DNA from: Geotoga petraea
GTDB taxonomy: Bacteria > Thermotogota > Thermotogae > Petrotogales > Petrotogaceae
NCBI RefSeq assembly: GCF_900102615.1
Contig: NZ_FMYV01000007.1
Location: 1-64,000 of the forward strand
Length of the DNA: 64,000 bases
Reading direction: 5' to 3'
Shown here: in pieces, positions 1 to 64,000 of the stretch
Position numbering within the stretch: the first letter of the stretch is position 1
Layout of the letters: the number at the start of each line of letters is the position of its first letter
Notes under the pieces: generated by a model
The model's input: only the letters and a program-made list of their open reading frames with translations
Database searches by the model: none
Told to the model about the DNA's origin: nothing
Made by a program: the position numbers and the translations under genes

Positions 1-1770
1 TCATTCAATAACGTCCTCCCCTTTCTTCATAACCGTCATACGATTTTCTGCATCAAAAAAATCTTTCAATATCGTTTTGTTTTTTAATGCTTCTTCTTTT
101 TCTCCATCTAACACCACTTTCCCATTTTCTATTCCTATTATCCTTTTCGCCATGTTTAATATACTGAATCTATGCGATATTATTATTACTGTTTTATCTT
201 TTGTATATTTTTTTATGTTTTTTATCACTTCTTCTTCTCTTATTTTATCCACTCCTTCAAGTGGTTCGTCCAATATCACTACTTCTGGATCTGATATCAT
301 CATTCTTGCAAGAGCTACTCTTACCCTTTGACCTCCAGATAAGTTTTTCCCGTTTTGTCCTACTGTTTTCTCATTTATAAATTTTTCTACTCCTGTTATA
401 TGAAGTATATTGTTCAATTTTTCTTCTGATATTTCTCTTCCCATCGTTATGTTTTCTTTTATACTCCTATTGAATATATGACTATTTTGACTTAATACAC
501 CTATCTTTTCATATATATTTTTTATTTCATTTGTTGGCTTATCATTTATTAACGTTTCTCCTTTTTCAGGCGTTTCATTTCCTGTTATTAGTTTTATAAA
601 TGTGGTTTTGCCTTCTCCACTTTTTCCTATTATTGCTACTTTTTCTCCTTTTTTTATTGTTATATTTACTTTGTTGAATATTTCTTTTTCTCCATATGAA
701 AAATCTAAATCTTTTATTTTTATTTCTTTTATCTCTCCTATATCATATCTCTTCTCTACTTTTTCTTCTGTTTCAATTATTTCTTTCATTTTATTAATAG
801 AAGGAGCATAATAATTTCTGTTTTTAAATAAAAAATTCATAAATGGTTCTATATTCTCACTAATAATATTAATATAAGTAAGAGTGAAAAATATATTTCC
901 AATAGTTATCCCACTATTTAGTAGATTCGATGTATAAAACCATAAAAATATAAAAGTATAATATAAAAATGATAATAACCGAAACGGAAAATGGAAATTC
1001 TTAAGTTCTTGTGTCCAAATATTTTTAAACCCAAAATAAAGTTCTTTTGACTTTTCCTTAAAAAAAGACTCTTCTTGATTTATTACATCTGATTCTTTTA
1101 TAACCTCTCTCCCTTCTAAAGAATCATTCACATAACTCACTAACTGCCTTGAATCTTCCATAAGTTTACTATATTCTTCAAAACCTGGAATTTTACCTTT
1201 ATGTTTTTTCATTGAAGGTCTTAAAAAAACATAAATATACAAAGAAAAGTATATTATTGAAATTATTGCAGCGCCTAAATTTACAAACCCCAAAATAATT
1301 ATGGCTATTATAGCAACAAAAATAGAAAGCATACTATTTACAGTATCTATATTAAGCACTTCAGAAGCTTTTTTTATGTCGAATGATATCACTTCTGAAA
1401 AATAAGAACTTCCATTTTCAATTATTTCCTTTATATCGTTTAAATATATTTTTTTATATAATTTTTCTTTATAAAATTTTTCTATCTTGTAAGTGATTAG
1501 AGATGAAAAATAATTAAAAATATAATTTAAAGAAAGGCTAATGGCATATAATATTGCAAAAAGAATTATTAATTTCACCGCAATTGTTTCTTGTGACATA
1601 GCAATAAAGTTTTTATATACAAAAGGAATATAAAGATTTATCCCAAGTATTATTAAAGCCCCAAAAGTTATGAATAACAAAAAAAACCTTTCTTTTATTT
1701 CAATATTTTTTATTATCCATAAGATCATATTCACTTCTTTTTTAGTTTTATTAAAAAATTCATTTTTCAT
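1..1770 (-). CDS. ABC exporter (permease + ATPase) of a peptide cassette
   Basis: This is a half-transporter of the ABC exporter class. About five hydrophobic segments fill the first 310 residues, followed by a nucleotide-binding domain. Numbered from an upstream ATG at 1794, Walker A (GKSGEGKTT) is near 390, the signature LSGGQ near 485, Walker B (VVILDE) near 505 and the switch His near 541. The ATG at 1770 is preferred because a G-rich ribosome site lies just before it. There is no N-terminal C39 peptidase domain, so any leader removal needs another protease. It follows the radical SAM gene by under 30 bases, which points to export of the modified peptide. The substrate is inferred from context only. 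Confidence 0.85.
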   Translation of the reverse strand: MKNEFFNKTKKEVNMILWIIKNIEIKERFFLLFITFGALIILGINLYIPFVYKNFIAMSQETIAVKLIILFAILYAISLSLNYIFNYFSSLITYKIEKFYKEKLYKKIYLNDIKEIIENGSSYFSEVISFDIKKASEVLNIDTVNSMLSIFVAIIAIIILGFVNLGAAIISIIYFSLYIYVFLRPSMKKHKGKIPGFEEYSKLMEDSRQLVSYVNDSLEGREVIKESDVINQEESFFKEKSKELYFGFKNIWTQELKNFHFPFRLLSFLYYTFIFLWFYTSNLLNSGITIGNIFFTLTYINIISENIEPFMNFLFKNRNYYAPSINKMKEIIETEEKVEKRYDIGEIKEIKIKDLDFSYGEKEIFNKVNITIKKGEKVAIIGKSGEGKTTFIKLITGNETPEKGETLINDKPTNEIKNIYEKIGVLSQNSHIFNRSIKENITMGREISEEKLNNILHITGVEKFINEKTVGQNGKNLSGGQRVRVALARMMISDPEVVILDEPLEGVDKIREEEVIKNIKKYTKDKTVIIISHRFSILNMAKRIIGIENGKVVLDGEKEEALKNKTILKDFFDAENRMTVMKKGEDVIE

Positions 1771-1799
1771 TTTATTCCCCCATCCAATAATCATAATCT

Positions 1800-3065
1800 T
1801 TAAAACAATAATTTTACATATTCATCTAAATAATATTTTTGTGGAATACAAACTTTTTTATTTTTAATATTTCTTATATAATCACATCCTTGAAGACAAA
1901 TAGGTAATACTTTACAATTCAAACATTCATCATCTATATCAATATTTTTATTAAAATTATTTCTCCCACTATAAGTTTCAATAATTCCATTTTTATTTAT
2001 TTGCCCTATAATATTATTTTTTTCAAAATCTACACCCGTACAAATTATTTGCTCTCTATTTGGTAAAATGAAATATGAGTTTTTCATTCCTGATGTACAC
2101 GAATTATATTTATTTTCATAAAACCATTCCTTTGTAGAAAACCCTAATTTTTTCACGTACTTATAAAGGTTTATAATTTTTTTTATAATTTTACTTGAAT
2201 TCTCATTTAATCCAGGATTTTCCCCTGGATTATTATGAATTGGATTTAAACTTACAAAAATATTATTTTTAAACTCTGATAAATAAAATAAAAAGTCTAA
2301 ATCATTTTCACTCATTTGTGAGTAAATGTTTATCCTTAAATTAACAAATACATTATCTTTATATTTTTTTAAAATATAAATTAGATTATTGAGTATTTGA
2401 TTAAAAGTATCTATATTTTTATTATTTTTTAAAAACCTTCTTTTGTTGTGTGAACTTTTATTTCCATCTAAAGTTATTTGAAAATTTCTAACTTTTAAAT
2501 CTCTTATTAATTTATCAGAAATTTTTTCACTTAACAAATATCCATTTGTAATAATTGATGATATAAATCTTTTCTTAGGATATTTTTTTATTAAATAAGA
2601 ATTTAACTTTTCAATATTTTTAAAATTCATCAACGGCTCTCCACCAAACCAAGATAAATTTATATTATTCTTACTATTAATTTTTCTTTCAATAAATTTA
2701 ATTATATAATTAATATTTTCACTAGACAAATTACTTTCTTTAATATGATTCTGATAACAATATACACATTTAAAATTACAATCTAATGTTGAAAAAATTG
2801 TTAGATTTAAAGTATTTTCATTTAATATTCTTTTTTTCATAAAGTTAATTATAATCTCTTCTTCATTAACTTCATCATTTATTACAAAGTTATTATCAAA
2901 TAAAATTTTATTTATTTCTGGAAATTTACTAATTCCTTTTAACCCTAATAATATTTTTTCATGTTCATCTTTTTTATAAGAAATTATTGATTTGTATAAA
3001 ATATTACACAGAATATAATTATCTTTGTTCATTTTAGTAATTACGTTATATTTTGATACTTTCAT
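1800..3065 (-). CDS. Radical SAM/SPASM peptide-modifying enzyme
   Basis: A 421-residue radical SAM protein. The CxxxCxxC cluster site is C96, C100 and C103 (context LDCNFKCVYC), followed by a GGEPL motif typical of the family. The last 100 residues hold a Cys-rich SPASM region (CTSG, then CLNCKVLPICLQGC and a last Cys) that would bind auxiliary Fe-S clusters. The roughly 85 residues before the core may be a peptide-recognition domain. Enzymes of this architecture crosslink or otherwise modify ribosomally made peptides. The small Cys-ending peptide gene upstream and the ABC exporter downstream fit a RiPP cassette. The exact chemistry cannot be told from sequence. Confidence 0.85.
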   Translation of the reverse strand: MKVSKYNVITKMNKDNYILCNILYKSIISYKKDEHEKILLGLKGISKFPEINKILFDNNFVINDEVNEEEIIINFMKKRILNENTLNLTIFSTLDCNFKCVYCYQNHIKESNLSSENINYIIKFIERKINSKNNINLSWFGGEPLMNFKNIEKLNSYLIKKYPKKRFISSIITNGYLLSEKISDKLIRDLKVRNFQITLDGNKSSHNKRRFLKNNKNIDTFNQILNNLIYILKKYKDNVFVNLRINIYSQMSENDLDFLFYLSEFKNNIFVSLNPIHNNPGENPGLNENSSKIIKKIINLYKYVKKLGFSTKEWFYENKYNSCTSGMKNSYFILPNREQIICTGVDFEKNNIIGQINKNGIIETYSGRNNFNKNIDIDDECLNCKVLPICLQGCDYIRNIKNKKVCIPQKYYLDEYVKLLF

Positions 3066-3080
3066 TTATAAGCTCCTTTT

Positions 3081-3115
3081 TAAAAAAGCTTATCATATTT
3101 TAAAATATGATAAGC
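3081..3115 (-). terminator. Attenuating terminator between peptide gene and its maturase
   Basis: A perfect 28-base palindrome at 3088-3115 can fold as a hairpin. On the minus strand it is followed by six Ts. It sits between the precursor peptide and the radical SAM gene. Partial termination here would give much more precursor than enzyme mRNA, as is common in peptide cassettes. Confidence 0.7.
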
Positions 3116-3125
3116 ATAAATTAAT

Positions 3126-3224
3126 TTAACAACCAAAACAATTACCATTTTTTGGAGAAGGGGATATAGATCCTGATAAAGTTGTAGGTTTTGAAATTAT
3201 TTTGATTTTTGTATCTTTTTTCAT
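3126..3224 (-). CDS. Candidate RiPP precursor peptide, 32 residues
   Basis: A short ORF with a near-ideal ribosome site (GGAGGT, 6 bases before ATG). The peptide has a Lys-rich N-terminal half (MKKDTKIKIISKP), a Ser/Thr/Pro/Gly middle and the C-terminus KNGNCFGC. Two Cys residues lie in the last four positions and there are none elsewhere. This leader-plus-Cys-core layout, directly upstream of a radical SAM/SPASM enzyme and an ABC exporter, is what a thioether-bridged or similar peptide precursor looks like. I do not recognise a named family. The assignment rests on size, ribosome site and context. Confidence 0.7.
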   Translation of the reverse strand: MKKDTKIKIISKPTTLSGSISPSPKNGNCFGC

Positions 3225-3370
3225 TTTTTCACCTCCTTTTTTATAGTATTTTAGAATATTTTAAAATTCTAAAAAATTTTATTATTAACTTTATTTACGA
3301 TGAATAATTTAATAATCATTCTGTATTTAAATACCTTAGTGTAGTTGGCGTTATATTAGCTTATTTAAAA

Positions 3371-3400
3371 GAAGAGATAATAAATTATCTCTTCTTTTTT
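3371..3400. terminator. Bidirectional hairpin terminator
   Basis: A 10-bp perfect stem (GAAGAGATAA / TTATCTCTTC) with a 3-base loop has T-rich flanks on both strands. It separates the MFS gene from the peptide cassette on the minus strand. The rest of 3225-3550 has no gene; an AT-rich inverted repeat (TTAGAAT/ATTCTAA) near 3250 may lie in the peptide gene's promoter region. Confidence 0.65.
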
Positions 3401-3550
3401 AACCGGCTTTTTAATATATTATGACTCCTGATACTTTTTAGCATGAATCTATAAATTGTTTGTTGATGATTTATTTTCTATTTTAGTAAAAAAGTGGGCG
3501 CTTTATACTTTTTGTCTAATCTTTTTGGGATAGCCTGCTATATAACTTTT

Positions 3551-4729
3551 TCAGGCAGCATTTTTTTTAATATTTAATATTAATGAATTAAGCATTTTAT
3601 ATACGGAAAGTAAAACAAAACCCGTTCCCATAATTATGAGAGATGTAATTACGCCAAAATATTTTTCTATTACTCCCGCAAAAGGTTTTGAAACAGCTGT
3701 TGATGAATCAATTAATAAAGAAAACAGAGCATATTTTTCTTTTATTTCTTCCACGGAATATTTTATATACAATTCAATCGCTAAAACAGTCATAGTATAC
3801 GATGAAAAAATACCTGAAATAAATAAAATAAAATTGAGTAATATGTATCCAGGTTTAAATATTACGGATAAAATTATTAATCCACTAAAAAGAATAGCAA
3901 TTGATGTTGTACTGTTTTTATGTTTTTTAAAAAAAGGAATATTTATAGCCAATGAACCTAATACACTTCCCATTGACATACTGGTCATTATCATTCCGTA
4001 ACTTGCACTGCTCTGATTTAAAAAGTATATTATATAAGAAAGAGTTAAAAGAGATGTAGTACCTCCAAGAAAAGTAATAAATACACTTCCTATAAAAATA
4101 TAATTATTTTCAAATTTAAATTTTATTTTTTTAATTTTTGAATGTTTTGATTTTTTCATTTTTAAATCTTTGCTTATGAACAAAATTAAAATTCCGGCAA
4201 TAATATAAGTAATAAAATCTGTTATATAAACAAAATTAACGTTTGTTTTTTCTAATATTATTCCTGCAGTAACCGGACCTACAACAGTAACAGCTGTATT
4301 GAATGTTCTGGATAAAGACTGCCTTCGGTGGATGTTATCGTCATTACAGATAACTTTTAAAAACTCAGCCCTGTATATTTCCAAAAAGAAAAAAACTGTT
4401 GAAAATACTATATAAAAAATGAGTAAAAGAGGAATAGAATTAATCCAGATTAAATTCAGCATAATTACACCAAGTATCATTTCAAATGTAGAAAAATATT
4501 TACGGTAACTCACACCAAAATTAAATTTACCAACAAAAGGAGTTAATACAACCTTTGGTAGTACGGTAAAAAAAGGAAATAAAGATGCAGTCAGTAAATT
4601 ATTAGAAATTGAAAAAATATAAATTGTTAAAGCAGTTGCAGTTAAACTTGAACCGAAAGAAGATATAATATCCGAAATTAATAGTATTTTAAAGTCCTTT
4701 TCGTACATATCCTGTGTAGTATTCATCAT
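3551..4729 (-). CDS. MFS transporter, probable drug/peptide exporter type
   Basis: A 392-residue protein with about 12 hydrophobic segments and a basic central loop (KMKKSKHSKIKKIKFK) between the two six-helix halves, the usual MFS layout. Its length and style match the MFS_3/EntS-like exporters, but no specificity motif is visible. AAAGGAG lies just before two ATG codons in a row, and the second (4726) has the better spacing. A 48-base gap follows the frameshifted ABC gene, so the two may be one transcript. Substrate unknown. Confidence 0.7.
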   Translation of the reverse strand: MMNTTQDMYEKDFKILLISDIISSFGSSLTATALTIYIFSISNNLLTASLFPFFTVLPKVVLTPFVGKFNFGVSYRKYFSTFEMILGVIMLNLIWINSIPLLLIFYIVFSTVFFFLEIYRAEFLKVICNDDNIHRRQSLSRTFNTAVTVVGPVTAGIILEKTNVNFVYITDFITYIIAGILILFISKDLKMKKSKHSKIKKIKFKFENNYIFIGSVFITFLGGTTSLLTLSYIIYFLNQSSASYGMIMTSMSMGSVLGSLAINIPFFKKHKNSTTSIAILFSGLIILSVIFKPGYILLNFILFISGIFSSYTMTVLAIELYIKYSVEEIKEKYALFSLLIDSSTAVSKPFAGVIEKYFGVITSLIIMGTGFVLLSVYKMLNSLILNIKKNAA

Positions 4730-4777
4730 AAATCTCCTTTAAATTTTTGCGGGTTTGTAATTAATTCTTTCATAAAA

Positions 4778-6500
4778 TTAAATTATTAGCTGACTTTCTA
4801 TTATTTTTTTATACTCTGGAGTATTTTCTTTTAACTCTTCGTGTGTTCCTTTTCCAATTATTTGTCCATCTTTTAATACTATTACTTCATCTGCTTTTTT
4901 TATTGTGGACAATCTATGAGAAATTATTAATAAAGTCAATTTTTCTTTTTTTATATTTTCAAATATCTCTTCTTCTGTTTGCGAATCTACTCCAGATGTC
5001 GCTTCATCTAATATCAATATTTTTGGGTTTCTTATTAATGCTCTTGCTATTGAAACCCTTTGTTTTTGCCCGTCAGACAATTTATTCCCTCTTTCTCCTA
5101 ATTCAGTTTCATATCCATTTTCTAATTTGTCAATAAATTTATCTATTTTAGCTTTTTTTATCGCTTCTTCAAATTGCTCATCATTAAAATCTTCTCCTAA
5201 GGTTATATTGTCTTTTAAAGTCATATTAAATATATAATCATTTTGTTTTACTATGATCACATTTTTTCTCAATCCTTCTAAATCATATTCTTTTAAATTG
5301 GTATTATTTATTGTTATTTTCCCTTTTTGAGGTTCATAAAATCTTGTAACCAAATTCACAAGTGATGACTTTCCTGCCCCACTTGTCCCTACAATCGCTA
5401 CTTTTTCATTACTTTTTATGTTAATATCTATTCCATTTAAAACAGGAACATCTTTATACTTGAAATGAATATTTTCATATTTAATGTCATAGGAGTTCTC
5501 AATTATTTTTTTACCTTCACCTTTGTCTTCTTCTGGTAAGTCATGAATTTCAAAAATTCTTTCTGAGACTTGACCTGCTCTCTGCATTTGTATATAAAAA
5601 TTACTTAGATTTCGAATAGGAGTAAATATCCATCCCAAATAAGCATAAAAACCCATTAAAGTTCCTAATGTTGTGCTACCTGTTAGTATTAAATATCCCC
5701 CATATCCTAATACTAATACTGGTGTTAGCTCATAAACAAAAGACATGAAGTCTTCTGCTCCTTGGTTTAACATACTCAGTTTGTTTTGTGTTTTTGCCCA
5801 TCCTTCTGATTTGTTACTAAATTTATTTGAAAAAAAATATTTCTTTACAAAAACTTTTTATTGAGTTAAGCCCTTCTACTTTTTCTCTAAACTCTTCTGT
5901 CAATTCACTAAAGGCTTTTCTTTCAGAATGAGAACTTTTTTGTAGACTTTTGTCAAATGCTCTTAAAGAAAAATAATAAAATGGGATCATGGCAAAAGTT
6001 ATTAAAGCAAGCTTCCAATTTAAAAATAATAACACACCCGATACAAAAATTAATTGAATTATATTATAAAGTATTACTGAAATCCCTGTTCCTAAAAAAA
6101 ATGATATTTCAAGAGTATCTGATAAAACTCTTGACATAAAATCTCCAACTTTATTTTGTGAATAGTCTTTTAATGGCATTTTTTGAATTTTTTTAAACAT
6201 ATATATTTGTTCATCTCTCGCCGAAAAATTTGTTGCTCTATAATAACCATAATTTACAAAAAATGATATTACTCTTTCTAAAAAAACAACTCCTATAAAT
6301 ATGAATATAAATGGTAGAATTTTTGAGAAATTGTTTTTCCCAATTATTTCATCTATCAAATATTTAATTAAAAATGGACTAAGTACTGAAACAATCAATA
6401 AAAATGGGGAAAGTATAATCGGTAATTTTTGATATTTTATATACTTTTTAGAATAACTCAAGAGTTTTCTTATATTAGAATCCTTTTTATCTTTATTCAT
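4778..6500 (-). pseudogene. ABC exporter broken by a one-base frameshift in a homopolymer
   Basis: Two ORFs (5823-6500 and 4778-5773) are the two parts of one ABC half-transporter. The first ends in frame shift at a run of eight A (5830-5837; T8 in the mRNA sense). Removing one base joins FCKEIFF directly to SNKFSNKSEGWAKTQ and on into the downstream ORF, giving about 573 residues, normal for the family. The ATPase half has Walker A GTSGAGKSS, Walker B ILILDEA and the unusual signature LSDGQ in place of LSGGQ. It could be a real pseudogene, a sequencing error or a phase-variable or slippage-decoded gene. Sequence alone cannot decide. Confidence 0.8.
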
Positions 6501-6607
6501 TTTTATTTCTTGCCTCCAATTATTTTTTCATTGTATTCTAAGAGTAAATTTTTGTTTGGTTTTATAAACAAACAAAGGTAGTTTTTATGAAAAATAAACT
6601 ATAGCCC

Positions 6608-6739
6608 TTATCTTTCGCCCAGCAAATTGTTAATATCTTTCAATCGAACAAAAATTTCTCCGTCTTCTTCTTTTTGAAAAATCCTTTTACTATGGTTATT
6701 ATGAATTTTTTCTGTTAATGTTTCCAGATATTTCTTCAT
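6608..6739 (-). CDS. Small ORF, 43 residues, unknown
   Basis: An ATG with a strong G-rich ribosome site (AAGGGGGG) opens a 43-residue ORF. It is charged and soluble-looking (starts MKKYLETLTEKIHNNHSKR, ends NNLLGER), with no Cys and no signal peptide. It lies about 110 bases upstream of the frameshifted ABC exporter on the same strand. It could be a small regulator, a peptide precursor or the start of a truncated gene. The remainder of 6501-7021 shows no other gene. Confidence 0.4.
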   Translation of the reverse strand: MKKYLETLTEKIHNNHSKRIFQKEEDGEIFVRLKDINNLLGER

Positions 6740-7021
6740 AAAGATTCCCCCCTTAATATTCAATTAAATATTACTCCTTTCCATATGATTTTCAATTCTC
6801 TTTTCAAACTCTAAAAACACTATTAATAGCTACTTTTTAAAAATAGTTATTTCAAAAAAATTTTTAAAAGTAAAAATATTTCTCATTTGTTAACGAGCAT
6901 AATCATCATAAATAATGTGTTAGAATAAAATTATGGATATAAATATTCATGGTAGTAAATTTTTGTATAGTTTTATAAAAATAAGTAACTTTTAAGATAA
7001 AAATAAATGAAGGTGGTTTTT

Positions 7022-8614
7022 ATGAATTTAAAGGTAAGTAATTTACTAAAGGTAATTTCATATGGTAGGTATTCAAAGCCTTTTATAAACTATCTCATAG
7101 AAAAAGACAACAGAGAAGATTTTGTTTATTATTATAAATCCCTAATAAATATGTGGAATTCTGAATTTGAGAAAAATCTATTTATTTTAGAGCTTGTTAT
7201 AAACAACACAAAAAACAAAGCCCTTAAAACCCTTTCTGTTTCTTCTATTTTGGGAAATCATGTTTATTTAAAAAATAATGAGTATATAAAAAAATACTAT
7301 AATTATTTAATAGATAACTTTGAGAATACCCCTAATTATTTAAGAGGGAGTATTTCAACCAAACTTATGAGTATAAAATTTTCAACCCACGACAAACACT
7401 ACAAAAAAATAAGGCTATGGAGCAAGATGTATGAAAAAGATTTCGCGAACAAACCTTTTAAGATGTTTGCCCAAGCTAGAAAAAAAGTAAAAGAAGGTAA
7501 AAAACAAGAAGCTTTTAGTTACTACCAAGATGCCTATGAATTGGCAAAAAAATATCCACATCCAACCGCCATATCAGTCGCTTTAAACGATTCAACTTGG
7601 CATATGAGAGAGCACGATTTTAAACTAGCAAAAAAACAGTGTAAAAAACTAGAATACTATGATGGTTATTACATAGAAGGGTTCAATTTTTTAGACGAAG
7701 ATTTTGACACGATATGTCACATAAAAAGAAAAGAAAATGACGTTGACTTTTTAGAGTACAACTATCTTTACCAATTTTCCAAAAATATAGTAAAACAATA
7801 TTCTAATTTTTATGAAAAACTAGATAACTCACTATATGAAAACACAAAAAGTCTCAGAAGTTATCTGGAAAAACATTATAAGAAGGTTGAATCGAGAGAA
7901 AATTTCAAGTCATATCAACAATATCTTCGAATAATGAGAGAAAAAGATATGAACATAAAGGGAAAACCGCTACAAAGGTTGTTAAAGAATTTGAGTGTTG
8001 AATTCGATGCAAACCAACCAGACGTAATCAACTACGAAATTTTGAAAGAAAAGATCTATGAAGATTTCAACAAACTAAAAGAAAAATTCGCTAATTTGAG
8101 TATTATAGAAAAGAAAAAATCTGTTCTCTCAACATACATGTCTCATGTGGAAATACCAGATTTTATAAAACTGAAAAAGATTTTTGATTTAATATATGAA
8201 GACGAAAAAGTGCTAAAATATTTTGAAGCATATAACAAAAGAAAAAAATTCTTTATAGACATGTTCAAACCCATTTGTTTTATTGAAGGAAGAAAAGAGC
8301 TTATAAACAGTGCATTTAAAGAAATGGCGAAAAAAGAAAAAATAAACAACTTTTTTGATTTGTATTTAACCCTGGATAAAAAACAACAAGAACTAATGAA
8401 CATATTCATAAGAAACTATTCAAGATACAACATAAATTTCAGGTTTTCACTTAAAGAATATTTCCCGGATTTATTCTACACAGATAATTCTGTTGAATGG
8501 AAAAAAATCATTAAAGATTTTTGTGTAACCAATGGTTTATTCTTCAGAACTGCTTACATAGCTTTTTGGTGTTTTAATAAAGTGGAAAGAAAGAATTTTT
8601 TAAAAATACTCTAA
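7022..8614 (+). CDS. Orphan helical repeat-like protein, unknown
   Basis: A 530-residue, Lys-rich soluble protein without signal peptide or membrane segment. The ATG at 7022 is chosen because GAAGGTGG lies 6 bases before it; an in-frame ATG at 7007 overlaps this ribosome site. The middle (about residues 145-215) reads like helical hairpins of the TPR kind (QARKKVKEGKKQEAFSYYQD). The last 90 residues are compact and aromatic-rich and could be a small helical domain. No catalytic motif was seen. It is the only plus-strand gene in this part and is transcribed alone. Confidence 0.6.
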   Translation: MNLKVSNLLKVISYGRYSKPFINYLIEKDNREDFVYYYKSLINMWNSEFEKNLFILELVINNTKNKALKTLSVSSILGNHVYLKNNEYIKKYYNYLIDNFENTPNYLRGSISTKLMSIKFSTHDKHYKKIRLWSKMYEKDFANKPFKMFAQARKKVKEGKKQEAFSYYQDAYELAKKYPHPTAISVALNDSTWHMREHDFKLAKKQCKKLEYYDGYYIEGFNFLDEDFDTICHIKRKENDVDFLEYNYLYQFSKNIVKQYSNFYEKLDNSLYENTKSLRSYLEKHYKKVESRENFKSYQQYLRIMREKDMNIKGKPLQRLLKNLSVEFDANQPDVINYEILKEKIYEDFNKLKEKFANLSIIEKKKSVLSTYMSHVEIPDFIKLKKIFDLIYEDEKVLKYFEAYNKRKKFFIDMFKPICFIEGRKELINSAFKEMAKKEKINNFFDLYLTLDKKQQELMNIFIRNYSRYNINFRFSLKEYFPDLFYTDNSVEWKKIIKDFCVTNGLFFRTAYIAFWCFNKVERKNFLKIL

Positions 8615-8621
8615 CACTAAA

Positions 8622-8645
8622 AAGAACGGGCTTTCGCCCGTTCTT
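8622..8645. terminator. Bidirectional terminator between converging genes
   Basis: A 10-bp stem (AAGAACGGGC / GCCCGTTCTT) with a 4-base loop. On the minus strand it is followed by TTTTTAG, so it ends the 13-gene complex operon. It also sits 8 bases after the plus-strand orphan gene. Confidence 0.8.
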
Positions 8646-8653
8646 GTATTATG

Positions 8654-10477
8654 TTATCTTCCCATTAAATATTTGTCTATTCCTCTTGCTGCATTATGCC
8701 CATCTGCTATACCGTGAATAATATCTGGGCCATGAACAATATCTCCACCAGAAAACAACCAAGGAGCTCCTTTGACCTGGCCCTGATCATTTATTTCAAG
8801 CTGGCCTCTTCTTGTTATGTTTATCTTTTCTTTTAAATCATCAGAAAGGTAAACGTAGTCTGGAGCTTGTCCTATGGACTGAACAACTAAATCTGCTTCG
8901 ACTTCAATCTTTTCATTTTCATCGTATTTAGGGTTGAACCTTCCCTCTTCATCAAAAATAGACAGTACTTTTTTGAATCTAACAGATTTTAACTCTCCGT
9001 CTTCTACGATTATTTCTTCAGGACCATAACCAGGATGGAAAATAACTCCTTCTTCTCCACCTTCTTCTTTTTCGTCTATGTCAGCTGGCATTTGATCTAA
9101 AGACATTTCAAGAGCCAAAACATGAACTTCTGATTTGCCATATTCAATATTTTGAAGCCTAACCATTGATCTGGCAACGTCCATTGCAACGTTACCTCCA
9201 CCTATTACCACAAGTTTTTCAGGAATAAATGGTTTTTCTCCTTCGCCTCTAACATAGTCTTTCATTTCTTCAAGAATATCCATTGCTGGAATAACTTTTT
9301 CGTGTTCCGCACCTGGAAGTGGTATCATTTTACCTTTTGTGAATCCAGTTGATGCGAAAACAACATCAAAGTTTTTCTGTAACTCTTCCAAGCTGATATC
9401 TTTTCCAACTTTTGTGTTATTTTTGAATTCAACACCAAGTGATTTAATATAATTCAAATCTTGTTCAAAGGCATCATCAGGAAGTCTGTATGATGGACCA
9501 CCGTAATTCAACACACCACCCATTCTGCTTTTTTCTTCATAAATTGTAATCTCGTAACCCATTAACGATAGATAATAAGCCGCTGATAAACCCGCAGGAC
9601 CTCCACCGATAATAGCCACTTTTTTATTTGCGTGTTTGATTATTTCTGGTTCTAATATCTCTTTGTAGTTTTCTTGTGGCACGTTATCAACTATATATCT
9701 TTTCAACCATCTAATTGAAACTGCTTCTCCTCTTTCTCCAATAGTACAAACAGTTTCACATTTATGAGTACACATTCTACCACAAACCGCTGGAAGAGGA
9801 TTTGTTCTGTACAAGTCTTCCAACCCTTTATTTAAGTCATCATTGTAAATATCTCTTATATAATCTGGTATATCCATATGAGCAGGACATGTTTTTGTAC
9901 AAATGCCACAATCAACACATCTTGCAGCTTCTTGTTTTGCCTGCTCAGTTGAAAAACCTTTTACTATTTCGATGAAAGAATCTTTTCTTTCTTCTGCTGG
10001 TAAAAGTTCCATTTCAACTCTTTCAAGATCAAGCAAATCAGAAACTTCGTCTCTCTTATAACCTTCTGGAAATTCAACTTCGTGAATTCCACCTTCTCTT
10101 GGAACAAAAAAGAAATGATTTGGGTCTGGGTCTATATGAATATATTCTTTTGTCATTCCAAGTGAGTTTGTTGTACAAATATCAACACACAAACCGCAGA
10201 AAGAACATCTCCCATAATCTATAACAGGCCTTTCTGGTTTTGAGCCCTCTTCATCTGGTAATTCTGAAAACTCTGTCATTACTATAGCATCAGTAGGACA
10301 AACCCTTGAACAAGTCCCACAACCTATACATTTATCCCAGTCATTAGTATGAAAACCTCTGTATCTATCCGCTGCTTCTCTTGGTTTATCGAATATATCT
10401 GAAAGTTCTATTGTAACAGGTTTTTTAGTCAAGTATTTCCATGCTCTGGCTGGGGAGAAAAAACTTTTCTTTGCCAT
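8654..10477 (-). CDS. NuoI-type ferredoxin fused to GltD/NfnB-type flavoprotein
   Basis: A 607-residue fusion. Residues 1-115 are a NuoI/MbhN-like subunit with two 4Fe-4S motifs (C50, 53, 56, 60 and C91, 94, 97, 101). Residues about 170-280 carry the Cys-rich N-domain of GltD-type proteins (CVDCGICTKTCP, then CGRMCTHKCETVC). The rest has the FAD site IIGGGPAG, the NAD(P) site VIGGGNVAMD and the closing GGD. In a Mrp-Mbx type complex the first part would pass electrons between ferredoxin or the membrane arm and the second part, which would handle NAD(P)H. It is the last gene of the operon. The fusion suggests the complex is a ferredoxin:NAD(P) oxidoreductase; that direction is inferred. Confidence 0.85.
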   Translation of the reverse strand: MAKKSFFSPARAWKYLTKKPVTIELSDIFDKPREAADRYRGFHTNDWDKCIGCGTCSRVCPTDAIVMTEFSELPDEEGSKPERPVIDYGRCSFCGLCVDICTTNSLGMTKEYIHIDPDPNHFFFVPREGGIHEVEFPEGYKRDEVSDLLDLERVEMELLPAEERKDSFIEIVKGFSTEQAKQEAARCVDCGICTKTCPAHMDIPDYIRDIYNDDLNKGLEDLYRTNPLPAVCGRMCTHKCETVCTIGERGEAVSIRWLKRYIVDNVPQENYKEILEPEIIKHANKKVAIIGGGPAGLSAAYYLSLMGYEITIYEEKSRMGGVLNYGGPSYRLPDDAFEQDLNYIKSLGVEFKNNTKVGKDISLEELQKNFDVVFASTGFTKGKMIPLPGAEHEKVIPAMDILEEMKDYVRGEGEKPFIPEKLVVIGGGNVAMDVARSMVRLQNIEYGKSEVHVLALEMSLDQMPADIDEKEEGGEEGVIFHPGYGPEEIIVEDGELKSVRFKKVLSIFDEEGRFNPKYDENEKIEVEADLVVQSIGQAPDYVYLSDDLKEKINITRRGQLEINDQGQVKGAPWLFSGGDIVHGPDIIHGIADGHNAARGIDKYLMGR

Positions 10478-10493
10478 TATATATCACCTCTGA

Positions 10494-11603
10494 TTATCTA
10501 TCAATTTCAGGAGCACAAACTCCCATTGTGTCTAACCAAATTGCTGCGTCTTCTATCCTGTGACCCGGTAAGTATTTTTCAACACCCAGTAATCCTTGAG
10601 GATAAGAAGCACCTCTAACTGCTATTCTGTATGGCTTGTCTCCACCATCTGAAACCATGTAATAACCATATTCCCCTCTTGTACATTCAATATGGCTATA
10701 AACTTGACCTGCTGGAACTTTCCATCTTAAAGCGCTACCTCTAGAAATTCTTGCCCTAACTTCTCCTTCAGGCATTTTATCTATAACCTGTCTTAAAATT
10801 CTTATACTTTGAAGTATTTCTTGGTATTTTATGCTTAACCTTGTGTAAGCATCTGAATAAGTAGCTGTCGGAACATCGAATTCAACTTGGTCATACCTTG
10901 CGTATGGGTCAACTTTTCTTATATCATAAGGTTTCCCTGTTGCTGACCTCATTCCTATTCCAGTTACCCCCAGTTCCCAAACTACTTCTTCAGGAAGCAT
11001 AATTTCGTCTTTAGTTCTTTTTTGGATCATTGGGTTTTTAAGGATAAGATCTTCATATTCAGGCATTCTTTTTTCCAAATAATCTAAATATTCTATTATT
11101 TTGTTTTCTATGCCTTCAGGAAGATCTTTTCTTACCCCACCAGGAACAATGTACATGTGATATACTCTCGCTCCTGTTATCTCTTCAAAAATGTCGAGGA
11201 TCAAATCCCTATCAGCCATCGCCCAGTTTGGACCTGTGTAAAGCCCGGTAGGGCCACCGATTCCACCAAGAGACATTAAATGATTTGAAATTCTCGCCAG
11301 TTCAAGAATAAGCATCCTTATCCAGTGTGCTCTTTCAGGAATTTCTATATTTCCAAGAGCTTCTATTCCCATTGCATAAACCATTTCGTTTATATCCGGT
11401 TCGGGAACACAAATTCTTGGTATCAAAGCAAGATTGTTCATCCACAATCTTCTTTCCATCAATTTTTCAAAACCTCTGTGAAGCATTCCTGGCAAAGGCC
11501 TTGTTTTTATTATTTTATCTCCTTCAACATACATGTGAACAGAGAAGTTTCCGTGCATACCAGGGTGGTTTGGCCCTAAATATAATTTTAATTCTTTAGC
11601 CAT
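10494..11603 (-). CDS. NuoD/MbhL-like large subunit without Ni-binding cysteines
   Basis: The homologue of the [NiFe] group-4 large subunit and complex I NuoD, 369 residues from the ATG at 11603 (AAGGTG 6 bases upstream; a GTG start 9 bases earlier is less likely). Of the four Ni-ligand cysteines of real hydrogenases, only one remains at each end: RICVPEPD near residue 63 replaces RxCGxC, and DTMGVCAPE near the C-terminus replaces DPCxxC. It should therefore not make hydrogen. This pattern is that of Mbx/Mbs-type complexes, not Mbh. It overlaps the NuoC-like gene. Confidence 0.88.
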   Translation of the reverse strand: MAKELKLYLGPNHPGMHGNFSVHMYVEGDKIIKTRPLPGMLHRGFEKLMERRLWMNNLALIPRICVPEPDINEMVYAMGIEALGNIEIPERAHWIRMLILELARISNHLMSLGGIGGPTGLYTGPNWAMADRDLILDIFEEITGARVYHMYIVPGGVRKDLPEGIENKIIEYLDYLEKRMPEYEDLILKNPMIQKRTKDEIMLPEEVVWELGVTGIGMRSATGKPYDIRKVDPYARYDQVEFDVPTATYSDAYTRLSIKYQEILQSIRILRQVIDKMPEGEVRARISRGSALRWKVPAGQVYSHIECTRGEYGYYMVSDGGDKPYRIAVRGASYPQGLLGVEKYLPGHRIEDAAIWLDTMGVCAPEIDR

Positions 11604-12123
11604 TTGTTTCACCTTCTCCTGTTTTAAAGTCTACTTTGTATTCTCTGTCAGGATATTTTCTTTTTGAGTATTCAAGTGGGTCAAAATCTTTTTTCATTGG
11701 AGGCATATCATCCCACAATTCCAAGAAAAGAGGCTTTTCGGATACTTTGTTTCCTTCAAATTTAACACCAAAAAATTCGTGAACATCCCTTTCATAGAAT
11801 TTTGCACCTGGGTAAAGATGTGTGATAGTCTCAAATTTTGGTTCTTCTCTATCTATCTTTGTCCTAACAATCAAAGTAACTGCGTTTTCCCAGTTCATAA
11901 ATGTATATGCCAATTCGTATTTATTTTCTTTTATCCAGTCTATACATGTGATTAGAGTCATCTGCCTCCAACCTTCGTTTTTTATAAAACTCAAGACAGC
12001 CTGAAAATCTTTTTTATTAATTTCTATGGCAATTTGATTTTTTATAGGAGTTTCTGTTTTAATAAGTTCAAACTTGTTTTTCAAACTTTCAATTATATTT
12101 TCTATATTATTCGTGGAATTCAT
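11596..12123 (-). CDS. NuoC/MbhK-like 30-kDa type subunit
   Basis: A 175-residue subunit. The C-terminal half has the complex I 30-kDa signature region (YERDVHEFFGVKFEGN, then LWDDMPPMKKDFDPLEY). It pairs with the NuoD-like subunit and helps hold the peripheral arm together. It overlaps both neighbours by 8-17 bases, so the three peripheral-arm genes are translationally coupled. Confidence 0.88.
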   Translation of the reverse strand: MNSTNNIENIIESLKNKFELIKTETPIKNQIAIEINKKDFQAVLSFIKNEGWRQMTLITCIDWIKENKYELAYTFMNWENAVTLIVRTKIDREEPKFETITHLYPGAKFYERDVHEFFGVKFEGNKVSEKPLFLELWDDMPPMKKDFDPLEYSKRKYPDREYKVDFKTGEGETNG

Positions 12124-12697
12124 CTTTTACTCGCACCTCCTTAAGAGAGAGGATTTGATTTGGTTTGTAATAATCTTCATAATGATTTTGATACTTTTTC
12201 CATCCATTTGCCTCTCCTGATTTAATCATGTCCATGAGTTTTTTAAACCCATTCATAATAGCTTCCGGCCTGGGCATACAACCCGCTATGTAAAGATCAA
12301 CTGGTATGTAAAAATCCAATTTATTGATTGTTGCATAAGAATCATAATAAATTCCACCGTTTAAAGTACAAGAACCAAATCCAACCACATATTTAGGATC
12401 CATCATTTGTTCATAAGTATATATAACCCTTCTAAGAGTTTTTACCGAAAGATAACCTGTTATGAGCAAAACATCTGCCTGTCTTGGAGTAGCCATAGGA
12501 CCCATACCTATTCTTTCCATATCAAAACGCGAAGTCATGGTTGGTGGTAATTCAACAGCTCCACAGCCAGTACAGTAATGGAGCATCCATACAGACTTAC
12601 TTCTCATAATATTTTTTATTTTATCCCAGAGATTAAATGAATCGTTTAAATCTCCATCGTTAATATTCAATTCGTTAAAATCATCGTTCATAGCCAT
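12107..12697 (-). CDS. NuoB/MbhJ-like small subunit (N2-type cluster)
   Basis: A 196-residue subunit with the four cysteines of the proximal 4Fe-4S cluster: C42 and C45 (HYCTGCG), C110 (GSCTLNGG) and C140 (AGCMPRPE). It carries electrons to the site next to the membrane arm. It has a GGGGGTG ribosome site. The first 25 residues are acidic and not part of the core fold. It overlaps the genes on both sides. Confidence 0.9.
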   Translation of the reverse strand: MAMNDDFNELNINDGDLNDSFNLWDKIKNIMRSKSVWMLHYCTGCGAVELPPTMTSRFDMERIGMGPMATPRQADVLLITGYLSVKTLRRVIYTYEQMMDPKYVVGFGSCTLNGGIYYDSYATINKLDFYIPVDLYIAGCMPRPEAIMNGFKKLMDMIKSGEANGWKKYQNHYEDYYKPNQILSLKEVRVKDEFHE

Positions 12698-13593
12698 ATT
12701 TTCACCCCCAAACCGGTAAAGATAACAATAGCGGTTTGAATTAATGCAAGTATTAAAGGTACTTTGTAATAATTGAAAACAACTTGATCTACTTTGAATC
12801 TTCCGAGTACTGCTGAAATGATTGTGGCAAAAAGATACACTGCTGCGTATTTTATGATGTAAGCCACAATTCCTCCGCCGCCTAAGAAAAGGTTAACAAA
12901 TAATCCAACTTCTATAAACACAGCATACTCGTGTTGTAACATGAGCATAGCAATATGTTTTCCACCATATTCAACAAGCGGACCAGAAGCTATTTCTGCA
13001 GGTGCGATAGGAGTGTCATATGGTTTTTCTGCAAGCATACCCATTAAAGATATAAACCCTGCTATAGCTCCCAACGGCATTCTAAATAGATGCCAGTCTA
13101 AAAATCCCCCTGTTTGCATTTCCGCTAAAGCAGAAATTGAAGAAGTTTCGTAAACATGGATCATTCCAAAAACAACAATCATAAAAGGAACTTCATAAGC
13201 AAGCATTTGTGTCAATGCTCTCATAACTCCTATTGAAGCCCAAGGATTTCCAGAACCAACAGCACTCATTGCCATTCCAAGAGAACCTATAGCTAATAAA
13301 TACACAATTATAAAAAAACTGTCCAATCCATCAAAGGCAACTATTCCAGCAAAAGGCATGAAAATAGCAGTTGCCATAGTTCCACCCAAAGCCATGATTA
13401 CACCAAAATCGTAAATAAATCCATGACTTATAGATGATTTTGAAAATGCTTTGAAAACATCAATAAAAGTCTGGTACCAAGGAGGACCAACTCTTCTTTG
13501 AACTCTTGCAGTTACCTTTCTTTGAAAACCTTCAAGAGTCAATTGCCATAAAAAGGCTATTAATAATAATAGTAATCCTATTAAATAACTCAT
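12688..13593 (-). CDS. NuoH/MbhM-like membrane subunit
   Basis: A 301-residue protein with about eight membrane segments. It has the NuoH hallmarks: an N-terminal QRRVGPPWYQT stretch, a central charged loop (MLAEKPYDTPIAPAEIASGPLVEYGG) and a VDQ near the C-terminus. This subunit joins the redox arm to the ion-pumping arm. It overlaps the NuoB-like gene by 10 bases and the antiporter-like gene by 4. Confidence 0.9.
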   Translation of the reverse strand: MSYLIGLLLLLIAFLWQLTLEGFQRKVTARVQRRVGPPWYQTFIDVFKAFSKSSISHGFIYDFGVIMALGGTMATAIFMPFAGIVAFDGLDSFFIIVYLLAIGSLGMAMSAVGSGNPWASIGVMRALTQMLAYEVPFMIVVFGMIHVYETSSISALAEMQTGGFLDWHLFRMPLGAIAGFISLMGMLAEKPYDTPIAPAEIASGPLVEYGGKHIAMLMLQHEYAVFIEVGLFVNLFLGGGGIVAYIIKYAAVYLFATIISAVLGRFKVDQVVFNYYKVPLILALIQTAIVIFTGLGVKIWL

Positions 13594-15431
13594 ACTATAT
13601 CACCCCAAAAATAGACGAGAGCAAAGAACAATGTAATCCAGAATATGGAAACGGAAATACTCTTTCCAAAGAACCATGATTTAACCATACTTCCAAATTC
13701 ATGTACTCTCATTGCTATCGCATCAAATAAGATTTCTACACGTTTTTTGTTACCGTATGAATTTTCAAAAGATGCGTAATAATTTTTCCCATAATGGTAC
13801 ATATCTGGATCATGGATGAATTCTGCTGAAGTATATGTATCCATTTGATCGACTTTCTTCGCTTTTTGGCTCATGAAGAATAATACTGCAGCGACTACAA
13901 ATCCAAGCCCAAATACCAAAGTAACGACTAACGAATCCCACATACCTGTGCTTGCAAAAATCTTTGTTCCATCAAGTCTAATTCCATCAATACCCAATGT
14001 TTCTTGTATTTTACCAATATATTTCAACATGACACCTGGGAAAATCCCGAAGAAAATTGTTAAAAAAGACATAACTATTAAAGGTATTTGCATCAAAAAT
14101 GGAACTTCTTTTATATCTTTGTGTTTTGGTGAAAGTTGGCCTAAAAATGCAGCAGACAAAGGCCTGAAAACATACATAAAACTACCAACACTACCAAAAA
14201 AAGCAGCAAATGCCAAGAACATCATTCCATTAGAAGATAACCCTTGAAATATCAACCATTTTGAAGCAAATCCACTCATAGGTGGTATACCAGCAAGTGA
14301 AATGATAGCTATTAAATAAGCCGCAAAAGAAAGAGGCATTCTCTTTATAAGTCCACCAAGCTCAGACATCTTTGTTGTTCCAGTTCTATAAGCAATCCCT
14401 GCAAAAGAAAGGAACATAGCTCCAGAAGCCATGGCATGGTTGAAAATATGCATTAACCCTCCTGCAAAGCCCACTTGATCAACCATAGCAATACCTATCA
14501 AAATATAGCCTGAATTACTCACTGTTGAATAAGCAATCAACTTTTTTGCATCGTCTTGTTTTATTGCCATTAAAGTACCAACAACAATGCTTATTCCACC
14601 CAAAACCATAATTAAATAGTTTTCAAAGGGAACTCCCATAATTTGTAAATGATCTGAAAAAATATTGAACGATGGTATAACTGCTGTCACAATTAAAGCT
14701 ATAAATCCTCCAACTTTAACAAGTCCTCCAGATAATACTGGTGAAAAAGTGTGTGGAGCACTTCCATGTGCTGCTGGCAACCATGTGTGAAACGGGAAAA
14801 TTCCAAGTTTTGTTAACCCAGCCATGATCATCAAAAAGAATACAAAAATGTATTCATTAGGATTGGAAATCACAGCACTCGAAATTGTTTCTATATCAAA
14901 AGTATTGAAAGAATTGTAAAGATAAAAAATTGCGTAAAGCATTGAAAATGAGCCAATTGAACTTATTGTGTAATAAATAATCGGTGATTTTCTTGATTTC
15001 CCCATTGGGATTATGAAAAGAGATGCCCAAACTACGATTTCAAAGAAGATAAACATAGTTAAAAAATCTTTTGCATAAAAAACTCCCAAAGTACCAACCA
15101 TTGAAAGCATAAACAACAAGTTGTATGCAGCTGGATTGATCAACTTCTTCATCCAGTATGGATTGAAAAAAGAAACCAAGAAATAAGTTAATGATAAAAT
15201 CATTGAAAAGAACCAGGCATAATTAGAAGTTATAAATGAAATGTCAAACTCTCCAAATTTCACCAAATCAAAAATTTCTCCTGCACTATTTTGGTAACTT
15301 AACAATGAAAAAAACAAATAACCTGAAAAAATTATGGTAAAAAACCCTCCGACTTTTTTGTTGAATTTGGTCAAGAAAAATACTATTAGAGAGCTTAATA
15401 AACCTTGAATTATTATATTATTTAAAGCCAT
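13590..15431 (-). CDS. Large NuoL/MrpA-like antiporter subunit
   Basis: A 613-residue polytopic protein of the proton-conducting antiporter family (complex I NuoL/M/N, Mrp A/D). The conserved FHTWLPAAHGSAPHTFSPVLSGGLVKVGGF block is present (positions about 215-245), as are a KQDDAKKLIAYSTVSNSGY stretch and AGIPPMSGFASKW. It is longer than the MrpD-like partner, with an extra C-terminal soluble region and a last membrane helix. Two such subunits in one operon is the Mbx/Mbs pattern. It probably moves H+ or Na+. Confidence 0.88.
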   Translation of the reverse strand: MALNNIIIQGLLSSLIVFFLTKFNKKVGGFFTIIFSGYLFFSLLSYQNSAGEIFDLVKFGEFDISFITSNYAWFFSMILSLTYFLVSFFNPYWMKKLINPAAYNLLFMLSMVGTLGVFYAKDFLTMFIFFEIVVWASLFIIPMGKSRKSPIIYYTISSIGSFSMLYAIFYLYNSFNTFDIETISSAVISNPNEYIFVFFLMIMAGLTKLGIFPFHTWLPAAHGSAPHTFSPVLSGGLVKVGGFIALIVTAVIPSFNIFSDHLQIMGVPFENYLIMVLGGISIVVGTLMAIKQDDAKKLIAYSTVSNSGYILIGIAMVDQVGFAGGLMHIFNHAMASGAMFLSFAGIAYRTGTTKMSELGGLIKRMPLSFAAYLIAIISLAGIPPMSGFASKWLIFQGLSSNGMMFLAFAAFFGSVGSFMYVFRPLSAAFLGQLSPKHKDIKEVPFLMQIPLIVMSFLTIFFGIFPGVMLKYIGKIQETLGIDGIRLDGTKIFASTGMWDSLVVTLVFGLGFVVAAVLFFMSQKAKKVDQMDTYTSAEFIHDPDMYHYGKNYYASFENSYGNKKRVEILFDAIAMRVHEFGSMVKSWFFGKSISVSIFWITLFFALVYFWGDIV

Positions 15432-15432
15432 A

Positions 15433-16869
15433 TTATATTCCTCCCATTACACTGGAAAGATATGTGTTTATATCTCCTAAGCTGTTTGCCGCTTTTTCTA
15501 TATTTTCTACAAGAAATTCTGGTGTGATTCCAGCAACAACAAAAACAGCTCCAACAACTAAAGCAATAATAGAAACTGTAAATCCATTGAGAATGGTGTA
15601 AGACGTTCCCGCTTCTTCTGAGGATTCGTCGCCTTCTTTTCCAGGATTCCATAATTTAACCAATAATCTAATGTAATAAATACCTTCGATTATACTTCCA
15701 ATCAAGATAAATGCAGGAATCCACATATTTGTTGCAAAAGCTGTCTGCAAAATATTTATCTTCCCGTAGAACCCAAAGAATAAAGGAAGTCCTATCAATG
15801 AAAGTGCGGAAATTGTGAATCCTAATCCCATCATATAATGCTTTCTGAAAATACCAGCGAGATTGTCTATATCATCATCTTCATTGCTGCTGTATGTTTT
15901 TGTAGCTATTGAAAACATAACCATCTTCGCAAAAGCATTGTTCACAAGTTGTATTAAAGCTGCATAGAACCCACCCAATAAAAACATTGTGATAATCAAC
16001 CCAGCCTGGCCTATACTTGAAAAAGTCAAAATACTTCTCAAGTTTTTAGAAGCCATAGCTGCACTTTCTGCAAAGATAAACGTCATAAGAGTTAAAGTAA
16101 TAAAAGCGTAGATTAAATTTGTGTCAATAGTCAAAATCTGCCCAAACACTCTCCCAACTACTGCTGCTGAAACAGTCGCATAGACCGTTGAAAACATTGG
16201 CCCTGTTAAAGTATTTGAGTTTCCAAAAATTCCCCTAACCCAAGAATTGAAAGGAAGAATTTTCGCTTCAACTGCCAATCCTGAAAAAATAAAAGTAAAA
16301 GCAAGAACTTTTACAGAGTTGCTAATTTCAGGTAATTTTGAAGCAAGATCTGCCATATTCAAAGTCCCCGCTGTTCCATAGAGAATTATTATTCCAAACA
16401 AATAAAGGCTAGATCCCACAGTTCCCAAAATCAAGTATTTGAAAACTGAATAATATTTTTCTGTTGAACTCGCTAATATATAGGCACTTATTGCTATTAT
16501 TTCCATAAATACGAACAAGTTGAAAAAATCACCTGTCATAACGATACCATTAACTCCTGCAAGAGTTACAAGAAGAACTGTTTCATTCTTTTTTAAATCC
16601 CACATTCCATTCAAAAGAGTTAAAAAGAAAAGAATGTTCACAATAATCAAAATCAAAAAAGAATAATCGTCAACAACAAGATTGATTCCAAAAGGTGGCT
16701 TCCATCCACCAATTACATAAGAACCGTTTTCTATAAAAAAACTTCCTATAGCCGTAAACAAAGAAACACCAAATAAAAATACTCCAGATAGCTTCTTAAC
16801 CATAATGGATAAAAATGCTGCTAAAAGAGGTATTGCAACCAAAAGAATTGGATTAATCATTGTCTTCAC
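15433..16869 (-). CDS. mrpD: MrpD/MbhH-like antiporter subunit
   Basis: A 478-residue membrane protein with 14 or so hydrophobic segments. The core motifs include FMEIIAISAYILASS, LPFNSWVRGIFGNSNTLTGPMFS and IGLPLFFGFYGK, matching MrpD and MbhH. It overlaps the MrpC-like gene by 17 bases. It is expected to form one of the two ion channels of the complex, with the MrpC-like subunit packed beside it. Confidence 0.88.
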   Translation of the reverse strand: MKTMINPILLVAIPLLAAFLSIMVKKLSGVFLFGVSLFTAIGSFFIENGSYVIGGWKPPFGINLVVDDYSFLILIIVNILFFLTLLNGMWDLKKNETVLLVTLAGVNGIVMTGDFFNLFVFMEIIAISAYILASSTEKYYSVFKYLILGTVGSSLYLFGIIILYGTAGTLNMADLASKLPEISNSVKVLAFTFIFSGLAVEAKILPFNSWVRGIFGNSNTLTGPMFSTVYATVSAAVVGRVFGQILTIDTNLIYAFITLTLMTFIFAESAAMASKNLRSILTFSSIGQAGLIITMFLLGGFYAALIQLVNNAFAKMVMFSIATKTYSSNEDDDIDNLAGIFRKHYMMGLGFTISALSLIGLPLFFGFYGKINILQTAFATNMWIPAFILIGSIIEGIYYIRLLVKLWNPGKEGDESSEEAGTSYTILNGFTVSIIALVVGAVFVVAGITPEFLVENIEKAANSLGDINTYLSSVMGGI

Positions 16870-17188
16870 CTCTTATTTCATCTATTTCAAGAGTTCCGTT
16901 TTTTTTGTAGATATTTCTCGCAAGCATAAGTGCAACTGCTGTAACACCAAAACCAATAACAATAGCGGTAAGAACAATCGCTTGAGGAAGTGGATCCACA
17001 AAATTAGTGTCATTTTCAAAAATGATGATTGGAGCATTTGAGCCGCTAATATAACCAGTAGAAATAATAAAAAGGTTCAACCCCAACTCCAAAATATTCA
17101 AAGAAATAATCATTTTAACGATGTTTTTTTGAGACAACAAGCCATAAATTCCAACCAACATCAAAATTATGTATAAATATTGACTCAT
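16853..17188 (-). CDS. mrpC: MrpC/MbhG-like (NuoK-type) subunit
   Basis: A 111-residue protein with three membrane helices, homologous to MrpC, MbhG and NuoK. Visible signatures are LSQKNIVKMIISLNILELGLNL and DPLPQAIVLTAIVIGFGVTA, with the conserved helix-2 Glu in LELG. It shares one base with the upstream MrpB-like gene. Confidence 0.9.
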   Translation of the reverse strand: MSQYLYIILMLVGIYGLLSQKNIVKMIISLNILELGLNLFIISTGYISGSNAPIIIFENDTNFVDPLPQAIVLTAIVIGFGVTAVALMLARNIYKKNGTLEIDEIRGEDND

Positions 17189-17910
17189 TATTCTACCTCC
17201 CCGTTAAGGAAGTTCCCCAATAAGTTAGATATTTCTGATCCTACTTTTAGACCAACCAAAACATATAATATTGGGACAATTCCAGCTGAAATCAAATCTC
17301 CAACATTTCCATTTGGTAAGAAATTGTATAAGAAATATCCACCTATAGACAAACCTGCTAATCCTATTATTAGGATCAAACTTCCCGCAGTACCTTCCAT
17401 AATTTTAAAAGCTGTGATTTTTGTTTTAAACTCTTCATCACTCAAATACATGAGCAAGAAAGAAGAACCAATCATAGCCCCTCCTGGAAATCCTCCACCT
17501 GGTGAAAGATGACCATGGATAAAAATATAAATACCTGTTATTAAAATAATTCCAGAAATAATCTTCATTCCGTTTTTAAGAATAAAACCTGGTTTAACAG
17601 AAAAAGTCACCTTTTCCTTCAAAAATCCACCGAGCAAAGCAACTCCAAGAGCAGAAACAAAAAGAACTGTAACTTCTCCCAAAGTATCCAAACTTCTGTA
17701 ATTAACAACAATAGAAGTCACAACATTGGCAGAACCAGATTCTGGAGATTCTCTATCTGCGTCCACATTTTTATCTACATAACTATTCGCTACAGTATCT
17801 GAAATATTCTTTTCACCAAAAGCTTTAAAATCAGAATCTTCGCCATACAACCCGGTAAAAATAAAAATTCCAACCGCTACAGTTAGTAAAATCGCTATTA
17901 TTCTCTTCAT
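17188..17910 (-). CDS. mrpB: MbhE-MbhF fusion (MrpA C-terminus + MrpB)
   Basis: A 240-residue protein made of two units that are separate in archaeal Mbh. Residues 1-95 match the MbhE/MrpA C-terminal part (TSIVVNYRSLDTLGEVTVLF). Residues 110-240 are MrpB/MbhF, with the hallmark GHLSPGGGFPGGAM. There are six or so membrane segments. An extended Asp/Glu-rich loop lies at about residues 25-60 and should face outside. It overlaps both neighbours. Confidence 0.85.
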   Translation of the reverse strand: MKRIIAILLTVAVGIFIFTGLYGEDSDFKAFGEKNISDTVANSYVDKNVDADRESPESGSANVVTSIVVNYRSLDTLGEVTVLFVSALGVALLGGFLKEKVTFSVKPGFILKNGMKIISGIILITGIYIFIHGHLSPGGGFPGGAMIGSSFLLMYLSDEEFKTKITAFKIMEGTAGSLILIIGLAGLSIGGYFLYNFLPNGNVGDLISAGIVPILYVLVGLKVGSEISNLLGNFLNGEVE

Positions 17911-18155
17911 TTAGTATCACCTGTCTTCTTAATTTGAGTTAAAGTGATAACAAACAAGAAAGTAACTAACCCAGAACCAATGACAGCTTCAGTGATGCCT
18001 ACATCAGGTGCCTTCATAATAATAAAAGAAACAACAGAAAGCAAAGACATCAAAGACATATAAATAACCGAATTAATAAGCTTTTTTGATTCAATCGCTA
18101 AAATTGCAAACAAGAGCATCAAAGCTCCCGCAATAATTTCTACAACCTCTATCAT
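17907..18155 (-). CDS. MbhD-like DUF4040 subunit
   Basis: An 82-residue, three-helix membrane protein. It matches the DUF4040 piece that is part of MrpA in Mrp antiporters and is a separate gene (mbhD) in Mbh/Mbx operons. Key stretch: KAPDVGITEAVIGSGL, with the conserved Asp and Glu. It has 4-base overlaps with both neighbours. Confidence 0.85.
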   Translation of the reverse strand: MIEVVEIIAGALMLLFAILAIESKKLINSVIYMSLMSLLSVVSFIIMKAPDVGITEAVIGSGLVTFLFVITLTQIKKTGDTK

Positions 18156-18478
18156 TTTTCATCATCTCCATTCAACAGAGACTTCAATTCGTCTTTTTCT
18201 ACGTCTTTTTTGACGTTAGAAATATATGCTGCCCTTGCAAGAGTCGAACTCCCAACTGGATTGGTAACTGTTAAAAATACGATAATCAAAAGTATTTTTA
18301 TCATCCAATCTGGATTCAACAAACCTATCCCAAATAAAAGTGCTATAGTTCCAAGAGTCGTAGCTTTTGTTCCAGCTTGTAATCTGTTAAAAACATCGGG
18401 CATTCTAAACATACCAAGGCCGCCCAAAGCATAAAACAAAGCACCGATAAAAACAAAAATATATCCTAAAATATTCAT
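18152..18478 (-). CDS. mrpG: MrpG/MbhC-like subunit
   Basis: A 108-residue membrane protein. The MrpG signature GGLGMFRMPDVFNRLQAGTK is present at about residues 19-39, followed by two more hydrophobic stretches and NPVGSSTLARAAY. It is part of the Mrp-like module that moves Na+ or H+. It overlaps its neighbours by 4 bases. Confidence 0.9.
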   Translation of the reverse strand: MNILGYIFVFIGALFYALGGLGMFRMPDVFNRLQAGTKATTLGTIALLFGIGLLNPDWMIKILLIIVFLTVTNPVGSSTLARAAYISNVKKDVEKDELKSLLNGDDEK

Positions 18479-18729
18479 TTCTTATTCGCCTCCAAATATC
18501 TGGACACAACTACAGTTTCCAAGAAAGAAAGCGCTCCATAAACTATAGCTATATCTAAATAGAGAGAATTTTCAAATATATGTGCTAAGAATACAATCAA
18601 CCCTGTAATAATTACGTTCATAGTGTCTAAAGCTGCTGCTCTGTCTGCCACGGTTGGTCCCATAATCAACCTAAGAATTGAGAAAAAAGCTCCAAATCCT
18701 ATAATGGCAAAAACAATAATATCTGTCAT
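18475..18729 (-). CDS. mrpF: MrpF/MbhB-like subunit
   Basis: An 84-residue protein with three hydrophobic helices and the MrpF signature RLIMGPTVADRAAALDTM. Its place between MrpE and MrpG is the usual E-F-G order. It has 4-base start/stop overlaps on both sides. Confidence 0.9.
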   Translation of the reverse strand: MTDIIVFAIIGFGAFFSILRLIMGPTVADRAAALDTMNVIITGLIVFLAHIFENSLYLDIAIVYGALSFLETVVVSRYLEANKK

Positions 18730-19211
18730 TTAAAGATACCCCCTAAGATTTTTTCAAAAGAACCCGATACTTCCTTTGAATAATCCTCAATTCCTTCACC
18801 TTTGACATCTATCCAGTGTACATATATATATTGATCATCCACATCAACAGACATTGTACCAGGTGTCAAAGTAATAGAATTAGCAAGAGTTAATTTACCT
18901 GTTTTGCTTTTAATATCAGTTTTTATCTTAACAAACCCAGGATTCAATGGTATCTTGGGGCTAAGAACCCTCCTTGCTACATCCAAATTGGACAAAAGCA
19001 TTTTGTAAAGAAAAACTGGTATATAAACAAAAATAAATACAAATACCCGGTATATAATACTCAAGTTGAACGAAAAATTAAGATATTGTGAAACAACGAA
19101 AGCAAGCACAAGCGAAGCAATCGCACCCACAATCATCTCTTGAGTTTCAAAACCGGATAAGGCAGTCCAAATCACCCAAAAAGTCACAAAAGATGATAAA
19201 AACTTTTTCAT
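18726..19211 (-). CDS. mrpE: MrpE/MbhA-like subunit, first gene of the operon
   Basis: A 161-residue membrane protein with two or three N-terminal helices and a soluble tail. The LTLANSITLTPGTMSVDV motif is the MrpE signature. It opens the 13-gene unit and has a GGAGG ribosome site. A perfect sigma-70 type promoter lies about 85 bases upstream. Genes below it overlap or nearly touch, so the complex is made from one mRNA. Confidence 0.9.
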   Translation of the reverse strand: MKKFLSSFVTFWVIWTALSGFETQEMIVGAIASLVLAFVVSQYLNFSFNLSIIYRVFVFIFVYIPVFLYKMLLSNLDVARRVLSPKIPLNPGFVKIKTDIKSKTGKLTLANSITLTPGTMSVDVDDQYIYVHWIDVKGEGIEDYSKEVSGSFEKILGGIFK

Positions 19212-19295
19212 TTGACTCCCTCCTTATACCTAAATATACTTTGTGAATTTTATCTTTTATTAAGCATAGAATAATTCATTCTAATTATTCATTAT

Positions 19296-19324
19296 ATTAT
19301 ACCGGTCTATAGTATATATGTCAA
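19296..19324 (-). promoter_or_regulatory. Perfect consensus promoter of the membrane complex operon
   Basis: Read on the minus strand: TTGACA (19324-19319), a 17-base spacer, then TATAAT (19301-19296). Both hexamers match the consensus exactly with ideal spacing. The direction and distance suit mrpE. Confidence 0.85.
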
Positions 19325-19448
19325 AGTCCATATTGAGATACATTCGTTATCATGTTGGGGTATAATCGGACTTTTTTTCGCTTAACAAAGAATAATTAAC
19401 ATTTTTAATAAATTATTATCATATCAACAAAATTATTAACATAAAAAA

Positions 19449-19477
19449 ATCCCTCCAAAATGATAAATTGGAGGGAT
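19449..19477 (-). terminator. Hairpin terminator in gene graveyard
   Basis: A 10-bp stem (ATCCCTCCAA / TTGGAGGGAT) followed on the minus strand by T7. No intact minus-strand gene lies just upstream of it; it may be a relic terminator. Bases 19212-20179 hold no complete gene, only the promoter above, relics and repeats. Confidence 0.6.
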
Positions 19478-19655
19478 ACTGATTTTTATACCATTTCTCT
19501 ATTTCATAATGATCACGGAATACATTTTAAGGCTAACACTAGCAAACTTAAACACTATAATAACAGAACAAACCGTCCCGAGAGCAATAGGTAACTATGT
19601 CCTTATTCCTTTATTAATAATCATGTTCTTTCTATCGATAAAAACAAAAAGATGA
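19467..19655 (+). pseudogene. 3' fragment of a membrane protein gene
   Basis: An open frame with no proper start ends at TGA 19653-19655. It reads as a hydrophobic C-terminus (LIFIPFLYFIMITEYILRL, later NYVLIPLLIIMFFLSIKTKR). A strong terminator overlaps its stop codon, as expected for the real end of a gene. An in-frame ATG at 19509 lacks a ribosome site. The family is not recognised. Confidence 0.45.
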
Positions 19656-19683
19656 TTTGACTGCATGTCAAATCATCTTTTTT
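19648..19683 (+). terminator. Strong terminator overlapping a relic stop codon
   Basis: A 14-bp stem (core GATGATTTGAC / GTCAAATCATC) with a 5-base loop and a run of Ts on the plus strand. It marks the end of the truncated membrane protein gene. Confidence 0.75.
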
Positions 19684-19706
19684 GATATAATTATTGGTAT
19701 TTTTTC

Positions 19707-19855
19707 GTTTAAATATAGTCATCATTAAAATTTAAACGAACTCTAAAAAACAGTAATATAAACAGTTTCAAAAATTATCTTTTTAATAAAACACTCCATT
19801 ATTTGTTTAAATAGAAAATAAGCATATAATTTTAAACGAATATTATAAATCAATA
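19707..19855. repeat. AT-rich stretch with a 10-bp inverted repeat
   Basis: TCGTTTAAAT and ATTTAAACGA face each other about 15 bases apart, and a third TTTAAACGAA occurs near 19832. No ORF is visible. They could be leftover operator sites. Confidence 0.3.
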
Positions 19856-19856
19856 T

Positions 19857-19955
19857 TTAATCATTTAAAATCCATTCAGAATTCTTACCAGCTCCAATAA
19901 TTTTTATTTTATTTTCTTTTTTCATTTTAGTTAATAAATTTTTGAACAGCCCCAT
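19857..19955 (-). pseudogene. 3' fragment of a winged-helix DNA-binding protein gene
   Basis: The frame ends at 19857 and reads LFKNLLTKMKKENKI, then KIIGAGKNSEWILND. This looks like the C-terminal wing of a helix-turn-helix domain (short LxKL helix, glycine turn, final beta strand). It is cut off at its 5' side by an IS3-type end, so the rest of the gene was lost at or after the insertion. The family call is tentative. Confidence 0.4.
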
Positions 19956-20068
19956 GTCAAGTAGACACAAAAATTAATAAAAAACTATATACAAATGAAT
20001 GCATGGCTTCTGAACTCAACAGGAGACAAGCATCCAATTTTTTTATACTCTCTATAATTTATTAGTTT
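19955..20068 (-). mobile_element. IS3-family (IS150-like) remnant
   Basis: The minus strand reads LINYREYKKIGCLSPVEFRS and then stops. This is the typical C-terminus of an IS3-family DDE transposase (NxxYxxxKxGxLSPVxYR). A typical IS end (TGTCAAGTAGACAC, 19955-19968) follows 16 bases beyond the stop codon. The remaining transposase is missing; an in-frame stop closes the fragment at its 5' side. The element is dead. Confidence 0.75.
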
Positions 20069-20179
20069 CTAGTTTTTTCATTTTTGCTGGGACGTTTTTT
20101 GTCATTTTTCATTTGTTTTTTACTACCTATTCGGTGTTTTTACACAATTTATTTTACAGACTCGAGTTTTTAAACTCAT

Positions 20180-20611
20180 CTATTTCAAGTTATATACAAA
20201 TACTTTTTCATTGTCGTATGCTGTTTTTCCACTGTCTTTGAAACCTAAGCTTGTATAGAATTTTATCGCTCTTTCGTTTTCTGGGTTAGTGCCAAGCCAA
20301 AGTTGTTTTTCTTCTGGATATTCTCTTAAAACATTTTCTATGACTTTTTTAACAGCTTCTTTTCCATATCCTTTCCTTTGATAGGGAGTATCAATAGACA
20401 ACCTCCAAATCCATAGTTCATCATCACCATCTAATCCATACATTACAAAACCAGCTACTTCTTTCTCTTCGTTTATAATTGCCATTGGTTTTCCTTTTGG
20501 ATAGACGTATGCTTGTGCAATAGAATAAACATTTGGAGCTACATGATCTTGTTTTTTCATATTTACCAGTTTATAGAAATTATCCCGGTTTATTTCTTCT
20601 AAGAACACCAT
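20180..20611 (-). CDS. GNAT N-acetyltransferase, copy 1
   Basis: A 143-residue acetyltransferase of the GNAT fold. The acetyl-CoA loop is QRKGYGKEAV after the beta-4 strand LWIWRLSIDTPY, and the last motif is NPENERAIKFYTSLGFKDSG. It resembles the Blt/PaiA-like polyamine acetyltransferases, but the substrate is unproven. The ATG at 20611 fits the AAGGGG ribosome site 9 bases away; a TTG 9 bases upstream would touch that site. It is a close paralogue of the next gene. Confidence 0.85.
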   Translation of the reverse strand: MVFLEEINRDNFYKLVNMKKQDHVAPNVYSIAQAYVYPKGKPMAIINEEKEVAGFVMYGLDGDDELWIWRLSIDTPYQRKGYGKEAVKKVIENVLREYPEEKQLWLGTNPENERAIKFYTSLGFKDSGKTAYDNEKVFVYNLK

Positions 20612-20644
20612 TTTATCCAACCCCTTATAAAAAGATATTTTTCT

Positions 20645-21082
20645 TTACTTTTTTAAATCCAGAACATAGACTTTTTCATCATATTCAGTTTTCCCTGTAT
20701 CTTTAAATCCTAGACTAGTGTAGAGGTTGATTGCTCTGTCGTTATCTGGTAATGTACTAAGCCAAAGTTGTTTTTCTTCTGGATATTCTTCTAAAACATT
20801 TTCTATGACTTTTTTAACAGTTGCTCTACCATATCCTTTCCTTTGATAGGGGGTATCAATTGATAGCCTCCAAATCCAGATTTGATCGTTTAGATCTGGG
20901 TCAGGACCGTACATAACAAAACCAACCAGTTCATTTTCTTTGTTATATATTGCTCTTGGCTTCATTTCAGGAAATAAATAAGCTTGTGCAATAGAAAATA
21001 CATTTGGTGCAACATGCTCTTGTCTTTCCATTTTTACTAATTTGTAAAAATTTTCATCGTTAACTTCTTTCAAAATTACCAT
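20645..21082 (-). CDS. GNAT N-acetyltransferase, copy 2
   Basis: A 145-residue paralogue of the neighbour, sharing long blocks such as APNV(F/Y)SIAQAY and WRLSIDTPYQRKGYGR. It is a clear tandem duplication with divergence mainly in the loop after beta-2 and at the C-terminus. Start at 21082 for the same spacing reason (AAGGGG 9 bases upstream). The two are probably cotranscribed, 34 bases apart. Confidence 0.85.
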   Translation of the reverse strand: MVILKEVNDENFYKLVKMERQEHVAPNVFSIAQAYLFPEMKPRAIYNKENELVGFVMYGPDPDLNDQIWIWRLSIDTPYQRKGYGRATVKKVIENVLEEYPEEKQLWLSTLPDNDRAINLYTSLGFKDTGKTEYDEKVYVLDLKK

Positions 21083-21115
21083 TTTTACCATCCCCTTTTT
21101 CTTTTTAAATCTTTA

Positions 21116-21312
21116 TAAAATAATAAATAGATGCGATTAACTATTGAAAATTATTGTACAAAATTTATCTGAAAGAACGCTGGAAATGCGTTAAAAAAAT
21201 TGCATGTTTGAACTGTTTTTTGTGAGTTTGCAATTTTTAGCATTTCCAAGTGATTGAAGATACTATTTTTTCAATAATTTGATCTAGTGAAGAGTGCTAT
21301 TTATTATTTATC
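21116..21312. repeat. MITE-like palindromic repeat, copy 1
   Basis: A roughly 195-base element. Its ends are inverted (AAATAATAAATAG / CTATTTATTATTT) and there are further inverted pairs inside (GGAAATGC / GCATTTCC; ATTGAAAATTATTG / CAATAATTTGA). A near-identical copy lies at 40964-41158 in the same orientation. It has no coding capacity. It looks like a non-autonomous mobile element able to form one long hairpin. Confidence 0.7.
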
Positions 21313-21397
21313 TTAATAGCAAAATTAAAGTTTTATAATATCAGTTGCTATGATTTTAACAAAATATCTATCATACTCAATAAAAAGTATTGTTGGG

Positions 21398-21664
21398 TCA
21401 TATTTTAATATAGCCTCTTTCAATTATTTTTCTTGTTTGCATGTCAATGTAGTTTAAAGACTCATCCCAAATGTACAAATCATATCCTTTTTTGGCGACT
21501 CTATCTTTCGTCAAACAGTTTTGCCATTCAGGGATTTGTTTTAAATGGTTGATTTTTATATTTCCTTTATTTGGTTCTAACTTGTTTAACAACAGATTCA
21601 GAAGAGTTGTTTTTGCTGTTTCGCTATTCCACTGTGATAAAGCTGAAAGAAAAAAAGTGTTTTT
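21398..21664 (-). pseudogene. ABC-F ATPase remnant
   Basis: The minus-strand frame carries a decayed Walker A region (NSETAKTTLLNLLLNKLEP) and, after an internal deletion, the Walker B region YDLYIWDESLNYIDMQTR. The second stretch closely resembles the LYIWDEPLNYID of ABC-F antibiotic-resistance and ribosome-protection proteins. The glycine-lysine loop is damaged and the signature motif and linker are lost. It is a dead fragment. Confidence 0.7.
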
Positions 21665-21724
21665 AAAGTACCAAACAGAGATGAGTAATTCAAAGAATTA
21701 CCATCTCTATAAAATGCCTTTTTA

Positions 21725-22855
21725 TTAATCTAAATAGTATTTTTCGTATAGTCTTATAAACTCTTTTTGTTCTTCAGTTAGCTCATAATTACTTTCTTTC
21801 AATTCTGAATATGTATAATAAGCTTTTTCATAGTTTCCGGAAGCTTCATAAGCTTTTCCAAGTTGTGCTTTTATATTGTTTGAAATTGTTTTTCTTGAAT
21901 TTAAGAATATTATTGCCAGTTGATATTTTTCTTGCCATATTAAAACGTTGGAATAACCAATGATTAATTCTTCTGTTGTGTAATATTTTAAAAGATTTTG
22001 ATATATTTCTTCTGCTTTTTTGTATTCTTCGTTTCTTGCAAACTCATTAGCTTCTAAAATAGCTGCAGTATAATTTTCATAATCTTTCATAAAATCCTCA
22101 TACCAGCTAATAAAATTGAGTTCTTCCGTGGTGAATTCAACTTTGTTTACACAAGTTTCTTGAATATCTGAATAATTCTGGTAAGCGTCGTCAAAGTTTT
22201 TGGCTTCATAGTTTATTTCAAACATTTTTATATATACTTCACAATCTTTTGGTTCTATTGCTTCCAAAAAACCAATTGCAGAAGGGTAATCCCCTTTTTC
22301 TGCGTAAACTTCGGCCATTTTAATACTGATTTTTTTGTCGTTGACAAAGTATTTCGATAATTGTTCTAACAAATATTCAGCTTTTTCTTCGTCGCCATTG
22401 TCTATAAGTTTTTCTACTTCTTGGATAACTCCATTATACGAACCATATGGTTTTATCACTTCTTGGTACCAGTTATAAAAGTCTTTAAAGTTCTGCTCTA
22501 TCTCATATCCGCTGTTTAAAAGCTCATCATATAACTCGTATGATTTTGAAAAGTTTCCCATCCAAAAATATATTTTCGCTTTGTTTGCTTTTATATCGTT
22601 GTTTTCTTCTTCGAATTGATATAATACACTCAGAGCTTGCTGATATTTTTCTTGCCAAGCAAGCATGTTTGAATAGGCTATTACAACATCTACAGTTCTA
22701 TAAGTTTCCATCAAATCTTTGAATATCTCTTCTGCTTTTTCATACTCTCCATTCCAGGAGTAGTTCAAAGCTTTTTTGAATGTATCTTCGAATATGGACG
22801 AAAAAGAAACTGTTATTAAGAGTATTGTTAGCGTTATTATTATAGTTTTTTTCAT
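21725..22855 (-). CDS. Exported TPR-repeat protein
   Basis: A 376-residue protein with a signal peptide (MKKTIIITLTILLITVSFSS) and then helical repeats of the TPR kind over its whole length. Two near-matching blocks (WNGEYEKAEEIFKDLM with LAWQEKYQQALSVLYQ, and NEEYKKAEEIYQNLL with LIWQEKYQLAIIFLN) show internal duplication of about 250 residues. It is acidic and has no catalytic motif. It probably works in the envelope, perhaps as a scaffold. A palindrome lies just before its ribosome site. Confidence 0.7.
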   Translation of the reverse strand: MKKTIIITLTILLITVSFSSIFEDTFKKALNYSWNGEYEKAEEIFKDLMETYRTVDVVIAYSNMLAWQEKYQQALSVLYQFEEENNDIKANKAKIYFWMGNFSKSYELYDELLNSGYEIEQNFKDFYNWYQEVIKPYGSYNGVIQEVEKLIDNGDEEKAEYLLEQLSKYFVNDKKISIKMAEVYAEKGDYPSAIGFLEAIEPKDCEVYIKMFEINYEAKNFDDAYQNYSDIQETCVNKVEFTTEELNFISWYEDFMKDYENYTAAILEANEFARNEEYKKAEEIYQNLLKYYTTEELIIGYSNVLIWQEKYQLAIIFLNSRKTISNNIKAQLGKAYEASGNYEKAYYTYSELKESNYELTEEQKEFIRLYEKYYLD

Positions 22856-22866
22856 ATCATCACCTC

Positions 22867-22892
22867 ATTTTATTAACCTTAGTTAATAAAAT
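22867..22892. promoter_or_regulatory. Palindrome at the TPR gene promoter
   Basis: Eleven-base arms (ATTTTATTAAC / GTTAATAAAAT) around a 4-base spacer. A minus-strand TATAAT overlaps its distal edge, and the ribosome site follows. The absence of a U-tract argues against a terminator and favours a repressor site or an mRNA hairpin. Confidence 0.35.
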
Positions 22893-22903
22893 TATATCAA
22901 AAA

Positions 22904-24472
22904 TTAATCTTTTATTTGCTGTTTAATGAAATTTTCCATGTAATGTAAGAATATTTGATTGTAGTACCCTTCAAAGTACACGTCGTTAGCATGTCCAGAA
23001 TACGGGAAATAAAGGGCTACAGCTTTATTATCTTTTTCTTTGTATTTTTCTACAAAATTTTTCGTATTTTCAACGAAAACATATCCATCGTGAGTTCCTT
23101 GGTATATAAGAAATGGTGGCTGATTTTCCTCAATCATCAACGAAGGAGAATTGTAAGCTTCTATCCCTTCTAACCCCACGTCATCTGCCAGCGCATTTGC
23201 GGGGTAAAATGGGATGACTCCTCTTATTTTGAAATCGTCTAAAAAATCGTTTTTATACTCTGAATTGTTCTTTGCAAGTGAATAGGCTGTAGCAAGGTGA
23301 CCTCCAGCAGAACCACCAGAAATAAAAACGTTATCCAGATCAATGTTGTAATCTTCTTTGTTTACTGATATGTAGTTGGCGAATAAGCCTATGTGTCTCA
23401 CCAAATCTTCTATTGTGAAGTTACCTTTTCTTGGATTGTCGCTTTTTTCTCCAAAATTGTATAGCCCATATTGGATGTCGAATACAGCATAACCCTTTGA
23501 AGCAAAGTATTTGTTCATCTGCATCATGTTTTCAAAGCCTTTGTTTCCAGATATCCAAGAACCTCCGTGTATTCTCACTATTACAGGTAATTTCTCCTCA
23601 GAGTTTTCTGGATAAAAGTAATCGAATTTCAGTTCAATAAAATCATCGTTCCCTTTTTCATCTTTATAAAAGACCACATCTTTTTTATAAGAGTATCCTT
23701 CAATTTTTGTTCCCAGAAAATAGTCTGTCAAAGAAAACATATTTTCTCTAACTGGTATTTCAGAATAGATACTGCTGTATTTTTCTGAAAAATCGTCTAT
23801 TTTTAAAACTGTAGATAACATTGGTATTGAAAATAAAACGAAAAATATCACTCCAATAACAAAACCGGCCTCTCTCAAAACTTTTCTTTTTCTAAAATTG
23901 GAATACATAATTAGCCCATAAGAAAGACCTATGAATCCAAAAAAGAATGCAAAATGTGGAAAATAAATTTCAACACTTCCCAAATAAGTTATTGAATATA
24001 GCACTACCAAGAGATAAGATAAGATCAAAATATTTATTATCGCAAAAATGTATTTTATAAACCCTAATTTACTTGCTTTTGGCTTTCTAAAATATTTGTT
24101 GTAAGACAATGTTTTTATGTTGTTGAAAATAGCCCCACCAAAAACAATTAAAAACCCAGCATATGTCAGAATTCGACTTCTCAAAATTTCTATTGAATTA
24201 TAATCATAATACATCATTCTAAGTACGTTTCCAACGATCATCATGAAAACACCTATTATGGATAGGTATAAAAACACTTTGGGATATTTGTATGCTTTTA
24301 GCTGTTTGTAATTAAAAAAGTAAATACTTAGATAATCTAAAACCAAAACAATACTCATTATTATTCCAAGATAATCATTTATTTTGTAGTCTATAGAAAA
24401 ATAGTTCAATATTCCAAGTATTATTATCGCTATATTTGAAAATAGTAAAAATGTGTTAGCTTTTCTTCTCAC
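22904..24472 (-). CDS. Membrane-anchored alpha/beta hydrolase (esterase)
   Basis: A 522-residue protein. Residues 1-225 have six or more hydrophobic segments. Residues 260-520 form an esterase of the carboxylesterase/HSL type: oxyanion HGGSW (302-306), nucleophile GGSAGG with Ser388, acid Asp462 (THDGYVF) and His494 (SGHAND). The catalytic part likely faces outside. It ends 49 bases before the TPR gene and starts 15 bases after ribokinase on the same strand. The substrate is not known. Confidence 0.8.
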   Translation of the reverse strand: MRRKANTFLLFSNIAIIILGILNYFSIDYKINDYLGIIMSIVLVLDYLSIYFFNYKQLKAYKYPKVFLYLSIIGVFMMIVGNVLRMMYYDYNSIEILRSRILTYAGFLIVFGGAIFNNIKTLSYNKYFRKPKASKLGFIKYIFAIINILILSYLLVVLYSITYLGSVEIYFPHFAFFFGFIGLSYGLIMYSNFRKRKVLREAGFVIGVIFFVLFSIPMLSTVLKIDDFSEKYSSIYSEIPVRENMFSLTDYFLGTKIEGYSYKKDVVFYKDEKGNDDFIELKFDYFYPENSEEKLPVIVRIHGGSWISGNKGFENMMQMNKYFASKGYAVFDIQYGLYNFGEKSDNPRKGNFTIEDLVRHIGLFANYISVNKEDYNIDLDNVFISGGSAGGHLATAYSLAKNNSEYKNDFLDDFKIRGVIPFYPANALADDVGLEGIEAYNSPSLMIEENQPPFLIYQGTHDGYVFVENTKNFVEKYKEKDNKAVALYFPYSGHANDVYFEGYYNQIFLHYMENFIKQQIKD

Positions 24473-24486
24473 ACTATTTACCCCCG

Positions 24487-25416
24487 TTAACCATTATTTT
24501 TTAAAAATTCGTCTATTTCTTCCATGGTTGGAATAGACGTTTGAGCCCCAATTTTTGTTGTAGATAAAGCTGCAGCTGCGGAGGCTTTTTTTATACTCTT
24601 TCTTAGATCCTCTGTTTCTAAAAATTCGAGTACCAATGTACCGTTAAACACATCTCCCGAAGCTGTTGTATCTACGGCTTCGACTTTGAATGCCCCAAAT
24701 TCATTTATTTCTTTATTTTGGTTTATATACAAAGATCCTTTTTTACCAAGTGTTATTATTATATTTTCTATTTTTGTCTTTTCTTTTAGTTCTAATAGTT
24801 GATCTTTCAATTTATTTTCATCGTATTTTTTATTTGTTGTTTTTTCGTATATATAAGAAAACTCGTTTAGATTTGGAGTCAAAACAAAGATATGCTCTAA
24901 ATTACTTAAGTCTGTTTTTTCTTTTGGGGCTGGGTCGTAGAATATTTTTATATTCTTTTCTTTTAACTTAGTCAGTGAATAATCAATTATTTCTTTTGGT
25001 AACTCGTTTTGTATAAGAACTATATCTAAATCTTTGTCAAACCTATCCAAAAAGTCATCAACCATTTCTTTTTTCATTTTGTGGTTTGCTCCTGGTGCAG
25101 TTATTATTCTGTTTTCACCAGTTTTTTCTACCTCAATAAAAGCCCTTCCAGTTTTTTCTCCTTTTAATATTTGATAACCAATCAAATCGTTTTTGTCGAA
25201 CTCCTTTTGCAGAGCTGTTCCATAGAAATCATTTCCTATACAAGTTAGAAAAGCTGTTTGTTTATTTGAAATTTTTGAAACTGTAGAAGCCTGGTTTGCC
25301 CCTTTCCCACCATAAAATATTTTATAATCCAGTGAATTTTGGGTTTCACCCGGCTTTGTAAAGTGATCTGTTTTTAGATATGCATCAATATTTGTGCTAC
25401 CGATTATTCCTATCAT
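24487..25416 (-). CDS. rbsK: Ribokinase (PfkB family)
   Basis: A 309-residue sugar kinase. The N-terminal PfkB signature is seen as KIFYGGKGANQAS (about 33-45). The C-terminal ATP and anion-hole motif is DTTASGDVFNG, with Asp as base. A GSTNIDAY start and a length near 305 are typical of ribokinase, which phosphorylates ribose at O5. Other PfkB sugars are possible. It has no ribose transporter beside it. Confidence 0.85.
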   Translation of the reverse strand: MIGIIGSTNIDAYLKTDHFTKPGETQNSLDYKIFYGGKGANQASTVSKISNKQTAFLTCIGNDFYGTALQKEFDKNDLIGYQILKGEKTGRAFIEVEKTGENRIITAPGANHKMKKEMVDDFLDRFDKDLDIVLIQNELPKEIIDYSLTKLKEKNIKIFYDPAPKEKTDLSNLEHIFVLTPNLNEFSYIYEKTTNKKYDENKLKDQLLELKEKTKIENIIITLGKKGSLYINQNKEINEFGAFKVEAVDTTASGDVFNGTLVLEFLETEDLRKSIKKASAAAALSTTKIGAQTSIPTMEEIDEFLKNNG

Positions 25417-25449
25417 CTTATCCCCCCTTGTTTATCTATTATAACGTGA

Positions 25450-25476
25450 TAATAAAAAGAGCTGCAAACGCAGCTC
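25450..25476 (-). terminator. Terminator after the methyltransferase
   Basis: A GAGCTGC / GCAGCTC stem with a 4-base loop. The minus strand continues TTTTTATTAT. It separates the CDF-methyltransferase pair from ribokinase. Confidence 0.8.
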
Positions 25477-25486
25477 CTATTAAAGT

Positions 25487-26077
25487 TCATTTTGTTACCA
25501 AATAATATCTAAAAGAGTAGTTCAGCTTCTCTTTTTCCAAAATTTTAAAATATTTTTCTATTTTTTTGTCTGTTTCTTTGACCATAGAAGATCCGACTGT
25601 TGGATATGTAAGAAGGTTTGAAAAATACAAAGGAATATTTTTCAAAAAAAATTCTGTTTTCATGTGCTCCACAAATATTATTCTTCCATCTTTTTTAAGG
25701 ACTCTTTTAATATTTTTCATTGCTTTGTCCTGATCTTGTACAGAACAAAAGACGTCAATAGAGAGGATTGTATCAAAATAATTGTCTGGTAACTCAAAGT
25801 CTTCTAATCTTTGGTTAATGTATTCAAGAGATAAATCTTCCCTTTCTTTTGCTTTTTCTCTTGCAATTTTAAGCATACCTTCGCTTGCATCTAAGAGCGT
25901 TACATCAGAATTTTTTGGATAATATTTTATGTTGTTTCCCGTTCCTGCGGCTATATCCAAAACTTTTCCTTTTATTAAAGGGACATATTTTTTTCTATAT
26001 TTATCTATTGATTTTTCTTCTACTATGGATAAAAATTTATCATAATTTGGGGCGATTTTGTCATAACTAAAAATCAT
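25487..26077 (-). CDS. Class I SAM-dependent methyltransferase
   Basis: A 196-residue Rossmann methyltransferase. Motif I is VLDIAAGTGNN (about 40-50), the acidic end of beta-2 is VTLLDAS and motif IV is FDTILSIDVFCS. It resembles the UbiE/COQ5-like group; the substrate is unknown. It lies 18 bases after the CDF transporter gene and is probably cotranscribed, so its level may follow metal. Confidence 0.75.
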   Translation of the reverse strand: MIFSYDKIAPNYDKFLSIVEEKSIDKYRKKYVPLIKGKVLDIAAGTGNNIKYYPKNSDVTLLDASEGMLKIAREKAKEREDLSLEYINQRLEDFELPDNYFDTILSIDVFCSVQDQDKAMKNIKRVLKKDGRIIFVEHMKTEFFLKNIPLYFSNLLTYPTVGSSMVKETDKKIEKYFKILEKEKLNYSFRYYLVTK

Positions 26078-26095
26078 TTAAATCTCTCCTATTTA

Positions 26096-26998
26096 TCATT
26101 CACAAAGTTTTTGTTCAAGTTGAATTGTTGAATGGTTTATGGAAAATTTTTCTTCTAATATTTTATTTATTTCTTTAATATAGCTATCCAGTTTATAATC
26201 ACATTCTTGTACGAGCGATACATGGCCTTCAAAGTAAAGATCAATACCATCAGTTGTCCAAACATGAATATGGTGAACATTTTCAACATAAGATAATTTT
26301 TCAATTTCTTCTTTTATTTTAAATGTATCTATATCTGCTGGTTTACCTTGTACAAGAATATTCGATATTTCTTTTATAAGATTAAAGCTTTCAAACAATA
26401 TATAAGTGCTAATCACAAAAGTAAAAATGGGATCCAGAATATACCAATTATAATTCATTATGAATATTGCCCCAACAATTATCATAACAGAACTAAGTGT
26501 ATCACTCATTATGTGAATAAATGTAGCTTTTAAGTTTAAATTTTCTTTTGAATCTCTAAACAATAAAATAGCTGTGATTAAATTACCTGCTAAACCCACT
26601 ACAGAAACCCAAAGCATCAGCTGACCATTTATCTCGCCTGGATTCATTAGTTTATCTATACCTTCAAATATCAGAATGGCAGCTATTGCTATTAAAAATA
26701 CTGTGTTTAAAAAAGCTGCAAGTATTTCAACCCTTTTATAACCGTATGTTCTTTTTTCGTCTTTTTGTTTTTTTGATATTTTCCTTGCTATATAACTTAT
26801 TAGTATAGCCATTGAATCGTTTAAATTGTGAGTTGCATCTGACAACAAAGCCAAACTGTTTGAAATAAACCCACCTATGAATTCTGCTGCTGTGATAGTC
26901 AAGTTCAAAAATACTGACCAAAAAAGCTTTTTGTCCGTCATGCTACTCGTGTCATGATGATGCTCATGATCATGATTATGACTATTGTTTTGGAACAT
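26096..26998 (-). CDS. czcD: CDF-family zinc/cation exporter
   Basis: A 300-residue cation diffusion facilitator. It has a His-rich N-terminus (NNSHNHDHEHHHD), six membrane helices and the metal sites in helix 2 (SDATHNLND) and helix 5 (HIMSD). A cytoplasmic ferredoxin-like tail contains VHHIHVWTTDG. It exports Zn2+ and similar ions against protons. An inverted repeat at its promoter fits control by an ArsR/SmtB-type metal sensor, not encoded in this window. Confidence 0.9.
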   Translation of the reverse strand: MFQNNSHNHDHEHHHDTSSMTDKKLFWSVFLNLTITAAEFIGGFISNSLALLSDATHNLNDSMAILISYIARKISKKQKDEKRTYGYKRVEILAAFLNTVFLIAIAAILIFEGIDKLMNPGEINGQLMLWVSVVGLAGNLITAILLFRDSKENLNLKATFIHIMSDTLSSVMIIVGAIFIMNYNWYILDPIFTFVISTYILFESFNLIKEISNILVQGKPADIDTFKIKEEIEKLSYVENVHHIHVWTTDGIDLYFEGHVSLVQECDYKLDSYIKEINKILEEKFSINHSTIQLEQKLCE

Positions 26999-27020
26999 TA
27001 TTTTTCCCCCTTGCTTATAA

Positions 27021-27049
27021 ATGAATACCTATTCATATATTCAATTATA
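27021..27049 (-). promoter_or_regulatory. Promoter and SmtB/CzrA-like operator of the CDF gene
   Basis: A minus-strand TATAAT (27049-27044) lies just ahead of the palindrome ATGAATACCTATTCAT (27021-27036; 7-base arms, 2-base centre). TGAATA-type arms resemble operators of zinc-sensing ArsR-family repressors. The site covers the expected transcription start. Confidence 0.5.
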
Positions 27050-27084
27050 ACATTATATATTATTTATTTCAATATTTTTTGCTT

Positions 27085-27175
27085 CCAACCATTAACATAC
27101 AACGAGCAACTAACAACCGAGAATTTGTTTTACAAATTCTCACTATCTTCCAACAGAAATCTCTGATTTCTATAT
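27085..27175. repeat. Hairpin repeat of the CAAC-array family
   Basis: CAAC-rich spacers frame the hairpin GAGAATTTG-TTTTA-CAAATTCTC and then GAAATC-TCT-GATTTC. The first hairpin and the flanking CTATCTTCCAAC recur at 58345-58380. The rest of 26999-27323 holds only promoters. Confidence 0.6.
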
Positions 27176-27250
27176 GAATGTTACAAAACAATTAGTGGAG
27201 TGCACCCCATATTTAATTGAAGCTTTACATAAATTACTATGTTTTTACTG

Positions 27251-27281
27251 TTGACATAAGGTTTACTTCACGAACTATAAT
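27251..27281 (+). promoter_or_regulatory. Promoter of the twin micro-peptide unit
   Basis: TTGACA (27251-27256) and TATAAT (27276-27281) are both perfect, with a 19-base spacer. It lies 40 bases before the first micro-ORF's ribosome site. Confidence 0.7.
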
Positions 27282-27323
27282 AGTAGTGAAAATATAAATA
27301 CTTACTTCTAAGGAGGAGTTATT

Positions 27324-27416
27324 ATGACTAAAAGAGATAACAAAATACCTAGTGCAAATGAAAACATCATGAACCAATATTCTAACGTTGCTGCTGAATT
27401 AATGAGAAGTTTCTAA
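27324..27416 (+). CDS. Micro-peptide 1, 30 residues
   Basis: A short ORF with a strong ribosome site (AAGGAGGAG). The N-terminal half is charged (MTKRDNKIPSANEN). The C-terminus is NQYSNVAAELMRSF, which matches the end of micro-peptide 2 (NNHSNIVLELMRY). It has no Cys and no membrane helix. Being too short for most gene finders, it is likely unannotated. It could be a signal peptide hormone, a precursor or a small protein partner; nothing nearby settles this. Confidence 0.6.
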   Translation: MTKRDNKIPSANENIMNQYSNVAAELMRSF

Positions 27417-27443
27417 TCACTTTCTTTTAAAGGAGGGATTAAC

Positions 27444-27545
27444 ATGTTTAGAAATAATAAAAAGTTAGAAAGAAATTATGATAGCGCCAGAGAAGATTTA
27501 TACAATAACCATTCTAATATAGTTTTAGAATTAATGAGATACTAA
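27444..27545 (+). CDS. Micro-peptide 2, 33 residues, paralogue of peptide 1
   Basis: A second short ORF 27 bases after the first, again with a very strong ribosome site (AAAGGAGGG). It is basic at the N-terminus (MFRNNKKLERNYDSARED), with the shared C-terminal pattern N(Y/H)SN(V/I)xxELMR plus a terminal aromatic. The duplication with conserved C-terminus, two good ribosome sites, a consensus promoter and a terminator make translation likely. Function unknown. Confidence 0.6.
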   Translation: MFRNNKKLERNYDSAREDLYNNHSNIVLELMRY

Positions 27546-27567
27546 CCTCAATAAAATAAATTCATCT

Positions 27568-27603
27568 AAAAAGACGCCTTTTTTTAAAAAAGGCGTCTTT
27601 TAT
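27568..27603. terminator. Bidirectional terminator
   Basis: AAAAGACGCC and GGCGTCTTTT arms around an A/T loop, with T-rich exits on both strands. It ends the micro-peptide unit on the plus strand and the five-gene signalling operon on the minus strand. Confidence 0.85.
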
Positions 27604-28848
27604 TTATTTCACTTTTCTTTCTAATGCATTTACTATTTCACAGTCAAATTTTGCTGGGCAGCCTTTTTTTAGTATGGTTAAAACTTTTTCTTTTGGCCAG
27701 GGATCTTTGTAAACTCTTTTTGCTGTTAATGCATCGTATATGTCTGCAACAGCCAAAAGCTTTCCAAATAAAGATATTTCATCTTCTTTTTTTTGGTAAG
27801 GATATCCTGTGCCATCCAACTTTTCATGATGCTCTAAAGCTCCCAACGGGATGTTCTTTGACAAAAAGTCTATTTCAGATAAAAGGTCTCCGCCTATTAT
27901 AGTGTGTGATTGTATTATTTTATATTCTTCGTCTGTCAATTTTCCTGGTTTGTTTAGTACTTCATCAGGAATCCCTATTTTTCCAACATCATGTAACAAA
28001 GCGGAAATTTCCAACTCTTCTAAAATCGAATCATTGAATCCAAGTTCTTTTCCTATTGTTACAGCAACTTTTGATACATTGTTTGAATGAGTATGTGTAT
28101 ATCTATCTCGCAAGTCAATGGCCGTAGCGACTGCAAGAATTATACCTTTTATAGTGCTACTCAAATCTTCATATATTTTGGAATTCAAAAGTTTGTTGGA
28201 AATTAGAGATGAAAAAAGTTCTATTACCGATTGATCTTTTGAAATATAATTTCCATTTTTATTCACTGCTTCTATAACCCCAATCGGTTCTTCGTCAACT
28301 AATAACGGAGTTGCTATTAAATTAGTTGTGGTATATTTTGCTTTTTTATCCGTTTTTTTAAAGTGTTTTGGATTTTTTTGAGCATCGTTTATTATTATAG
28401 TTTCTTTCTTTTTAAAGCACTCTCCAGCTATGGACCCTTCTATGGGAACGTCTATAGTTTCGATATTTCCACTGGCCCCTCCAGAAGTTATGTAGAAGTT
28501 TAGCACGTTTTTTTCTTCGTTGAACAATAAAATTGAAGCACCATCTGAATTCAAAAGCTTTCTTAAAGCATCTTCTGTCATTTTTAAAACTGTTTCCAGT
28601 TTAAAATTACCATTTATTAGATTTATCAAATCCAAAACGTTTGATTTTTCTTCGTAAAAATCTATTTCTTCAATATCCTGATTATGTAGTGCGTTTTCAA
28701 CTGCTATCTTGCCAAGTCCTTCCAGCTCTTTTTCTGAAAAAATCAGGTAATCGTTGATTTTATTAACAAAATTTCCTTTCTTGCCATAAACCTTTTCTTC
28801 TTTTTCAATTCCAGATATTTTTAGATCATAAAATATCGAATTATACAT
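27604..28848 (-). CDS. GAF-HD-GYP cyclic-di-GMP phosphodiesterase
   Basis: A 414-residue cytoplasmic protein. A GAF domain lies at about 65-220 and an HD-GYP domain at about 230-405. The catalytic set is complete: HTHSNNVSKV, LLHDVGKIGIP, HHEKLDGTGYP and VADIYDALT. It should hydrolyse cyclic-di-GMP when its GAF domain binds an unknown ligand. It is the last gene of the signalling operon, 2 bases after the FecR-barrel gene. Confidence 0.88.
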   Translation of the reverse strand: MYNSIFYDLKISGIEKEEKVYGKKGNFVNKINDYLIFSEKELEGLGKIAVENALHNQDIEEIDFYEEKSNVLDLINLINGNFKLETVLKMTEDALRKLLNSDGASILLFNEEKNVLNFYITSGGASGNIETIDVPIEGSIAGECFKKKETIIINDAQKNPKHFKKTDKKAKYTTTNLIATPLLVDEEPIGVIEAVNKNGNYISKDQSVIELFSSLISNKLLNSKIYEDLSSTIKGIILAVATAIDLRDRYTHTHSNNVSKVAVTIGKELGFNDSILEELEISALLHDVGKIGIPDEVLNKPGKLTDEEYKIIQSHTIIGGDLLSEIDFLSKNIPLGALEHHEKLDGTGYPYQKKEDEISLFGKLLAVADIYDALTAKRVYKDPWPKEKVLTILKKGCPAKFDCEIVNALERKVK

Positions 28849-28850
28849 TT

Positions 28851-30962
28851 TTAAAATTCTCTTGATTCAAAACTCAAACTATATACAAATTTTCTTTCTC
28901 TCATGTTGTAATTCACAGAATATATAACCCCAGAGCTTTCTAAAACTGGGTAATAAATATATCCATTTAGGTTTGTATTGTCGTTTAAAAATGCGTTATC
29001 TACAGTATCATCTTCTAAGAAATTGTACTGCATATACGTAAATCCGGCTTTTAGTTCTGGGAAACTACCCATAGCAGGCAAGTTTAACGATAGGTCACCT
29101 TTTAACAAGCTATCTCTGCTTTCGCTGAATGGTCTGTTGTAGTTGAATATAACGTTTAGATAAGGGTCTATGTTAAGCGTTGCTTTACCCATCAATCCAA
29201 AAGATTTATCTGTATCTAAGTCCATGTATATATCATTTGCTACATTGTATTCATAATATGGATTTAAGTATTCCATATTGAATCTAGCTGAAAGGTAGTT
29301 TACCCCAAACATGAATTGGAAATATGGTGGTAAGTTGATCGTTGGTCCTACCAAAGCACCATAAGTCATGCTTCCATCTTCAGTTAATACAACGTCGCCT
29401 TCAACTCCCAATCTAAAGAACATAATATCTCTATAGATTGTTGCTAAATAGGCTTGTGAAAATTCGTTGTTTGGTATTTCTTCTCTTAAGTTGAACACTC
29501 CAGTTACTTCTGTGTTAAATGCGCCTAAGTTTAAATCTGCGTATCCAAAGAAAACATCAGATGCTTGAGAATAAACAAAAGGTACAAATGAGTTAACCTC
29601 ATAAGGAACGTGTGCTCCAACTCTAACATTCGCAAGTCTTAACTCGGCATCTAATACTCTTGAATATGGAATGTAATAATTGTTCATAAACAATCCAAGT
29701 CCTTTAGTATAAGCCGGACTCTTCCCATATCTTAGATAAAAAGATGAGAAATCGAATTTTAAATAATTTATTGAAAAAGCACTCCAAAGATCTTCAGATG
29801 GAGAAGCTGATTGTGTTGGGATCCCATAGTATAATGGGCTATCAATTTCTGTTTGATAAGCGTTAAAGCCTATTCCAAAACCAAATCTACCAAAATCAAA
29901 TTCTGGTGCAAAAGAGTAAACTAAGTAACTTTCAGATCTTTTCTGTTGTTTCCCAAAAGATACATCCCCTATTGATGCCGATACTCCTGTTGGAGCTGGT
30001 GAAGTGGGAACTGATGTCGTTTGCGGCTCTTTTTCATCTTGAGGTTCCTTTGGTTTTTCTGTATCTTCTTCTGGTTGATTTTCCTGTTCATAATTTTCTA
30101 AATTGGTATCAATGTCAGAAATATTTGGTTGTTCTCCTTGATTATATGTAAGCATGTTGTTTGCATTAATTGGAAACAATACACCATTTACAGATGTGAA
30201 CACAGTCCCTTCAAAGGTTCTTACCTTTGTAGTTCCACCAGTTTTTTCAAATCCAAACTGTGTGCCTCTAACTCCAGCTACTACTGAGCCAGAACTCACT
30301 ATGTATTTTGAACCCGGAGCTAAAATTTCATCAATTTTATTTATTGTTTTACCCTTTTTCAACTCGTATTGAATGTCTATATCTCCATTTTCGGCAGCTC
30401 TTAGTCTGGTTATAAAAAGCTGAGTTTCTGGAGAAACATTTATTTCTATATCATTATTTGGTTCTTTCAAAATGATAAATCCATCTTCCAAAGTCATTAA
30501 TTCTGAATTTTCTTCAATATTTTTGTTGGGATTCAAAGTATCCCAAATTTCTTCGTCTGGTTTTTTATACAGTACATTTCCCTTTTTCTCTAAAATAACC
30601 AATGAGGTTTCTGGCTTTTCTGTTGCCTCGTCAATTATATTAATTTTGATAACTTTTTCAACGGTTCTTTCTTCGTTATAAAAAGTAATCGTTGATTCCC
30701 CCGATATCAAAGGGGCTAAAAACAATATTTCTGCCTGACCGCTTTCCAAATCAATGCCGTCAAACAAAATAAATGGATCGTCAAACCCCCCATTTGATAC
30801 ATCTACATATAAATAGGTAATTGTTGATTGATCAGTTGTGATTTCAATTGGTACACTTTCACCTACCAAAACATTTTGTGAGTCTAAGTTGATGGTAAGC
30901 CCTGCAAAAACAAACGAAAAACTCAATAGTAAAAAAATTAATAATCCCCTTTTTTTAAACAT
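28851..30962 (-). CDS. Exported FecR-domain protein with C-terminal beta-barrel
   Basis: A 703-residue protein with a signal peptide (MFKKRGLLIFLLLSFSFVFA). A beta-sandwich-like region to about 110 is followed by a FecR domain at about 120-275 (APGSKYIVSSGSVVAGVRGTQFGFE, then KVRTFEGTVF). Next come an acidic Pro/Thr linker (about 290-330) and roughly 370 residues of amphipathic, aromatic strands ending in the C-terminal aromatic typical of outer-membrane barrels (ESREF). It would place a FecR-type domain in the periplasm under an outer-membrane barrel. Confidence 0.75.
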   Translation of the reverse strand: MFKKRGLLIFLLLSFSFVFAGLTINLDSQNVLVGESVPIEITTDQSTITYLYVDVSNGGFDDPFILFDGIDLESGQAEILFLAPLISGESTITFYNEERTVEKVIKINIIDEATEKPETSLVILEKKGNVLYKKPDEEIWDTLNPNKNIEENSELMTLEDGFIILKEPNNDIEINVSPETQLFITRLRAAENGDIDIQYELKKGKTINKIDEILAPGSKYIVSSGSVVAGVRGTQFGFEKTGGTTKVRTFEGTVFTSVNGVLFPINANNMLTYNQGEQPNISDIDTNLENYEQENQPEEDTEKPKEPQDEKEPQTTSVPTSPAPTGVSASIGDVSFGKQQKRSESYLVYSFAPEFDFGRFGFGIGFNAYQTEIDSPLYYGIPTQSASPSEDLWSAFSINYLKFDFSSFYLRYGKSPAYTKGLGLFMNNYYIPYSRVLDAELRLANVRVGAHVPYEVNSFVPFVYSQASDVFFGYADLNLGAFNTEVTGVFNLREEIPNNEFSQAYLATIYRDIMFFRLGVEGDVVLTEDGSMTYGALVGPTINLPPYFQFMFGVNYLSARFNMEYLNPYYEYNVANDIYMDLDTDKSFGLMGKATLNIDPYLNVIFNYNRPFSESRDSLLKGDLSLNLPAMGSFPELKAGFTYMQYNFLEDDTVDNAFLNDNTNLNGYIYYPVLESSGVIYSVNYNMRERKFVYSLSFESREF

Positions 30963-30966
30963 AGTA

Positions 30967-31617
30967 TCACCTCCATATTGATAAATAAGTTATTATAACA
31001 CTCATCGCCAACGGTCCTAATTCTATTTTTATACTTTCTTCATTCTTTTTCGCAAGATAAATTGTTGTTAGAACAAATATCAAAGAAAAAATAAGAAAGA
31101 ATGTATTACTATAATATTTTATAATTGGCAGAGAAAATCTGAGCAAATAACCAAGATAATCTCTTTTATATGCCTTTTTTGAACCTTTAAACATATAAAA
31201 AAGTAATCCTATAAAATATGCGTTAAACAATCCTAACGAAATTACCTTTGCCAAATCAAAATTTATAAAAAACTCTGTTTGATTGTATATCAAGCTGACA
31301 ATCATAAGAGACGAAAAATGCATGAATTGATCTAAGACATAGTATTCGCTGGTATTGAACATTTTTTTATCTCTGTTTTTATATTTTAGTATATCGATCA
31401 ATAAGTGTACAAATGTGAGAATTACCAACAATAATAAATTATACAAATTCAAAGAAGATGGAAGAAATAACAAAAACATAGATATAAATATTATAAAAAT
31501 ATGCAACAATAATACAGATAACTTAGATACTTTGTATTTTGCTATATAACTAGTTTGAAAGACATAATCACCTATCAGATGAGATAATAAAAACAAGAAA
31601 AATATATTATTAATCAT
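30967..31617 (-). CDS. DUF3307 membrane protein
   Basis: A 216-residue protein with six or seven membrane helices. It has the DUF3307 pattern of histidines and acids: SHLIGDYVFQTSYIAKYK near the start, then HLLIDILKYKNRDK and DQFMHFSSL. Function unknown; in other genomes the family often sits near signalling genes. It overlaps the upstream HD-GYP-like gene by 8 bases and ends 5 bases before the FecR-barrel gene, so it belongs to this operon. Confidence 0.75.
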   Translation of the reverse strand: MINNIFFLFLLSHLIGDYVFQTSYIAKYKVSKLSVLLLHIFIIFISMFLLFLPSSLNLYNLLLLVILTFVHLLIDILKYKNRDKKMFNTSEYYVLDQFMHFSSLMIVSLIYNQTEFFINFDLAKVISLGLFNAYFIGLLFYMFKGSKKAYKRDYLGYLLRFSLPIIKYYSNTFFLIFSLIFVLTTIYLAKKNEESIKIELGPLAMSVIITYLSIWR

Positions 31618-32776
31618 CGTTAATCACTTCTTTTAGTTTATCGACTAATTTTGGATTATAATATTCTCCTTTGTAGTTTTCTAAAAAATTTAGTGCTTGA
31701 TCTTTTGTTAGTTTTTCTCTGTAAGACCTTTTTTCAGTCAAAGATACATATTTATCCAGTATCCCTATTATTTGAGCAGATAAAGGAATTTCATCCTTGG
31801 ATAATTTTTTTGGATATCCACTTCCATCCCATTTTTCATGATGGTATAAAACTATTTCTCTTACTTCTGGCGAAATTGCTGGAATTTTTGAAAGAAGTTC
31901 GTATCCATAATTAACGTGTTTTCTTACCTCGTCTTTTTCTTCTTTTGTCAACTTTTCCTTTTTATTGAGTATATTTTCTGGAACCCCAATTTTTCCAACG
32001 TCAAAAAGCAGGCTGCCATACTTCAAATTCTCTTTTTGCTTTCTTGTCATTCCAAATTTGTCAGCAATTAATTGAGAGTATTCCAAAACATTTTCACAAT
32101 GTTTTTCAGCTCCAGGTACTCTGACTTCCAAAATTTTTGTCAGGATTTTTAAGGATTTATCCAATATAATGTTGAACTTGTTTTCTAAAAATGAATTTTC
32201 TATATTTTTTCTTACGTGTTCTTCAAGAGTTTTTATAAGATAAATATCGTATAAATCAAAGCTTTGATTTTTGACAAGTTTAAAATATCCTAAAAAACCA
32301 TCTTCTAAGTTGATAGGTAAGTACAATTCATTTTTCAAACACTTAACAGTTCTTATTTTTTCTGTTGATATAAAATTAAAATCATTTCCTTTCAGCATCT
32401 TCAAATCTGGGTTTATGTAAAAATCTATTTTTTCAATATTCATAAATTCCATAAAAATATTTTTTATATTTTCTATGGTATTTTTTAATTGTATGTTTGG
32501 TTGTAGCTTTGAAAGGAAATTAACCATAAAATTTTCTTGTTTTTTATCTTCAATTCCACAATATTCTTTAAATAATTTATCCAGGCTCAATAAATAGTAA
32601 GAATCAAAATCATCGTATAATTTGACTTCTATTTTACTGTATTCTTTGTATTCAACGTGTATTAAATCATTATCCTTAACGTTATTTTGATAAAGATCAT
32701 CATCTATCTTAAATTCATAGCTCGAGTTTATTCTTTTTAAAAATTCTATATTTTTTGTTATCAAATCATGCGTCAT
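31610..32776 (-). CDS. Degenerate HD-GYP protein
   Basis: A 388-residue protein with about 200 residues of unclear, GAF-like character and then an HD-GYP fold (about 210-385). The metal-binding HD pair is lost (LLFDVGKIGVP instead of LLHDVGK). The later Asp of the xADxxDALT motif is also changed (ILDKYVSLT). HHEKWDGSGYP is kept. It is probably a non-catalytic cyclic-di-GMP binder or a partner protein. It overlaps the cyclase gene by 11 bases and DUF3307 by 8. Confidence 0.8.
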   Translation of the reverse strand: MTHDLITKNIEFLKRINSSYEFKIDDDLYQNNVKDNDLIHVEYKEYSKIEVKLYDDFDSYYLLSLDKLFKEYCGIEDKKQENFMVNFLSKLQPNIQLKNTIENIKNIFMEFMNIEKIDFYINPDLKMLKGNDFNFISTEKIRTVKCLKNELYLPINLEDGFLGYFKLVKNQSFDLYDIYLIKTLEEHVRKNIENSFLENKFNIILDKSLKILTKILEVRVPGAEKHCENVLEYSQLIADKFGMTRKQKENLKYGSLLFDVGKIGVPENILNKKEKLTKEEKDEVRKHVNYGYELLSKIPAISPEVREIVLYHHEKWDGSGYPKKLSKDEIPLSAQIIGILDKYVSLTEKRSYREKLTKDQALNFLENYKGEYYNPKLVDKLKEVINDD

Positions 32777-34754
32777 CTAACTCACCTTCTTTTACTCTAT
32801 ACAGTTTAAGTGGTTTTTCTTTACCCTTTACTTTGTGATCTCCTATATATTCAAAATTATATTTTTTTGATCTTTTGACTATTTCTTCTGAAACAATCAA
32901 CCATTCGTCTAAACTTCTGGTCAAACTCTCTATTCTGGAGGTTGTGTTAACGGTATCACCGATACACGTATAATCCATTCTAAAGTCTGCACCAATGTTC
33001 CCTATTACCACTTCGCCATAATGCACACCTATCCCAGAATTTATCTCAAAGTCAAACCCCTGATTTTTTAACTCTATGTTTATTTCTTTTAACTTCTTTC
33101 GCATATCTATTGCACAAGAAATGGCTCTATCTACCTCGTCTCCAAATTCTATTGGAGCACCGAAGATTGCCATTATAAGATCACCGATAAATTTATCTAT
33201 AGTTCCATAATATTTATTTCTAATGATTACAGCCATTTCAGATAAATAGTAGTTTAAAAATTGAACAACTTTTTCAGGTCCCAATTTTTCCGATTTTTCT
33301 GTAAACCCAACTATATCGGACATTAACAATACGACTTCTTTTCTCTCTCCACCAAGCTCTGTCTTTCCTTCCTTCAACAATTTTTCTGCGACAAAATCTG
33401 GCACGTATTTGAAAAAGAATGATTTAATCTGCTTTTTCTCTCTTGATTCTTTTAAAATAGCCTGTCCTGTGTCTACAGCTGGAATTATTAAAGACGTTAT
33501 AACTGGATAAAAAGTGTCTATCCATATATTATTTTTAAACAAAAAGTAAGAGATAAAAATATAAGAAACAGGTATAGCAAAAGAAAAAAGTTTAACTTTG
33601 ATTTTTTTGAACGAGCTGAAAATCAAAGAAATGGTTAACAGCAATAATAAAATCAACGTTGAGTAAAAAAAATTAAGTCTGTACAACCTATCTTCATTTA
33701 TTAGATTTTCTACTGCGGTAGCGTGAATATAAACACCTGGTTCATTGTTTGAAAAAGGTGTAACTCTGAGATCGTATAATCCCTTTGCTGTGGCAGAATA
33801 ACCAAGTATTACAATCTTATCTTCAAAATCATAATCTTCGTAGTCATTTCCATAAACAAAGTCATAGAAAGAAATTGTATCAAACGTATTTTTACCTTCC
33901 CCATAATAGTTGAGAAGATATGTCCCATTTTTGTCTATTTTTATTTTTTCATTTTCTAACTCAAGTATGTAATTTTTGGGATCTAATACGATGTTGTTTA
34001 AATCATATCCTTTATACAGGGCATATAACATTAAATCCATGTGTGGGAAAAATCCTGTACTTATTCCCTCTTCGTACGACCATGTTTCCTTGAAAAGTAG
34101 GGGGATTCTTCTTGCAACTCCATCTGGATCTAATTCCCCAATTTCATATGTAGAGGAAGGCACTAAAGAAGAAAATTCCCTTATAGGTGGAATTATTTTG
34201 TAAGCTTCTAAAGATTGAAAAATCGATAAATACTCTGGATTTTTTATCTTTATAGAATAATTGTTGTAATAGTAATTGTTTTTTAAAAAAGCTTTATATT
34301 CCTCGTTATAATCTGAATAGTTGTCTTTTTCAACTGTTAAGTAAGAACCCAGAACAACGTTGTTGAACTTTCTCAACATAGCAGCTAATAATGCATCATC
34401 TCTTGATTTTCCATTTACCACATTACTTTCAGAAGGTGTTGTAAAAGAAACGTCAAACCCTACAGCTTTTGTATCATTCTCAAACAATTTAATAAGCATT
34501 CTGGCATAATGTTCTCTATTCCATGGCCATTCATCGTTGAATTCAGTAGACATCTTTGTCAAAGATTTCTCATCTATAGCGATAACCAAAACTTCTGGAG
34601 TGATTTGTTTTTCTCCTCTTATTCTGTATCTCAAATCCAAGGTTTTTAACTCAAAAATCTCTATCCAAGGATTGTTGAAAAAATATGTTATTATGTAAAC
34701 TGCTATAAAAATGATGAAAAGTAGGTATACCCATTTAAGATTAAATGATTTCAC
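32766..34754 (-). CDS. CHASE2 adenylate cyclase (class III)
   Basis: A 662-residue sensor. One N-terminal helix, an external CHASE2 domain (about 30-340), three membrane helices (about 345-420) and a cytoplasmic class III cyclase domain (about 470-640). The two metal aspartates are D480 (SDIVGFT) and D525 (KFIGDL). The Lys in DKFIGD and Asp600 (CIGDTVN) point to ATP, and N603 and R607 are the transition-state pair. It should make cAMP on an outside cue. It is the first gene of the five-gene unit. Confidence 0.88.
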   Translation of the reverse strand: MKSFNLKWVYLLFIIFIAVYIITYFFNNPWIEIFELKTLDLRYRIRGEKQITPEVLVIAIDEKSLTKMSTEFNDEWPWNREHYARMLIKLFENDTKAVGFDVSFTTPSESNVVNGKSRDDALLAAMLRKFNNVVLGSYLTVEKDNYSDYNEEYKAFLKNNYYYNNYSIKIKNPEYLSIFQSLEAYKIIPPIREFSSLVPSSTYEIGELDPDGVARRIPLLFKETWSYEEGISTGFFPHMDLMLYALYKGYDLNNIVLDPKNYILELENEKIKIDKNGTYLLNYYGEGKNTFDTISFYDFVYGNDYEDYDFEDKIVILGYSATAKGLYDLRVTPFSNNEPGVYIHATAVENLINEDRLYRLNFFYSTLILLLLLTISLIFSSFKKIKVKLFSFAIPVSYIFISYFLFKNNIWIDTFYPVITSLIIPAVDTGQAILKESREKKQIKSFFFKYVPDFVAEKLLKEGKTELGGERKEVVLLMSDIVGFTEKSEKLGPEKVVQFLNYYLSEMAVIIRNKYYGTIDKFIGDLIMAIFGAPIEFGDEVDRAISCAIDMRKKLKEINIELKNQGFDFEINSGIGVHYGEVVIGNIGADFRMDYTCIGDTVNTTSRIESLTRSLDEWLIVSEEIVKRSKKYNFEYIGDHKVKGKEKPLKLYRVKEGELDDA

Positions 34755-34890
34755 ATTATCACCACTGTAATTATATCAAATATTAATATAATTATAACAT
34801 TCATAACAATAATTACATATGCTTTAAAAACTATTTTTAATAATATGCTATAATATGTGTGCAAAAGTAGATAATAAAGGAGTTTATAAT

Positions 34891-35553
34891 ATGAAAAAAA
34901 GATACGATTTCCACACTCACACCCTACTTTCAGACGGAGTATTGTTGTTGAGTGAACAGTTGAGTTGGGCAAAGAAGAAAAATTATGGTGCCATTGGAAT
35001 TACAGATCACGCCGATGCTTCTAACATAGAAGAAATATTGAACAAATTACAACTTTTCATTGAAAAAGAAGAATTGTATTACGATATACAAATTGTGCCT
35101 GGGGTGGAACTAACACACTGTCCACCAAAAAGCATAAATAACTTGGCAAGAGAAGCAAAACAAAAAGGGGCTAAAATCGTCATTGTTCATGGAGAAACAA
35201 TTGTTGAACCAGTCCCTGAAGGGACAAACAAAGCAGCAATTGAGTCGGAGTATGTTGACATTCTTGCTCACCCTGGTTTAATTGAAAAAGAACTTGTAGA
35301 ACTCGCAGCAAAAAACGGTACCTATTTAGAAATTTCAACAAGAAGAGGGCATTCTCTTACAAATGGATATGTAGCAAAGTTGTCTTTAGAAAAAGGAGCA
35401 AAATTATTAGTTAATTCTGATGTACACACACCAGACAATTTTTTAGATTTTGAAGAGGCTAAAACAATAGCTCTTGGAGCTGGCATTCCAGAAGATAAAA
35501 TAGAAGAAATAATGCAAGGTAACCCGATTGATTTGTTGAATAAAATAGGATGA
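34891..35553 (+). CDS. PHP-domain phosphoesterase
   Basis: A 220-residue PHP protein. The metal motifs appear in order: FHTHTLLSDG at the start, ITDHAD, PGVELTH, IVHGET, DILAHPGL and NSDVHT. This is the histidinol-phosphatase/YcdX-like family. A specific substrate cannot be named. The ATG at 34891 is preferred (AAAGGAG upstream) over an earlier in-frame ATG at 34855 that lies next to the promoter TATAAT. It is divergent from the cyclase operon. Confidence 0.85.
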   Translation: MKKRYDFHTHTLLSDGVLLLSEQLSWAKKKNYGAIGITDHADASNIEEILNKLQLFIEKEELYYDIQIVPGVELTHCPPKSINNLAREAKQKGAKIVIVHGETIVEPVPEGTNKAAIESEYVDILAHPGLIEKELVELAAKNGTYLEISTRRGHSLTNGYVAKLSLEKGAKLLVNSDVHTPDNFLDFEEAKTIALGAGIPEDKIEEIMQGNPIDLLNKIG

Positions 35554-35655
35554 AACGAAATTGTTTCACAATTCTGTTGGAAGCTGGAAGTTAGAGGTAA
35601 AAAACTTTGCATGAGTCATGTTGAATTATGTTGAAACGAAAGAGGGCATAGATTT
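35554..35655. repeat. CAAC-array family hairpin repeat (degraded)
   Basis: AAATTGT-TTC-ACAATT hairpin followed by GTTGGAAGCTGGAAGTTAGAGG. It belongs to the same family as the repeats at 27.1, 44.4, 49.6, 54.9 and 58.3 kb. Confidence 0.45.
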
Positions 35656-35701
35656 TTTGTGGTGTTTTTAATAACAAATATATAACTAAGGAGCATAAAA
35701 A

Positions 35702-37060
35702 ATGAAAAAAATTTTATTACCTATTTTCTTGTTAGTTGGAATTTTTGCCATTTCAATGAATTTTGAAATAGGATTATATCCAACTTTGGGTTTGGACAAG
35801 AACTGGAACGAAGTTAATTTCAAAATCAACCACTTTTCAGAAAATTTTGATTTTCTTGCAGATTTGTCTGCTTTAAACGATGGAAAATATAAACCTTCTC
35901 ACGGAGAAGAATATTATTTTGGATACTATTTTTTCATGAATGAAGGTGGAATAAAACTTCATTTTGAAGATATTGATTTTTCTTTCGGAAGACTCAGACA
36001 TCATGACTTGGTTGATTCTCCTTATTCAGTTTTTATTTCTTCAGCAGATAACGCTGCAAATATAATGGACTTGAAGTATGAAAACGATAATATGTTTTAT
36101 GAAACAAGGTGGATAGGACTAAACCATGATTCCAATGTGGATCTTAGTTATGAAGCTGGCACTAAATACCCAGAAAGAGGGGCGAACTACAAAACTTATG
36201 GATTGATATTTGGAAATTATAGGTTTGCTTATCAAGAGTCGGCCGTTTATTTTGGAGAATATTTTGGTTTTGAATACTTTGCAAATCCTATACCAAATTT
36301 CTTTGTTCAATATACAACTCATTCTACTGGAAAACCTTGGTCTTATGGAAACAATGCAAATGCCATTATGGGTTTTATGCTTGATTATAAAGATGAAGAT
36401 AAATATTTATATTCGCAAATTTTGGTCGATGATATCAATATGAACAGGTTTTTGAACCCAGAAGGAAGGCAAAACCCAGATAAATTAGCCTGGTCTATCG
36501 GTGGAGATTTTTACACCGAATACGGGAGATTTGGACTCCACCACGGAGGAGCGACAAAATACACTTTTTCTCCTGTTTCGTTGAGCACTCCTTATGGTTA
36601 CACTTATTATCCTGATGTAGTTTACCCATATGATGGATACAAGGCAATTAATAGAGAAGATAACAATATAGGTTATATCCACGGAGAAAACAACCTCGCG
36701 TTTATGGTTGATTATTACAACAAATTTTTTGAAAATTATGAATACTCTGCTTCTGTAGAATATTCTATAACAGGTAGCCAATCTCCAATTGACCCCTGGC
36801 ATGAGTTAGGAAATACTCCTACAGGTACATATTTATTAGACGAAGAAATTCTCGAACATTCTATGATTTTCACTAACAATATAAATATGAATTTAAAATA
36901 TTTTGATCTTGGTTTTGGTTTCTCTATAGGTCAAATAAAAAATCAATTAGATTTGGTTTTGATAGAAGACACAGGAAGATTTATGTTTAAACCAGATCCA
37001 GACATAGACAAAAACATTTTTTCTTTTAACCTTCAATTTTCAAAACAATTTTCTTTTTAA
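35702..37060 (+). CDS. Exported beta-barrel protein, unknown
   Basis: A 452-residue protein with a signal peptide (MKKILLPIFLLVGIFAISM). The rest is rich in Tyr, Phe, Asn and Asp in alternating strands and ends in a run of aromatics (FNLQFSKQFSF), as in outer-membrane barrels. The size would suit a 16-18-strand channel. No family is recognised. It is monocistronic, with a terminator on its stop codon. Confidence 0.65.
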   Translation: MKKILLPIFLLVGIFAISMNFEIGLYPTLGLDKNWNEVNFKINHFSENFDFLADLSALNDGKYKPSHGEEYYFGYYFFMNEGGIKLHFEDIDFSFGRLRHHDLVDSPYSVFISSADNAANIMDLKYENDNMFYETRWIGLNHDSNVDLSYEAGTKYPERGANYKTYGLIFGNYRFAYQESAVYFGEYFGFEYFANPIPNFFVQYTTHSTGKPWSYGNNANAIMGFMLDYKDEDKYLYSQILVDDINMNRFLNPEGRQNPDKLAWSIGGDFYTEYGRFGLHHGGATKYTFSPVSLSTPYGYTYYPDVVYPYDGYKAINREDNNIGYIHGENNLAFMVDYYNKFFENYEYSASVEYSITGSQSPIDPWHELGNTPTGTYLLDEEILEHSMIFTNNINMNLKYFDLGFGFSIGQIKNQLDLVLIEDTGRFMFKPDPDIDKNIFSFNLQFSKQFSF

Positions 37061-37093
37061 AAATAACCAACTCAAACGAGTTGGTTATTTTTT
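37059..37093. terminator. Bidirectional terminator between converging genes
   Basis: A 15-bp stem (core ATAACCAACTC / GAGTTGGTTAT) with an AAAC loop and A/T tracts on both sides. It overlaps the ends of both converging genes. Confidence 0.85.
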
Positions 37094-38170
37094 ATCTATA
37101 TGTGCATTGTTGTAATTGTTGTTTGCAAATTTTGGCCAAGCTGTATCAGCTAATCCACCGTTTTCATCTTTTATTGCATAAAATATCCCGTCTTCAGAAC
37201 CAAAATACACTATACCATTTTCTGATATTGCAGGGCTGGAAAATATATTTCCCCCTGTCTCAAAACTCCATTTTTTACTTCCATCAGGATTTATGGCATA
37301 AAGTTTGTTGTCATTAGATCCTACATATATAGTTCCATCTTTTGCTAAAGCAGGTTGAGCATAAATACTACCATTTGTTTCAAATATCCAATTAATATTT
37401 CCATTTTTATCAAAAGAGTATAAAAAGTAATCGTTAAAGCCTGCATAAAATATATCTTCTCCTGAAAAAACAACACCTGAAAGCATTATCCATTTATCTG
37501 TATCAATGACCTGCTTTAGTGTTCCCCATTGGCTGAGTATTTGGATTTCTCCATTTGAAGTTCCAAAATATACTTGTGTTTTTTTATCTATAGATAATTC
37601 ACTTGTTAATTGTCCTTTGGAATAATATATCCATCTTAACTCGCCTTTACGATTAAGAGAATATATAAATCCACTACTGGTACCAAAATAGATATTATCT
37701 TTAGAATCTATTACTGGTGTAGAGTATATAAAACCGTTGGTTAAAAACTCCCAATTCATTTTTCCTTCTTGAGTTATTGAATATAAATAACCATCTTCAT
37801 TGCCTATATATATCGTTCCTTTGCTGTCTATAGCTGGAGATGCTGATATTTTTCTTATATCTATATTCCAATTCATAAAACCTGTTTGTGTATCAATAGA
37901 GTATAAGATATCTTGTCCTATATAAATATTCCCATAACTATCTAGAGCTGGACTATTTAATAATATTTCTTGTGTATTAAAAATCCAGTTTGATTTTCCG
38001 TCTTTGTTTAAACAATACAAATACCCATCCTGAGATCCAAAATATATGTTTTCTTTTGAATCTATGGCAGGATTGGTTGATATACTATCTCCTGTATTGT
38101 AAGTCCATAAAGGCTCAGAAAAAATATTTATAATAAATAACAATATAATTATTATGAAAAATTTTCGCAA
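37085..38170 (-). CDS. Exported PQQ-like beta-propeller protein
   Basis: A 361-residue protein with a signal peptide (MRKFFIIIILLFIINIFS). It consists of about eight repeats of the form PAIDSKxxIYFGSxDGYLYxLNxxGKxxWxF, which build a PQQ-binding-like (YncE/BamB-type) propeller. No cofactor-binding or catalytic motif can be asserted. It is probably a periplasmic binding or scaffold protein. Confidence 0.75.
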   Translation of the reverse strand: MRKFFIIIILLFIINIFSEPLWTYNTGDSISTNPAIDSKENIYFGSQDGYLYCLNKDGKSNWIFNTQEILLNSPALDSYGNIYIGQDILYSIDTQTGFMNWNIDIRKISASPAIDSKGTIYIGNEDGYLYSITQEGKMNWEFLTNGFIYSTPVIDSKDNIYFGTSSGFIYSLNRKGELRWIYYSKGQLTSELSIDKKTQVYFGTSNGEIQILSQWGTLKQVIDTDKWIMLSGVVFSGEDIFYAGFNDYFLYSFDKNGNINWIFETNGSIYAQPALAKDGTIYVGSNDNKLYAINPDGSKKWSFETGGNIFSSPAISENGIVYFGSEDGIFYAIKDENGGLADTAWPKFANNNYNNAHIDKK

Positions 38171-38222
38171 ACTATATGCTCCTTAATTTTTAAGTTATTT
38201 ATATTATAATCTATTTTTAAAA

Positions 38223-38247
38223 AATGCGGACTAAAGTCCGCACTTTT
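38223..38247. terminator. Terminator after the lipoprotein pair
   Basis: A TGCGGACT / AGTCCGCA stem with T6 on the minus strand and also on the plus strand. It lies just after the stop of the Cna-type lipoprotein. Confidence 0.85.
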
Positions 38248-38251
38248 TTAT

Positions 38252-39310
38252 TTAGTTTGTTGGATAAGGTTCATCATAAGTCATTATATCTTGTCTTATA
38301 ACAGTTCCACTGGATATTTTAAAAACTTTCCATATTGTTGCTTCTCCAGAAGGTACATTGTACACTGTGTAGTTTCCATTGTAATAAAGTTCTATTTTTG
38401 CTGATGAATTAGCTAGTGCATCACTAGTTGTTGTGTCTCCATGATTTGTATAATCTAAAATATAATAATAATAGTCTGCGTCACTATCTAAATTTGTAAT
38501 AGTTATTGTTTCTGGTCCATAACTTGATGTATCGTCATGATCAAGTTCAGCTTCAGAAGATATTTTAGCACTATAATAAACATGGTATTCTACTGTTCCA
38601 TCTTTAACTTTTACCAAATGCGAATCTAAATCTTCTGGATTTTCGCCCCAAGTCAAAATAATCCTTGTTTTTCCTTCTTCTAACACAGGAGTCATAGTCA
38701 AATCTTGAGTTGTAGTATTGTTTCCAACAACAGTAATATTGTATGAGGTTGTTGTGTAATCCGTTTTTATAAGTTCCAAAGTATAATATCCATATGATTT
38801 TATAAAACTAAAGTTTCCAGAAGAATCTGTATTGTATGTATTAATTATAGTTCCCGTAGTATTATTTAATCCTTCTCTTAATTTCAATGTGACATTATCT
38901 ATTCCTGTTCCGTTTAAAGCATCTTGAACTCTGCCTTGATATGTTCCATCACCACTATAAGAGGTAGAAAGATATAATATTTGAGGATATATCTCTGTTT
39001 CATCTTTTTTGATTTCAACTGTTCCATCTGCTTCTAAATATCCAGTTTTTTGAAATGATATAGAATATGAACCTATTGGAGCTTCTGAAAAACTATATTT
39101 TCCATTCGAATCAGAGCTCTTTGTTTCTGTATGATGAGAACTATGTAATGTTATTTCTACTCCACTTATTGGATCATTTGTAACTGCGTCTTTTATTGTT
39201 CCTTCCAAATTTCCTAAATCTTGTTCTTCTCCTAATAATGTAGTTAAATCACAAGATGTAAAAAGAAAAACTAGAGAAAAAACAGTAAAAAATAATACAA
39301 TTTTTTTCAT
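38252..39310 (-). CDS. Lipoprotein with carboxypeptidase-regulatory-like repeats
   Basis: A 352-residue lipoprotein. The ATG at 39310 gives a signal peptide with lipobox FTSC (Cys20) and has a GGGGGAG ribosome site. Two CarboxypepD_reg/Cna-B-like beta domains follow (GNLEGTIKDAVTNDPISGVEITL; GTYQGRVQDALNGTGIDNVTLKL). Then comes a domain with LTWGENPEDLDSHL, seen in surface proteins of the YfaP/DUF2135 type. It is probably surface-attached on the sheath or outer membrane. It lies 34 bases after a second lipoprotein. Confidence 0.75.
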   Translation of the reverse strand: MKKIVLFFTVFSLVFLFTSCDLTTLLGEEQDLGNLEGTIKDAVTNDPISGVEITLHSSHHTETKSSDSNGKYSFSEAPIGSYSISFQKTGYLEADGTVEIKKDETEIYPQILYLSTSYSGDGTYQGRVQDALNGTGIDNVTLKLREGLNNTTGTIINTYNTDSSGNFSFIKSYGYYTLELIKTDYTTTSYNITVVGNNTTTQDLTMTPVLEEGKTRIILTWGENPEDLDSHLVKVKDGTVEYHVYYSAKISSEAELDHDDTSSYGPETITITNLDSDADYYYYILDYTNHGDTTTSDALANSSAKIELYYNGNYTVYNVPSGEATIWKVFKISSGTVIRQDIMTYDEPYPTN

Positions 39311-39344
39311 TTGTCTCCCCCTTTTTTTTGAAATAATTAATAAA

Positions 39345-40589
39345 TTATTTCGATATATAACCGTATTCATAACCATCTATAGGGTTGAAATACAAATCAA
39401 AATTGCTATTATTTGAAGTTATCGCAGAAAAAAAGCTAAATTCTGTGACATTTTCAGGATACCATATATCTTGCCATCCTGATAAGCTAGAAAGATCTGG
39501 CATATTATAATTATATAAATTTGAAGAACCTAACCAACCTGTAGTATTAGTTATATACCATTTCCTTAAATAATCACTACTTTGAACTTCAAATTGATAC
39601 GCTCTTGTTTCATGCGTAGAAATCCCAGAATCATAATTATTCCAAGATAAAGATACTACATTTGAATCATTTGTTAAAACTGGTTCTGCCCAAGTAGATG
39701 AAGGTAAGGTGTTCATATATTCCGTTGAATTAACAGAATTTTTATATTTATAAATTCCTGTATATAGATCAGATTCATTTTCTGAAATTACCAAAATATG
39801 TAAATCTGAACTATCTAAGATCGAATTTGGAATCTTGGCGCTGTTATAGCCCTCTAGATAAGGGAAAACTAATGTTTCTCCTCCTACCAATATTTCAGAC
39901 CAAACATTTACACCTTCAAGCGTTGAAGTTGCTGAAAAAGTTTCTAAAGTAACAAAATCACTTACTGATATATTTTTAGTAACTTCTCCTGAAACCTCTA
40001 AATCCCTATCTATATAAATACTATCGTGGTAATCATCATAATCCGTTGTAGTTGTTATAACAAAATCTTTTGTGCCATTGACAACAGGAAGTTCATAACT
40101 TAAATCATCGTTACCTGATGGAGTATGAAACCCATGATACACTCCATAAAACATAGCTGTATATTTATTCAAAAAATCATATGAGAAATTTACGTTAATT
40201 GTTGCTGGATTTGTTTCTACAGTCCAATCTTCAAAATTCATATTTAAAGTTGCTAACTCATCTTTATTTGCATTTATTATTTCTATATCATAACCATATT
40301 TATTTTGATATTGGTCATAATATTCATATACAACAAAAACACTGTAGTTTCCATCTTCTGCTTCTGGTGTAAAAGCATATCTTCCTAAAGAACCTGTTAG
40401 TTCATTCCAATCCCCTGATTTACCATCTTTGTAAGCAAAAAATTTAACATTTGTCTCTATTTCATTTACAAGCGTATTAATTACTATTTGTTCTGGGCTT
40501 CCGTCGTCACCAACATTTTGACCAGGAATACAAGAAACAAATAAAACTGCAGTAGAAATAATTAGTACAAAAAACAAAAATTTTTTCAT
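39345..40589 (-). CDS. Lipoprotein, unknown
   Basis: A 414-residue protein with lipobox FVSC (Cys20) and a very strong AAGGAGGGGG ribosome site. The mature part is rich in Tyr, Asp, Asn, Ser and Thr with beta-strand character, as in surface adhesins or carbohydrate-binding proteins. No domain is recognised. It is the first gene of a two-lipoprotein operon. Confidence 0.6.
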   Translation of the reverse strand: MKKFLFFVLIISTAVLFVSCIPGQNVGDDGSPEQIVINTLVNEIETNVKFFAYKDGKSGDWNELTGSLGRYAFTPEAEDGNYSVFVVYEYYDQYQNKYGYDIEIINANKDELATLNMNFEDWTVETNPATINVNFSYDFLNKYTAMFYGVYHGFHTPSGNDDLSYELPVVNGTKDFVITTTTDYDDYHDSIYIDRDLEVSGEVTKNISVSDFVTLETFSATSTLEGVNVWSEILVGGETLVFPYLEGYNSAKIPNSILDSSDLHILVISENESDLYTGIYKYKNSVNSTEYMNTLPSSTWAEPVLTNDSNVVSLSWNNYDSGISTHETRAYQFEVQSSDYLRKWYITNTTGWLGSSNLYNYNMPDLSSLSGWQDIWYPENVTEFSFFSAITSNNSNFDLYFNPIDGYEYGYISK

Positions 40590-40756
40590 TTAAATCCCCC
40601 TCCTTTGTGTTTTCTTTTTTTTTGTAAATATTATACTCTTTATTTGTTTAATATTCATATATCATTAATTTCATTTTAATTATATAAAAATAAAAATAAA
40701 CAAAAAAAGAATATAATTAACAATAATGAAATCATTACATTTGGTAATAATCGCCA

Positions 40757-40787
40757 ACAGAAAACGGGCTTGTTAGCCCGTTTTTTT
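40757..40787. terminator. Hairpin terminator
   Basis: AAACGGGCT / AGCCCG arms and TTTTTTT on the plus strand. On the minus strand it overlaps the stop codon of a gene relic. Bases 40590-41329 have no whole gene: they hold this hairpin, a relic, the MITE copy 2 and two further repeats. Confidence 0.7.
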
Positions 40788-40901
40788 AATACATTTTATT
40801 GATTTTTCAACGTCTATATCAAATTCTAAATATGATTCATTTCTTAAATTATAAGGTTCATGATAATTGTACTGAAGTTCTTCAAATGAATTAAGGTTGA
40901 C
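40773..40901 (-). pseudogene. 3' end of a lost gene
   Basis: A minus-strand frame without a start codon reads NSFEELQYNYHEPYNLRNES, then YLEFDIDVEKSIKCIKKTG, and ends in TAA inside a terminator. Codon use looks coding and the terminator is in place, so this seems the tail of a deleted gene. The family is not recognised. Confidence 0.35.
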
Positions 40902-40963
40902 TCAACCAACCAATTTTATTATGTTATAATTTTATTTATAGAAGATTGTTAGTTTTTTCATCA

Positions 40964-41158
40964 AAAATAATAAATAGATGCGATGAACTATTGAAAATTA
41001 TTGTACAAAATTTATCTGAAAGAACGATGGAAATGCGTTAAAAAAATTGTATGTCTGAGCTGTTTTTTGCGAGTTTGCAATTTTTAGCATTTCCAAGTGA
41101 TTGAAGATATTATTTTTTCAATAATTTGATCTAGTGAAGAGCTCTTTTTATTATTTAA
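40964..41158. repeat. MITE-like palindromic repeat, copy 2
   Basis: Same element as 21116-21312, with about ten substitutions by eye. The right inverted end has drifted (TTTTTATTATTT). It lies next to a gene relic. Confidence 0.7.
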
Positions 41159-41160
41159 AT

Positions 41161-41233
41161 AAAAATGAAAATCCTAAACACCCCCATGCTTCGCATGACC
41201 CCTCTTAAACATTAATAGGGGATTTATTTTCTT
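41161..41233 (-). repeat. Double-hairpin GGGGTGTT repeat, copy A
   Basis: On the minus strand: CCCCT..AGGGG hairpin, then CATGC-GAA-GCATG, then GGGGGTGTTTAG and a T-rich tail. It has the same layout as 54849-54923, where the second stem is GTCAGT-GAA-ACTGAC. Similar elements are, as I recall, seen in many bacterial phyla. Confidence 0.6.
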
Positions 41234-41300
41234 CGAAAATTGACTGATTAGATCCTTACGACTCACTTCGTTCGCTCAGGATGACATAAGTAATTTTTTA
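41225..41300. repeat. GATTAGATCC...CTCAGGATGACA repeat
   Basis: TTCGAAAATTGACTGATTAG is joined to CGACTCACTTCGTTCGCTC and AGGATGACATAAGTAA. Both halves recur, apart, at 57958-58000 and 58214-58256. Confidence 0.5.
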
Positions 41301-41329
41301 AGAAATTAATTATATAGGAGTTGATCATT

Positions 41330-41872
41330 TTGCAAGCTTTATTAAGCATATTACCAGAGCCATTTTATTCTGAAATTTCAGAATTATGGGAAAAACTTGA
41401 AAATAAATTTGATGTCAAATTTATTCAAAACAGCGTTCCTTTTCCACATTTTACCTGGAACGTGGCAGAAGAGTATCTTATAAAAGATAAACTCGAATAT
41501 TTTAGAAAAGGTTTTAAAAAAGTTGATTCTTTTGTTATTAAAACTTCTGGAATAGGTGTTTTTACAGGAGATAAAAAAGTGTTGTATATACCTATAAAAC
41601 CTACTGAAGAACTTTTGAATTATCACGAATATATTTGGAATTTGTGCGAAATAAACAAAACTCAAATGAATGAATATTATTCACCAGAAAATTGGTTTCC
41701 ACATATTACATTAGCTGTTGAGGATATTAAAACTGAAAATATAGGAAAAGTTGTAGAATTCTTGGCGGATACAAAATTCAAATACGAAATAAAAATTGAC
41801 AATATCTCATTTGTATATAGAGAAGTTGGAAAAGAGCTCAAAGTAGAACGTTCCTATGGGTTGGATTATTAA
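41330..41872 (+). CDS. 2H phosphoesterase (2'-5' RNA ligase-like)
   Basis: A 180-residue protein with the two HxT motifs of the LigT/2H family: PHFTWNV near residue 40 and PHITLAV near residue 127. These enzymes open or join 2'-5' or cyclic phosphate bonds in RNA or nucleotides. The start is TTG at 41330, 9 bases after AGGAG; an in-frame TTG at 41321 would touch the ribosome site. It converges on the response regulator gene, their ends overlapping by 4 bases. Confidence 0.75.
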   Translation: MQALLSILPEPFYSEISELWEKLENKFDVKFIQNSVPFPHFTWNVAEEYLIKDKLEYFRKGFKKVDSFVIKTSGIGVFTGDKKVLYIPIKPTEELLNYHEYIWNLCEINKTQMNEYYSPENWFPHITLAVEDIKTENIGKVVEFLADTKFKYEIKIDNISFVYREVGKELKVERSYGLDY

Positions 41873-42615
41873 AGGTCAAATTTTACTTTGAAATTTTGTA
41901 TATAACTTCTACCAACTTTTAAAATAGTACCTTCTTTGTCGCTAAGCTCTACAATATAATCTCTCAAGAACTGTTTTTGTATTTTGGCAACTTTATCCAT
42001 TGCCACTATATAACTTTTGTGTATTCTCAAGAACTTTTTGGGATTTAAATTGATTTCTAATTTTTTCAAAGATGCATCATAAAAGTGTTCTTTATCGTGT
42101 GTACACAAAAATGTGTACTTTTCTTGTGCTTTGAAATAATATACATCTTCTTCGGGAATTATAGTTATTTCATTATGCCCTTTTATAGAAAACCTCGTAA
42201 TATACTCTTCTTTTTTAATTAATTCTTTGATCATATCAAGCATGCTTGAATCCAATTTCTGATTTTTATCTATCACTCTGTTTAATGATTTTTCTAATCT
42301 ACTCTTATCCATAGGTTTCAAAATATAATCCACTGCATTTTCTTCAAAAGCTTTTAGAGCATATTTTTCGTAAGCAGTAACAAAAACAATCATTGGGTCG
42401 TATTGGATTTCTTGAAGAACTTCAAACCCATTTTTCCCAGGCATATTTATATCCAGAAAAATCAAATCTGGTCTTTTAGAATTAATCTCTTTTATCGCTG
42501 CTTCCCCATCTTCAGCTTCTCCAACTATTTCGATATAATCAAAATCCTCGAGCATGTTTTTTAGTCTATTTAAAGAATGTGGTTCATCTTCGGCAATAAT
42601 ACAACTTATGGTCAT
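41869..42615 (-). CDS. LytTR-type response regulator
   Basis: A 248-residue regulator. The receiver domain (1-120) has the acidic pair EDE, the phospho-acceptor Asp in LIFLDINMPG (about residue 56) and the switch Thr/Lys (FVTAYEK, LKPMDK). The LytTR DNA-binding domain covers about 145-248 (FSIKGHNEITIIPEEDVYYF, FLRIHKSYIVAM). It pairs with the kinase 23 bases upstream. Confidence 0.9.
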   Translation of the reverse strand: MTISCIIAEDEPHSLNRLKNMLEDFDYIEIVGEAEDGEAAIKEINSKRPDLIFLDINMPGKNGFEVLQEIQYDPMIVFVTAYEKYALKAFEENAVDYILKPMDKSRLEKSLNRVIDKNQKLDSSMLDMIKELIKKEEYITRFSIKGHNEITIIPEEDVYYFKAQEKYTFLCTHDKEHFYDASLKKLEINLNPKKFLRIHKSYIVAMDKVAKIQKQFLRDYIVELSDKEGTILKVGRSYIQNFKVKFDL

Positions 42616-42638
42616 TTTTTAGCCTCCTTTAGAGGAAA

Positions 42639-43664
42639 TTATATTTCAACTGTTACACCATTTTTTTCATTTTGTTTTATTTCTAATTTTGCATCTTCTC
42701 CATACAAAATTTTTAATCTTTCTTTTACAGACCTCACACCAAAACCGAGTTTGAAATCTTTACTTTCAATTCCTACCCCATCGTCTATAACAGAAATCTT
42801 TATTTTTTTATCCACTGTTTTTATAACTATTTGTACTTTACCATTTCCTTTTTTTGGTGAAATTCCGTGTATTATTGAATTTTCCACTATTGGTTCAATA
42901 CACAAAGGAGGTATTTCTGCATTTTTCAATTCAGGATTACAAATTATTTCGTATTCCATCCTGTTTCCGAGTCTGACTTTTTCAATGTCCAAATATTTTT
43001 TTACCAAGTCAATTTCCTGTTCTAAAGTATAATATTCATTTTCAGACGAATACAATATTTTTCTGTAAATTGTAGATAAGTTCAAGATCATTTCTTCCAC
43101 TTTTTCGGGATGATCGTAAACCAAATCAAGAATTGTATTCAAAGTATTGAACAAAAAATGGGGGTTTATTTTTGATTGTAAAGCAGCTAATTCAGATTTT
43201 AAATTCAATTTTTCCAGTCTTTCGTTTTCTTTCATTTCATTTTCTATGTCTGTTTTAAGCTTTTTATATATAAATCCTAAAAACACTACAATAAAAATAA
43301 GAATTATATTAGTTATCATCAAAAAATTTTGAACCGCCTCTGATACACTGAACATTTGAATAGGTAATAGAAGTCTGGATAAAAATAAAGATAGCTCTAT
43401 TCCCAAAAACAACGACAAGAATATCAATAAAAGTTTTGAAAGTCTTTTGAATATCTTTATTTCTATCGTTTCTCTAAGATATCTTTTGAACAGTGAATCA
43501 ATAACAAAATAAATATACCCAACAGAATTAGTGAAGATAAGCGATATAGCTATATTTATATTGTATCTGTAAAAAGTAGAAGAGATCAGAACTATGATCA
43601 TGGAAAGGATAAACCCAGATATTTGGTTTATAATAGTTATTTGCAATAATTTTTTTAACATCAT
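42639..43664 (-). CDS. LytS-type sensor histidine kinase
   Basis: A 341-residue kinase. Four membrane helices (about 10-130), then the His_kinase domain with His169 in INPHFLFNTLN and an ATPase domain with the N box (PIVENSIIHG) and G box (VIDDGVGI). The LytS/YehU family usually senses envelope or peptide cues. It overlaps the upstream TPR protein by 4 bases. It ends abruptly after GVTVEI; no extra C-terminal domain. Confidence 0.88.
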   Translation of the reverse strand: MMLKKLLQITIINQISGFILSMIIVLISSTFYRYNINIAISLIFTNSVGYIYFVIDSLFKRYLRETIEIKIFKRLSKLLLIFLSLFLGIELSLFLSRLLLPIQMFSVSEAVQNFLMITNIILIFIVVFLGFIYKKLKTDIENEMKENERLEKLNLKSELAALQSKINPHFLFNTLNTILDLVYDHPEKVEEMILNLSTIYRKILYSSENEYYTLEQEIDLVKKYLDIEKVRLGNRMEYEIICNPELKNAEIPPLCIEPIVENSIIHGISPKKGNGKVQIVIKTVDKKIKISVIDDGVGIESKDFKLGFGVRSVKERLKILYGEDAKLEIKQNEKNGVTVEI

Positions 43665-44317
43665 TTTACCCTCTGAAGAATATCTATTCTATCTATAATT
43701 TCTGTTCTCATTTCTGGGCTTATATCTTCAGAGATAAGATGTTCATAAATTTGAATGGCTTTTTCATATTTTTTTTGTTTTTCATAAACTAAGCCTAACT
43801 TATATTTTATTTTTTCTATTTCTTCTTCAATTTCACCATCTTTATAGTTTATTATTATATGATTATAATCTTCAGAAGCTATACCTAAACAAAAAGAATT
43901 TGAACTTGTAAAGCAGCTTTCGGCCCTAATAAATCTATATTCTAATTTATCCTCTCTTTCTATAACATCTTCCATTTCGGTATAACCTGAAATGATATAC
44001 CACATTTTAGAAGGTGGAAACCACTGATAATTGGATATTTTTATCAAAAGAGAACCATATTTTAAATGATAATACGGTTTGTTTTCTATTCTAAAAGCTT
44101 CTTCATAAAGTTCTTTTGCCCTATCTAAAGATTCTTTGTCCCCCAAATCTTCATATATCTCTGCGAGCTTTGACCTGGATTGATGATCAGTCTGATCATA
44201 TGCAACCCATTTTTCTAAAACTTGAATTTGTTTTTTAGTTTGATCAATATTCAAAGAAAAAACAATTGTTATTAAATTTATTATTAAAAATATAGATAGT
44301 ATTTTTTTTAAACCCAT
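43661..44317 (-). CDS. Exported TPR-like protein of the two-component operon
   Basis: A 218-residue protein with an N-terminal signal or anchor (MGLKKILSIFLIINLITIVF). Helical repeats follow (DHQSRSKLAEIYEDLGDKES; KLGLVYEKQKKYEKAIQIYE), with a central non-repeat part holding two Cys. It is translationally coupled to the LytS-like kinase (4-base overlap). It may modulate or be sensed by that kinase; this is inference from position. Confidence 0.6.
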   Translation of the reverse strand: MGLKKILSIFLIINLITIVFSLNIDQTKKQIQVLEKWVAYDQTDHQSRSKLAEIYEDLGDKESLDRAKELYEEAFRIENKPYYHLKYGSLLIKISNYQWFPPSKMWYIISGYTEMEDVIEREDKLEYRFIRAESCFTSSNSFCLGIASEDYNHIIINYKDGEIEEEIEKIKYKLGLVYEKQKKYEKAIQIYEHLISEDISPEMRTEIIDRIDILQRVK

Positions 44318-44369
44318 GAGTTAGTCACCCTTTTTGGTAAAATAAATTTATTAAATTTATTTTGTTGTT

Positions 44370-44536
44370 AGTTGGAAAAGTGAAAAAGTTGAAAACTTTT
44401 TCAGATGGAAGTTGGAAGTTGGAGGTTGGAAGAAAAACCAACAACCAGCAACCAGCAACTAAAAACTAACAACAGGAATCGCCAAGCGATTCCTAATCCT
44501 CCAACAGAAATTGCCCCCGAAGGGGCTATTTAATTA
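44370..44536. repeat. CAAC-array repeat with three hairpins
   Basis: AAAAAGTTGAAAACTTTTT, GGAATCGCCAAGCGATTCC and GCCCCCGAAGGGGC, set among GTTGGAAGTTGG and CCAACAACCAGCAACC arrays that can pair with each other. It fills the whole gap between two genes. Confidence 0.6.
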
Positions 44537-44538
44537 AA

Positions 44539-45177
44539 TTAAAATCCAAATGTGAATCCAGCCGAAATGTTGTAGAAATAAATATATTGTTGCTCTAAAT
44601 CACTGACATTATCTCCATTTTCAAATTTCCACCCATCAAATGAAGCACCTACAATATATTGTCCTCTAACATAAACACTCATAAAATCTATTGGAGTTAC
44701 GGTAATTCCAGCATATGGACCAAAAGTAAATGCTTCAAAACTTATCTGGTTTAGATATGGTGATGTCCCTCCAATGAAGTCAGCTGTTTCTGTTTCTCCA
44801 TTTTCTTGTTGAACTACTTCAATTATCTGTGTGAATCCCCCAAGTCCTGCGCCTAAATCAAAAGCTACATATTTGCTTGGAGATAGTTGAGTAGAAACAT
44901 TAAATGCACCATAGCTGGCTGTATATTTATAATCACCTTTTTGGGAATAACCTCCCCATCCTTCTCCTCCCATAAATATAGGAGCTTCTCCAATTCTACC
45001 CATTCCGCCTCCACCAAAGGCAAATATTCCGTTAGTAAAATCAAAACCATTATCCAAAGGATCAACTATTTGATCACCCGGTATGAATACAACTGATGGT
45101 CCACCGCCACCAAATTGCACAGCAAAACTCATCAAAGCAAATAAACTAACAATAGATAAAACCAATAATTTTTTCAT
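44539..45177 (-). CDS. Exported glycine-rich envelope protein, barrel-like
   Basis: A 212-residue protein with a signal peptide (MKKLLVLSIVSLFALMSFA). Gly-rich N-terminal parts (FGGGGPS, FGGGGMGRIG, GGEGWGGY) are followed by beta strands and the barrel-type ending YNISAGFTFGF. It could be a small outer-membrane barrel. It is probably cotranscribed with the DUF4097-like protein upstream (12 bases). Confidence 0.6.
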   Translation of the reverse strand: MKKLLVLSIVSLFALMSFAVQFGGGGPSVVFIPGDQIVDPLDNGFDFTNGIFAFGGGGMGRIGEAPIFMGGEGWGGYSQKGDYKYTASYGAFNVSTQLSPSKYVAFDLGAGLGGFTQIIEVVQQENGETETADFIGGTSPYLNQISFEAFTFGPYAGITVTPIDFMSVYVRGQYIVGASFDGWKFENGDNVSDLEQQYIYFYNISAGFTFGF

Positions 45178-45189
45178 TTTTATTCCTCC

Positions 45190-45906
45190 TTAATAATATT
45201 TTGTATTTGTTCTTACATTTACACTTGTATTAACATCTAAATAATTTCTTGATCCAGAAGGGATTTCGAATTCAAATTCTCCAGCTAAAGAACTTATTGT
45301 TATTTCTGTATCATCATTCCATTTTTCAAGAAAAATTATTTCTCCAGATAACCCTGTACTGTTAATAACCAAATTCTCTAAAAATGAAGTTTTAAACCTT
45401 AGATCAATGTCTGTACCAGATATGTGCATATTTCCTGTGTTAATCAGCCCTTTAATGCCTATTCCTGTTCCAGATATATCGATATCTTTTGAATTTATAT
45501 TAGAATTGATGTCGATACCTGTTCCGTCAATGTTTAATTCGTTGGTAGTTACTTCACCTACTAAATTAATTCTAACACCAGAAATATTTATTTCTTCATA
45601 GTTATGATCTCTACCTATTTCAACATTCACTTCACTTCTAAAAGGGAAACTCGGTGTTTCAATATCCATTGAGTCATCTTTTATATCTACATTTTTTACA
45701 TGAGAAATATAAATATTATCCCCTCTTACAAATTCAACGTTTAAATTAACCCCTTTAATATATATTCTATCTTTTGTATCATAAATATTTGAATTATAAA
45801 CTCCACTATTTTCTGGATAAACAAAATTATTATATTCACTTGTAACGTTTGCAATCCCAAAAGTTAAAAATACTATTATGGGAATAGCTATCCATTTATA
45901 ATCCAT
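45190..45906 (-). CDS. DUF4097-like exported beta-helix protein
   Basis: A 238-residue protein with a hydrophobic N-terminus (MDYKWIAIPIIVFLTFGIAN). Short beta repeats follow (LNIDGTGIDINSNINSKDID, ISGTGIGIKGLINTG, ISGTDIDLRF), typical of DUF4097 putative adhesins that form right-handed beta-helices. It has an AAAGGAGTGA ribosome site. It is likely anchored to the inner membrane facing outwards. Confidence 0.6.
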   Translation of the reverse strand: MDYKWIAIPIIVFLTFGIANVTSEYNNFVYPENSGVYNSNIYDTKDRIYIKGVNLNVEFVRGDNIYISHVKNVDIKDDSMDIETPSFPFRSEVNVEIGRDHNYEEINISGVRINLVGEVTTNELNIDGTGIDINSNINSKDIDISGTGIGIKGLINTGNMHISGTDIDLRFKTSFLENLVINSTGLSGEIIFLEKWNDDTEITISSLAGEFEFEIPSGSRNYLDVNTSVNVRTNTKYY

Positions 45907-46029
45907 TTTATCACTCCTTTCCCATGTAACTGTTTAAATTATATTATTTTATAAATTATTTAGCAATTGATTTATGATGTTGTGTAATTATTAAGAATTA
46001 AACGCCATTTATAGAATTAAAAATATATA

Positions 46030-46053
46030 AAAAAAACCACCCTTACGGGTGGC
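46030..46053 (-). terminator. Terminator after the parvulin gene
   Basis: A CCACCC / GGGTGG stem followed by T8 on the minus strand. The rest of 45907-46178 is AT-rich with no gene. Confidence 0.8.
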
Positions 46054-46178
46054 ATAAATTTTGGGGATTTATATTTTAGTTCAGGGGGGTAAAACTCTTG
46101 CTGTCATTATTATTGTATTTTTATAATCTTAGATTATTCTTAAAAACGTTTGTTATAACTTAGAATACCCTTAAAATA

Positions 46179-46925
46179 TTATCCCTTGATTTCTACTTCA
46201 AATTTTTCTTTTAATTCATTTCCTTTGTTCATGTATACTTGTGACTGTTTCATTGCCAATAATTGTTGTTTTAGTTGATCTTTTACTTCTTCAAAGTTTG
46301 CTTCTTGGGCAGGTTGTCTATCTGTTAATTTTATTACATGGTATCCAAATTGTGTTTTTACTGGGCCACTGATGTTTCCTTCTTCCATATTAAAAGCAAC
46401 ATTTTCAAATTCTGGAACCATTTGTCCTTTAGTAAAGAAACCCAAGTCTCCACCTTGTTCTTTTGAAGGGCAAGTTGAATACTCTCTTGCCAATTCTTCA
46501 AAAGATTCTCCATTGTCTAATTTTTCTTTGATTTCATTTGCTTTTTCTTCTGTTTTCAAAAGAATGTGTGAAGCTTTAATGCTTTCTGGTTTTTTGAATT
46601 GAGCTTTATTTTCTTCATAATATTTTTTTACCTCTATATCATCAATATCTACATCTTCGAATAGTTTTTTGATTGCATAGTTCTTTAAAATTTCTTTTTT
46701 TGCTGACTCTAATTCATCTATAAATTCTTCATCTTTATCCATTTCTGTTTCAATAGCTTCTGCATACATTAATTCCTGATTGATTAATTCTTGTAATAAG
46801 TGTTTTTTACCTTCTGGTGATTGAAATTGCTGTCCTCTTTGACCTAATCTTTGAAGTAAAATGTTTACATCTTGCTCTGTAATTTCATTTCCGTTAACTA
46901 TAGCTAACACTTTGTTTTCTGACAT
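46179..46925 (-). CDS. PpiC-type peptidyl-prolyl isomerase
   Basis: A 248-residue parvulin. The N-terminal helical chaperone part covers 1-115 (SurA/PrsA-like, VNGNEITEQDV). The rotamase domain lies at about 118-215 (ASHILLKTEEKANEI, FEELAREYSTCPSK, GGDLGFFTKGQMVPEFE, GYHVIKLTD). There is no signal peptide, so it appears cytoplasmic, unlike PrsA. Transcribed alone. Confidence 0.85.
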   Translation of the reverse strand: MSENKVLAIVNGNEITEQDVNILLQRLGQRGQQFQSPEGKKHLLQELINQELMYAEAIETEMDKDEEFIDELESAKKEILKNYAIKKLFEDVDIDDIEVKKYYEENKAQFKKPESIKASHILLKTEEKANEIKEKLDNGESFEELAREYSTCPSKEQGGDLGFFTKGQMVPEFENVAFNMEEGNISGPVKTQFGYHVIKLTDRQPAQEANFEEVKDQLKQQLLAMKQSQVYMNKGNELKEKFEVEIKG

Positions 46926-47008
46926 TAAAATACTCTCCTTTTTTTATAGTGATTTTATCCATAATATAAATAATATCATCTATATATTTAATCATTAAAT
47001 ACGCAATA

Positions 47009-47998
47009 TTAAAGCTTTTTTAATATATTTGACAGAGCCTTAATAAAAGTTTTAGTTTCATATTCATTTCCTACTGTAACTCTTATGAATTGTTCTAGCT
47101 CTTCATTATATTTTCTCGTAACAATTCCTTCTGAGAATAACTGATTATATACAAAATCAGCATCTTCAAACTTTAATAAAACGAAATTCGTCTTCGATTC
47201 TATAGAGTATTTCTTAAAATTTGCATAAATTCTATCTCTATTCTTTTTTATTTCTTCTGTACTTTTTTCAATTTCTTCATAGTTTTCCAATATTTTTTCT
47301 ATGACTATTTCAGATAACTTATTAAGTGAAAACGGGGATACTAACTTTCTTATTTCTAAACTATATTTAATAGAGGAAATGCTATATCCAGCCCTTATTG
47401 CAGCTAATCCAAAGGCTTTTGAAAATGTCCTTGTTATTATTAAGTTATTATATTCCTTTATTAAAAACTTATAATCTTTATCGCTAAAACTGTAATAAGC
47501 TTCATCTAAAAGAACATTTACTCCAGTATCTAATATTTCTATTAATCTATCTTCCTGTATTTCTGTTCCTGTTGGGTTATTTGGAGAGCAAATAATCACA
47601 AGATCATCTTTTGAATTTATATCCTTTTTATTTATCTGAAACTGAAAATTCTCGTTCAAAGGTATTTTTTTTAATTGTTTTCCATGTTTTTTTGCAAAAA
47701 ATTCGTACATACCAAACGTTGGGGTGTTAATTATTACTTTCCCTTTGGTATTCAATATAATGAGATCTAATAATTCGTCACTTCCGTTACCAATATTTAT
47801 ATTTTCAGGTTGTAATTTTTCGAAATTAGCTATTTTCGAAATGACATTCTCCGAATTAAAATCTGGATATCTATTAAATTTGGTATTTAAAATTTTTAAC
47901 GAAATCTCTTCTCTTATCTTTGCTGGAAGATTATACGGACTTTCATTCTTGTCTAAACAAATCAAATCTCCACTGTTGTTTTTATAATCTATATCCAT
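47009..47998 (-). CDS. hisC: Histidinol-phosphate aminotransferase
   Basis: A 329-residue PLP aminotransferase of the HisC group. Visible are GNGSDELLDLI, SPNNPTGT, VLLDEAYYSF and the PLP lysine in TRTFSKAFGLAAIRAGY. It shares one base with hisIE. HisC enzymes can also act on aromatic amino acids, which matters here because the other his genes are absent nearby. Confidence 0.88.
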   Translation of the reverse strand: MDIDYKNNSGDLICLDKNESPYNLPAKIREEISLKILNTKFNRYPDFNSENVISKIANFEKLQPENINIGNGSDELLDLIILNTKGKVIINTPTFGMYEFFAKKHGKQLKKIPLNENFQFQINKKDINSKDDLVIICSPNNPTGTEIQEDRLIEILDTGVNVLLDEAYYSFSDKDYKFLIKEYNNLIITRTFSKAFGLAAIRAGYSISSIKYSLEIRKLVSPFSLNKLSEIVIEKILENYEEIEKSTEEIKKNRDRIYANFKKYSIESKTNFVLLKFEDADFVYNQLFSEGIVTRKYNEELEQFIRVTVGNEYETKTFIKALSNILKKL

Positions 47999-48630
47999 TA
48001 TTTTCTTCTTCCCTTCAACTCTTTTAAAATTTCAGAAAAAGAAATACCTTCATAACTTAAAACAACCAACAAATGATAAATCATATCAGCTGTCTCGTAA
48101 ATTCTTCTTTCCCTATTTTCAGCAACCAACACTTCGACGGCTTCTTCTCCAAATTTTTTGAAGATTTTTTCTTTCCCTTCTTTGAATAAAAAAGAAGTAT
48201 ATGATTTTTCGTCTGGATTCTCTTTTCTTGATTTTATAACATTTTCTAACTCTTGTAAAATCGAGTAAGAATAATCTATCCTGTCTTCTTCTTTTGGTAA
48301 TTCCACTTTTTCAGAAAAACAACTTTTTGTCCCGAGGTGACAAGCTGGACCTATTTGTTCTACAGTTAAAAGTAGAGCATCGTTGTCGCAATCTAATCTA
48401 ATATCTTTTAAAAATTGAAAATTTCCACTTATCTCACCTTTCATTCTAATCCTGTTTTTTGTTCTTGAATAATAAAATAAATTTCTTGATTTCAAAGTTC
48501 TTTCCAAAGCTTCTTTATTCATATAACCTAAAGTTAAAACCTCTTTTTCTTCATCTTGAACTACAATTGGAACTAATCCGTTCCCTTTTTCCCAGTCTAT
48601 TTTATTTAACAAATCATTTGATAAAATCAT
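47998..48630 (-). CDS. hisI: Bifunctional HisIE (cyclohydrolase / pyrophosphohydrolase)
   Basis: A 210-residue fusion. HisI covers about 1-112: YMNKEALERTLKSRNLFYYSRTK split by kinetics-type loops, RLDCDNDALLLTVEQ and the zinc site GPACHLGTKSCF. HisE covers about 120-210: LFKEGKEKIFKKFGEEAVEVL and ADMIYHLLVVLS. Together they do steps 2 and 3 of histidine synthesis. AGGAGG precedes the ATG. It sits behind a leader attenuator. Confidence 0.9.
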   Translation of the reverse strand: MILSNDLLNKIDWEKGNGLVPIVVQDEEKEVLTLGYMNKEALERTLKSRNLFYYSRTKNRIRMKGEISGNFQFLKDIRLDCDNDALLLTVEQIGPACHLGTKSCFSEKVELPKEEDRIDYSYSILQELENVIKSRKENPDEKSYTSFLFKEGKEKIFKKFGEEAVEVLVAENRERRIYETADMIYHLLVVLSYEGISFSEILKELKGRRK

Positions 48631-48675
48631 TATTTCTCCTCCTATTTTTTTAAAAAATTATAAATTTAAAAATTT

Positions 48676-48705
48676 TTATTTTTTAATAAAAACATCTTGC
48701 TTCAT
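48676..48705 (-). CDS. Nine-residue minicistron before hisIE
   Basis: An ATG with a near-perfect ribosome site (AGGAGGTG) opens a nine-codon frame (MKQDVFIKK) that ends 45 bases before hisIE. It may be the first codons of a deleted his gene or a coupling minicistron. Real translation is likely; function is open. Confidence 0.35.
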   Translation of the reverse strand: MKQDVFIKK

Positions 48706-48726
48706 AACACACCTCCTAAAATAAAT

Positions 48727-48762
48727 AAAAAAAACCGATCACGTAAAAACGTGACCGGCATC
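48727..48762 (-). terminator. Attenuator terminator of the his unit
   Basis: On the minus strand, CCGGTCACGT pairs with ACGTGATCGG (one G-U pair), followed by T8. The 5' side GATGCCGGTCACG can instead pair with upstream CGTGGCCGCATC in the leader ORF, or its ATGATGC with the leader's GCATCAT. The two folds exclude the terminator. Confidence 0.75.
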
Positions 48763-48774
48763 ATTGTTTTTTAA

Positions 48775-48861
48775 TCAGCATGCAAAAATTTGACGTGCTG
48801 AGATGCGGCCACGCCAAAGATGATGCATTTTATTTATTTTTATAATACTTATATTATCCAT
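48775..48861 (-). CDS. Leader peptide of the his attenuator, 28 residues
   Basis: The ATG at 48861 lies 8 bases after an AAAGGA site. The peptide has two adjacent His codons within KMHHLWRGRISARQIFAC and ends in Cys-stop. His codons immediately before the antiterminator segment fit control by charged tRNA-His. The conserved-looking tail WRGRISARQIFAC is unexplained. Only two His is few for a classical his leader. Confidence 0.6.
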   Translation of the reverse strand: MDNISIIKINKMHHLWRGRISARQIFAC

Positions 48862-48879
48862 ATAAATCATTCCTTTTAC

Positions 48880-48945
48880 TTTTTATTCTCTGAAATCTCC
48901 AACTTTCAACATCCAACAGAAATCATTTATGATTTCTCTAAAACT
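48880..48945. repeat. Short CAAC-type hairpin repeat
   Basis: CTCCAACTTTCAACATCCAAC followed by the hairpin GAAATCATTTATGATTTC. Same family as the other CAAC arrays. Confidence 0.45.
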
Positions 48946-48989
48946 ATACCACCATTTATTCTTATTTGTCAATTAATTTTATAATACAA

Positions 48990-49535
48990 TTATAACCACA
49001 AATTATTTTTACTTGTAGAAACAGCTTTAACTCCATATTTAATTAAATCATTAACTTGTTCTAAATCTTCAATAAGGCCTCCAGCAATTACATTTATCCG
49101 ACTACCAAATTTTTGAATAAAATTTTTAGCTGCACATGAAGGTAGCACTTCATAAGCGTCTGGTGATGTTTTTTCTATAAGATTACTTATGGAATTTAAA
49201 GAGGTAGAATCAATTACAAAAACTCTTTGTATGGTAATGAATCCCAATTTTTTAGCAATGTTTATTATATTTGATTTTGTAGTGATTATCCCGTCACAAA
49301 GGTTTTGAGTTTTTAGAAACTCTAAAAAGCTTTTATCTTTTGCTATACCATTTACCAAATCAATATTTACAAGAAGCTTCTTTTTATTCTGCTCACAAAT
49401 TTCTTTTATACCTTTCAAATCATTAATATTCCCACTAAGAAGAAACAAAACATCTGAACTTGTATAGCAAGCATTTTTTATCTCATTAATATCTCTTATT
49501 CCTGGTATCGTTTTAGAATTAAATTTTATCGACAT
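48990..49535 (-). CDS. glpP: GlpP-type antiterminator
   Basis: A 181-residue protein of the GlpP family: a TIM-barrel-like fold that in Bacillus binds glycerol-3-phosphate and the glp leader mRNA to prevent termination. Matching stretches are KKLLVNIDLVNGIAKDKSFLEF split by loops, DGIITTKSNII, QRVFVIDSTSL, YEVLPSCAAK and VIAGGLIEDLEQV. Divergent from the hydrolase and glp genes, which carry hairpin leaders suited to it. Confidence 0.88.
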   Translation of the reverse strand: MSIKFNSKTIPGIRDINEIKNACYTSSDVLFLLSGNINDLKGIKEICEQNKKKLLVNIDLVNGIAKDKSFLEFLKTQNLCDGIITTKSNIINIAKKLGFITIQRVFVIDSTSLNSISNLIEKTSPDAYEVLPSCAAKNFIQKFGSRINVIAGGLIEDLEQVNDLIKYGVKAVSTSKNNLWL

Positions 49536-49548
49536 AGTTACCCCCTTA

Positions 49549-49630
49549 ATAAAATCACAAAGTGATTTTGGCTGTTAGTTGATAGTTGGTTAGTTGCTGG
49601 TTTTTCTTCCAACTTCCAAAATACATCTTA
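49549..49630. repeat. CAAC-array hairpin repeat, inverted copy
   Basis: AAAATCACAAAGTGATTTT followed by GTTAGTTGATAGTTGG. It is the reverse of the repeat ending at 58418, which reads AAAATCACTTTGTGATTTT. The rest of 49536-49813 is AT-rich without a gene. Confidence 0.55.
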
Positions 49631-49791
49631 TATTCGAATATATTTTTAGCGTTTTCTTATACAATTATATCAAATTTATCCACTATAATTAAAAAATTAG
49701 TATTCCTTTTCGATATTGTTTGTATTGCTAATTATTAAAGTTAATATTGTGTAATTACCCTAAATCAACTATAAAGGTCAATATTTATAGT

Positions 49792-49906
49792 TTGGAAGTT
49801 TAACTAATAATGATATAATTTTAACATAATTTCATAGGTTGGAGAATAAGAAAAGCCCATTCTAATTTTTAGGCAAGAAGTCTAATTATTTTGGTGGGTA
49901 TTTTTT
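49792..49906 (+). promoter_or_regulatory. Promoter and terminator/antiterminator leader of the hydrolase
   Basis: TTGGAA (49792), a 16-base spacer and TATAAT (49814-49819) form a promoter. The leader starts with GGTT-(GGAGAATAAGAAA)-AGCC. The same AGCCCA can instead pair with TGGGT (49895-49899) before T6. The layout parallels the glp leader at 51746-51810, so both are candidate GlpP targets. Confidence 0.5.
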
Positions 49907-49940
49907 ATTATTCATTCTAATCAAAAAGGGGGGATTTAGA

Positions 49941-51719
49941 ATGAAAAGAAGTTCCAAATTACTTTTGGCTTTTTCCATCATTATTGTTTTAATTGCTGGG
50001 CTATTGGGTAGTATGATTCAGTCTGATTTTTATTCTGTCGATGTGAGGGATGTAAGAATACCCGCTAAGGATGGACAAGTTTTAAGTGGCTTGCTGTTTG
50101 TTCCTGAAAATGTGAGTAATGAAAACCCTGCTCCTGCAGTATTAACTATGCATGGGTACATTAACTCAAGAGAAACTCAAAGTGGTTTCAACATTGAATT
50201 TGCAAGAAGAGGTTATGTTGTTCTTTCTTTAGATATGGCTGGCCATGGTTATTCAGAACAAATAGCTGGAGATCTTTCCAGAGGTGGTTCTGATGCTTTA
50301 CGATTTTTACACGATTTGGATTTTGTAGACAGTGATAACGTTGCTGTAGAAGGTCATTCAATGGGTGGGTGGTCATTAGTAAGAGCTGTTAATGACAACC
50401 CAGATTTAGTAAAAACAGTTATTTTAGAAGGTTCTTCTCCAGAAACTTACGGTTCTGGTGAAGTTACTGCAACTTCTCCATTTAATTTTGCAGTTGTTTT
50501 CAGTAAATATGACGAATTCAGTCAATTGATGTGGGGAGTAGAAGTACCTTCAGATATAGTTAAAACAGAAAAATTAAAAAAAGCTTTTGGGGTTACTGAA
50601 GATGTTGTTCCAGAAGAACTATATGGATCTTTTGTAAATAACTCTGCAAGAAAACTATATATCCCATCAAATACTCATCCTGGAGACCATCTATCTACAG
50701 AAGCTATTGGTAATGCAATTGAATTTTTACAGGATTCTATAGCTGCTCCAAATGAAATAGACCCTGAAAATCAAATTTGGCCTTGGAAAGAATTTGCAAC
50801 ACTTCTTGGGTTAATTGGTTTTATAATATTCATTTTTGCCGTTTCATCTTTGATTCTTCAAACAAAATTCTTTGGAAGTTTGATTCAACCTTTACCCGAT
50901 TTTGGTGGAGCTCAAAAATGGGGTTGGTGGATTTCTGCAATTATAGCAACAGCTATTCCAGCAGTCTTCTTCTTTACCTTTCAAGAATGGGGTCAAGCTA
51001 ATATAGCTGTTACAGCTTTTTGGCCTCAACAATTAACTAATGGTTTTGTTGCTTGGGTAACTTTTGTTGGATTAATTGCATTAGGTCTTTTCATAGTTTG
51101 GCACTTTATTTCTGGAAGAAAACAAAATGGCAACACCATTAATTATGGACTTTCGACAAGTACAGAAAACAAAAAATTTAGTTGGAACTATATAGGAAAA
51201 TCTTTACTATTCTCAGTTATTGTGATGTTCTTTGCTCATCTTTTGGTAGCTATGACACAATGGGCATTTTTAATAGATTTTAGATGGTGGGTATTGGCTG
51301 TTAAACCTCTTGACTTTACTCATTTTAGAATAGTTCTCGATTACATACCTCCATTCCTATTCTTCTTCTTGATTAACGGCTTGATATTACACGTTCAATT
51401 AAGATATAAAGAAAAAGGAAATAATTTTGGTAGTCTTTTAAAATCTATGCTAACAAACGGTATAGTTAATGCACTTGGTATAGTTGTAATTGTTATTCTT
51501 CAATTGGGAAGTCTTTATATGACAGAAACTCTTTTCTTCCCATCACAATCATTATTGGGTATAGTAGCATATCAATTTGTATTTATAACTTTTGTAACTG
51601 GATTGTTCTCAACTTATTTCTTTAGAAAAACAGGAAATATATACACAGGTGCTTTTATCAATGCATTTTTTGTAACTTGGTATATTGTTGCTGGACAAGC
51701 AACTCATTTTGTATTATAA
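49941..51719 (+). CDS. Membrane alpha/beta hydrolase with C-terminal helices
   Basis: A 592-residue protein. One N-terminal helix, then an alpha/beta hydrolase domain (about 35-270) with MHGYINSR (oxyanion side), nucleophile GHSMGGW and SNTHPGDHLS as a likely His region. Seven or eight membrane helices follow (about 285-590). The hydrolase faces the outside. A GlpP-like leader suggests a role linked to glycerol, for example release from lipids or esters, but that is inference. It has an AAGGGGGG ribosome site. Confidence 0.7.
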   Translation: MKRSSKLLLAFSIIIVLIAGLLGSMIQSDFYSVDVRDVRIPAKDGQVLSGLLFVPENVSNENPAPAVLTMHGYINSRETQSGFNIEFARRGYVVLSLDMAGHGYSEQIAGDLSRGGSDALRFLHDLDFVDSDNVAVEGHSMGGWSLVRAVNDNPDLVKTVILEGSSPETYGSGEVTATSPFNFAVVFSKYDEFSQLMWGVEVPSDIVKTEKLKKAFGVTEDVVPEELYGSFVNNSARKLYIPSNTHPGDHLSTEAIGNAIEFLQDSIAAPNEIDPENQIWPWKEFATLLGLIGFIIFIFAVSSLILQTKFFGSLIQPLPDFGGAQKWGWWISAIIATAIPAVFFFTFQEWGQANIAVTAFWPQQLTNGFVAWVTFVGLIALGLFIVWHFISGRKQNGNTINYGLSTSTENKKFSWNYIGKSLLFSVIVMFFAHLLVAMTQWAFLIDFRWWVLAVKPLDFTHFRIVLDYIPPFLFFFLINGLILHVQLRYKEKGNNFGSLLKSMLTNGIVNALGIVVIVILQLGSLYMTETLFFPSQSLLGIVAYQFVFITFVTGLFSTYFFRKTGNIYTGAFINAFFVTWYIVAGQATHFVL

Positions 51720-51745
51720 TTAAAGTGTAAATAATAATTTAATAT

Positions 51746-51810
51746 TGGCGGAGATAATAGATAGCCACATTCACTACCGGAGAAATCTGGTGGTTGAATG
51801 TGGCTTTTTT
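51746..51810 (+). promoter_or_regulatory. glp leader: terminator with competing antiterminator
   Basis: Terminator: AGCCACATTCA (51763-51773) pairs with TGAATGTGGCT (51795-51805), with an inner ACTACC/GGTGGT stem and then T6. Competing upstream hairpin: TGGC-(GGAGATAATAGATA)-GCCA (51746-51767), which uses the same GCCA. This is the expected design for GlpP antitermination. Confidence 0.7.
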
Positions 51811-51830
51811 ATATATTTGGAGGTGTTTGT

Positions 51831-53255
51831 ATGATAGCTGTAATAGGAGGAGGAATTGTTGGTACTCTAACAGCTTTAGAGCTATTAAAATATTATGAAG
51901 ATGTAGCTCTTTTTGAAAAAAATCCTGCTACTGGTATGGAAACAACAAAAGCAAATTCGGGAATAATACATGCGGGATATGATGATGAGCCTGATACCTT
52001 TAGAGCTCAATTTTCTTACAAAGGAAATAAAATGTATGATGATTTGGCAGAATTGTTGAATTTCAAAATAAAAAGACCAGGTTCTCATGTCGTTGCTTAC
52101 AATGATGATGAGATGGAACAGCTTTACCATCTCGCAGAAAATGCAAAAGCAAATGGGTTTGAAGATGATGAATACGAGATAATTCTAAAAGATAGACTTT
52201 TAGAAATGGAACCAAATCTAAATAAAGATGCGATTGGCTCTCTTTGGTCTCCTATAGCCGGAATTGTAGATCCTTGGGAAATTGCCCAAAGAGCTTCTAT
52301 TGCCATAAGAAGAAATGGTGGAGAAGTATTTAAAAACAAGAAATTTGTCAGCGTAGATAAGAAAAATGATAAATTCACTCTTCATTTTGAAGATGGTACA
52401 GAATTTGATGCTGATTATGTTATAAATGCTGCTGGTCTTTATGCTGACGAAGTAGCGAAAGCTTTTGGAGATACAGTTCCAGAAATTACCCCTGTAAAAG
52501 GAGAATATTATCTCCTTAACAAAGACATCAAATGGGTAAACTCAGTTATCTTCCCTCTTCCAACTGAAGAAACAAAAGGTTGTTTGGTATTACCTACAGT
52601 TGATGGAGGCTTTTTGATCGGCCCAAACGCAAATGAAACAGATTCAAAAGAAGATTACGCAACAAGCGAAGAAGGACTTGCAGAAATCGCAAGAGATGCA
52701 AAAAAATTAGTCCCTAATTTAAAGATAAACCCAGGTACAATCATGAAAACCTTTGCAGGGCTTAGACCAGAAACAGAGGAAAAAGATTTTTATATCGAAA
52801 AAGGGAAAGATAATGTCATACATATTTCTGGTACCAGATCTCCTGGTTTAACAGCAGCTCCTGCAATTGCAGAATATGTTGCAGATATGTTTCAAGAAAA
52901 ACTGGAGAAAAAACAGAGAAATATAGAATTGAAAGGTTTAGAAAACAATCTCGAATTGATTAAACAAGATTATGATAAATGGGATGAAATGATTCAAAAA
53001 GAACCCGATTTCGGAGAAATAATCTGTTACTGTAATAAAGTTACCAAGGCAGACGTTCTATATGCAATTGCAAATGGAGCTGAAACTATAGACGAAATAA
53101 GATTCTTTACCAAATCTGGCTTTGGTGAATGTCAGGGCGGTTATTGTTCATCAAAAATCTTTGAAATATTAAAAGATAAAAAAGATGGCAAACTCAAAAA
53201 TATAAAAAAATTCACAGATGACTCATGGATTATAGATTCCGAGGTGAGAAAATGA
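51831..53255 (+). CDS. glpA: FAD-dependent glycerol-3-phosphate dehydrogenase-like protein
   Basis: A 474-residue oxidoreductase. The FAD site is GGGIVGTLTALEL near the start, and the DAO-type core has NSGIIHAGYDDEP and GTRSPGLTAAPA. The C-terminal BFD-like 2Fe-2S domain has CYCNKV and GECQGGYC. It oxidises glycerol-3-phosphate to dihydroxyacetone phosphate with the next two genes as electron partners. The ATG at 51831 is behind GGAGGTG; an upstream ATG would lie within the terminator. Confidence 0.85.
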   Translation: MIAVIGGGIVGTLTALELLKYYEDVALFEKNPATGMETTKANSGIIHAGYDDEPDTFRAQFSYKGNKMYDDLAELLNFKIKRPGSHVVAYNDDEMEQLYHLAENAKANGFEDDEYEIILKDRLLEMEPNLNKDAIGSLWSPIAGIVDPWEIAQRASIAIRRNGGEVFKNKKFVSVDKKNDKFTLHFEDGTEFDADYVINAAGLYADEVAKAFGDTVPEITPVKGEYYLLNKDIKWVNSVIFPLPTEETKGCLVLPTVDGGFLIGPNANETDSKEDYATSEEGLAEIARDAKKLVPNLKINPGTIMKTFAGLRPETEEKDFYIEKGKDNVIHISGTRSPGLTAAPAIAEYVADMFQEKLEKKQRNIELKGLENNLELIKQDYDKWDEMIQKEPDFGEIICYCNKVTKADVLYAIANGAETIDEIRFFTKSGFGECQGGYCSSKIFEILKDKKDGKLKNIKKFTDDSWIIDSEVRK

Positions 53256-54466
53256 ATTATAAAACAGATATAGCAGTAATTGGCGGCGGAGCAGCTGGAA
53301 TGGCCGCTGCAAAAAAAGCAGCAGAAAATGGTTACAAAGTGATTTTAATTGAAAGAGACAACGCCGTTGGTGGAGTTTTAAACCAGTGTATCCATAATGG
53401 GTTTGGTCTTCAATATTTTGGTGAAGACTATACAGGTCCAGAATTCAAAGAAGTTCTGGAAGAAAAAGTTAGAAAAAATCAAGTAAAAATCATATCAAAC
53501 TCAAATGTTTTAGAACTCTTTGAAGATAAAAGAATCAAGTTTGTCAATAGAGAAGGCATACATGACATAGAATTCAAGGCATTAATATTAACCACTGGAG
53601 CAAGAGAAAGACACATCAACTCTCTCGGAATAACCGGAGACAGACCTGCTGGAGTATTTACAGCGGGACTTGCACAAAGATATATAAACCTCATGAACTT
53701 GAAACCTGGAAATAAGGCTTTAATAGTTGGTTCAGGAGATATAGGGCTTATAATGGCAAGAAGATTGACCCTTGAAGGCGTAGAAGTCAAAGGGGTTGTC
53801 GAAATTAACCCTTATCCAGGTGGTCTCGATAGAAATATCCAGCAGTGTTTAAAAGATTTTGATATCCCTCTATACCTTTCACACAGTGTTAGAAAAATCA
53901 TTGGAAAAAACAGAGTTGAAAAGGTTATCGTTTCAAAAGTAGACGAAAATTTCAAATTCACTGGTGAAGAAATGGAATTCGATGTTGACACAGTTGTAGC
54001 TTCAGTAGGGCTTATTCCAGAAACAAGACCTTTTGACATTGTAGATACACAAAATGGATTTTTGGTCAATAATTTGAATCAAACTAACATAGACTGGATA
54101 TTCGCTGCGGGAAACTGTACAAGAGTTTTTGACCTTGTAGATTACGTTGCAAAAGAGGGAGAAAGAGCAGCTGAATATGCAAGCCAATATGTTAAAAATT
54201 CTGATGAAATTAAAAAAGAAGAGTTCAAAATAATACCAAACGAAAATATAGGGGTAATGTATCCTCAAAAAATAAAAAAAGATTATCCAGTTGAGTTTTA
54301 TTTAAGAGTTAAAAAACCTATGGAAAAAATAAAAATAGAAATACCAGAATTAAATTATTCAAAAGTTTTCAAAGAAGCAGTTCCTTCAGAAATGATCAAA
54401 ATAAAGATAAAAGACACATCTAACATTGAGAAAGATGTGGAGGTGAATGTCTATGAGCACAGTTAA
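53252..54466 (+). CDS. NAD(FAD)-dependent oxidoreductase of the glp set
   Basis: A 404-residue two-dinucleotide-binding flavoprotein. FAD site IGGGAAGMAAA near residue 10, NAD site VGSGDIGLIMARRL near 155, and a last motif IFAAGNCTRVFDLVD. It starts with an ATGA overlap with glpA. In Thermotogota and Firmicutes this gene sits between glpA and a DUF1667 gene. It presumably passes electrons from glpA to NAD or another carrier. Confidence 0.82.
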   Translation: MNYKTDIAVIGGGAAGMAAAKKAAENGYKVILIERDNAVGGVLNQCIHNGFGLQYFGEDYTGPEFKEVLEEKVRKNQVKIISNSNVLELFEDKRIKFVNREGIHDIEFKALILTTGARERHINSLGITGDRPAGVFTAGLAQRYINLMNLKPGNKALIVGSGDIGLIMARRLTLEGVEVKGVVEINPYPGGLDRNIQQCLKDFDIPLYLSHSVRKIIGKNRVEKVIVSKVDENFKFTGEEMEFDVDTVVASVGLIPETRPFDIVDTQNGFLVNNLNQTNIDWIFAAGNCTRVFDLVDYVAKEGERAAEYASQYVKNSDEIKKEEFKIIPNENIGVMYPQKIKKDYPVEFYLRVKKPMEKIKIEIPELNYSKVFKEAVPSEMIKIKIKDTSNIEKDVEVNVYEHS

Positions 54467-54821
54467 AGAACTCACTTGTGTTGTCTGTCCAGTTGGATGC
54501 AAGATAAAAATAACACACGATGGTGAAAAAATAGAAAGCGTAGAAGGCTATAGGTGTGATAGAGGTTATAACTACGCTGTACAAGAAATTAAAAATCCAT
54601 TGAGAACATTAGTAACCAGTGTAAAAGTAAACAATGGGAACTATCCTCTTGCTTCTGTTAGAAGTTCTAAAGAAGTCCCTCTAAACAAAATAAATGATTT
54701 GATGGATATTATAAAAAATACAAAAGTAGACGCTCCTGTTAAAAAAGGTGATGTTATTATTAAAAACCCCCTTGATCTTGGAGCTGATATTATTGCAACC
54801 AGAAGCGTGGAAAAAATATAA
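54447..54821 (+). CDS. DUF1667 small Fe-S-like protein
   Basis: A 124-residue protein with CVVCPVGC near the N-terminus and a further Cys (YRCDRGYNYAVQE). This is the DUF1667 signature and probably holds a metal or Fe-S cluster. It is the third member of the glp oxidation set and overlaps the previous gene by 20 bases. Two in-frame ATGs (54447, 54453) are both usable. Confidence 0.85.
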   Translation: MSMSTVKELTCVVCPVGCKIKITHDGEKIESVEGYRCDRGYNYAVQEIKNPLRTLVTSVKVNNGNYPLASVRSSKEVPLNKINDLMDIIKNTKVDAPVKKGDVIIKNPLDLGADIIATRSVEKI

Positions 54822-54848
54822 ATTTTGTAGCGATGAATGTTGGAAGAA

Positions 54849-54960
54849 AAAAAGTCCCCTTTAAAATGAAAGTTTAGAGGGGTGTCAGTGAAACTGACGG
54901 GGTGTTTTAGAGTTTTTATTTCAACAACAACCAACAACAAAAATTGTTTCACAATTTTTA
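54849..54960 (+). repeat. Double-hairpin GGGGTGTT repeat, copy B, plus CAAC array
   Basis: CCCCTTTAAA / TTTAGAGGGG hairpin, then GTCAGT-GAA-ACTGAC, then GGGGTGTTTTAG. A short CAAC array with the AAAATTGT-TTC-ACAATTTT hairpin follows. The block lies right after the glp operon and may help end it. Confidence 0.6.
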
Positions 54961-55015
54961 TACTTATATAGCCTAATAGTTTTTGTCATGGTGCTCCCTT
55001 ATGAGAATGCAGACT

Positions 55016-55054
55016 AAAAATAGACGGTATCTGAGAAAGATACCGTCTATTTTT
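55016..55054. terminator. Strong hairpin terminator
   Basis: A 17-bp stem (core TAGACGGTATCT / AGATACCGTCTA) with A5 before and T5 after. It could end transcripts from either side. Between it and 55185 there is only a TATAAT near 55142. Confidence 0.8.
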
Positions 55055-55184
55055 ATATTATATTTTTTTTAATTCTTACCATATCAGTCTTTTTAAAAAC
55101 AATTCTTAACACTATTTTTTATTTATCTAAAAAAAGTACTTTATAATCATCTTGATTGTAATTCAAAAATTAGGAGGTGGAACA

Positions 55185-56624
55185 ATGAAAAAAGCTTTTG
55201 TTGCTTTATTGGTATTGTTGGTAGGGTTAGTTGGTTTGTCTCAAGCAAAATACGTTTTCATGTTTATAGGGGATGGTATGTCTTTAACTCAAATAAAATC
55301 AGCAGAATTATATTTGAGTGAAGTTAACAACAGAGATGTTAATTTGTTAATGACCCAATTTGAAGGAAATGGAATAACAACAACACATTCACTTGACTCA
55401 GCTATTACAGATTCAGCTGCAGCAGGTACTGCTTTAGCTACTGGAAACAAAACTTTGTCTGGTGTTATAAATATGGATGAAACTAAAACTAAAAAATATA
55501 AAACAGTTGCGGAAGTTGCAAAAGAAAATGGTATGAAAGTTGGAATTATTTCTTCTGTTTCAATCGATCATGCAACACCAGCTTCTTATTATGCTCATCA
55601 ACCTTCAAGAAATAATTACTATGAAATTGGAAGAGAGCTTGTAGAAAGTAATTTTGATTTTTTTGGTGGTGGAGCAGTAAAAAGTCCTGACGGTGAAAAA
55701 GGGAACTTCTATGATTATGCAAAAGAAAATGGATACAAAGTTATATTGACACAAGATGAATTTGAAAATTACGATCCAAATGGTGAAAAGGTTATTATTT
55801 TCAATGAAGAACTAACAGGTGCAAAAGCTATGGCTTATGAAATGGATAGAAAAAATACTTTCTCATTAGCTGACATAACAAAAAAAGGAATTGAAGCTTT
55901 AGATAACGAAAATGGCTTTTTTATGATGGTTGAAGGTGGAAAAATTGACTGGGCTGGACATGCTAATGATGCTGCTGCTAATATAAAAGATACAATTGCT
56001 TTTGATAACGCAATAAAACAAGCATATAACTTCTATTTATCACACCCAGATGAAACTTTAATAATCATTACAGGTGATCACGAAACTGGTGGTATGACTG
56101 TTGGTTTTGCAGGAACTGGTTATTCAACATATTTAGGAAGAATAGCAAATCAAAAAATGTCATTTGAATCTTTTGATTCAATATTATCTGATTACAAAGC
56201 AAGAAATGCTTCATTTGAAGAAGTTCAAAAAATAATAACAGAAAATTTTGGTATCACTTTCTTAAGTTCAGATGAAAAAGCTTCTTTAAAAGCGCTTGCT
56301 GATAATGGCAGTAAAGATGCTTATGATAAACTTGCAATGTCTGTTAATGATCTTGAATATAAAAAATTAGAACAAGCATATAACATGTCTTGGCAAGAAA
56401 AAGTTCCAAACACAGAATATTCTTATTTATTGTACGGTGGATATGAACCATTAACTGTTACTATTACCCATATTCTTAACCAAAAAGCAGGTATATCTTG
56501 GACTTCTTATTCTCATACAGGTGTTCCAGTTGCAACATTTGCACAAGGAGTTCATTCAGATTTATTCAACGGATTTTATGACAACACCGATATAGCAAAA
56601 AAACTTTTTGAAATTATAGGTTAA
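55185..56624 (+). CDS. Alkaline phosphatase (PhoA family)
   Basis: A 479-residue exported enzyme. The signal peptide is MKKAFVALLVLLVGLVGLSQA. Metal and nucleophile motifs: MFIGDGMS, TDSAAAGTALATG (Ser nucleophile), SIDHATPASYYAH, VEGGKIDWAGHANDA, TGDHETGG and SHTGVPV. It releases phosphate from organic esters outside the cytoplasmic membrane. The start with GGAGGTGG is chosen over an upstream ATG. Confidence 0.9.
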   Translation: MKKAFVALLVLLVGLVGLSQAKYVFMFIGDGMSLTQIKSAELYLSEVNNRDVNLLMTQFEGNGITTTHSLDSAITDSAAAGTALATGNKTLSGVINMDETKTKKYKTVAEVAKENGMKVGIISSVSIDHATPASYYAHQPSRNNYYEIGRELVESNFDFFGGGAVKSPDGEKGNFYDYAKENGYKVILTQDEFENYDPNGEKVIIFNEELTGAKAMAYEMDRKNTFSLADITKKGIEALDNENGFFMMVEGGKIDWAGHANDAAANIKDTIAFDNAIKQAYNFYLSHPDETLIIITGDHETGGMTVGFAGTGYSTYLGRIANQKMSFESFDSILSDYKARNASFEEVQKIITENFGITFLSSDEKASLKALADNGSKDAYDKLAMSVNDLEYKKLEQAYNMSWQEKVPNTEYSYLLYGGYEPLTVTITHILNQKAGISWTSYSHTGVPVATFAQGVHSDLFNGFYDNTDIAKKLFEIIG

Positions 56625-56644
56625 TTAAAGAACTGATTACATAT

Positions 56645-56698
56645 TTATTGGCGGGGGGATAAGAGTCCCTCTGCTTTTTACTCTTTAGGAGGATTACA
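56645..56698 (+). promoter_or_regulatory. Leader hairpins before the YibE/F gene
   Basis: ATTGGCGGGGGGATAAGAG begins the stretch. GGGGGA can pair with TCCCTC, or AAGAGT with ACTCTT; the two pairings share bases. The first bases resemble the glp leader (ATTGGCGGAGATAA). Role uncertain. Confidence 0.25.
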
Positions 56699-57853
56699 AT
56701 GAAATTTAAAATAAATAGTGATATAATATTTGTTCTAATATTGTCTATTTTTATAATAACTCTTATTATATTGCCAGGAATGAATCAAAAAAAAGATTAT
56801 ATTTATTATAAAGCTGAAGTTGTTGAAACAATTAATGATGAAGTTTTTCAATACGGTTTAGTTAAGCAAGGAAGTCAAAATGTATCTTTTAGAATTTTGA
56901 ACAAAGATTTAAAAGGTGAAGAATTTTCTGTATATAATGATTTAATAGGAAAGATGGAACTTGATAAATTTGTTCAACCGGGAGATAAAGTACTTGTTGA
57001 AAGATTTAAAAATCAATTTAATGATAATTTTAGAATAGTGGATTTTTATAGATTTAATTCTGAAATATTATTATTTTCAATTTTCGCAATTATTTTAATT
57101 TTAATTTCTGGATGGACTGGTTTAAAATCATTGCTGTCATTTATGAGTACTATACTTGTAATTTGGAAAATCATGATCCCAATGTTTTTAAACGGAGGAA
57201 ATCCTGTTATAATAGCTTTTTTCATCGTTTCACTTTTAACATTTATTATTATTTTCTTAGTCGCCGGGTTTAACAAAAAAGGTTTTGTTGCATTTATTGG
57301 AGCTATTTCAGGTGTTTTGATAACTGTTGTCTTATCTTTATCCTTTGCAAAACCGTTCTATATAAATGGTGCAGTAAAGCCCTTTTCAGAAACTTTGTTA
57401 TATTCAGGTTATGCAAATTTAGATTTAAACCTTTTATTCATTAGCGGAATCTTTCTTGCTTCTTCTGGGGCTGTAATGGACATAGCTATGGACATATCTG
57501 CATCAATGTATGAGGTTAAAATGAAAAAAGATGATATATCAACTTTTGATTTGATGAAATCTGGATTGAATGTAGGCAGGGCTGTTATAGGGACTATGAC
57601 TACTACTTTACTTTTAGCTTATTCTGGTGGTTTTGCTACTCTTTTAATGGCTTTTATGGCTCAGGGTGTTAATGAAATGGCTCTTTTAAATATAAATTAT
57701 ATTTCATCAGAAATATTAAATATAATTGTTGGGAGTTTTGGCCTAGTATTAACTGCTCCTTTAACCGCTTTTTTAGGGTCTATAATTATAAACCATGAAT
57801 TTATTAAAGAGAATAAATCTTTAAAAAGTTTGTTTCAAAAAGAAGAATTATAA
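56699..57853 (+). CDS. YibE/F-family membrane protein
   Basis: A 384-residue protein. A short external part follows the first helix (about 30-125), then seven or so membrane helices. Family motifs include GWTGLKSLLSF, GAVMDIAMDISASMYEV and GRAVIGTMTTTLLLAYSGG. The family is widespread but its transport role is not proven. It has an AGGAGG ribosome site and lies 74 bases after phosphatase. Confidence 0.82.
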   Translation: MKFKINSDIIFVLILSIFIITLIILPGMNQKKDYIYYKAEVVETINDEVFQYGLVKQGSQNVSFRILNKDLKGEEFSVYNDLIGKMELDKFVQPGDKVLVERFKNQFNDNFRIVDFYRFNSEILLFSIFAIILILISGWTGLKSLLSFMSTILVIWKIMIPMFLNGGNPVIIAFFIVSLLTFIIIFLVAGFNKKGFVAFIGAISGVLITVVLSLSFAKPFYINGAVKPFSETLLYSGYANLDLNLLFISGIFLASSGAVMDIAMDISASMYEVKMKKDDISTFDLMKSGLNVGRAVIGTMTTTLLLAYSGGFATLLMAFMAQGVNEMALLNINYISSEILNIIVGSFGLVLTAPLTAFLGSIIINHEFIKENKSLKSLFQKEEL

Positions 57854-57854
57854 A

Positions 57855-57881
57855 ATGAGCAGAAATCTGCTCATTTTTTTT
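57855..57881 (+). terminator. Terminator after YibE/F
   Basis: An ATGAGCAG / CTGCTCAT stem with T8 on the plus strand, directly after the stop codon. Confidence 0.85.
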
Positions 57882-57957
57882 GCCAATACATCTTTCTTTT
57901 GGTATGACTTGTTTTTAAAACACTTTTTATCCTAAGATGTTATAATTTGAGTAGATG

Positions 57958-58000
57958 TTTCGACTCGCTAAGCTCGCTCAGCATGACATACGTAAATATT
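57958..58000. repeat. CGACTCGC...CTCAGCATGACATA repeat half
   Basis: Matches the right half of the 41225-41300 repeat (CGACTC, GCTCAG.ATGACATA.GTAA). Its other half lies at 58214-58256, leaving the structured stretch 58041-58157 between them. Confidence 0.5.
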
Positions 58001-58040
58001 TTCAACATTTTATTAATAATGAAGAAATATAAAAAAGAAA

Positions 58041-58157
58041 AGTATTGGAGTTTTACTGAGTGAAACAATATAAAAATTGATGTTGAAAAACACGGATGTT
58101 TTTCATGCGAATTTATCCACGGATGGATAATATGAGCTGTACATCAATTTTATTGTT
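58041..58157 (+). ncRNA. Structured RNA candidate with CsrA/RsmA-type hairpins
   Basis: An outer stem (58064-58083 with 58141-58157; AACAATA..TTGATGT / ACATCAA..TATTGTT) encloses two perfect hairpins: GAAAAACA-CGGA-TGTTTTTC (58085-58104) and TTATCCA-CGGA-TGGATAA (58113-58130). Stems differ but both tips read CACGGATG, a match to the CANGGANG core bound by CsrA/RsmE. A third GGA lies in a weak AGTA/TACT loop at 58041-58057. It could be a CsrA-titrating sRNA or a leader. No promoter or terminator is certain. Confidence 0.45.
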
Positions 58158-58213
58158 GAACGAGGGTTAAAAAACGACCTACTTTGAATTTTTATATTTC
58201 GTAATTGGTTTTA

Positions 58214-58256
58214 CTAATAAATTTTCTTTGAAAATTGATTGATTAGATTCTGACAC
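58214..58256. repeat. TTGAAAATTGATTGATTAGATTC repeat half
   Basis: Matches the left half of the repeat at 41225-41300 (TTCGAAAATTGACTGATTAG). The order of the halves is reversed relative to that copy. Confidence 0.5.
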
Positions 58257-58304
58257 ATAGTAGAATTTTGGTTAAAGTCTTTTTTATATTAATCTTGATT
58301 TTAT

Positions 58305-58420
58305 ATTTTTCTAACAACTAACAACCAAAAACTAACAACCGAGAATTTGTTTTACAAATTCTCACTATCTTCCAACATCCAACTATCAACTAACAACCAA
58401 AATCACTTTGTGATTTTACT
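58305..58420. repeat. CAAC-array repeat with two hairpins
   Basis: CTAACAACTAACAACC spacers carry GAGAATTTG-TTTTA-CAAATTCTC (also at 27.1 kb) and AAAATCACTTTGTGATTTT (reverse copy at 49.55 kb). It runs up to the ribosome site of the next gene. Confidence 0.65.
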
Positions 58421-58431
58421 AAGGGGGTTTT

Positions 58432-59025
58432 ATAATCAAAATTTATATAGCTTATTATTTAGATGATTTATCAGATAACCAGGTTGAATTTTTAGGGCAA
58501 CAAGGTTTTGAATTCTACGAGAATGAAGGTGTAAACAAATTCAGAAAAGAATTTAAAAGTATAGATGATTTGAAAGAAATTCTGAATATAACAACTAATT
58601 TCACCATAGTTCCGTCATATGCCGTTTTGGACGATGAAGGAACGTTTTTAGATTTTGATGAAGACAACACTTATTTCAGAAACGATCTTATAACTAAAGA
58701 GCATGGAGAAGATTTTTTAATAGAAATTCTAAAAATGATATTGACTTCAAAAGATATCATAGAAAAAAGAACTATTAAAATAGACAACCTCATAAAAGAA
58801 GTGGCTGATGATTTTTTGATAAACTTAAATCTATGGGAAAAATTTGGTTACGCGAGAATTTACGTAAATATAGGGCCCGAAAAAGCTGGGTTTATTGATC
58901 TAATAAACTTTCAAAACTTATCCAATGATGGTTTTGAAGAAATTATCAAAACATTAAGTGAAGATGAAAGAATTAAAGAAATCTCAAAATATTATTTATT
59001 AAAGAATGGATTTATTAATAATTAA
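58432..59025 (+). CDS. Unknown protein with non-canonical start codon
   Basis: About 197 residues, acidic, soluble, no recognised domain. The frame opens after a stop at 58420 and reads KIYIAYYLDDLSDNQVEF, clearly coding, before the first TTG at 58570. AAGGGGG (58421-58427) is placed for ATA 58432 or ATC 58435; no ATG, GTG or TTG is available there. Either an AUA/AUC start is used or an ATG was mutated to ATA. If only the TTG is used the protein has 151 residues. It is followed by its own terminator. Confidence 0.55.
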   Translation: MIKIYIAYYLDDLSDNQVEFLGQQGFEFYENEGVNKFRKEFKSIDDLKEILNITTNFTIVPSYAVLDDEGTFLDFDEDNTYFRNDLITKEHGEDFLIEILKMILTSKDIIEKRTIKIDNLIKEVADDFLINLNLWEKFGYARIYVNIGPEKAGFIDLINFQNLSNDGFEEIIKTLSEDERIKEISKYYLLKNGFINN

Positions 59026-59037
59026 CCAATTGAAATT

Positions 59038-59079
59038 AAAGCCATATAACCGCTATATAAAGCGATTATATGGCTTATT
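59038..59079 (+). terminator. Terminator after the unknown gene
   Basis: A 15-bp stem with one mismatch (AAGCCATATAA..CGCT / AGCG..TTATATGGCTT), then a T-rich tail. Confidence 0.75.
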
Positions 59080-59179
59080 CTTATTTAAAATACTCGATTC
59101 TATATTGGGAAAAATTTACTTTTAGTTGTATTATTGTATTATATGAAAAAATTTTCAAAAAATAAAGGAGGAATGAAAA

Positions 59180-60196
59180 ATGTACAGGGTAGCCTTATGG
59201 GGTTTTGGAGCAATGGGAAGCGGTATTGCGAGAAGCATTTTAAGTAAATATGAACTTAACCTGGTTGGAGTTCATGATATGAGAAGAGAATATACAGGCA
59301 AAGATGTCGGAGAATTGTTAGGTCTTGAAAAAGTCGACGTTAAAGTATATGATAATCCAATGGAAATGATAGATGAAACAAATCCAGACTTAGTTGTAAT
59401 TGCAACTCATTCTTTTGTAGATGTTGTGAAAGATCAAATTTTATCAGTGATAAAGAAAAACGTAAACGTTCTAACCATAGCAGAAGAAATGTCTCATCCT
59501 TTCCACACACATCCAGAAGCAGCAGAAGAAATAGATAATTTAGCAAGAAGACACGGTGTAACAGTTTTGGGAACTGGTGTTAATCCTGGCTTTGTTTTAG
59601 ATACTTTGATTATTGCATTGACTGGTGCAGCGTTAAACGTTAAAAGTATCAAAGCTGCCAGAATAAATGATTTATCTCCTTTTGGCCCTACAGTTATGGA
59701 AACACAAGGTGTAGGAACAACTGTAGAAGAATTCGAAAAAGGAATAGAAGATGGAACAATAGTTGGTCATATTGGATTTGAAGAATCAATATATATGATT
59801 GCTGAAGCAATGGGTTGGAATATAGACAGAATTGAACAAACAAGAGAACCTATAGTTTCAAACGTATCAAGAAAAACTAAATATGTAAAAGTGGAACCTG
59901 GAATGGTTGCAGGTTGTAGGCATATTGCAAAAGCATATATGAATGACGAACTCATGATTGAATTAGAACATCCACAACAGGTTTTACCTGAATTGGAAGA
60001 GGTAGATACAGGAGACTATATTTGGATTAAAGGTAATCCAGATCTTTCATTAGCTATTAAACCAGAAATACCTGGAGGAAAAGGTACTATGGCAATTGCA
60101 ACAAATATGATTCCAGCTGTTATAGAAGGGCCAGAAGGCTTAATGACCATGTCAGATTTACCAGTACCAAGAGCTTTAATTGGTGAATTATACTAA
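59180..60196 (+). CDS. ord: 2,4-diaminopentanoate dehydrogenase
   Basis: A 338-residue NAD(P)-binding enzyme. The Rossmann motif is [12 protein letters not shown] at the start, and the dihydrodipicolinate-reductase-like core has [14 protein letters not shown]. It converts 2,4-diaminopentanoate to 2-amino-4-oxopentanoate. The call rests on the fit with the downstream ort and ora genes in the order known from ornithine-fermenting clostridia. It has a strong AAAGGAGG ribosome site. Confidence 0.92.
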
Positions 60197-60210
60197 AAAT
60201 TTAATAAATT

Positions 60211-60242
60211 ACCCACCCTATTTTCGCTGGGTGGGTTTTTTG
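60211..60242 (+). terminator. Internal terminator between ord and ortA
   Basis: ACCCACCC pairs with GGGTGGGT, followed by T6. It lies within an otherwise continuous pathway cluster, so it would lower downstream transcription or mark a second promoter. Confidence 0.8.
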
Positions 60243-60280
60243 TGAATAAGAATAATACTTTATTTTTTGGAGGTGTTAAA

Positions 60281-60592
60281 ATGACAGCTAAAAAAGGAGA
60301 TTGGGTTCAAATACATTTTGTCGCCCTTGAACCTGGAGAAAGAGCTGAACATTTACCAGAAGAGACAAAAAAAGTGCCTCTTGAAATAAGAATCAAAGGA
60401 TTTTTGGAAGATGAAAAAGCCAATATTGGAGATACTGTAAAAATAAAAACAAATGTTGGAAGAATTGTCGAAGGAACTCTAAAAGAAATCAATCCAATTT
60501 ATGAACATAATTTTGGAAAACCTATTCCAGAATTACTTCAAATTGGTAACAATCTTTGGGAAATTCTCGAAGAAGGTGAAAACAATGGATAA
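60281..60592 (+). CDS. ortA: 2-amino-4-oxopentanoate thiolase, alpha subunit
   Basis: A 103-residue subunit. The ATG at 60281 follows GGAGGTG; the longer frame from 60242 starts inside the terminator. Sequence blocks such as KGDWVQIHFVALEPGERAEH and VGRIVEGTLKEINPIYEHNFG fit OrtA. With OrtB it splits 2-amino-4-oxopentanoate with CoA into acetyl-CoA and alanine. It overlaps ortB by 8 bases. Confidence 0.9.
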   Translation: MTAKKGDWVQIHFVALEPGERAEHLPEETKKVPLEIRIKGFLEDEKANIGDTVKIKTNVGRIVEGTLKEINPIYEHNFGKPIPELLQIGNNLWEILEEGENNG

Positions 60593-61988
60593 ATCATACA
60601 ATTCAGTAATGAACAGAAAAAACGAAATAATGAAAAAATCAGTAGGTGTAGATTATTCAAAATATGAAGTCGAAGGACTGGCCTTTGATTACGAAAAAAT
60701 GATGGAAGATGCCGGATACAATCTCGAGCAAGTAAGAGAATTACAACTTGAAACCGGCGTTGGAAATACCCCTTTGGTAGAACTTAAAAACATAAACGCT
60801 TTGATAAAAAAACTATCCCCAAAGGGAAAAGGGGCAAGAATTTTTATAAAAGATGAAGAAAAAAACCCTTCAGGTTCATATAAAGATAGAAGAGCTTCTG
60901 TTTCTGCTCACAGAGCAAAAGAAATGGGGTATAAAGGTATAATGGCCGCAACTAGCGGGAACTATGGGGCAGCAGTTGCTTCACAAGCTGCAAAAAAAGG
61001 ATTGAGAGCAATCATAGTTCAAGAATGTCAGGATTCAAGAGGAATTGGACAGCCTGAAATACTTGAAAAAGCAAGAGCTTGTGAAGCTTACGGAGCTGAA
61101 GTTGTTCAAATTACAGTTGGACCAGAACTATTTTATTATTTTCTAATGCTTTTAGAAGAGACCGATTATTTTAACGCTTCCTTATACACCCCTTTTGCTA
61201 TTGCAGGAGTTGAAACTCTTGGCTGGGAAATAGCTCATCAAACAAGAGAAATGACAGGTAAATTCCCAGACGCTGTAATCAGCACCCACGCAGGAGGAGG
61301 AATAACAACAGGAACAGCAAGAGGGCTTTTAAAAGCTGGAGCAAAAAACACAAAGGTAATTGGTGCCAGTGTGGATTTAAGAGGACTTCATATGGCATCA
61401 GATATAGATTTTAATAAAAAATCATTTACAACTGGTCACACAGGTTTTGGTATTCCATTTGCAGTTTATCCAGATAGATCAGACGTCCCAAGAAATGCCG
61501 CAAGAGTACTTAGATACATGGATAGATACTTGCTTGTAACTCAAGGGGAAGTATTCTATATGACAGAAGCGCTTGCTAATTTAGAAGGAATGCAAAGAGG
61601 ACCTGCAGGAAATACCTCTTTAACCGCTGCTTTTGCTTTGGCTCAAGAAATGGACGAAGACCAAGTAATTGTAGTTAATGAAACAGAGTATACCGGAGCG
61701 GGTAAACTACCGTCTGCACAATTAACCTTTGCAAAAGAAAATGGCGTAGAAGTTAAAAAAGGCGACCCAAAAGAAAATGAACCTGGTAAAAAAATAGTCA
61801 TACCCGAACATCCTTCACAAATAAGTTATATGGAATTTGAAATAGAGGATATGAAAAAATCATATGTAAAACAATTACTGAAAAGAGATAAAAAAGAAAA
61901 ATTCACTCAAAAAGAGCTGGAATTTATAGCCAAAGACACAAGAAGTACAGTGAAAGAAATCAAAAATATAATAAATGAATTTAAATAA
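60585..61988 (+). CDS. ortB: 2-amino-4-oxopentanoate thiolase, beta subunit (PLP)
   Basis: A 467-residue PLP enzyme of the tryptophan-synthase-beta/threonine-synthase fold. The PLP lysine sits in NPSGSYKDRRAS, the phosphate loop in ATSGNYGAAVAS, and a glycine loop in STHAGGGITTGTA. The ATG at 60585 overlaps the ortA stop; an earlier in-frame ATG at 60501 lies deep within ortA. Confidence 0.92.
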   Translation: MDKSYNSVMNRKNEIMKKSVGVDYSKYEVEGLAFDYEKMMEDAGYNLEQVRELQLETGVGNTPLVELKNINALIKKLSPKGKGARIFIKDEEKNPSGSYKDRRASVSAHRAKEMGYKGIMAATSGNYGAAVASQAAKKGLRAIIVQECQDSRGIGQPEILEKARACEAYGAEVVQITVGPELFYYFLMLLEETDYFNASLYTPFAIAGVETLGWEIAHQTREMTGKFPDAVISTHAGGGITTGTARGLLKAGAKNTKVIGASVDLRGLHMASDIDFNKKSFTTGHTGFGIPFAVYPDRSDVPRNAARVLRYMDRYLLVTQGEVFYMTEALANLEGMQRGPAGNTSLTAAFALAQEMDEDQVIVVNETEYTGAGKLPSAQLTFAKENGVEVKKGDPKENEPGKKIVIPEHPSQISYMEFEIEDMKKSYVKQLLKRDKKEKFTQKELEFIAKDTRSTVKEIKNIINEFK

Positions 61989-62002
61989 AGAGGAGGGAAT
62001 AT

Positions 62003-62374
62003 ATGGAACCCAGAAAAGATGATTTTGAAGTAAGATCAAAAAAACTTCAAAAAATGACAGATGAACAGTTGGACAATTACTTTTGGGAACTGGTGGAAAA
62101 AGTGGTAGACCCAATGATCGACATGGCATCTAAAAACACTTCTCAATCAATTGAAAGATCTGTTCTATTGAGAATGGGGTTCAATTCTATGCAAGCTAAA
62201 GAATTGGTAAATAAAATATTTGAAAAAAACTTACTTTCAAAAGGTGCTGGACACATTGTGTGGAAAGTTGCTAAAGAAAACAATATATCAGTAAAAGAAG
62301 CCGGAGAAAAAATGGTTGATGGCCAACTTTGGGATGAAGTTGATAGAATTTTCAAAGGTGGTGAAAACGTATGA
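62003..62374 (+). CDS. oraS: D-ornithine 4,5-aminomutase, S subunit
   Basis: A 123-residue helical subunit (KRDDFEVRSKKLQKMTDEQL-type start with long amphipathic helices, later ERSVLLRMGFNSMQAKELV). It has a GAGGAGG ribosome site 14 bases after ortB. It partners OraE in the B12- and PLP-dependent shift of the amino group of D-ornithine. It overlaps oraE by ATGA. Confidence 0.92.
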   Translation: MEPRKDDFEVRSKKLQKMTDEQLDNYFWELVEKVVDPMIDMASKNTSQSIERSVLLRMGFNSMQAKELVNKIFEKNLLSKGAGHIVWKVAKENNISVKEAGEKMVDGQLWDEVDRIFKGGENV

Positions 62375-64000
62375 AATTAGACCCTAATAAAAATTTAGAC
62401 ATAGATAACATCTTGAAAGACTTAGATAAATACAGGCCAAGAAGAAAAGGTTGGACTTGGAGAAAAAAACTACCTCCTGGAACAAAAAAAGGTGATTTTG
62501 AATTTTATGATATATCAGAAGATTTGAAAAATTCTATACCACTTCCAACTGCACATTATTTTGGAAATATAGACCCCCAACCAGATGCTGTAATAACTTC
62601 TGAAATAGCTTCTGGAAGATTTGAAGAAGACATCAGAAGAATGAGAATGGCAGCCTGGCACGGCGCAGACCACATTATGGTTATAAGAACCCTTGGTCAA
62701 AGTCATATCGATAGTTTAATTGAAGGTACTCCAGAAGGAATTGGTGGAATACCTATAACCAGAAAACAATTGAGAGCATCAAGAAAAGCTTGTGACCTCA
62801 TAGAAGACGAAGTTGGAAGACCAATAAATTTCCATTCATACGTTTCTGGAGTTGCCGGGCCTGAAATCGCTGTTTTATTCGCCGAAGAAGGAGTAAACGC
62901 GGCTCACCAAGATCCCCAATACAACGTTTTATACAGAGGAATTAATCCTATAAGATCATTTGTAGATGCAGCTGTTGCAAAACACATAATGGCTGAAGAA
63001 GGAATGCTTCAAATTGATGGTGCACATAATGCAAATGCATCAGCAAAAAAAGCATGGAACGTTATGCCTGAGCTTTTAGTTCAGCATGGCATTAACTCAT
63101 TATATTCTGTAAAAGCAGGAATGAAGAAAGAAAATATAGCTCTTTCAACCGTTCCTCCTACAACTGTTCCTTCTCCAGAATTCAGAATGAATTTGATATA
63201 TGCAATGACATTGAGAGAAGTATTCAAAGATTACAAATTCAGAGCTCAAATGAACACGAGATACATAGAATCTGATTTGTTTGATGCTACAAGAGTTCAT
63301 GTTTTAAACACAGTATTATCCAAACTAACATCAGCTGATATACAATCAACAATAACACCCGATGAAGGAAGAAACGTCCCCTGGCATATAAACTCAATCA
63401 GAGGTGTTGAAACTGCAAAACATACAATGGTTTCACTTGATGACATAAAAGAATACGTTCAAATAAATGAAGAAAAAGTAAGACCACAAATAAGAGATTT
63501 AAAAATGAGAGCTATTTTAATGCTCGAAGAAATTATTGAAAAAGGTGGATATTTTGAAGCTGTTGAAGATGGCATGTTTGTTGACAACGGCTATTATCCA
63601 GAAAGACAGGGAGACGGTATTGCAAGGCCAAAAGACGGCGGAATAGGAGCTGGATCTGTTGTTCCAAGGGATGAAGACTACATGGCCCCTGTTTGCAATC
63701 ATTTTGGTTATAACAACCTTCCCAAAGATGAAGAATATGACAAAGTTTGTGATTTAATCGGTGGTTGTACACTACACAATCCAGACAAGATTCAGTACAT
63801 AGACGAACTTGATGAAACAGATAATGTTGAACAAAGAATGTCTAATTACAGAGAAAATAAGAAAAAAGGATTAATAAAACCAGAAGTAGAATGGAGTCAC
63901 GATGGTGTTATTCAAATTGATATGACTATACCTGATACACCAGAATATGCAGAAGCTGCGGCCCTTGAAATATGTAAAAAAATGAACCTTGAAGATCCTC
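62371..64000 (+). CDS. oraE: D-ornithine 4,5-aminomutase, E subunit (cut by window edge)
   Basis: The first 543 codons are in the window. The TIM-barrel part is visible: MRMAAWHGADHIMVIRTLGQ, DGAHNANASAKKAWNV, NTRYIESDLFDATR and GGCTLHNPDKIQYIDELDET. Known OraE proteins are about 730 residues, so the Rossmann domain with the B12 DxHxxG motif and the PLP lysine should lie beyond base 64000. No stop is present to the edge. A gene for ornithine racemase was not seen in the window. Confidence 0.93.
   Translation, partial: MKLDPNKNLDIDNILKDLDKYRPRRKGWTWRKKLPPGTKKGDFEFYDISEDLKNSIPLPTAHYFGNIDPQPDAVITSEIASGRFEEDIRRMRMAAWHGADHIMVIRTLGQSHIDSLIEGTPEGIGGIPITRKQLRASRKACDLIEDEVGRPINFHSYVSGVAGPEIAVLFAEEGVNAAHQDPQYNVLYRGINPIRSFVDAAVAKHIMAEEGMLQIDGAHNANASAKKAWNVMPELLVQHGINSLYSVKAGMKKENIALSTVPPTTVPSPEFRMNLIYAMTLREVFKDYKFRAQMNTRYIESDLFDATRVHVLNTVLSKLTSADIQSTITPDEGRNVPWHINSIRGVETAKHTMVSLDDIKEYVQINEEKVRPQIRDLKMRAILMLEEIIEKGGYFEAVEDGMFVDNGYYPERQGDGIARPKDGGIGAGSVVPRDEDYMAPVCNHFGYNNLPKDEEYDKVCDLIGGCTLHNPDKIQYIDELDETDNVEQRMSNYRENKKKGLIKPEVEWSHDGVIQIDMTIPDTPEYAEAAALEICKKMNLEDP

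Follow-up and report, generated by a model that had tools for sequence, protein, structure and literature searches.

A candidate micropeptide regulon with promoters of putative MerR type in Geotoga petraea and copies of its units in Halanaerobium

A previously undescribed family of peptides is encoded at four genomic places in Geotoga petraea, a Thermotogota bacterium of the oil-field type. Four dispersed loci specify five peptides of 30-41 aa; one locus lies in the 64 kb stretch of DNA analysed here (the window; G+C 30.4%) and the others, called C6, C1 and C9, were located by searching the genome of the same organism (G000; 2,166,325 bases, 17 contigs). They are best read as a micropeptide regulon that is horizontally mobile, restricted to certain lineages and active within the cell, with MerR-type control suggested by the promoter design and an intracellular site of action by the character of the peptides. 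That the four loci constitute a small regulon, with MerR-type activation and cytoplasmic helical effectors as a proposal, is given a probability of about 0.5. The features involved are collected in Table 1.

Table 1. Features of the window unit, related loci and MerR-domain proteins in the Geotoga genome (strand "." where a feature has no direction)
Feature	Position	Strand	Remarks
Conserved upstream regulatory region	27178-27250	+	DNA alignment; left edge common to C6, C1 and Halanaerobium copies
Near-palindrome TGGAGTGCACCCCA, candidate regulator site	27196-27209	.	Core TAGTGGAGTGCACCC from 27193; centre 61 bp upstream of promoter dyad
TTTACATAAA element	27224-27233	+	Starts 27 bp upstream of -35 in every locus
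Promoter, TTGACA-N19-TATAAT, with AGGT-TT-ACTT dyad core in spacer (MerR-type design)	27251-27281	+	Sequence
Ribosome binding site, peptide 1, AAGGAGGAG	27310-27318	+	5' UTR 95% identical to L043 copy
Peptide 1, 30 aa, MTKRDNKIPSANENIMNQYSNVAAELMRSF	27324-27416	+	97% identical copy at C6; Halanaerobium copies in L044 and L043
Ribosome binding site, peptide 2, AAAGGAGGG	27429-27437	+	Kept in L043
Peptide 2, 33 aa, MFRNNKKLERNYDSAREDLYNNHSNIVLELMRY	27444-27545	+	Best conserved member; 31/33 identical in Halanaerobium; paralogs C1 (52%) and C9
Intrinsic terminator, probably bidirectional	27569-27601	.	15-bp stem, 3-base loop, T run
C6 copy	C6:167651-167740		98% identical 243 bp: upstream region, promoter and peptide 1; lacks peptide 2
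C1 copy	C1:17390-17476		Peptide-2 paralog (52%), same upstream DNA
C9 locus	C9:63880-63910		First ORF encodes MFKKFRGIENYKKDRHAESFYEAYNRVEDMKNIYLEVNRYI
MerR-domain protein L071	G000 C3:222454		Fused methyltransferase-like domain below Pfam cut-off; Trm112-like stretch
MerR-domain protein L072	G000 C5:131308		Fused methyltransferase-like domain above Pfam cut-off
MerR-domain protein L070	G000 C3:244095		100-aa ORF, methyltransferase ORF close behind

The signals from which an earlier note on this DNA had deduced the unit (TTGACA, TATAAT, two strong ribosome sites, ORFs of 30 and 33 codons, a terminator) are all present where it had placed them. Its central claim, a dedicated transcription unit for real and apparently unannotated paralogous micropeptides, is supported. 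The paralogy lies above chance: peptides 1 and 2 align with a score of 57, where shuffled sequences average 21 (p <= 5e-4). The two ORFs also share an identity of 12 nt, GAATTAATGAGA, which could derive partly from recombination rather than selection. The -35 element (27251-27256) and the -10 element (27276-27281) are separated by 19 bp, a distance that the earlier note leaves unstated, and for this reason a standard sigma-70 scan, with spacers of 16-18 bp, does not report the promoter. The two strands of the 64 kb together contain just two exact TTGACA/TATAAT pairs at a spacing of 15-21 bp, and a 19-bp spacer is found solely at 27251. The terminator looks bidirectional and is therefore probably common to the peptide unit and the convergent gene for an HD-domain protein. 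The further statement that the unit holds nothing else has to be corrected, because the conserved unit already starts at 27178, some 73 bp before the -35 element, and includes TGGAGTGCACCCCA and TTTACATAAA.

This upstream DNA is shared among the loci. Alignments of the window with both Halanaerobium copies (L043 and L044, see below) begin at 27178, and within the 73 bp upstream of the -35 element the window is identical to C1 at 54 positions and to C9 at 41, each more than in any of 5000 shuffles. The core TAGTGGAGTGCACCC has three occurrences in the genome, every one upstream of these peptide genes, and a single match, with 1 mismatch, in 60 relatives; GTGGAGTGCACCC together with TTGACAT is also present upstream of both Halanaerobium copies, and at C9 a half-site alone is found at the distance of the near-palindrome. 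The spacing of TTTACATAAA is fixed at the four Geotoga loci and in both Halanaerobium copies. (A possible third ORF at 27174-27254, MNVTKQLVECTPYLIEALHKLLCFYC, was rejected and the segment is treated as regulatory DNA, because the differences from L043, with codons read by eye, are amino-acid-changing from GTG GAG on and because the frame is broken at C6.)

The promoter elements can be combined into one architecture, TTTACAT-N20-TTGACA-N4-GT-N2-AC-N9-TATAAT (23 bases), which matches the genome with 0 mismatches at exactly the four loci and nowhere else; a reversed control gives 0 matches. Since the pattern was built from those loci, their exact fit follows by construction. The informative parts of the test are the absence of the architecture elsewhere and the finding of C9 through the promoter pattern. 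In 102 other Thermotogota genomes there are 3 scattered near-matches (1-3 mismatches) versus 5 for the reversed control. The C9 locus was reached by promoter search without any peptide sequence, and its peptide proved similar to peptide 2 (p = 0.0025) and to the C1 peptide (p = 0.0075); its similarity to peptide 1 is not significant (p = 0.13). The loci have different neighbours: a CDF transporter and the HD-domain protein in the window, PolB and a GNAT acetyltransferase at C1, and a permease and a nitroreductase at C9. The C6 locus, like L044, adjoins a DUF2281 antitoxin-like gene and a PLD-SNF2 helicase that belongs to a recognised defence type (its best model in PADLOC is HKD+Snf2). Nitroreductase-family genes adjoin two of the four loci (C6 and C9, SagB-like at C9), which may be coincidence. 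Downstream of the C9 peptide (L082) there is also a perfect GAGGTTTACCTC palindrome, then a TATAAT, and immediately afterwards a terminator-like hairpin.

A 19-20 bp spacer that encloses a palindrome has been described for every known member of the MerR family of regulators, and promoters with such spacers are described as normally weak without their activator (PMC1526738); the BluR-controlled ycgZ promoter has been discussed in similar terms (PMC3509220). A spacer of 19 bp, which fits this range, is present at all four Geotoga loci and in both Halanaerobium copies. Dyad symmetry in the spacer is strongest at C9, with 6 of 8 positions (the contiguous six give a perfect TAGAGT-TT-ACTCTA), followed by C1 (5/8) and by the window and L043 (4/8 each). 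The C1 and window dyads are degenerate but keep the GT-N2-AC core in the C9 register. A 19-bp spacer with a dyad core is a MerR-type design, and expression is consequently likely to be regulated and not constitutively abundant. The abundance that had been read from the perfect hexamers is accordingly unsupported, given the weakness described for over-spaced promoters. The genome encodes three MerR-domain proteins above the family cut-off (Table 1). No MerR gene adjoins any of the four peptide loci. On inspection, no dyad like that of the peptide promoters was seen upstream of the MerR genes. Elsewhere, an MFS transporter gene is directly preceded by a promoter of MerR type at G000 C3:240531-240561 (L081), where the spacer is 19 bp and the core AGT-CA-ACT.

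The family extends to another phylum, where copies occur in an unrelated, salt-loving bacterium. The earlier note had made its proposal depend on conservation outside the strain, and this is observed, in addition to the three further loci in the Geotoga genome: a scan of 84,980 species genomes for the pattern gave two real matches, both in Halanaerobium saccharolyticum WC1, a Utica Shale strain (PMC13340142). (Three matches to the upstream box, L041, L042 and L045, were rejected on reading as lying in non-homologous sequence.) L043 carries the complete unit with both peptides, and L044 carries a peptide-1 unit within a 3.58 kb segment sharing 97.4% identity with the C6 region. This segment (L044 96-3676; L025 6692-10272) consists of the PLD-SNF2 helicase, the DUF2281 gene, the peptide locus and a nitroreductase. 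Such identity between genomes of different phyla argues for a recent transfer of the block. The window unit aligns to L043 as one block with sharp ends (27178-27545), which is what transfer in one piece would be expected to leave. The L043 copy is not regarded as contamination: four congeners are collinear with the flank of this contig, at 78-98% identity, which argues that L043 is true Halanaerobium chromosome, a conclusion that covers the L043 contig only. A search of 120 Halanaerobium relatives did not find the unit in any of them. The L043 copy has an Eco57I-type methylase on one side and a TenpIN-like type III toxin on the other, and an IS91-type transposase adjoins. The toxin (below the NCBIfam cut-off) and three 56-nt direct repeats, at L043 1804-2491, resemble a type III toxin-antitoxin locus. 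The copies in WC1, which have island-like surroundings, show horizontal exchange with Halanaerobium.

Comparison of the window with L043 also bears on whether the ORFs are translated. Identity is 97% in the promoter, 95% in the 5' UTR and 93% in ORF2, and falls to 86% in the upstream region, 83% in ORF1 and 74% in the gap between the ORFs. For peptide 2, dN is 0.024 and dS 0.42, estimates that are rough because they come from a single sequence pair. Five of its 7 substitutions fall at third codon positions and 4 of 6 changed codons are silent; without constraint, the chance of at least 5/7 silent would be about 0.001 and that of at least 4 silent about 0.014. Peptide 1 is looser, with dN 0.18 and dS 0.32 from the same pair. 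From this substitution pattern the ORFs are judged to be translated, and purifying selection seems to act on peptide 2.

The peptides have a GRAVY of about -0.8 to -1.2 (-0.78 to -1.23) and a net charge of +0.5 to +7.6; with such GRAVY values they do not have the short hydrophobic membrane helix of type I toxin peptides. Peptide 2 is predicted to form a single helix at middling confidence (mean pLDDT 75), and the hydrophobic moment is significant in peptide 1 alone. At E <= 10 the window and C1 peptides match nothing in Pfam or NCBIfam, and the peptides have no match in PHROGs, PADLOC or PDB sequences, no copy in phage and plasmid records, and no protein homolog in Thermotogota outside their own genome; weak matches in other Thermotogota (e.g. 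L006) were set aside as chance. Viral contigs yielded neither a relative of the peptides nor a match to the promoter architecture. The idea that the conserved C-terminus is the active part is only partly borne out: an Arg within the last three residues, then an aromatic or aliphatic residue, is kept, but ELM is lost in several copies, being replaced in WC1 peptide 1 (VEFLRSV), C1 (LDMRVF) and C9 (LEVNRYI).

Several other explanations were weighed against an intracellular regulon. The unit might be carried by mobile defence islands, as a passenger or as an addiction-like cassette, engaged in anti-phage or anti-plasmid conflict or forming a toxin-antitoxin-like pair, with its spread explaining the copies. 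Its movement as a sharp-edged block and the company that it keeps in L043 (methylase, toxin with repeats, transposase) and at C6 and L044 (HKD+Snf2-type helicase, DUF2281 gene) are what such a cassette would predict. However, the window, C1 and C9 loci sit among ordinary genes, and neither PADLOC nor the phage and plasmid records hold a counterpart of the peptides. Moreover, C6 keeps peptide 1 alone, so peptides 1 and 2 are not an obligate pair. This account is considered unlikely. Even less is to be said for secreted signalling peptides of the Rgg/SHP or PapR kind with positive feedback through the common promoter, an option close to the secreted signals or precursors of the earlier note. Tiny paralogous peptides behind a conserved operator-like box are suggestive of it, but the sequences are strongly hydrophilic and contain no secretion features, hydrophobic segment or hydrophobic C-terminus, and at none of the loci is there an obvious receptor, protease or exporter gene. 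The window unit likewise has no receptor, transporter or maturase gene, and positive evidence for secretion is absent; signalling of this kind seems improbable. Since the peptides are hydrophilic, basic and free of secretion features, and given the helix prediction, we infer that they are intracellular effectors rather than secreted signals.

It is very unlikely that the product is instead a regulatory RNA (a small RNA or leader), with the ORFs of secondary importance. The 5' UTR is indeed the best conserved transcribed part, and the transcript folds better than its shuffles (z -2.8), much of which is due to the terminator; yet Rfam gives for the window unit sub-threshold matches alone, around the terminator, none of them credible, and most of the ORF2 changes are synonymous. 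Leaderless bacteriocins or RiPP precursors would also be short and basic, and a SagB-family nitroreductase gene follows the C9 peptide and another nitroreductase gene stands beside C6. Against this, the peptides have neither Cys nor a core-like repeat, the units contain no cyclodehydratase, immunity or transport genes, and no RiPP maturase shares a unit with them, the SagB-like gene lying just beyond a terminator-like hairpin that splits it from the C9 peptide. SagB-like enzymes often stand alone, and this last explanation appears highly improbable. A separate, small RiPP-like cluster does occur in the window at 1-3224 on the minus strand, where a Cys-containing peptide of 32 aa, MKKDTKIKIISKPTTLSGSISPSPKNGNCFGC (3126-3224), with a strong ribosome site is followed by a radical SAM protein and an ABC transporter. 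The radical SAM protein resembles SPASM peptide maturases, below every listed NCBIfam cut-off.

Under the preferred reading of an intracellular micropeptide regulon, a DNA-untwisting activator of the MerR family would bind the dyad in the over-long spacer that separates the -35 and -10 boxes and would switch all of the loci on together under some stress; a second protein, at the site 61 bp upstream, would perhaps assist. The peptides, as short basic helices, would then remain cytoplasmic and bind and modulate a cellular partner, a step proposed with less confidence and by analogy with the small proteins controlled by BluR. A bolder version, in which the MerR-type-controlled, micropeptide-only regulon, exchanged horizontally between Thermotogota and Halanaerobium of the saline subsurface, represents a new class of stress-induced small-protein effectors, possibly controlled by this genome's unusual MerR-methyltransferase fusions, is put forward as speculation that we think rather unlikely to hold in full.

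The nearest functional analogue that can be named is E. coli ycgZ-ymgABC with its MerR-like regulator BluR (YcgE), where several small proteins are under a MerR-like regulator, as proposed here, and an over-long promoter spacer. BluR, however, is a repressor encoded beside its operon, whereas the micropeptide genes occupy four dispersed loci with no adjacent regulator. YcgZ and YmgAB are clearly longer than these micropeptides, and no homology to YcgZ, YmgA or YmgB was found in Pfam or NCBIfam, so that the resemblance would be one of analogy and not of membership. The BluR-controlled small proteins feed other regulatory pathways (PMC3509220). Promoters of the MerR, SoxR, CueR and ZntR type (PMC1526738) resemble the peptide promoters in the 19-bp spacer and, at C9, in a perfect dyad inside it in the GT-N2-AC register; the window dyad is imperfect, and the loci here have extra upstream elements (TTTACATAAA and the GGAGTGCACCC box). 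The peptide loci differ from the short-peptide signalling units Rgg/SHP and ComR/ComS in having no receptor gene nearby, and their peptides differ in having no secretion or hydrophobic pheromone features. In those units, too, a conserved operator and promoter precede a tiny ORF.

Automatic annotation usually omits genes of such small size. In this genome a further member of the family was reached from the promoter design alone, and regulon architecture can thus reveal micropeptides that homology searches overlook. If the regulator is confirmed, these loci would represent a compact regulon of small proteins from a deep-branching phylum, exchanged with an unrelated bacterium of similar habitats.
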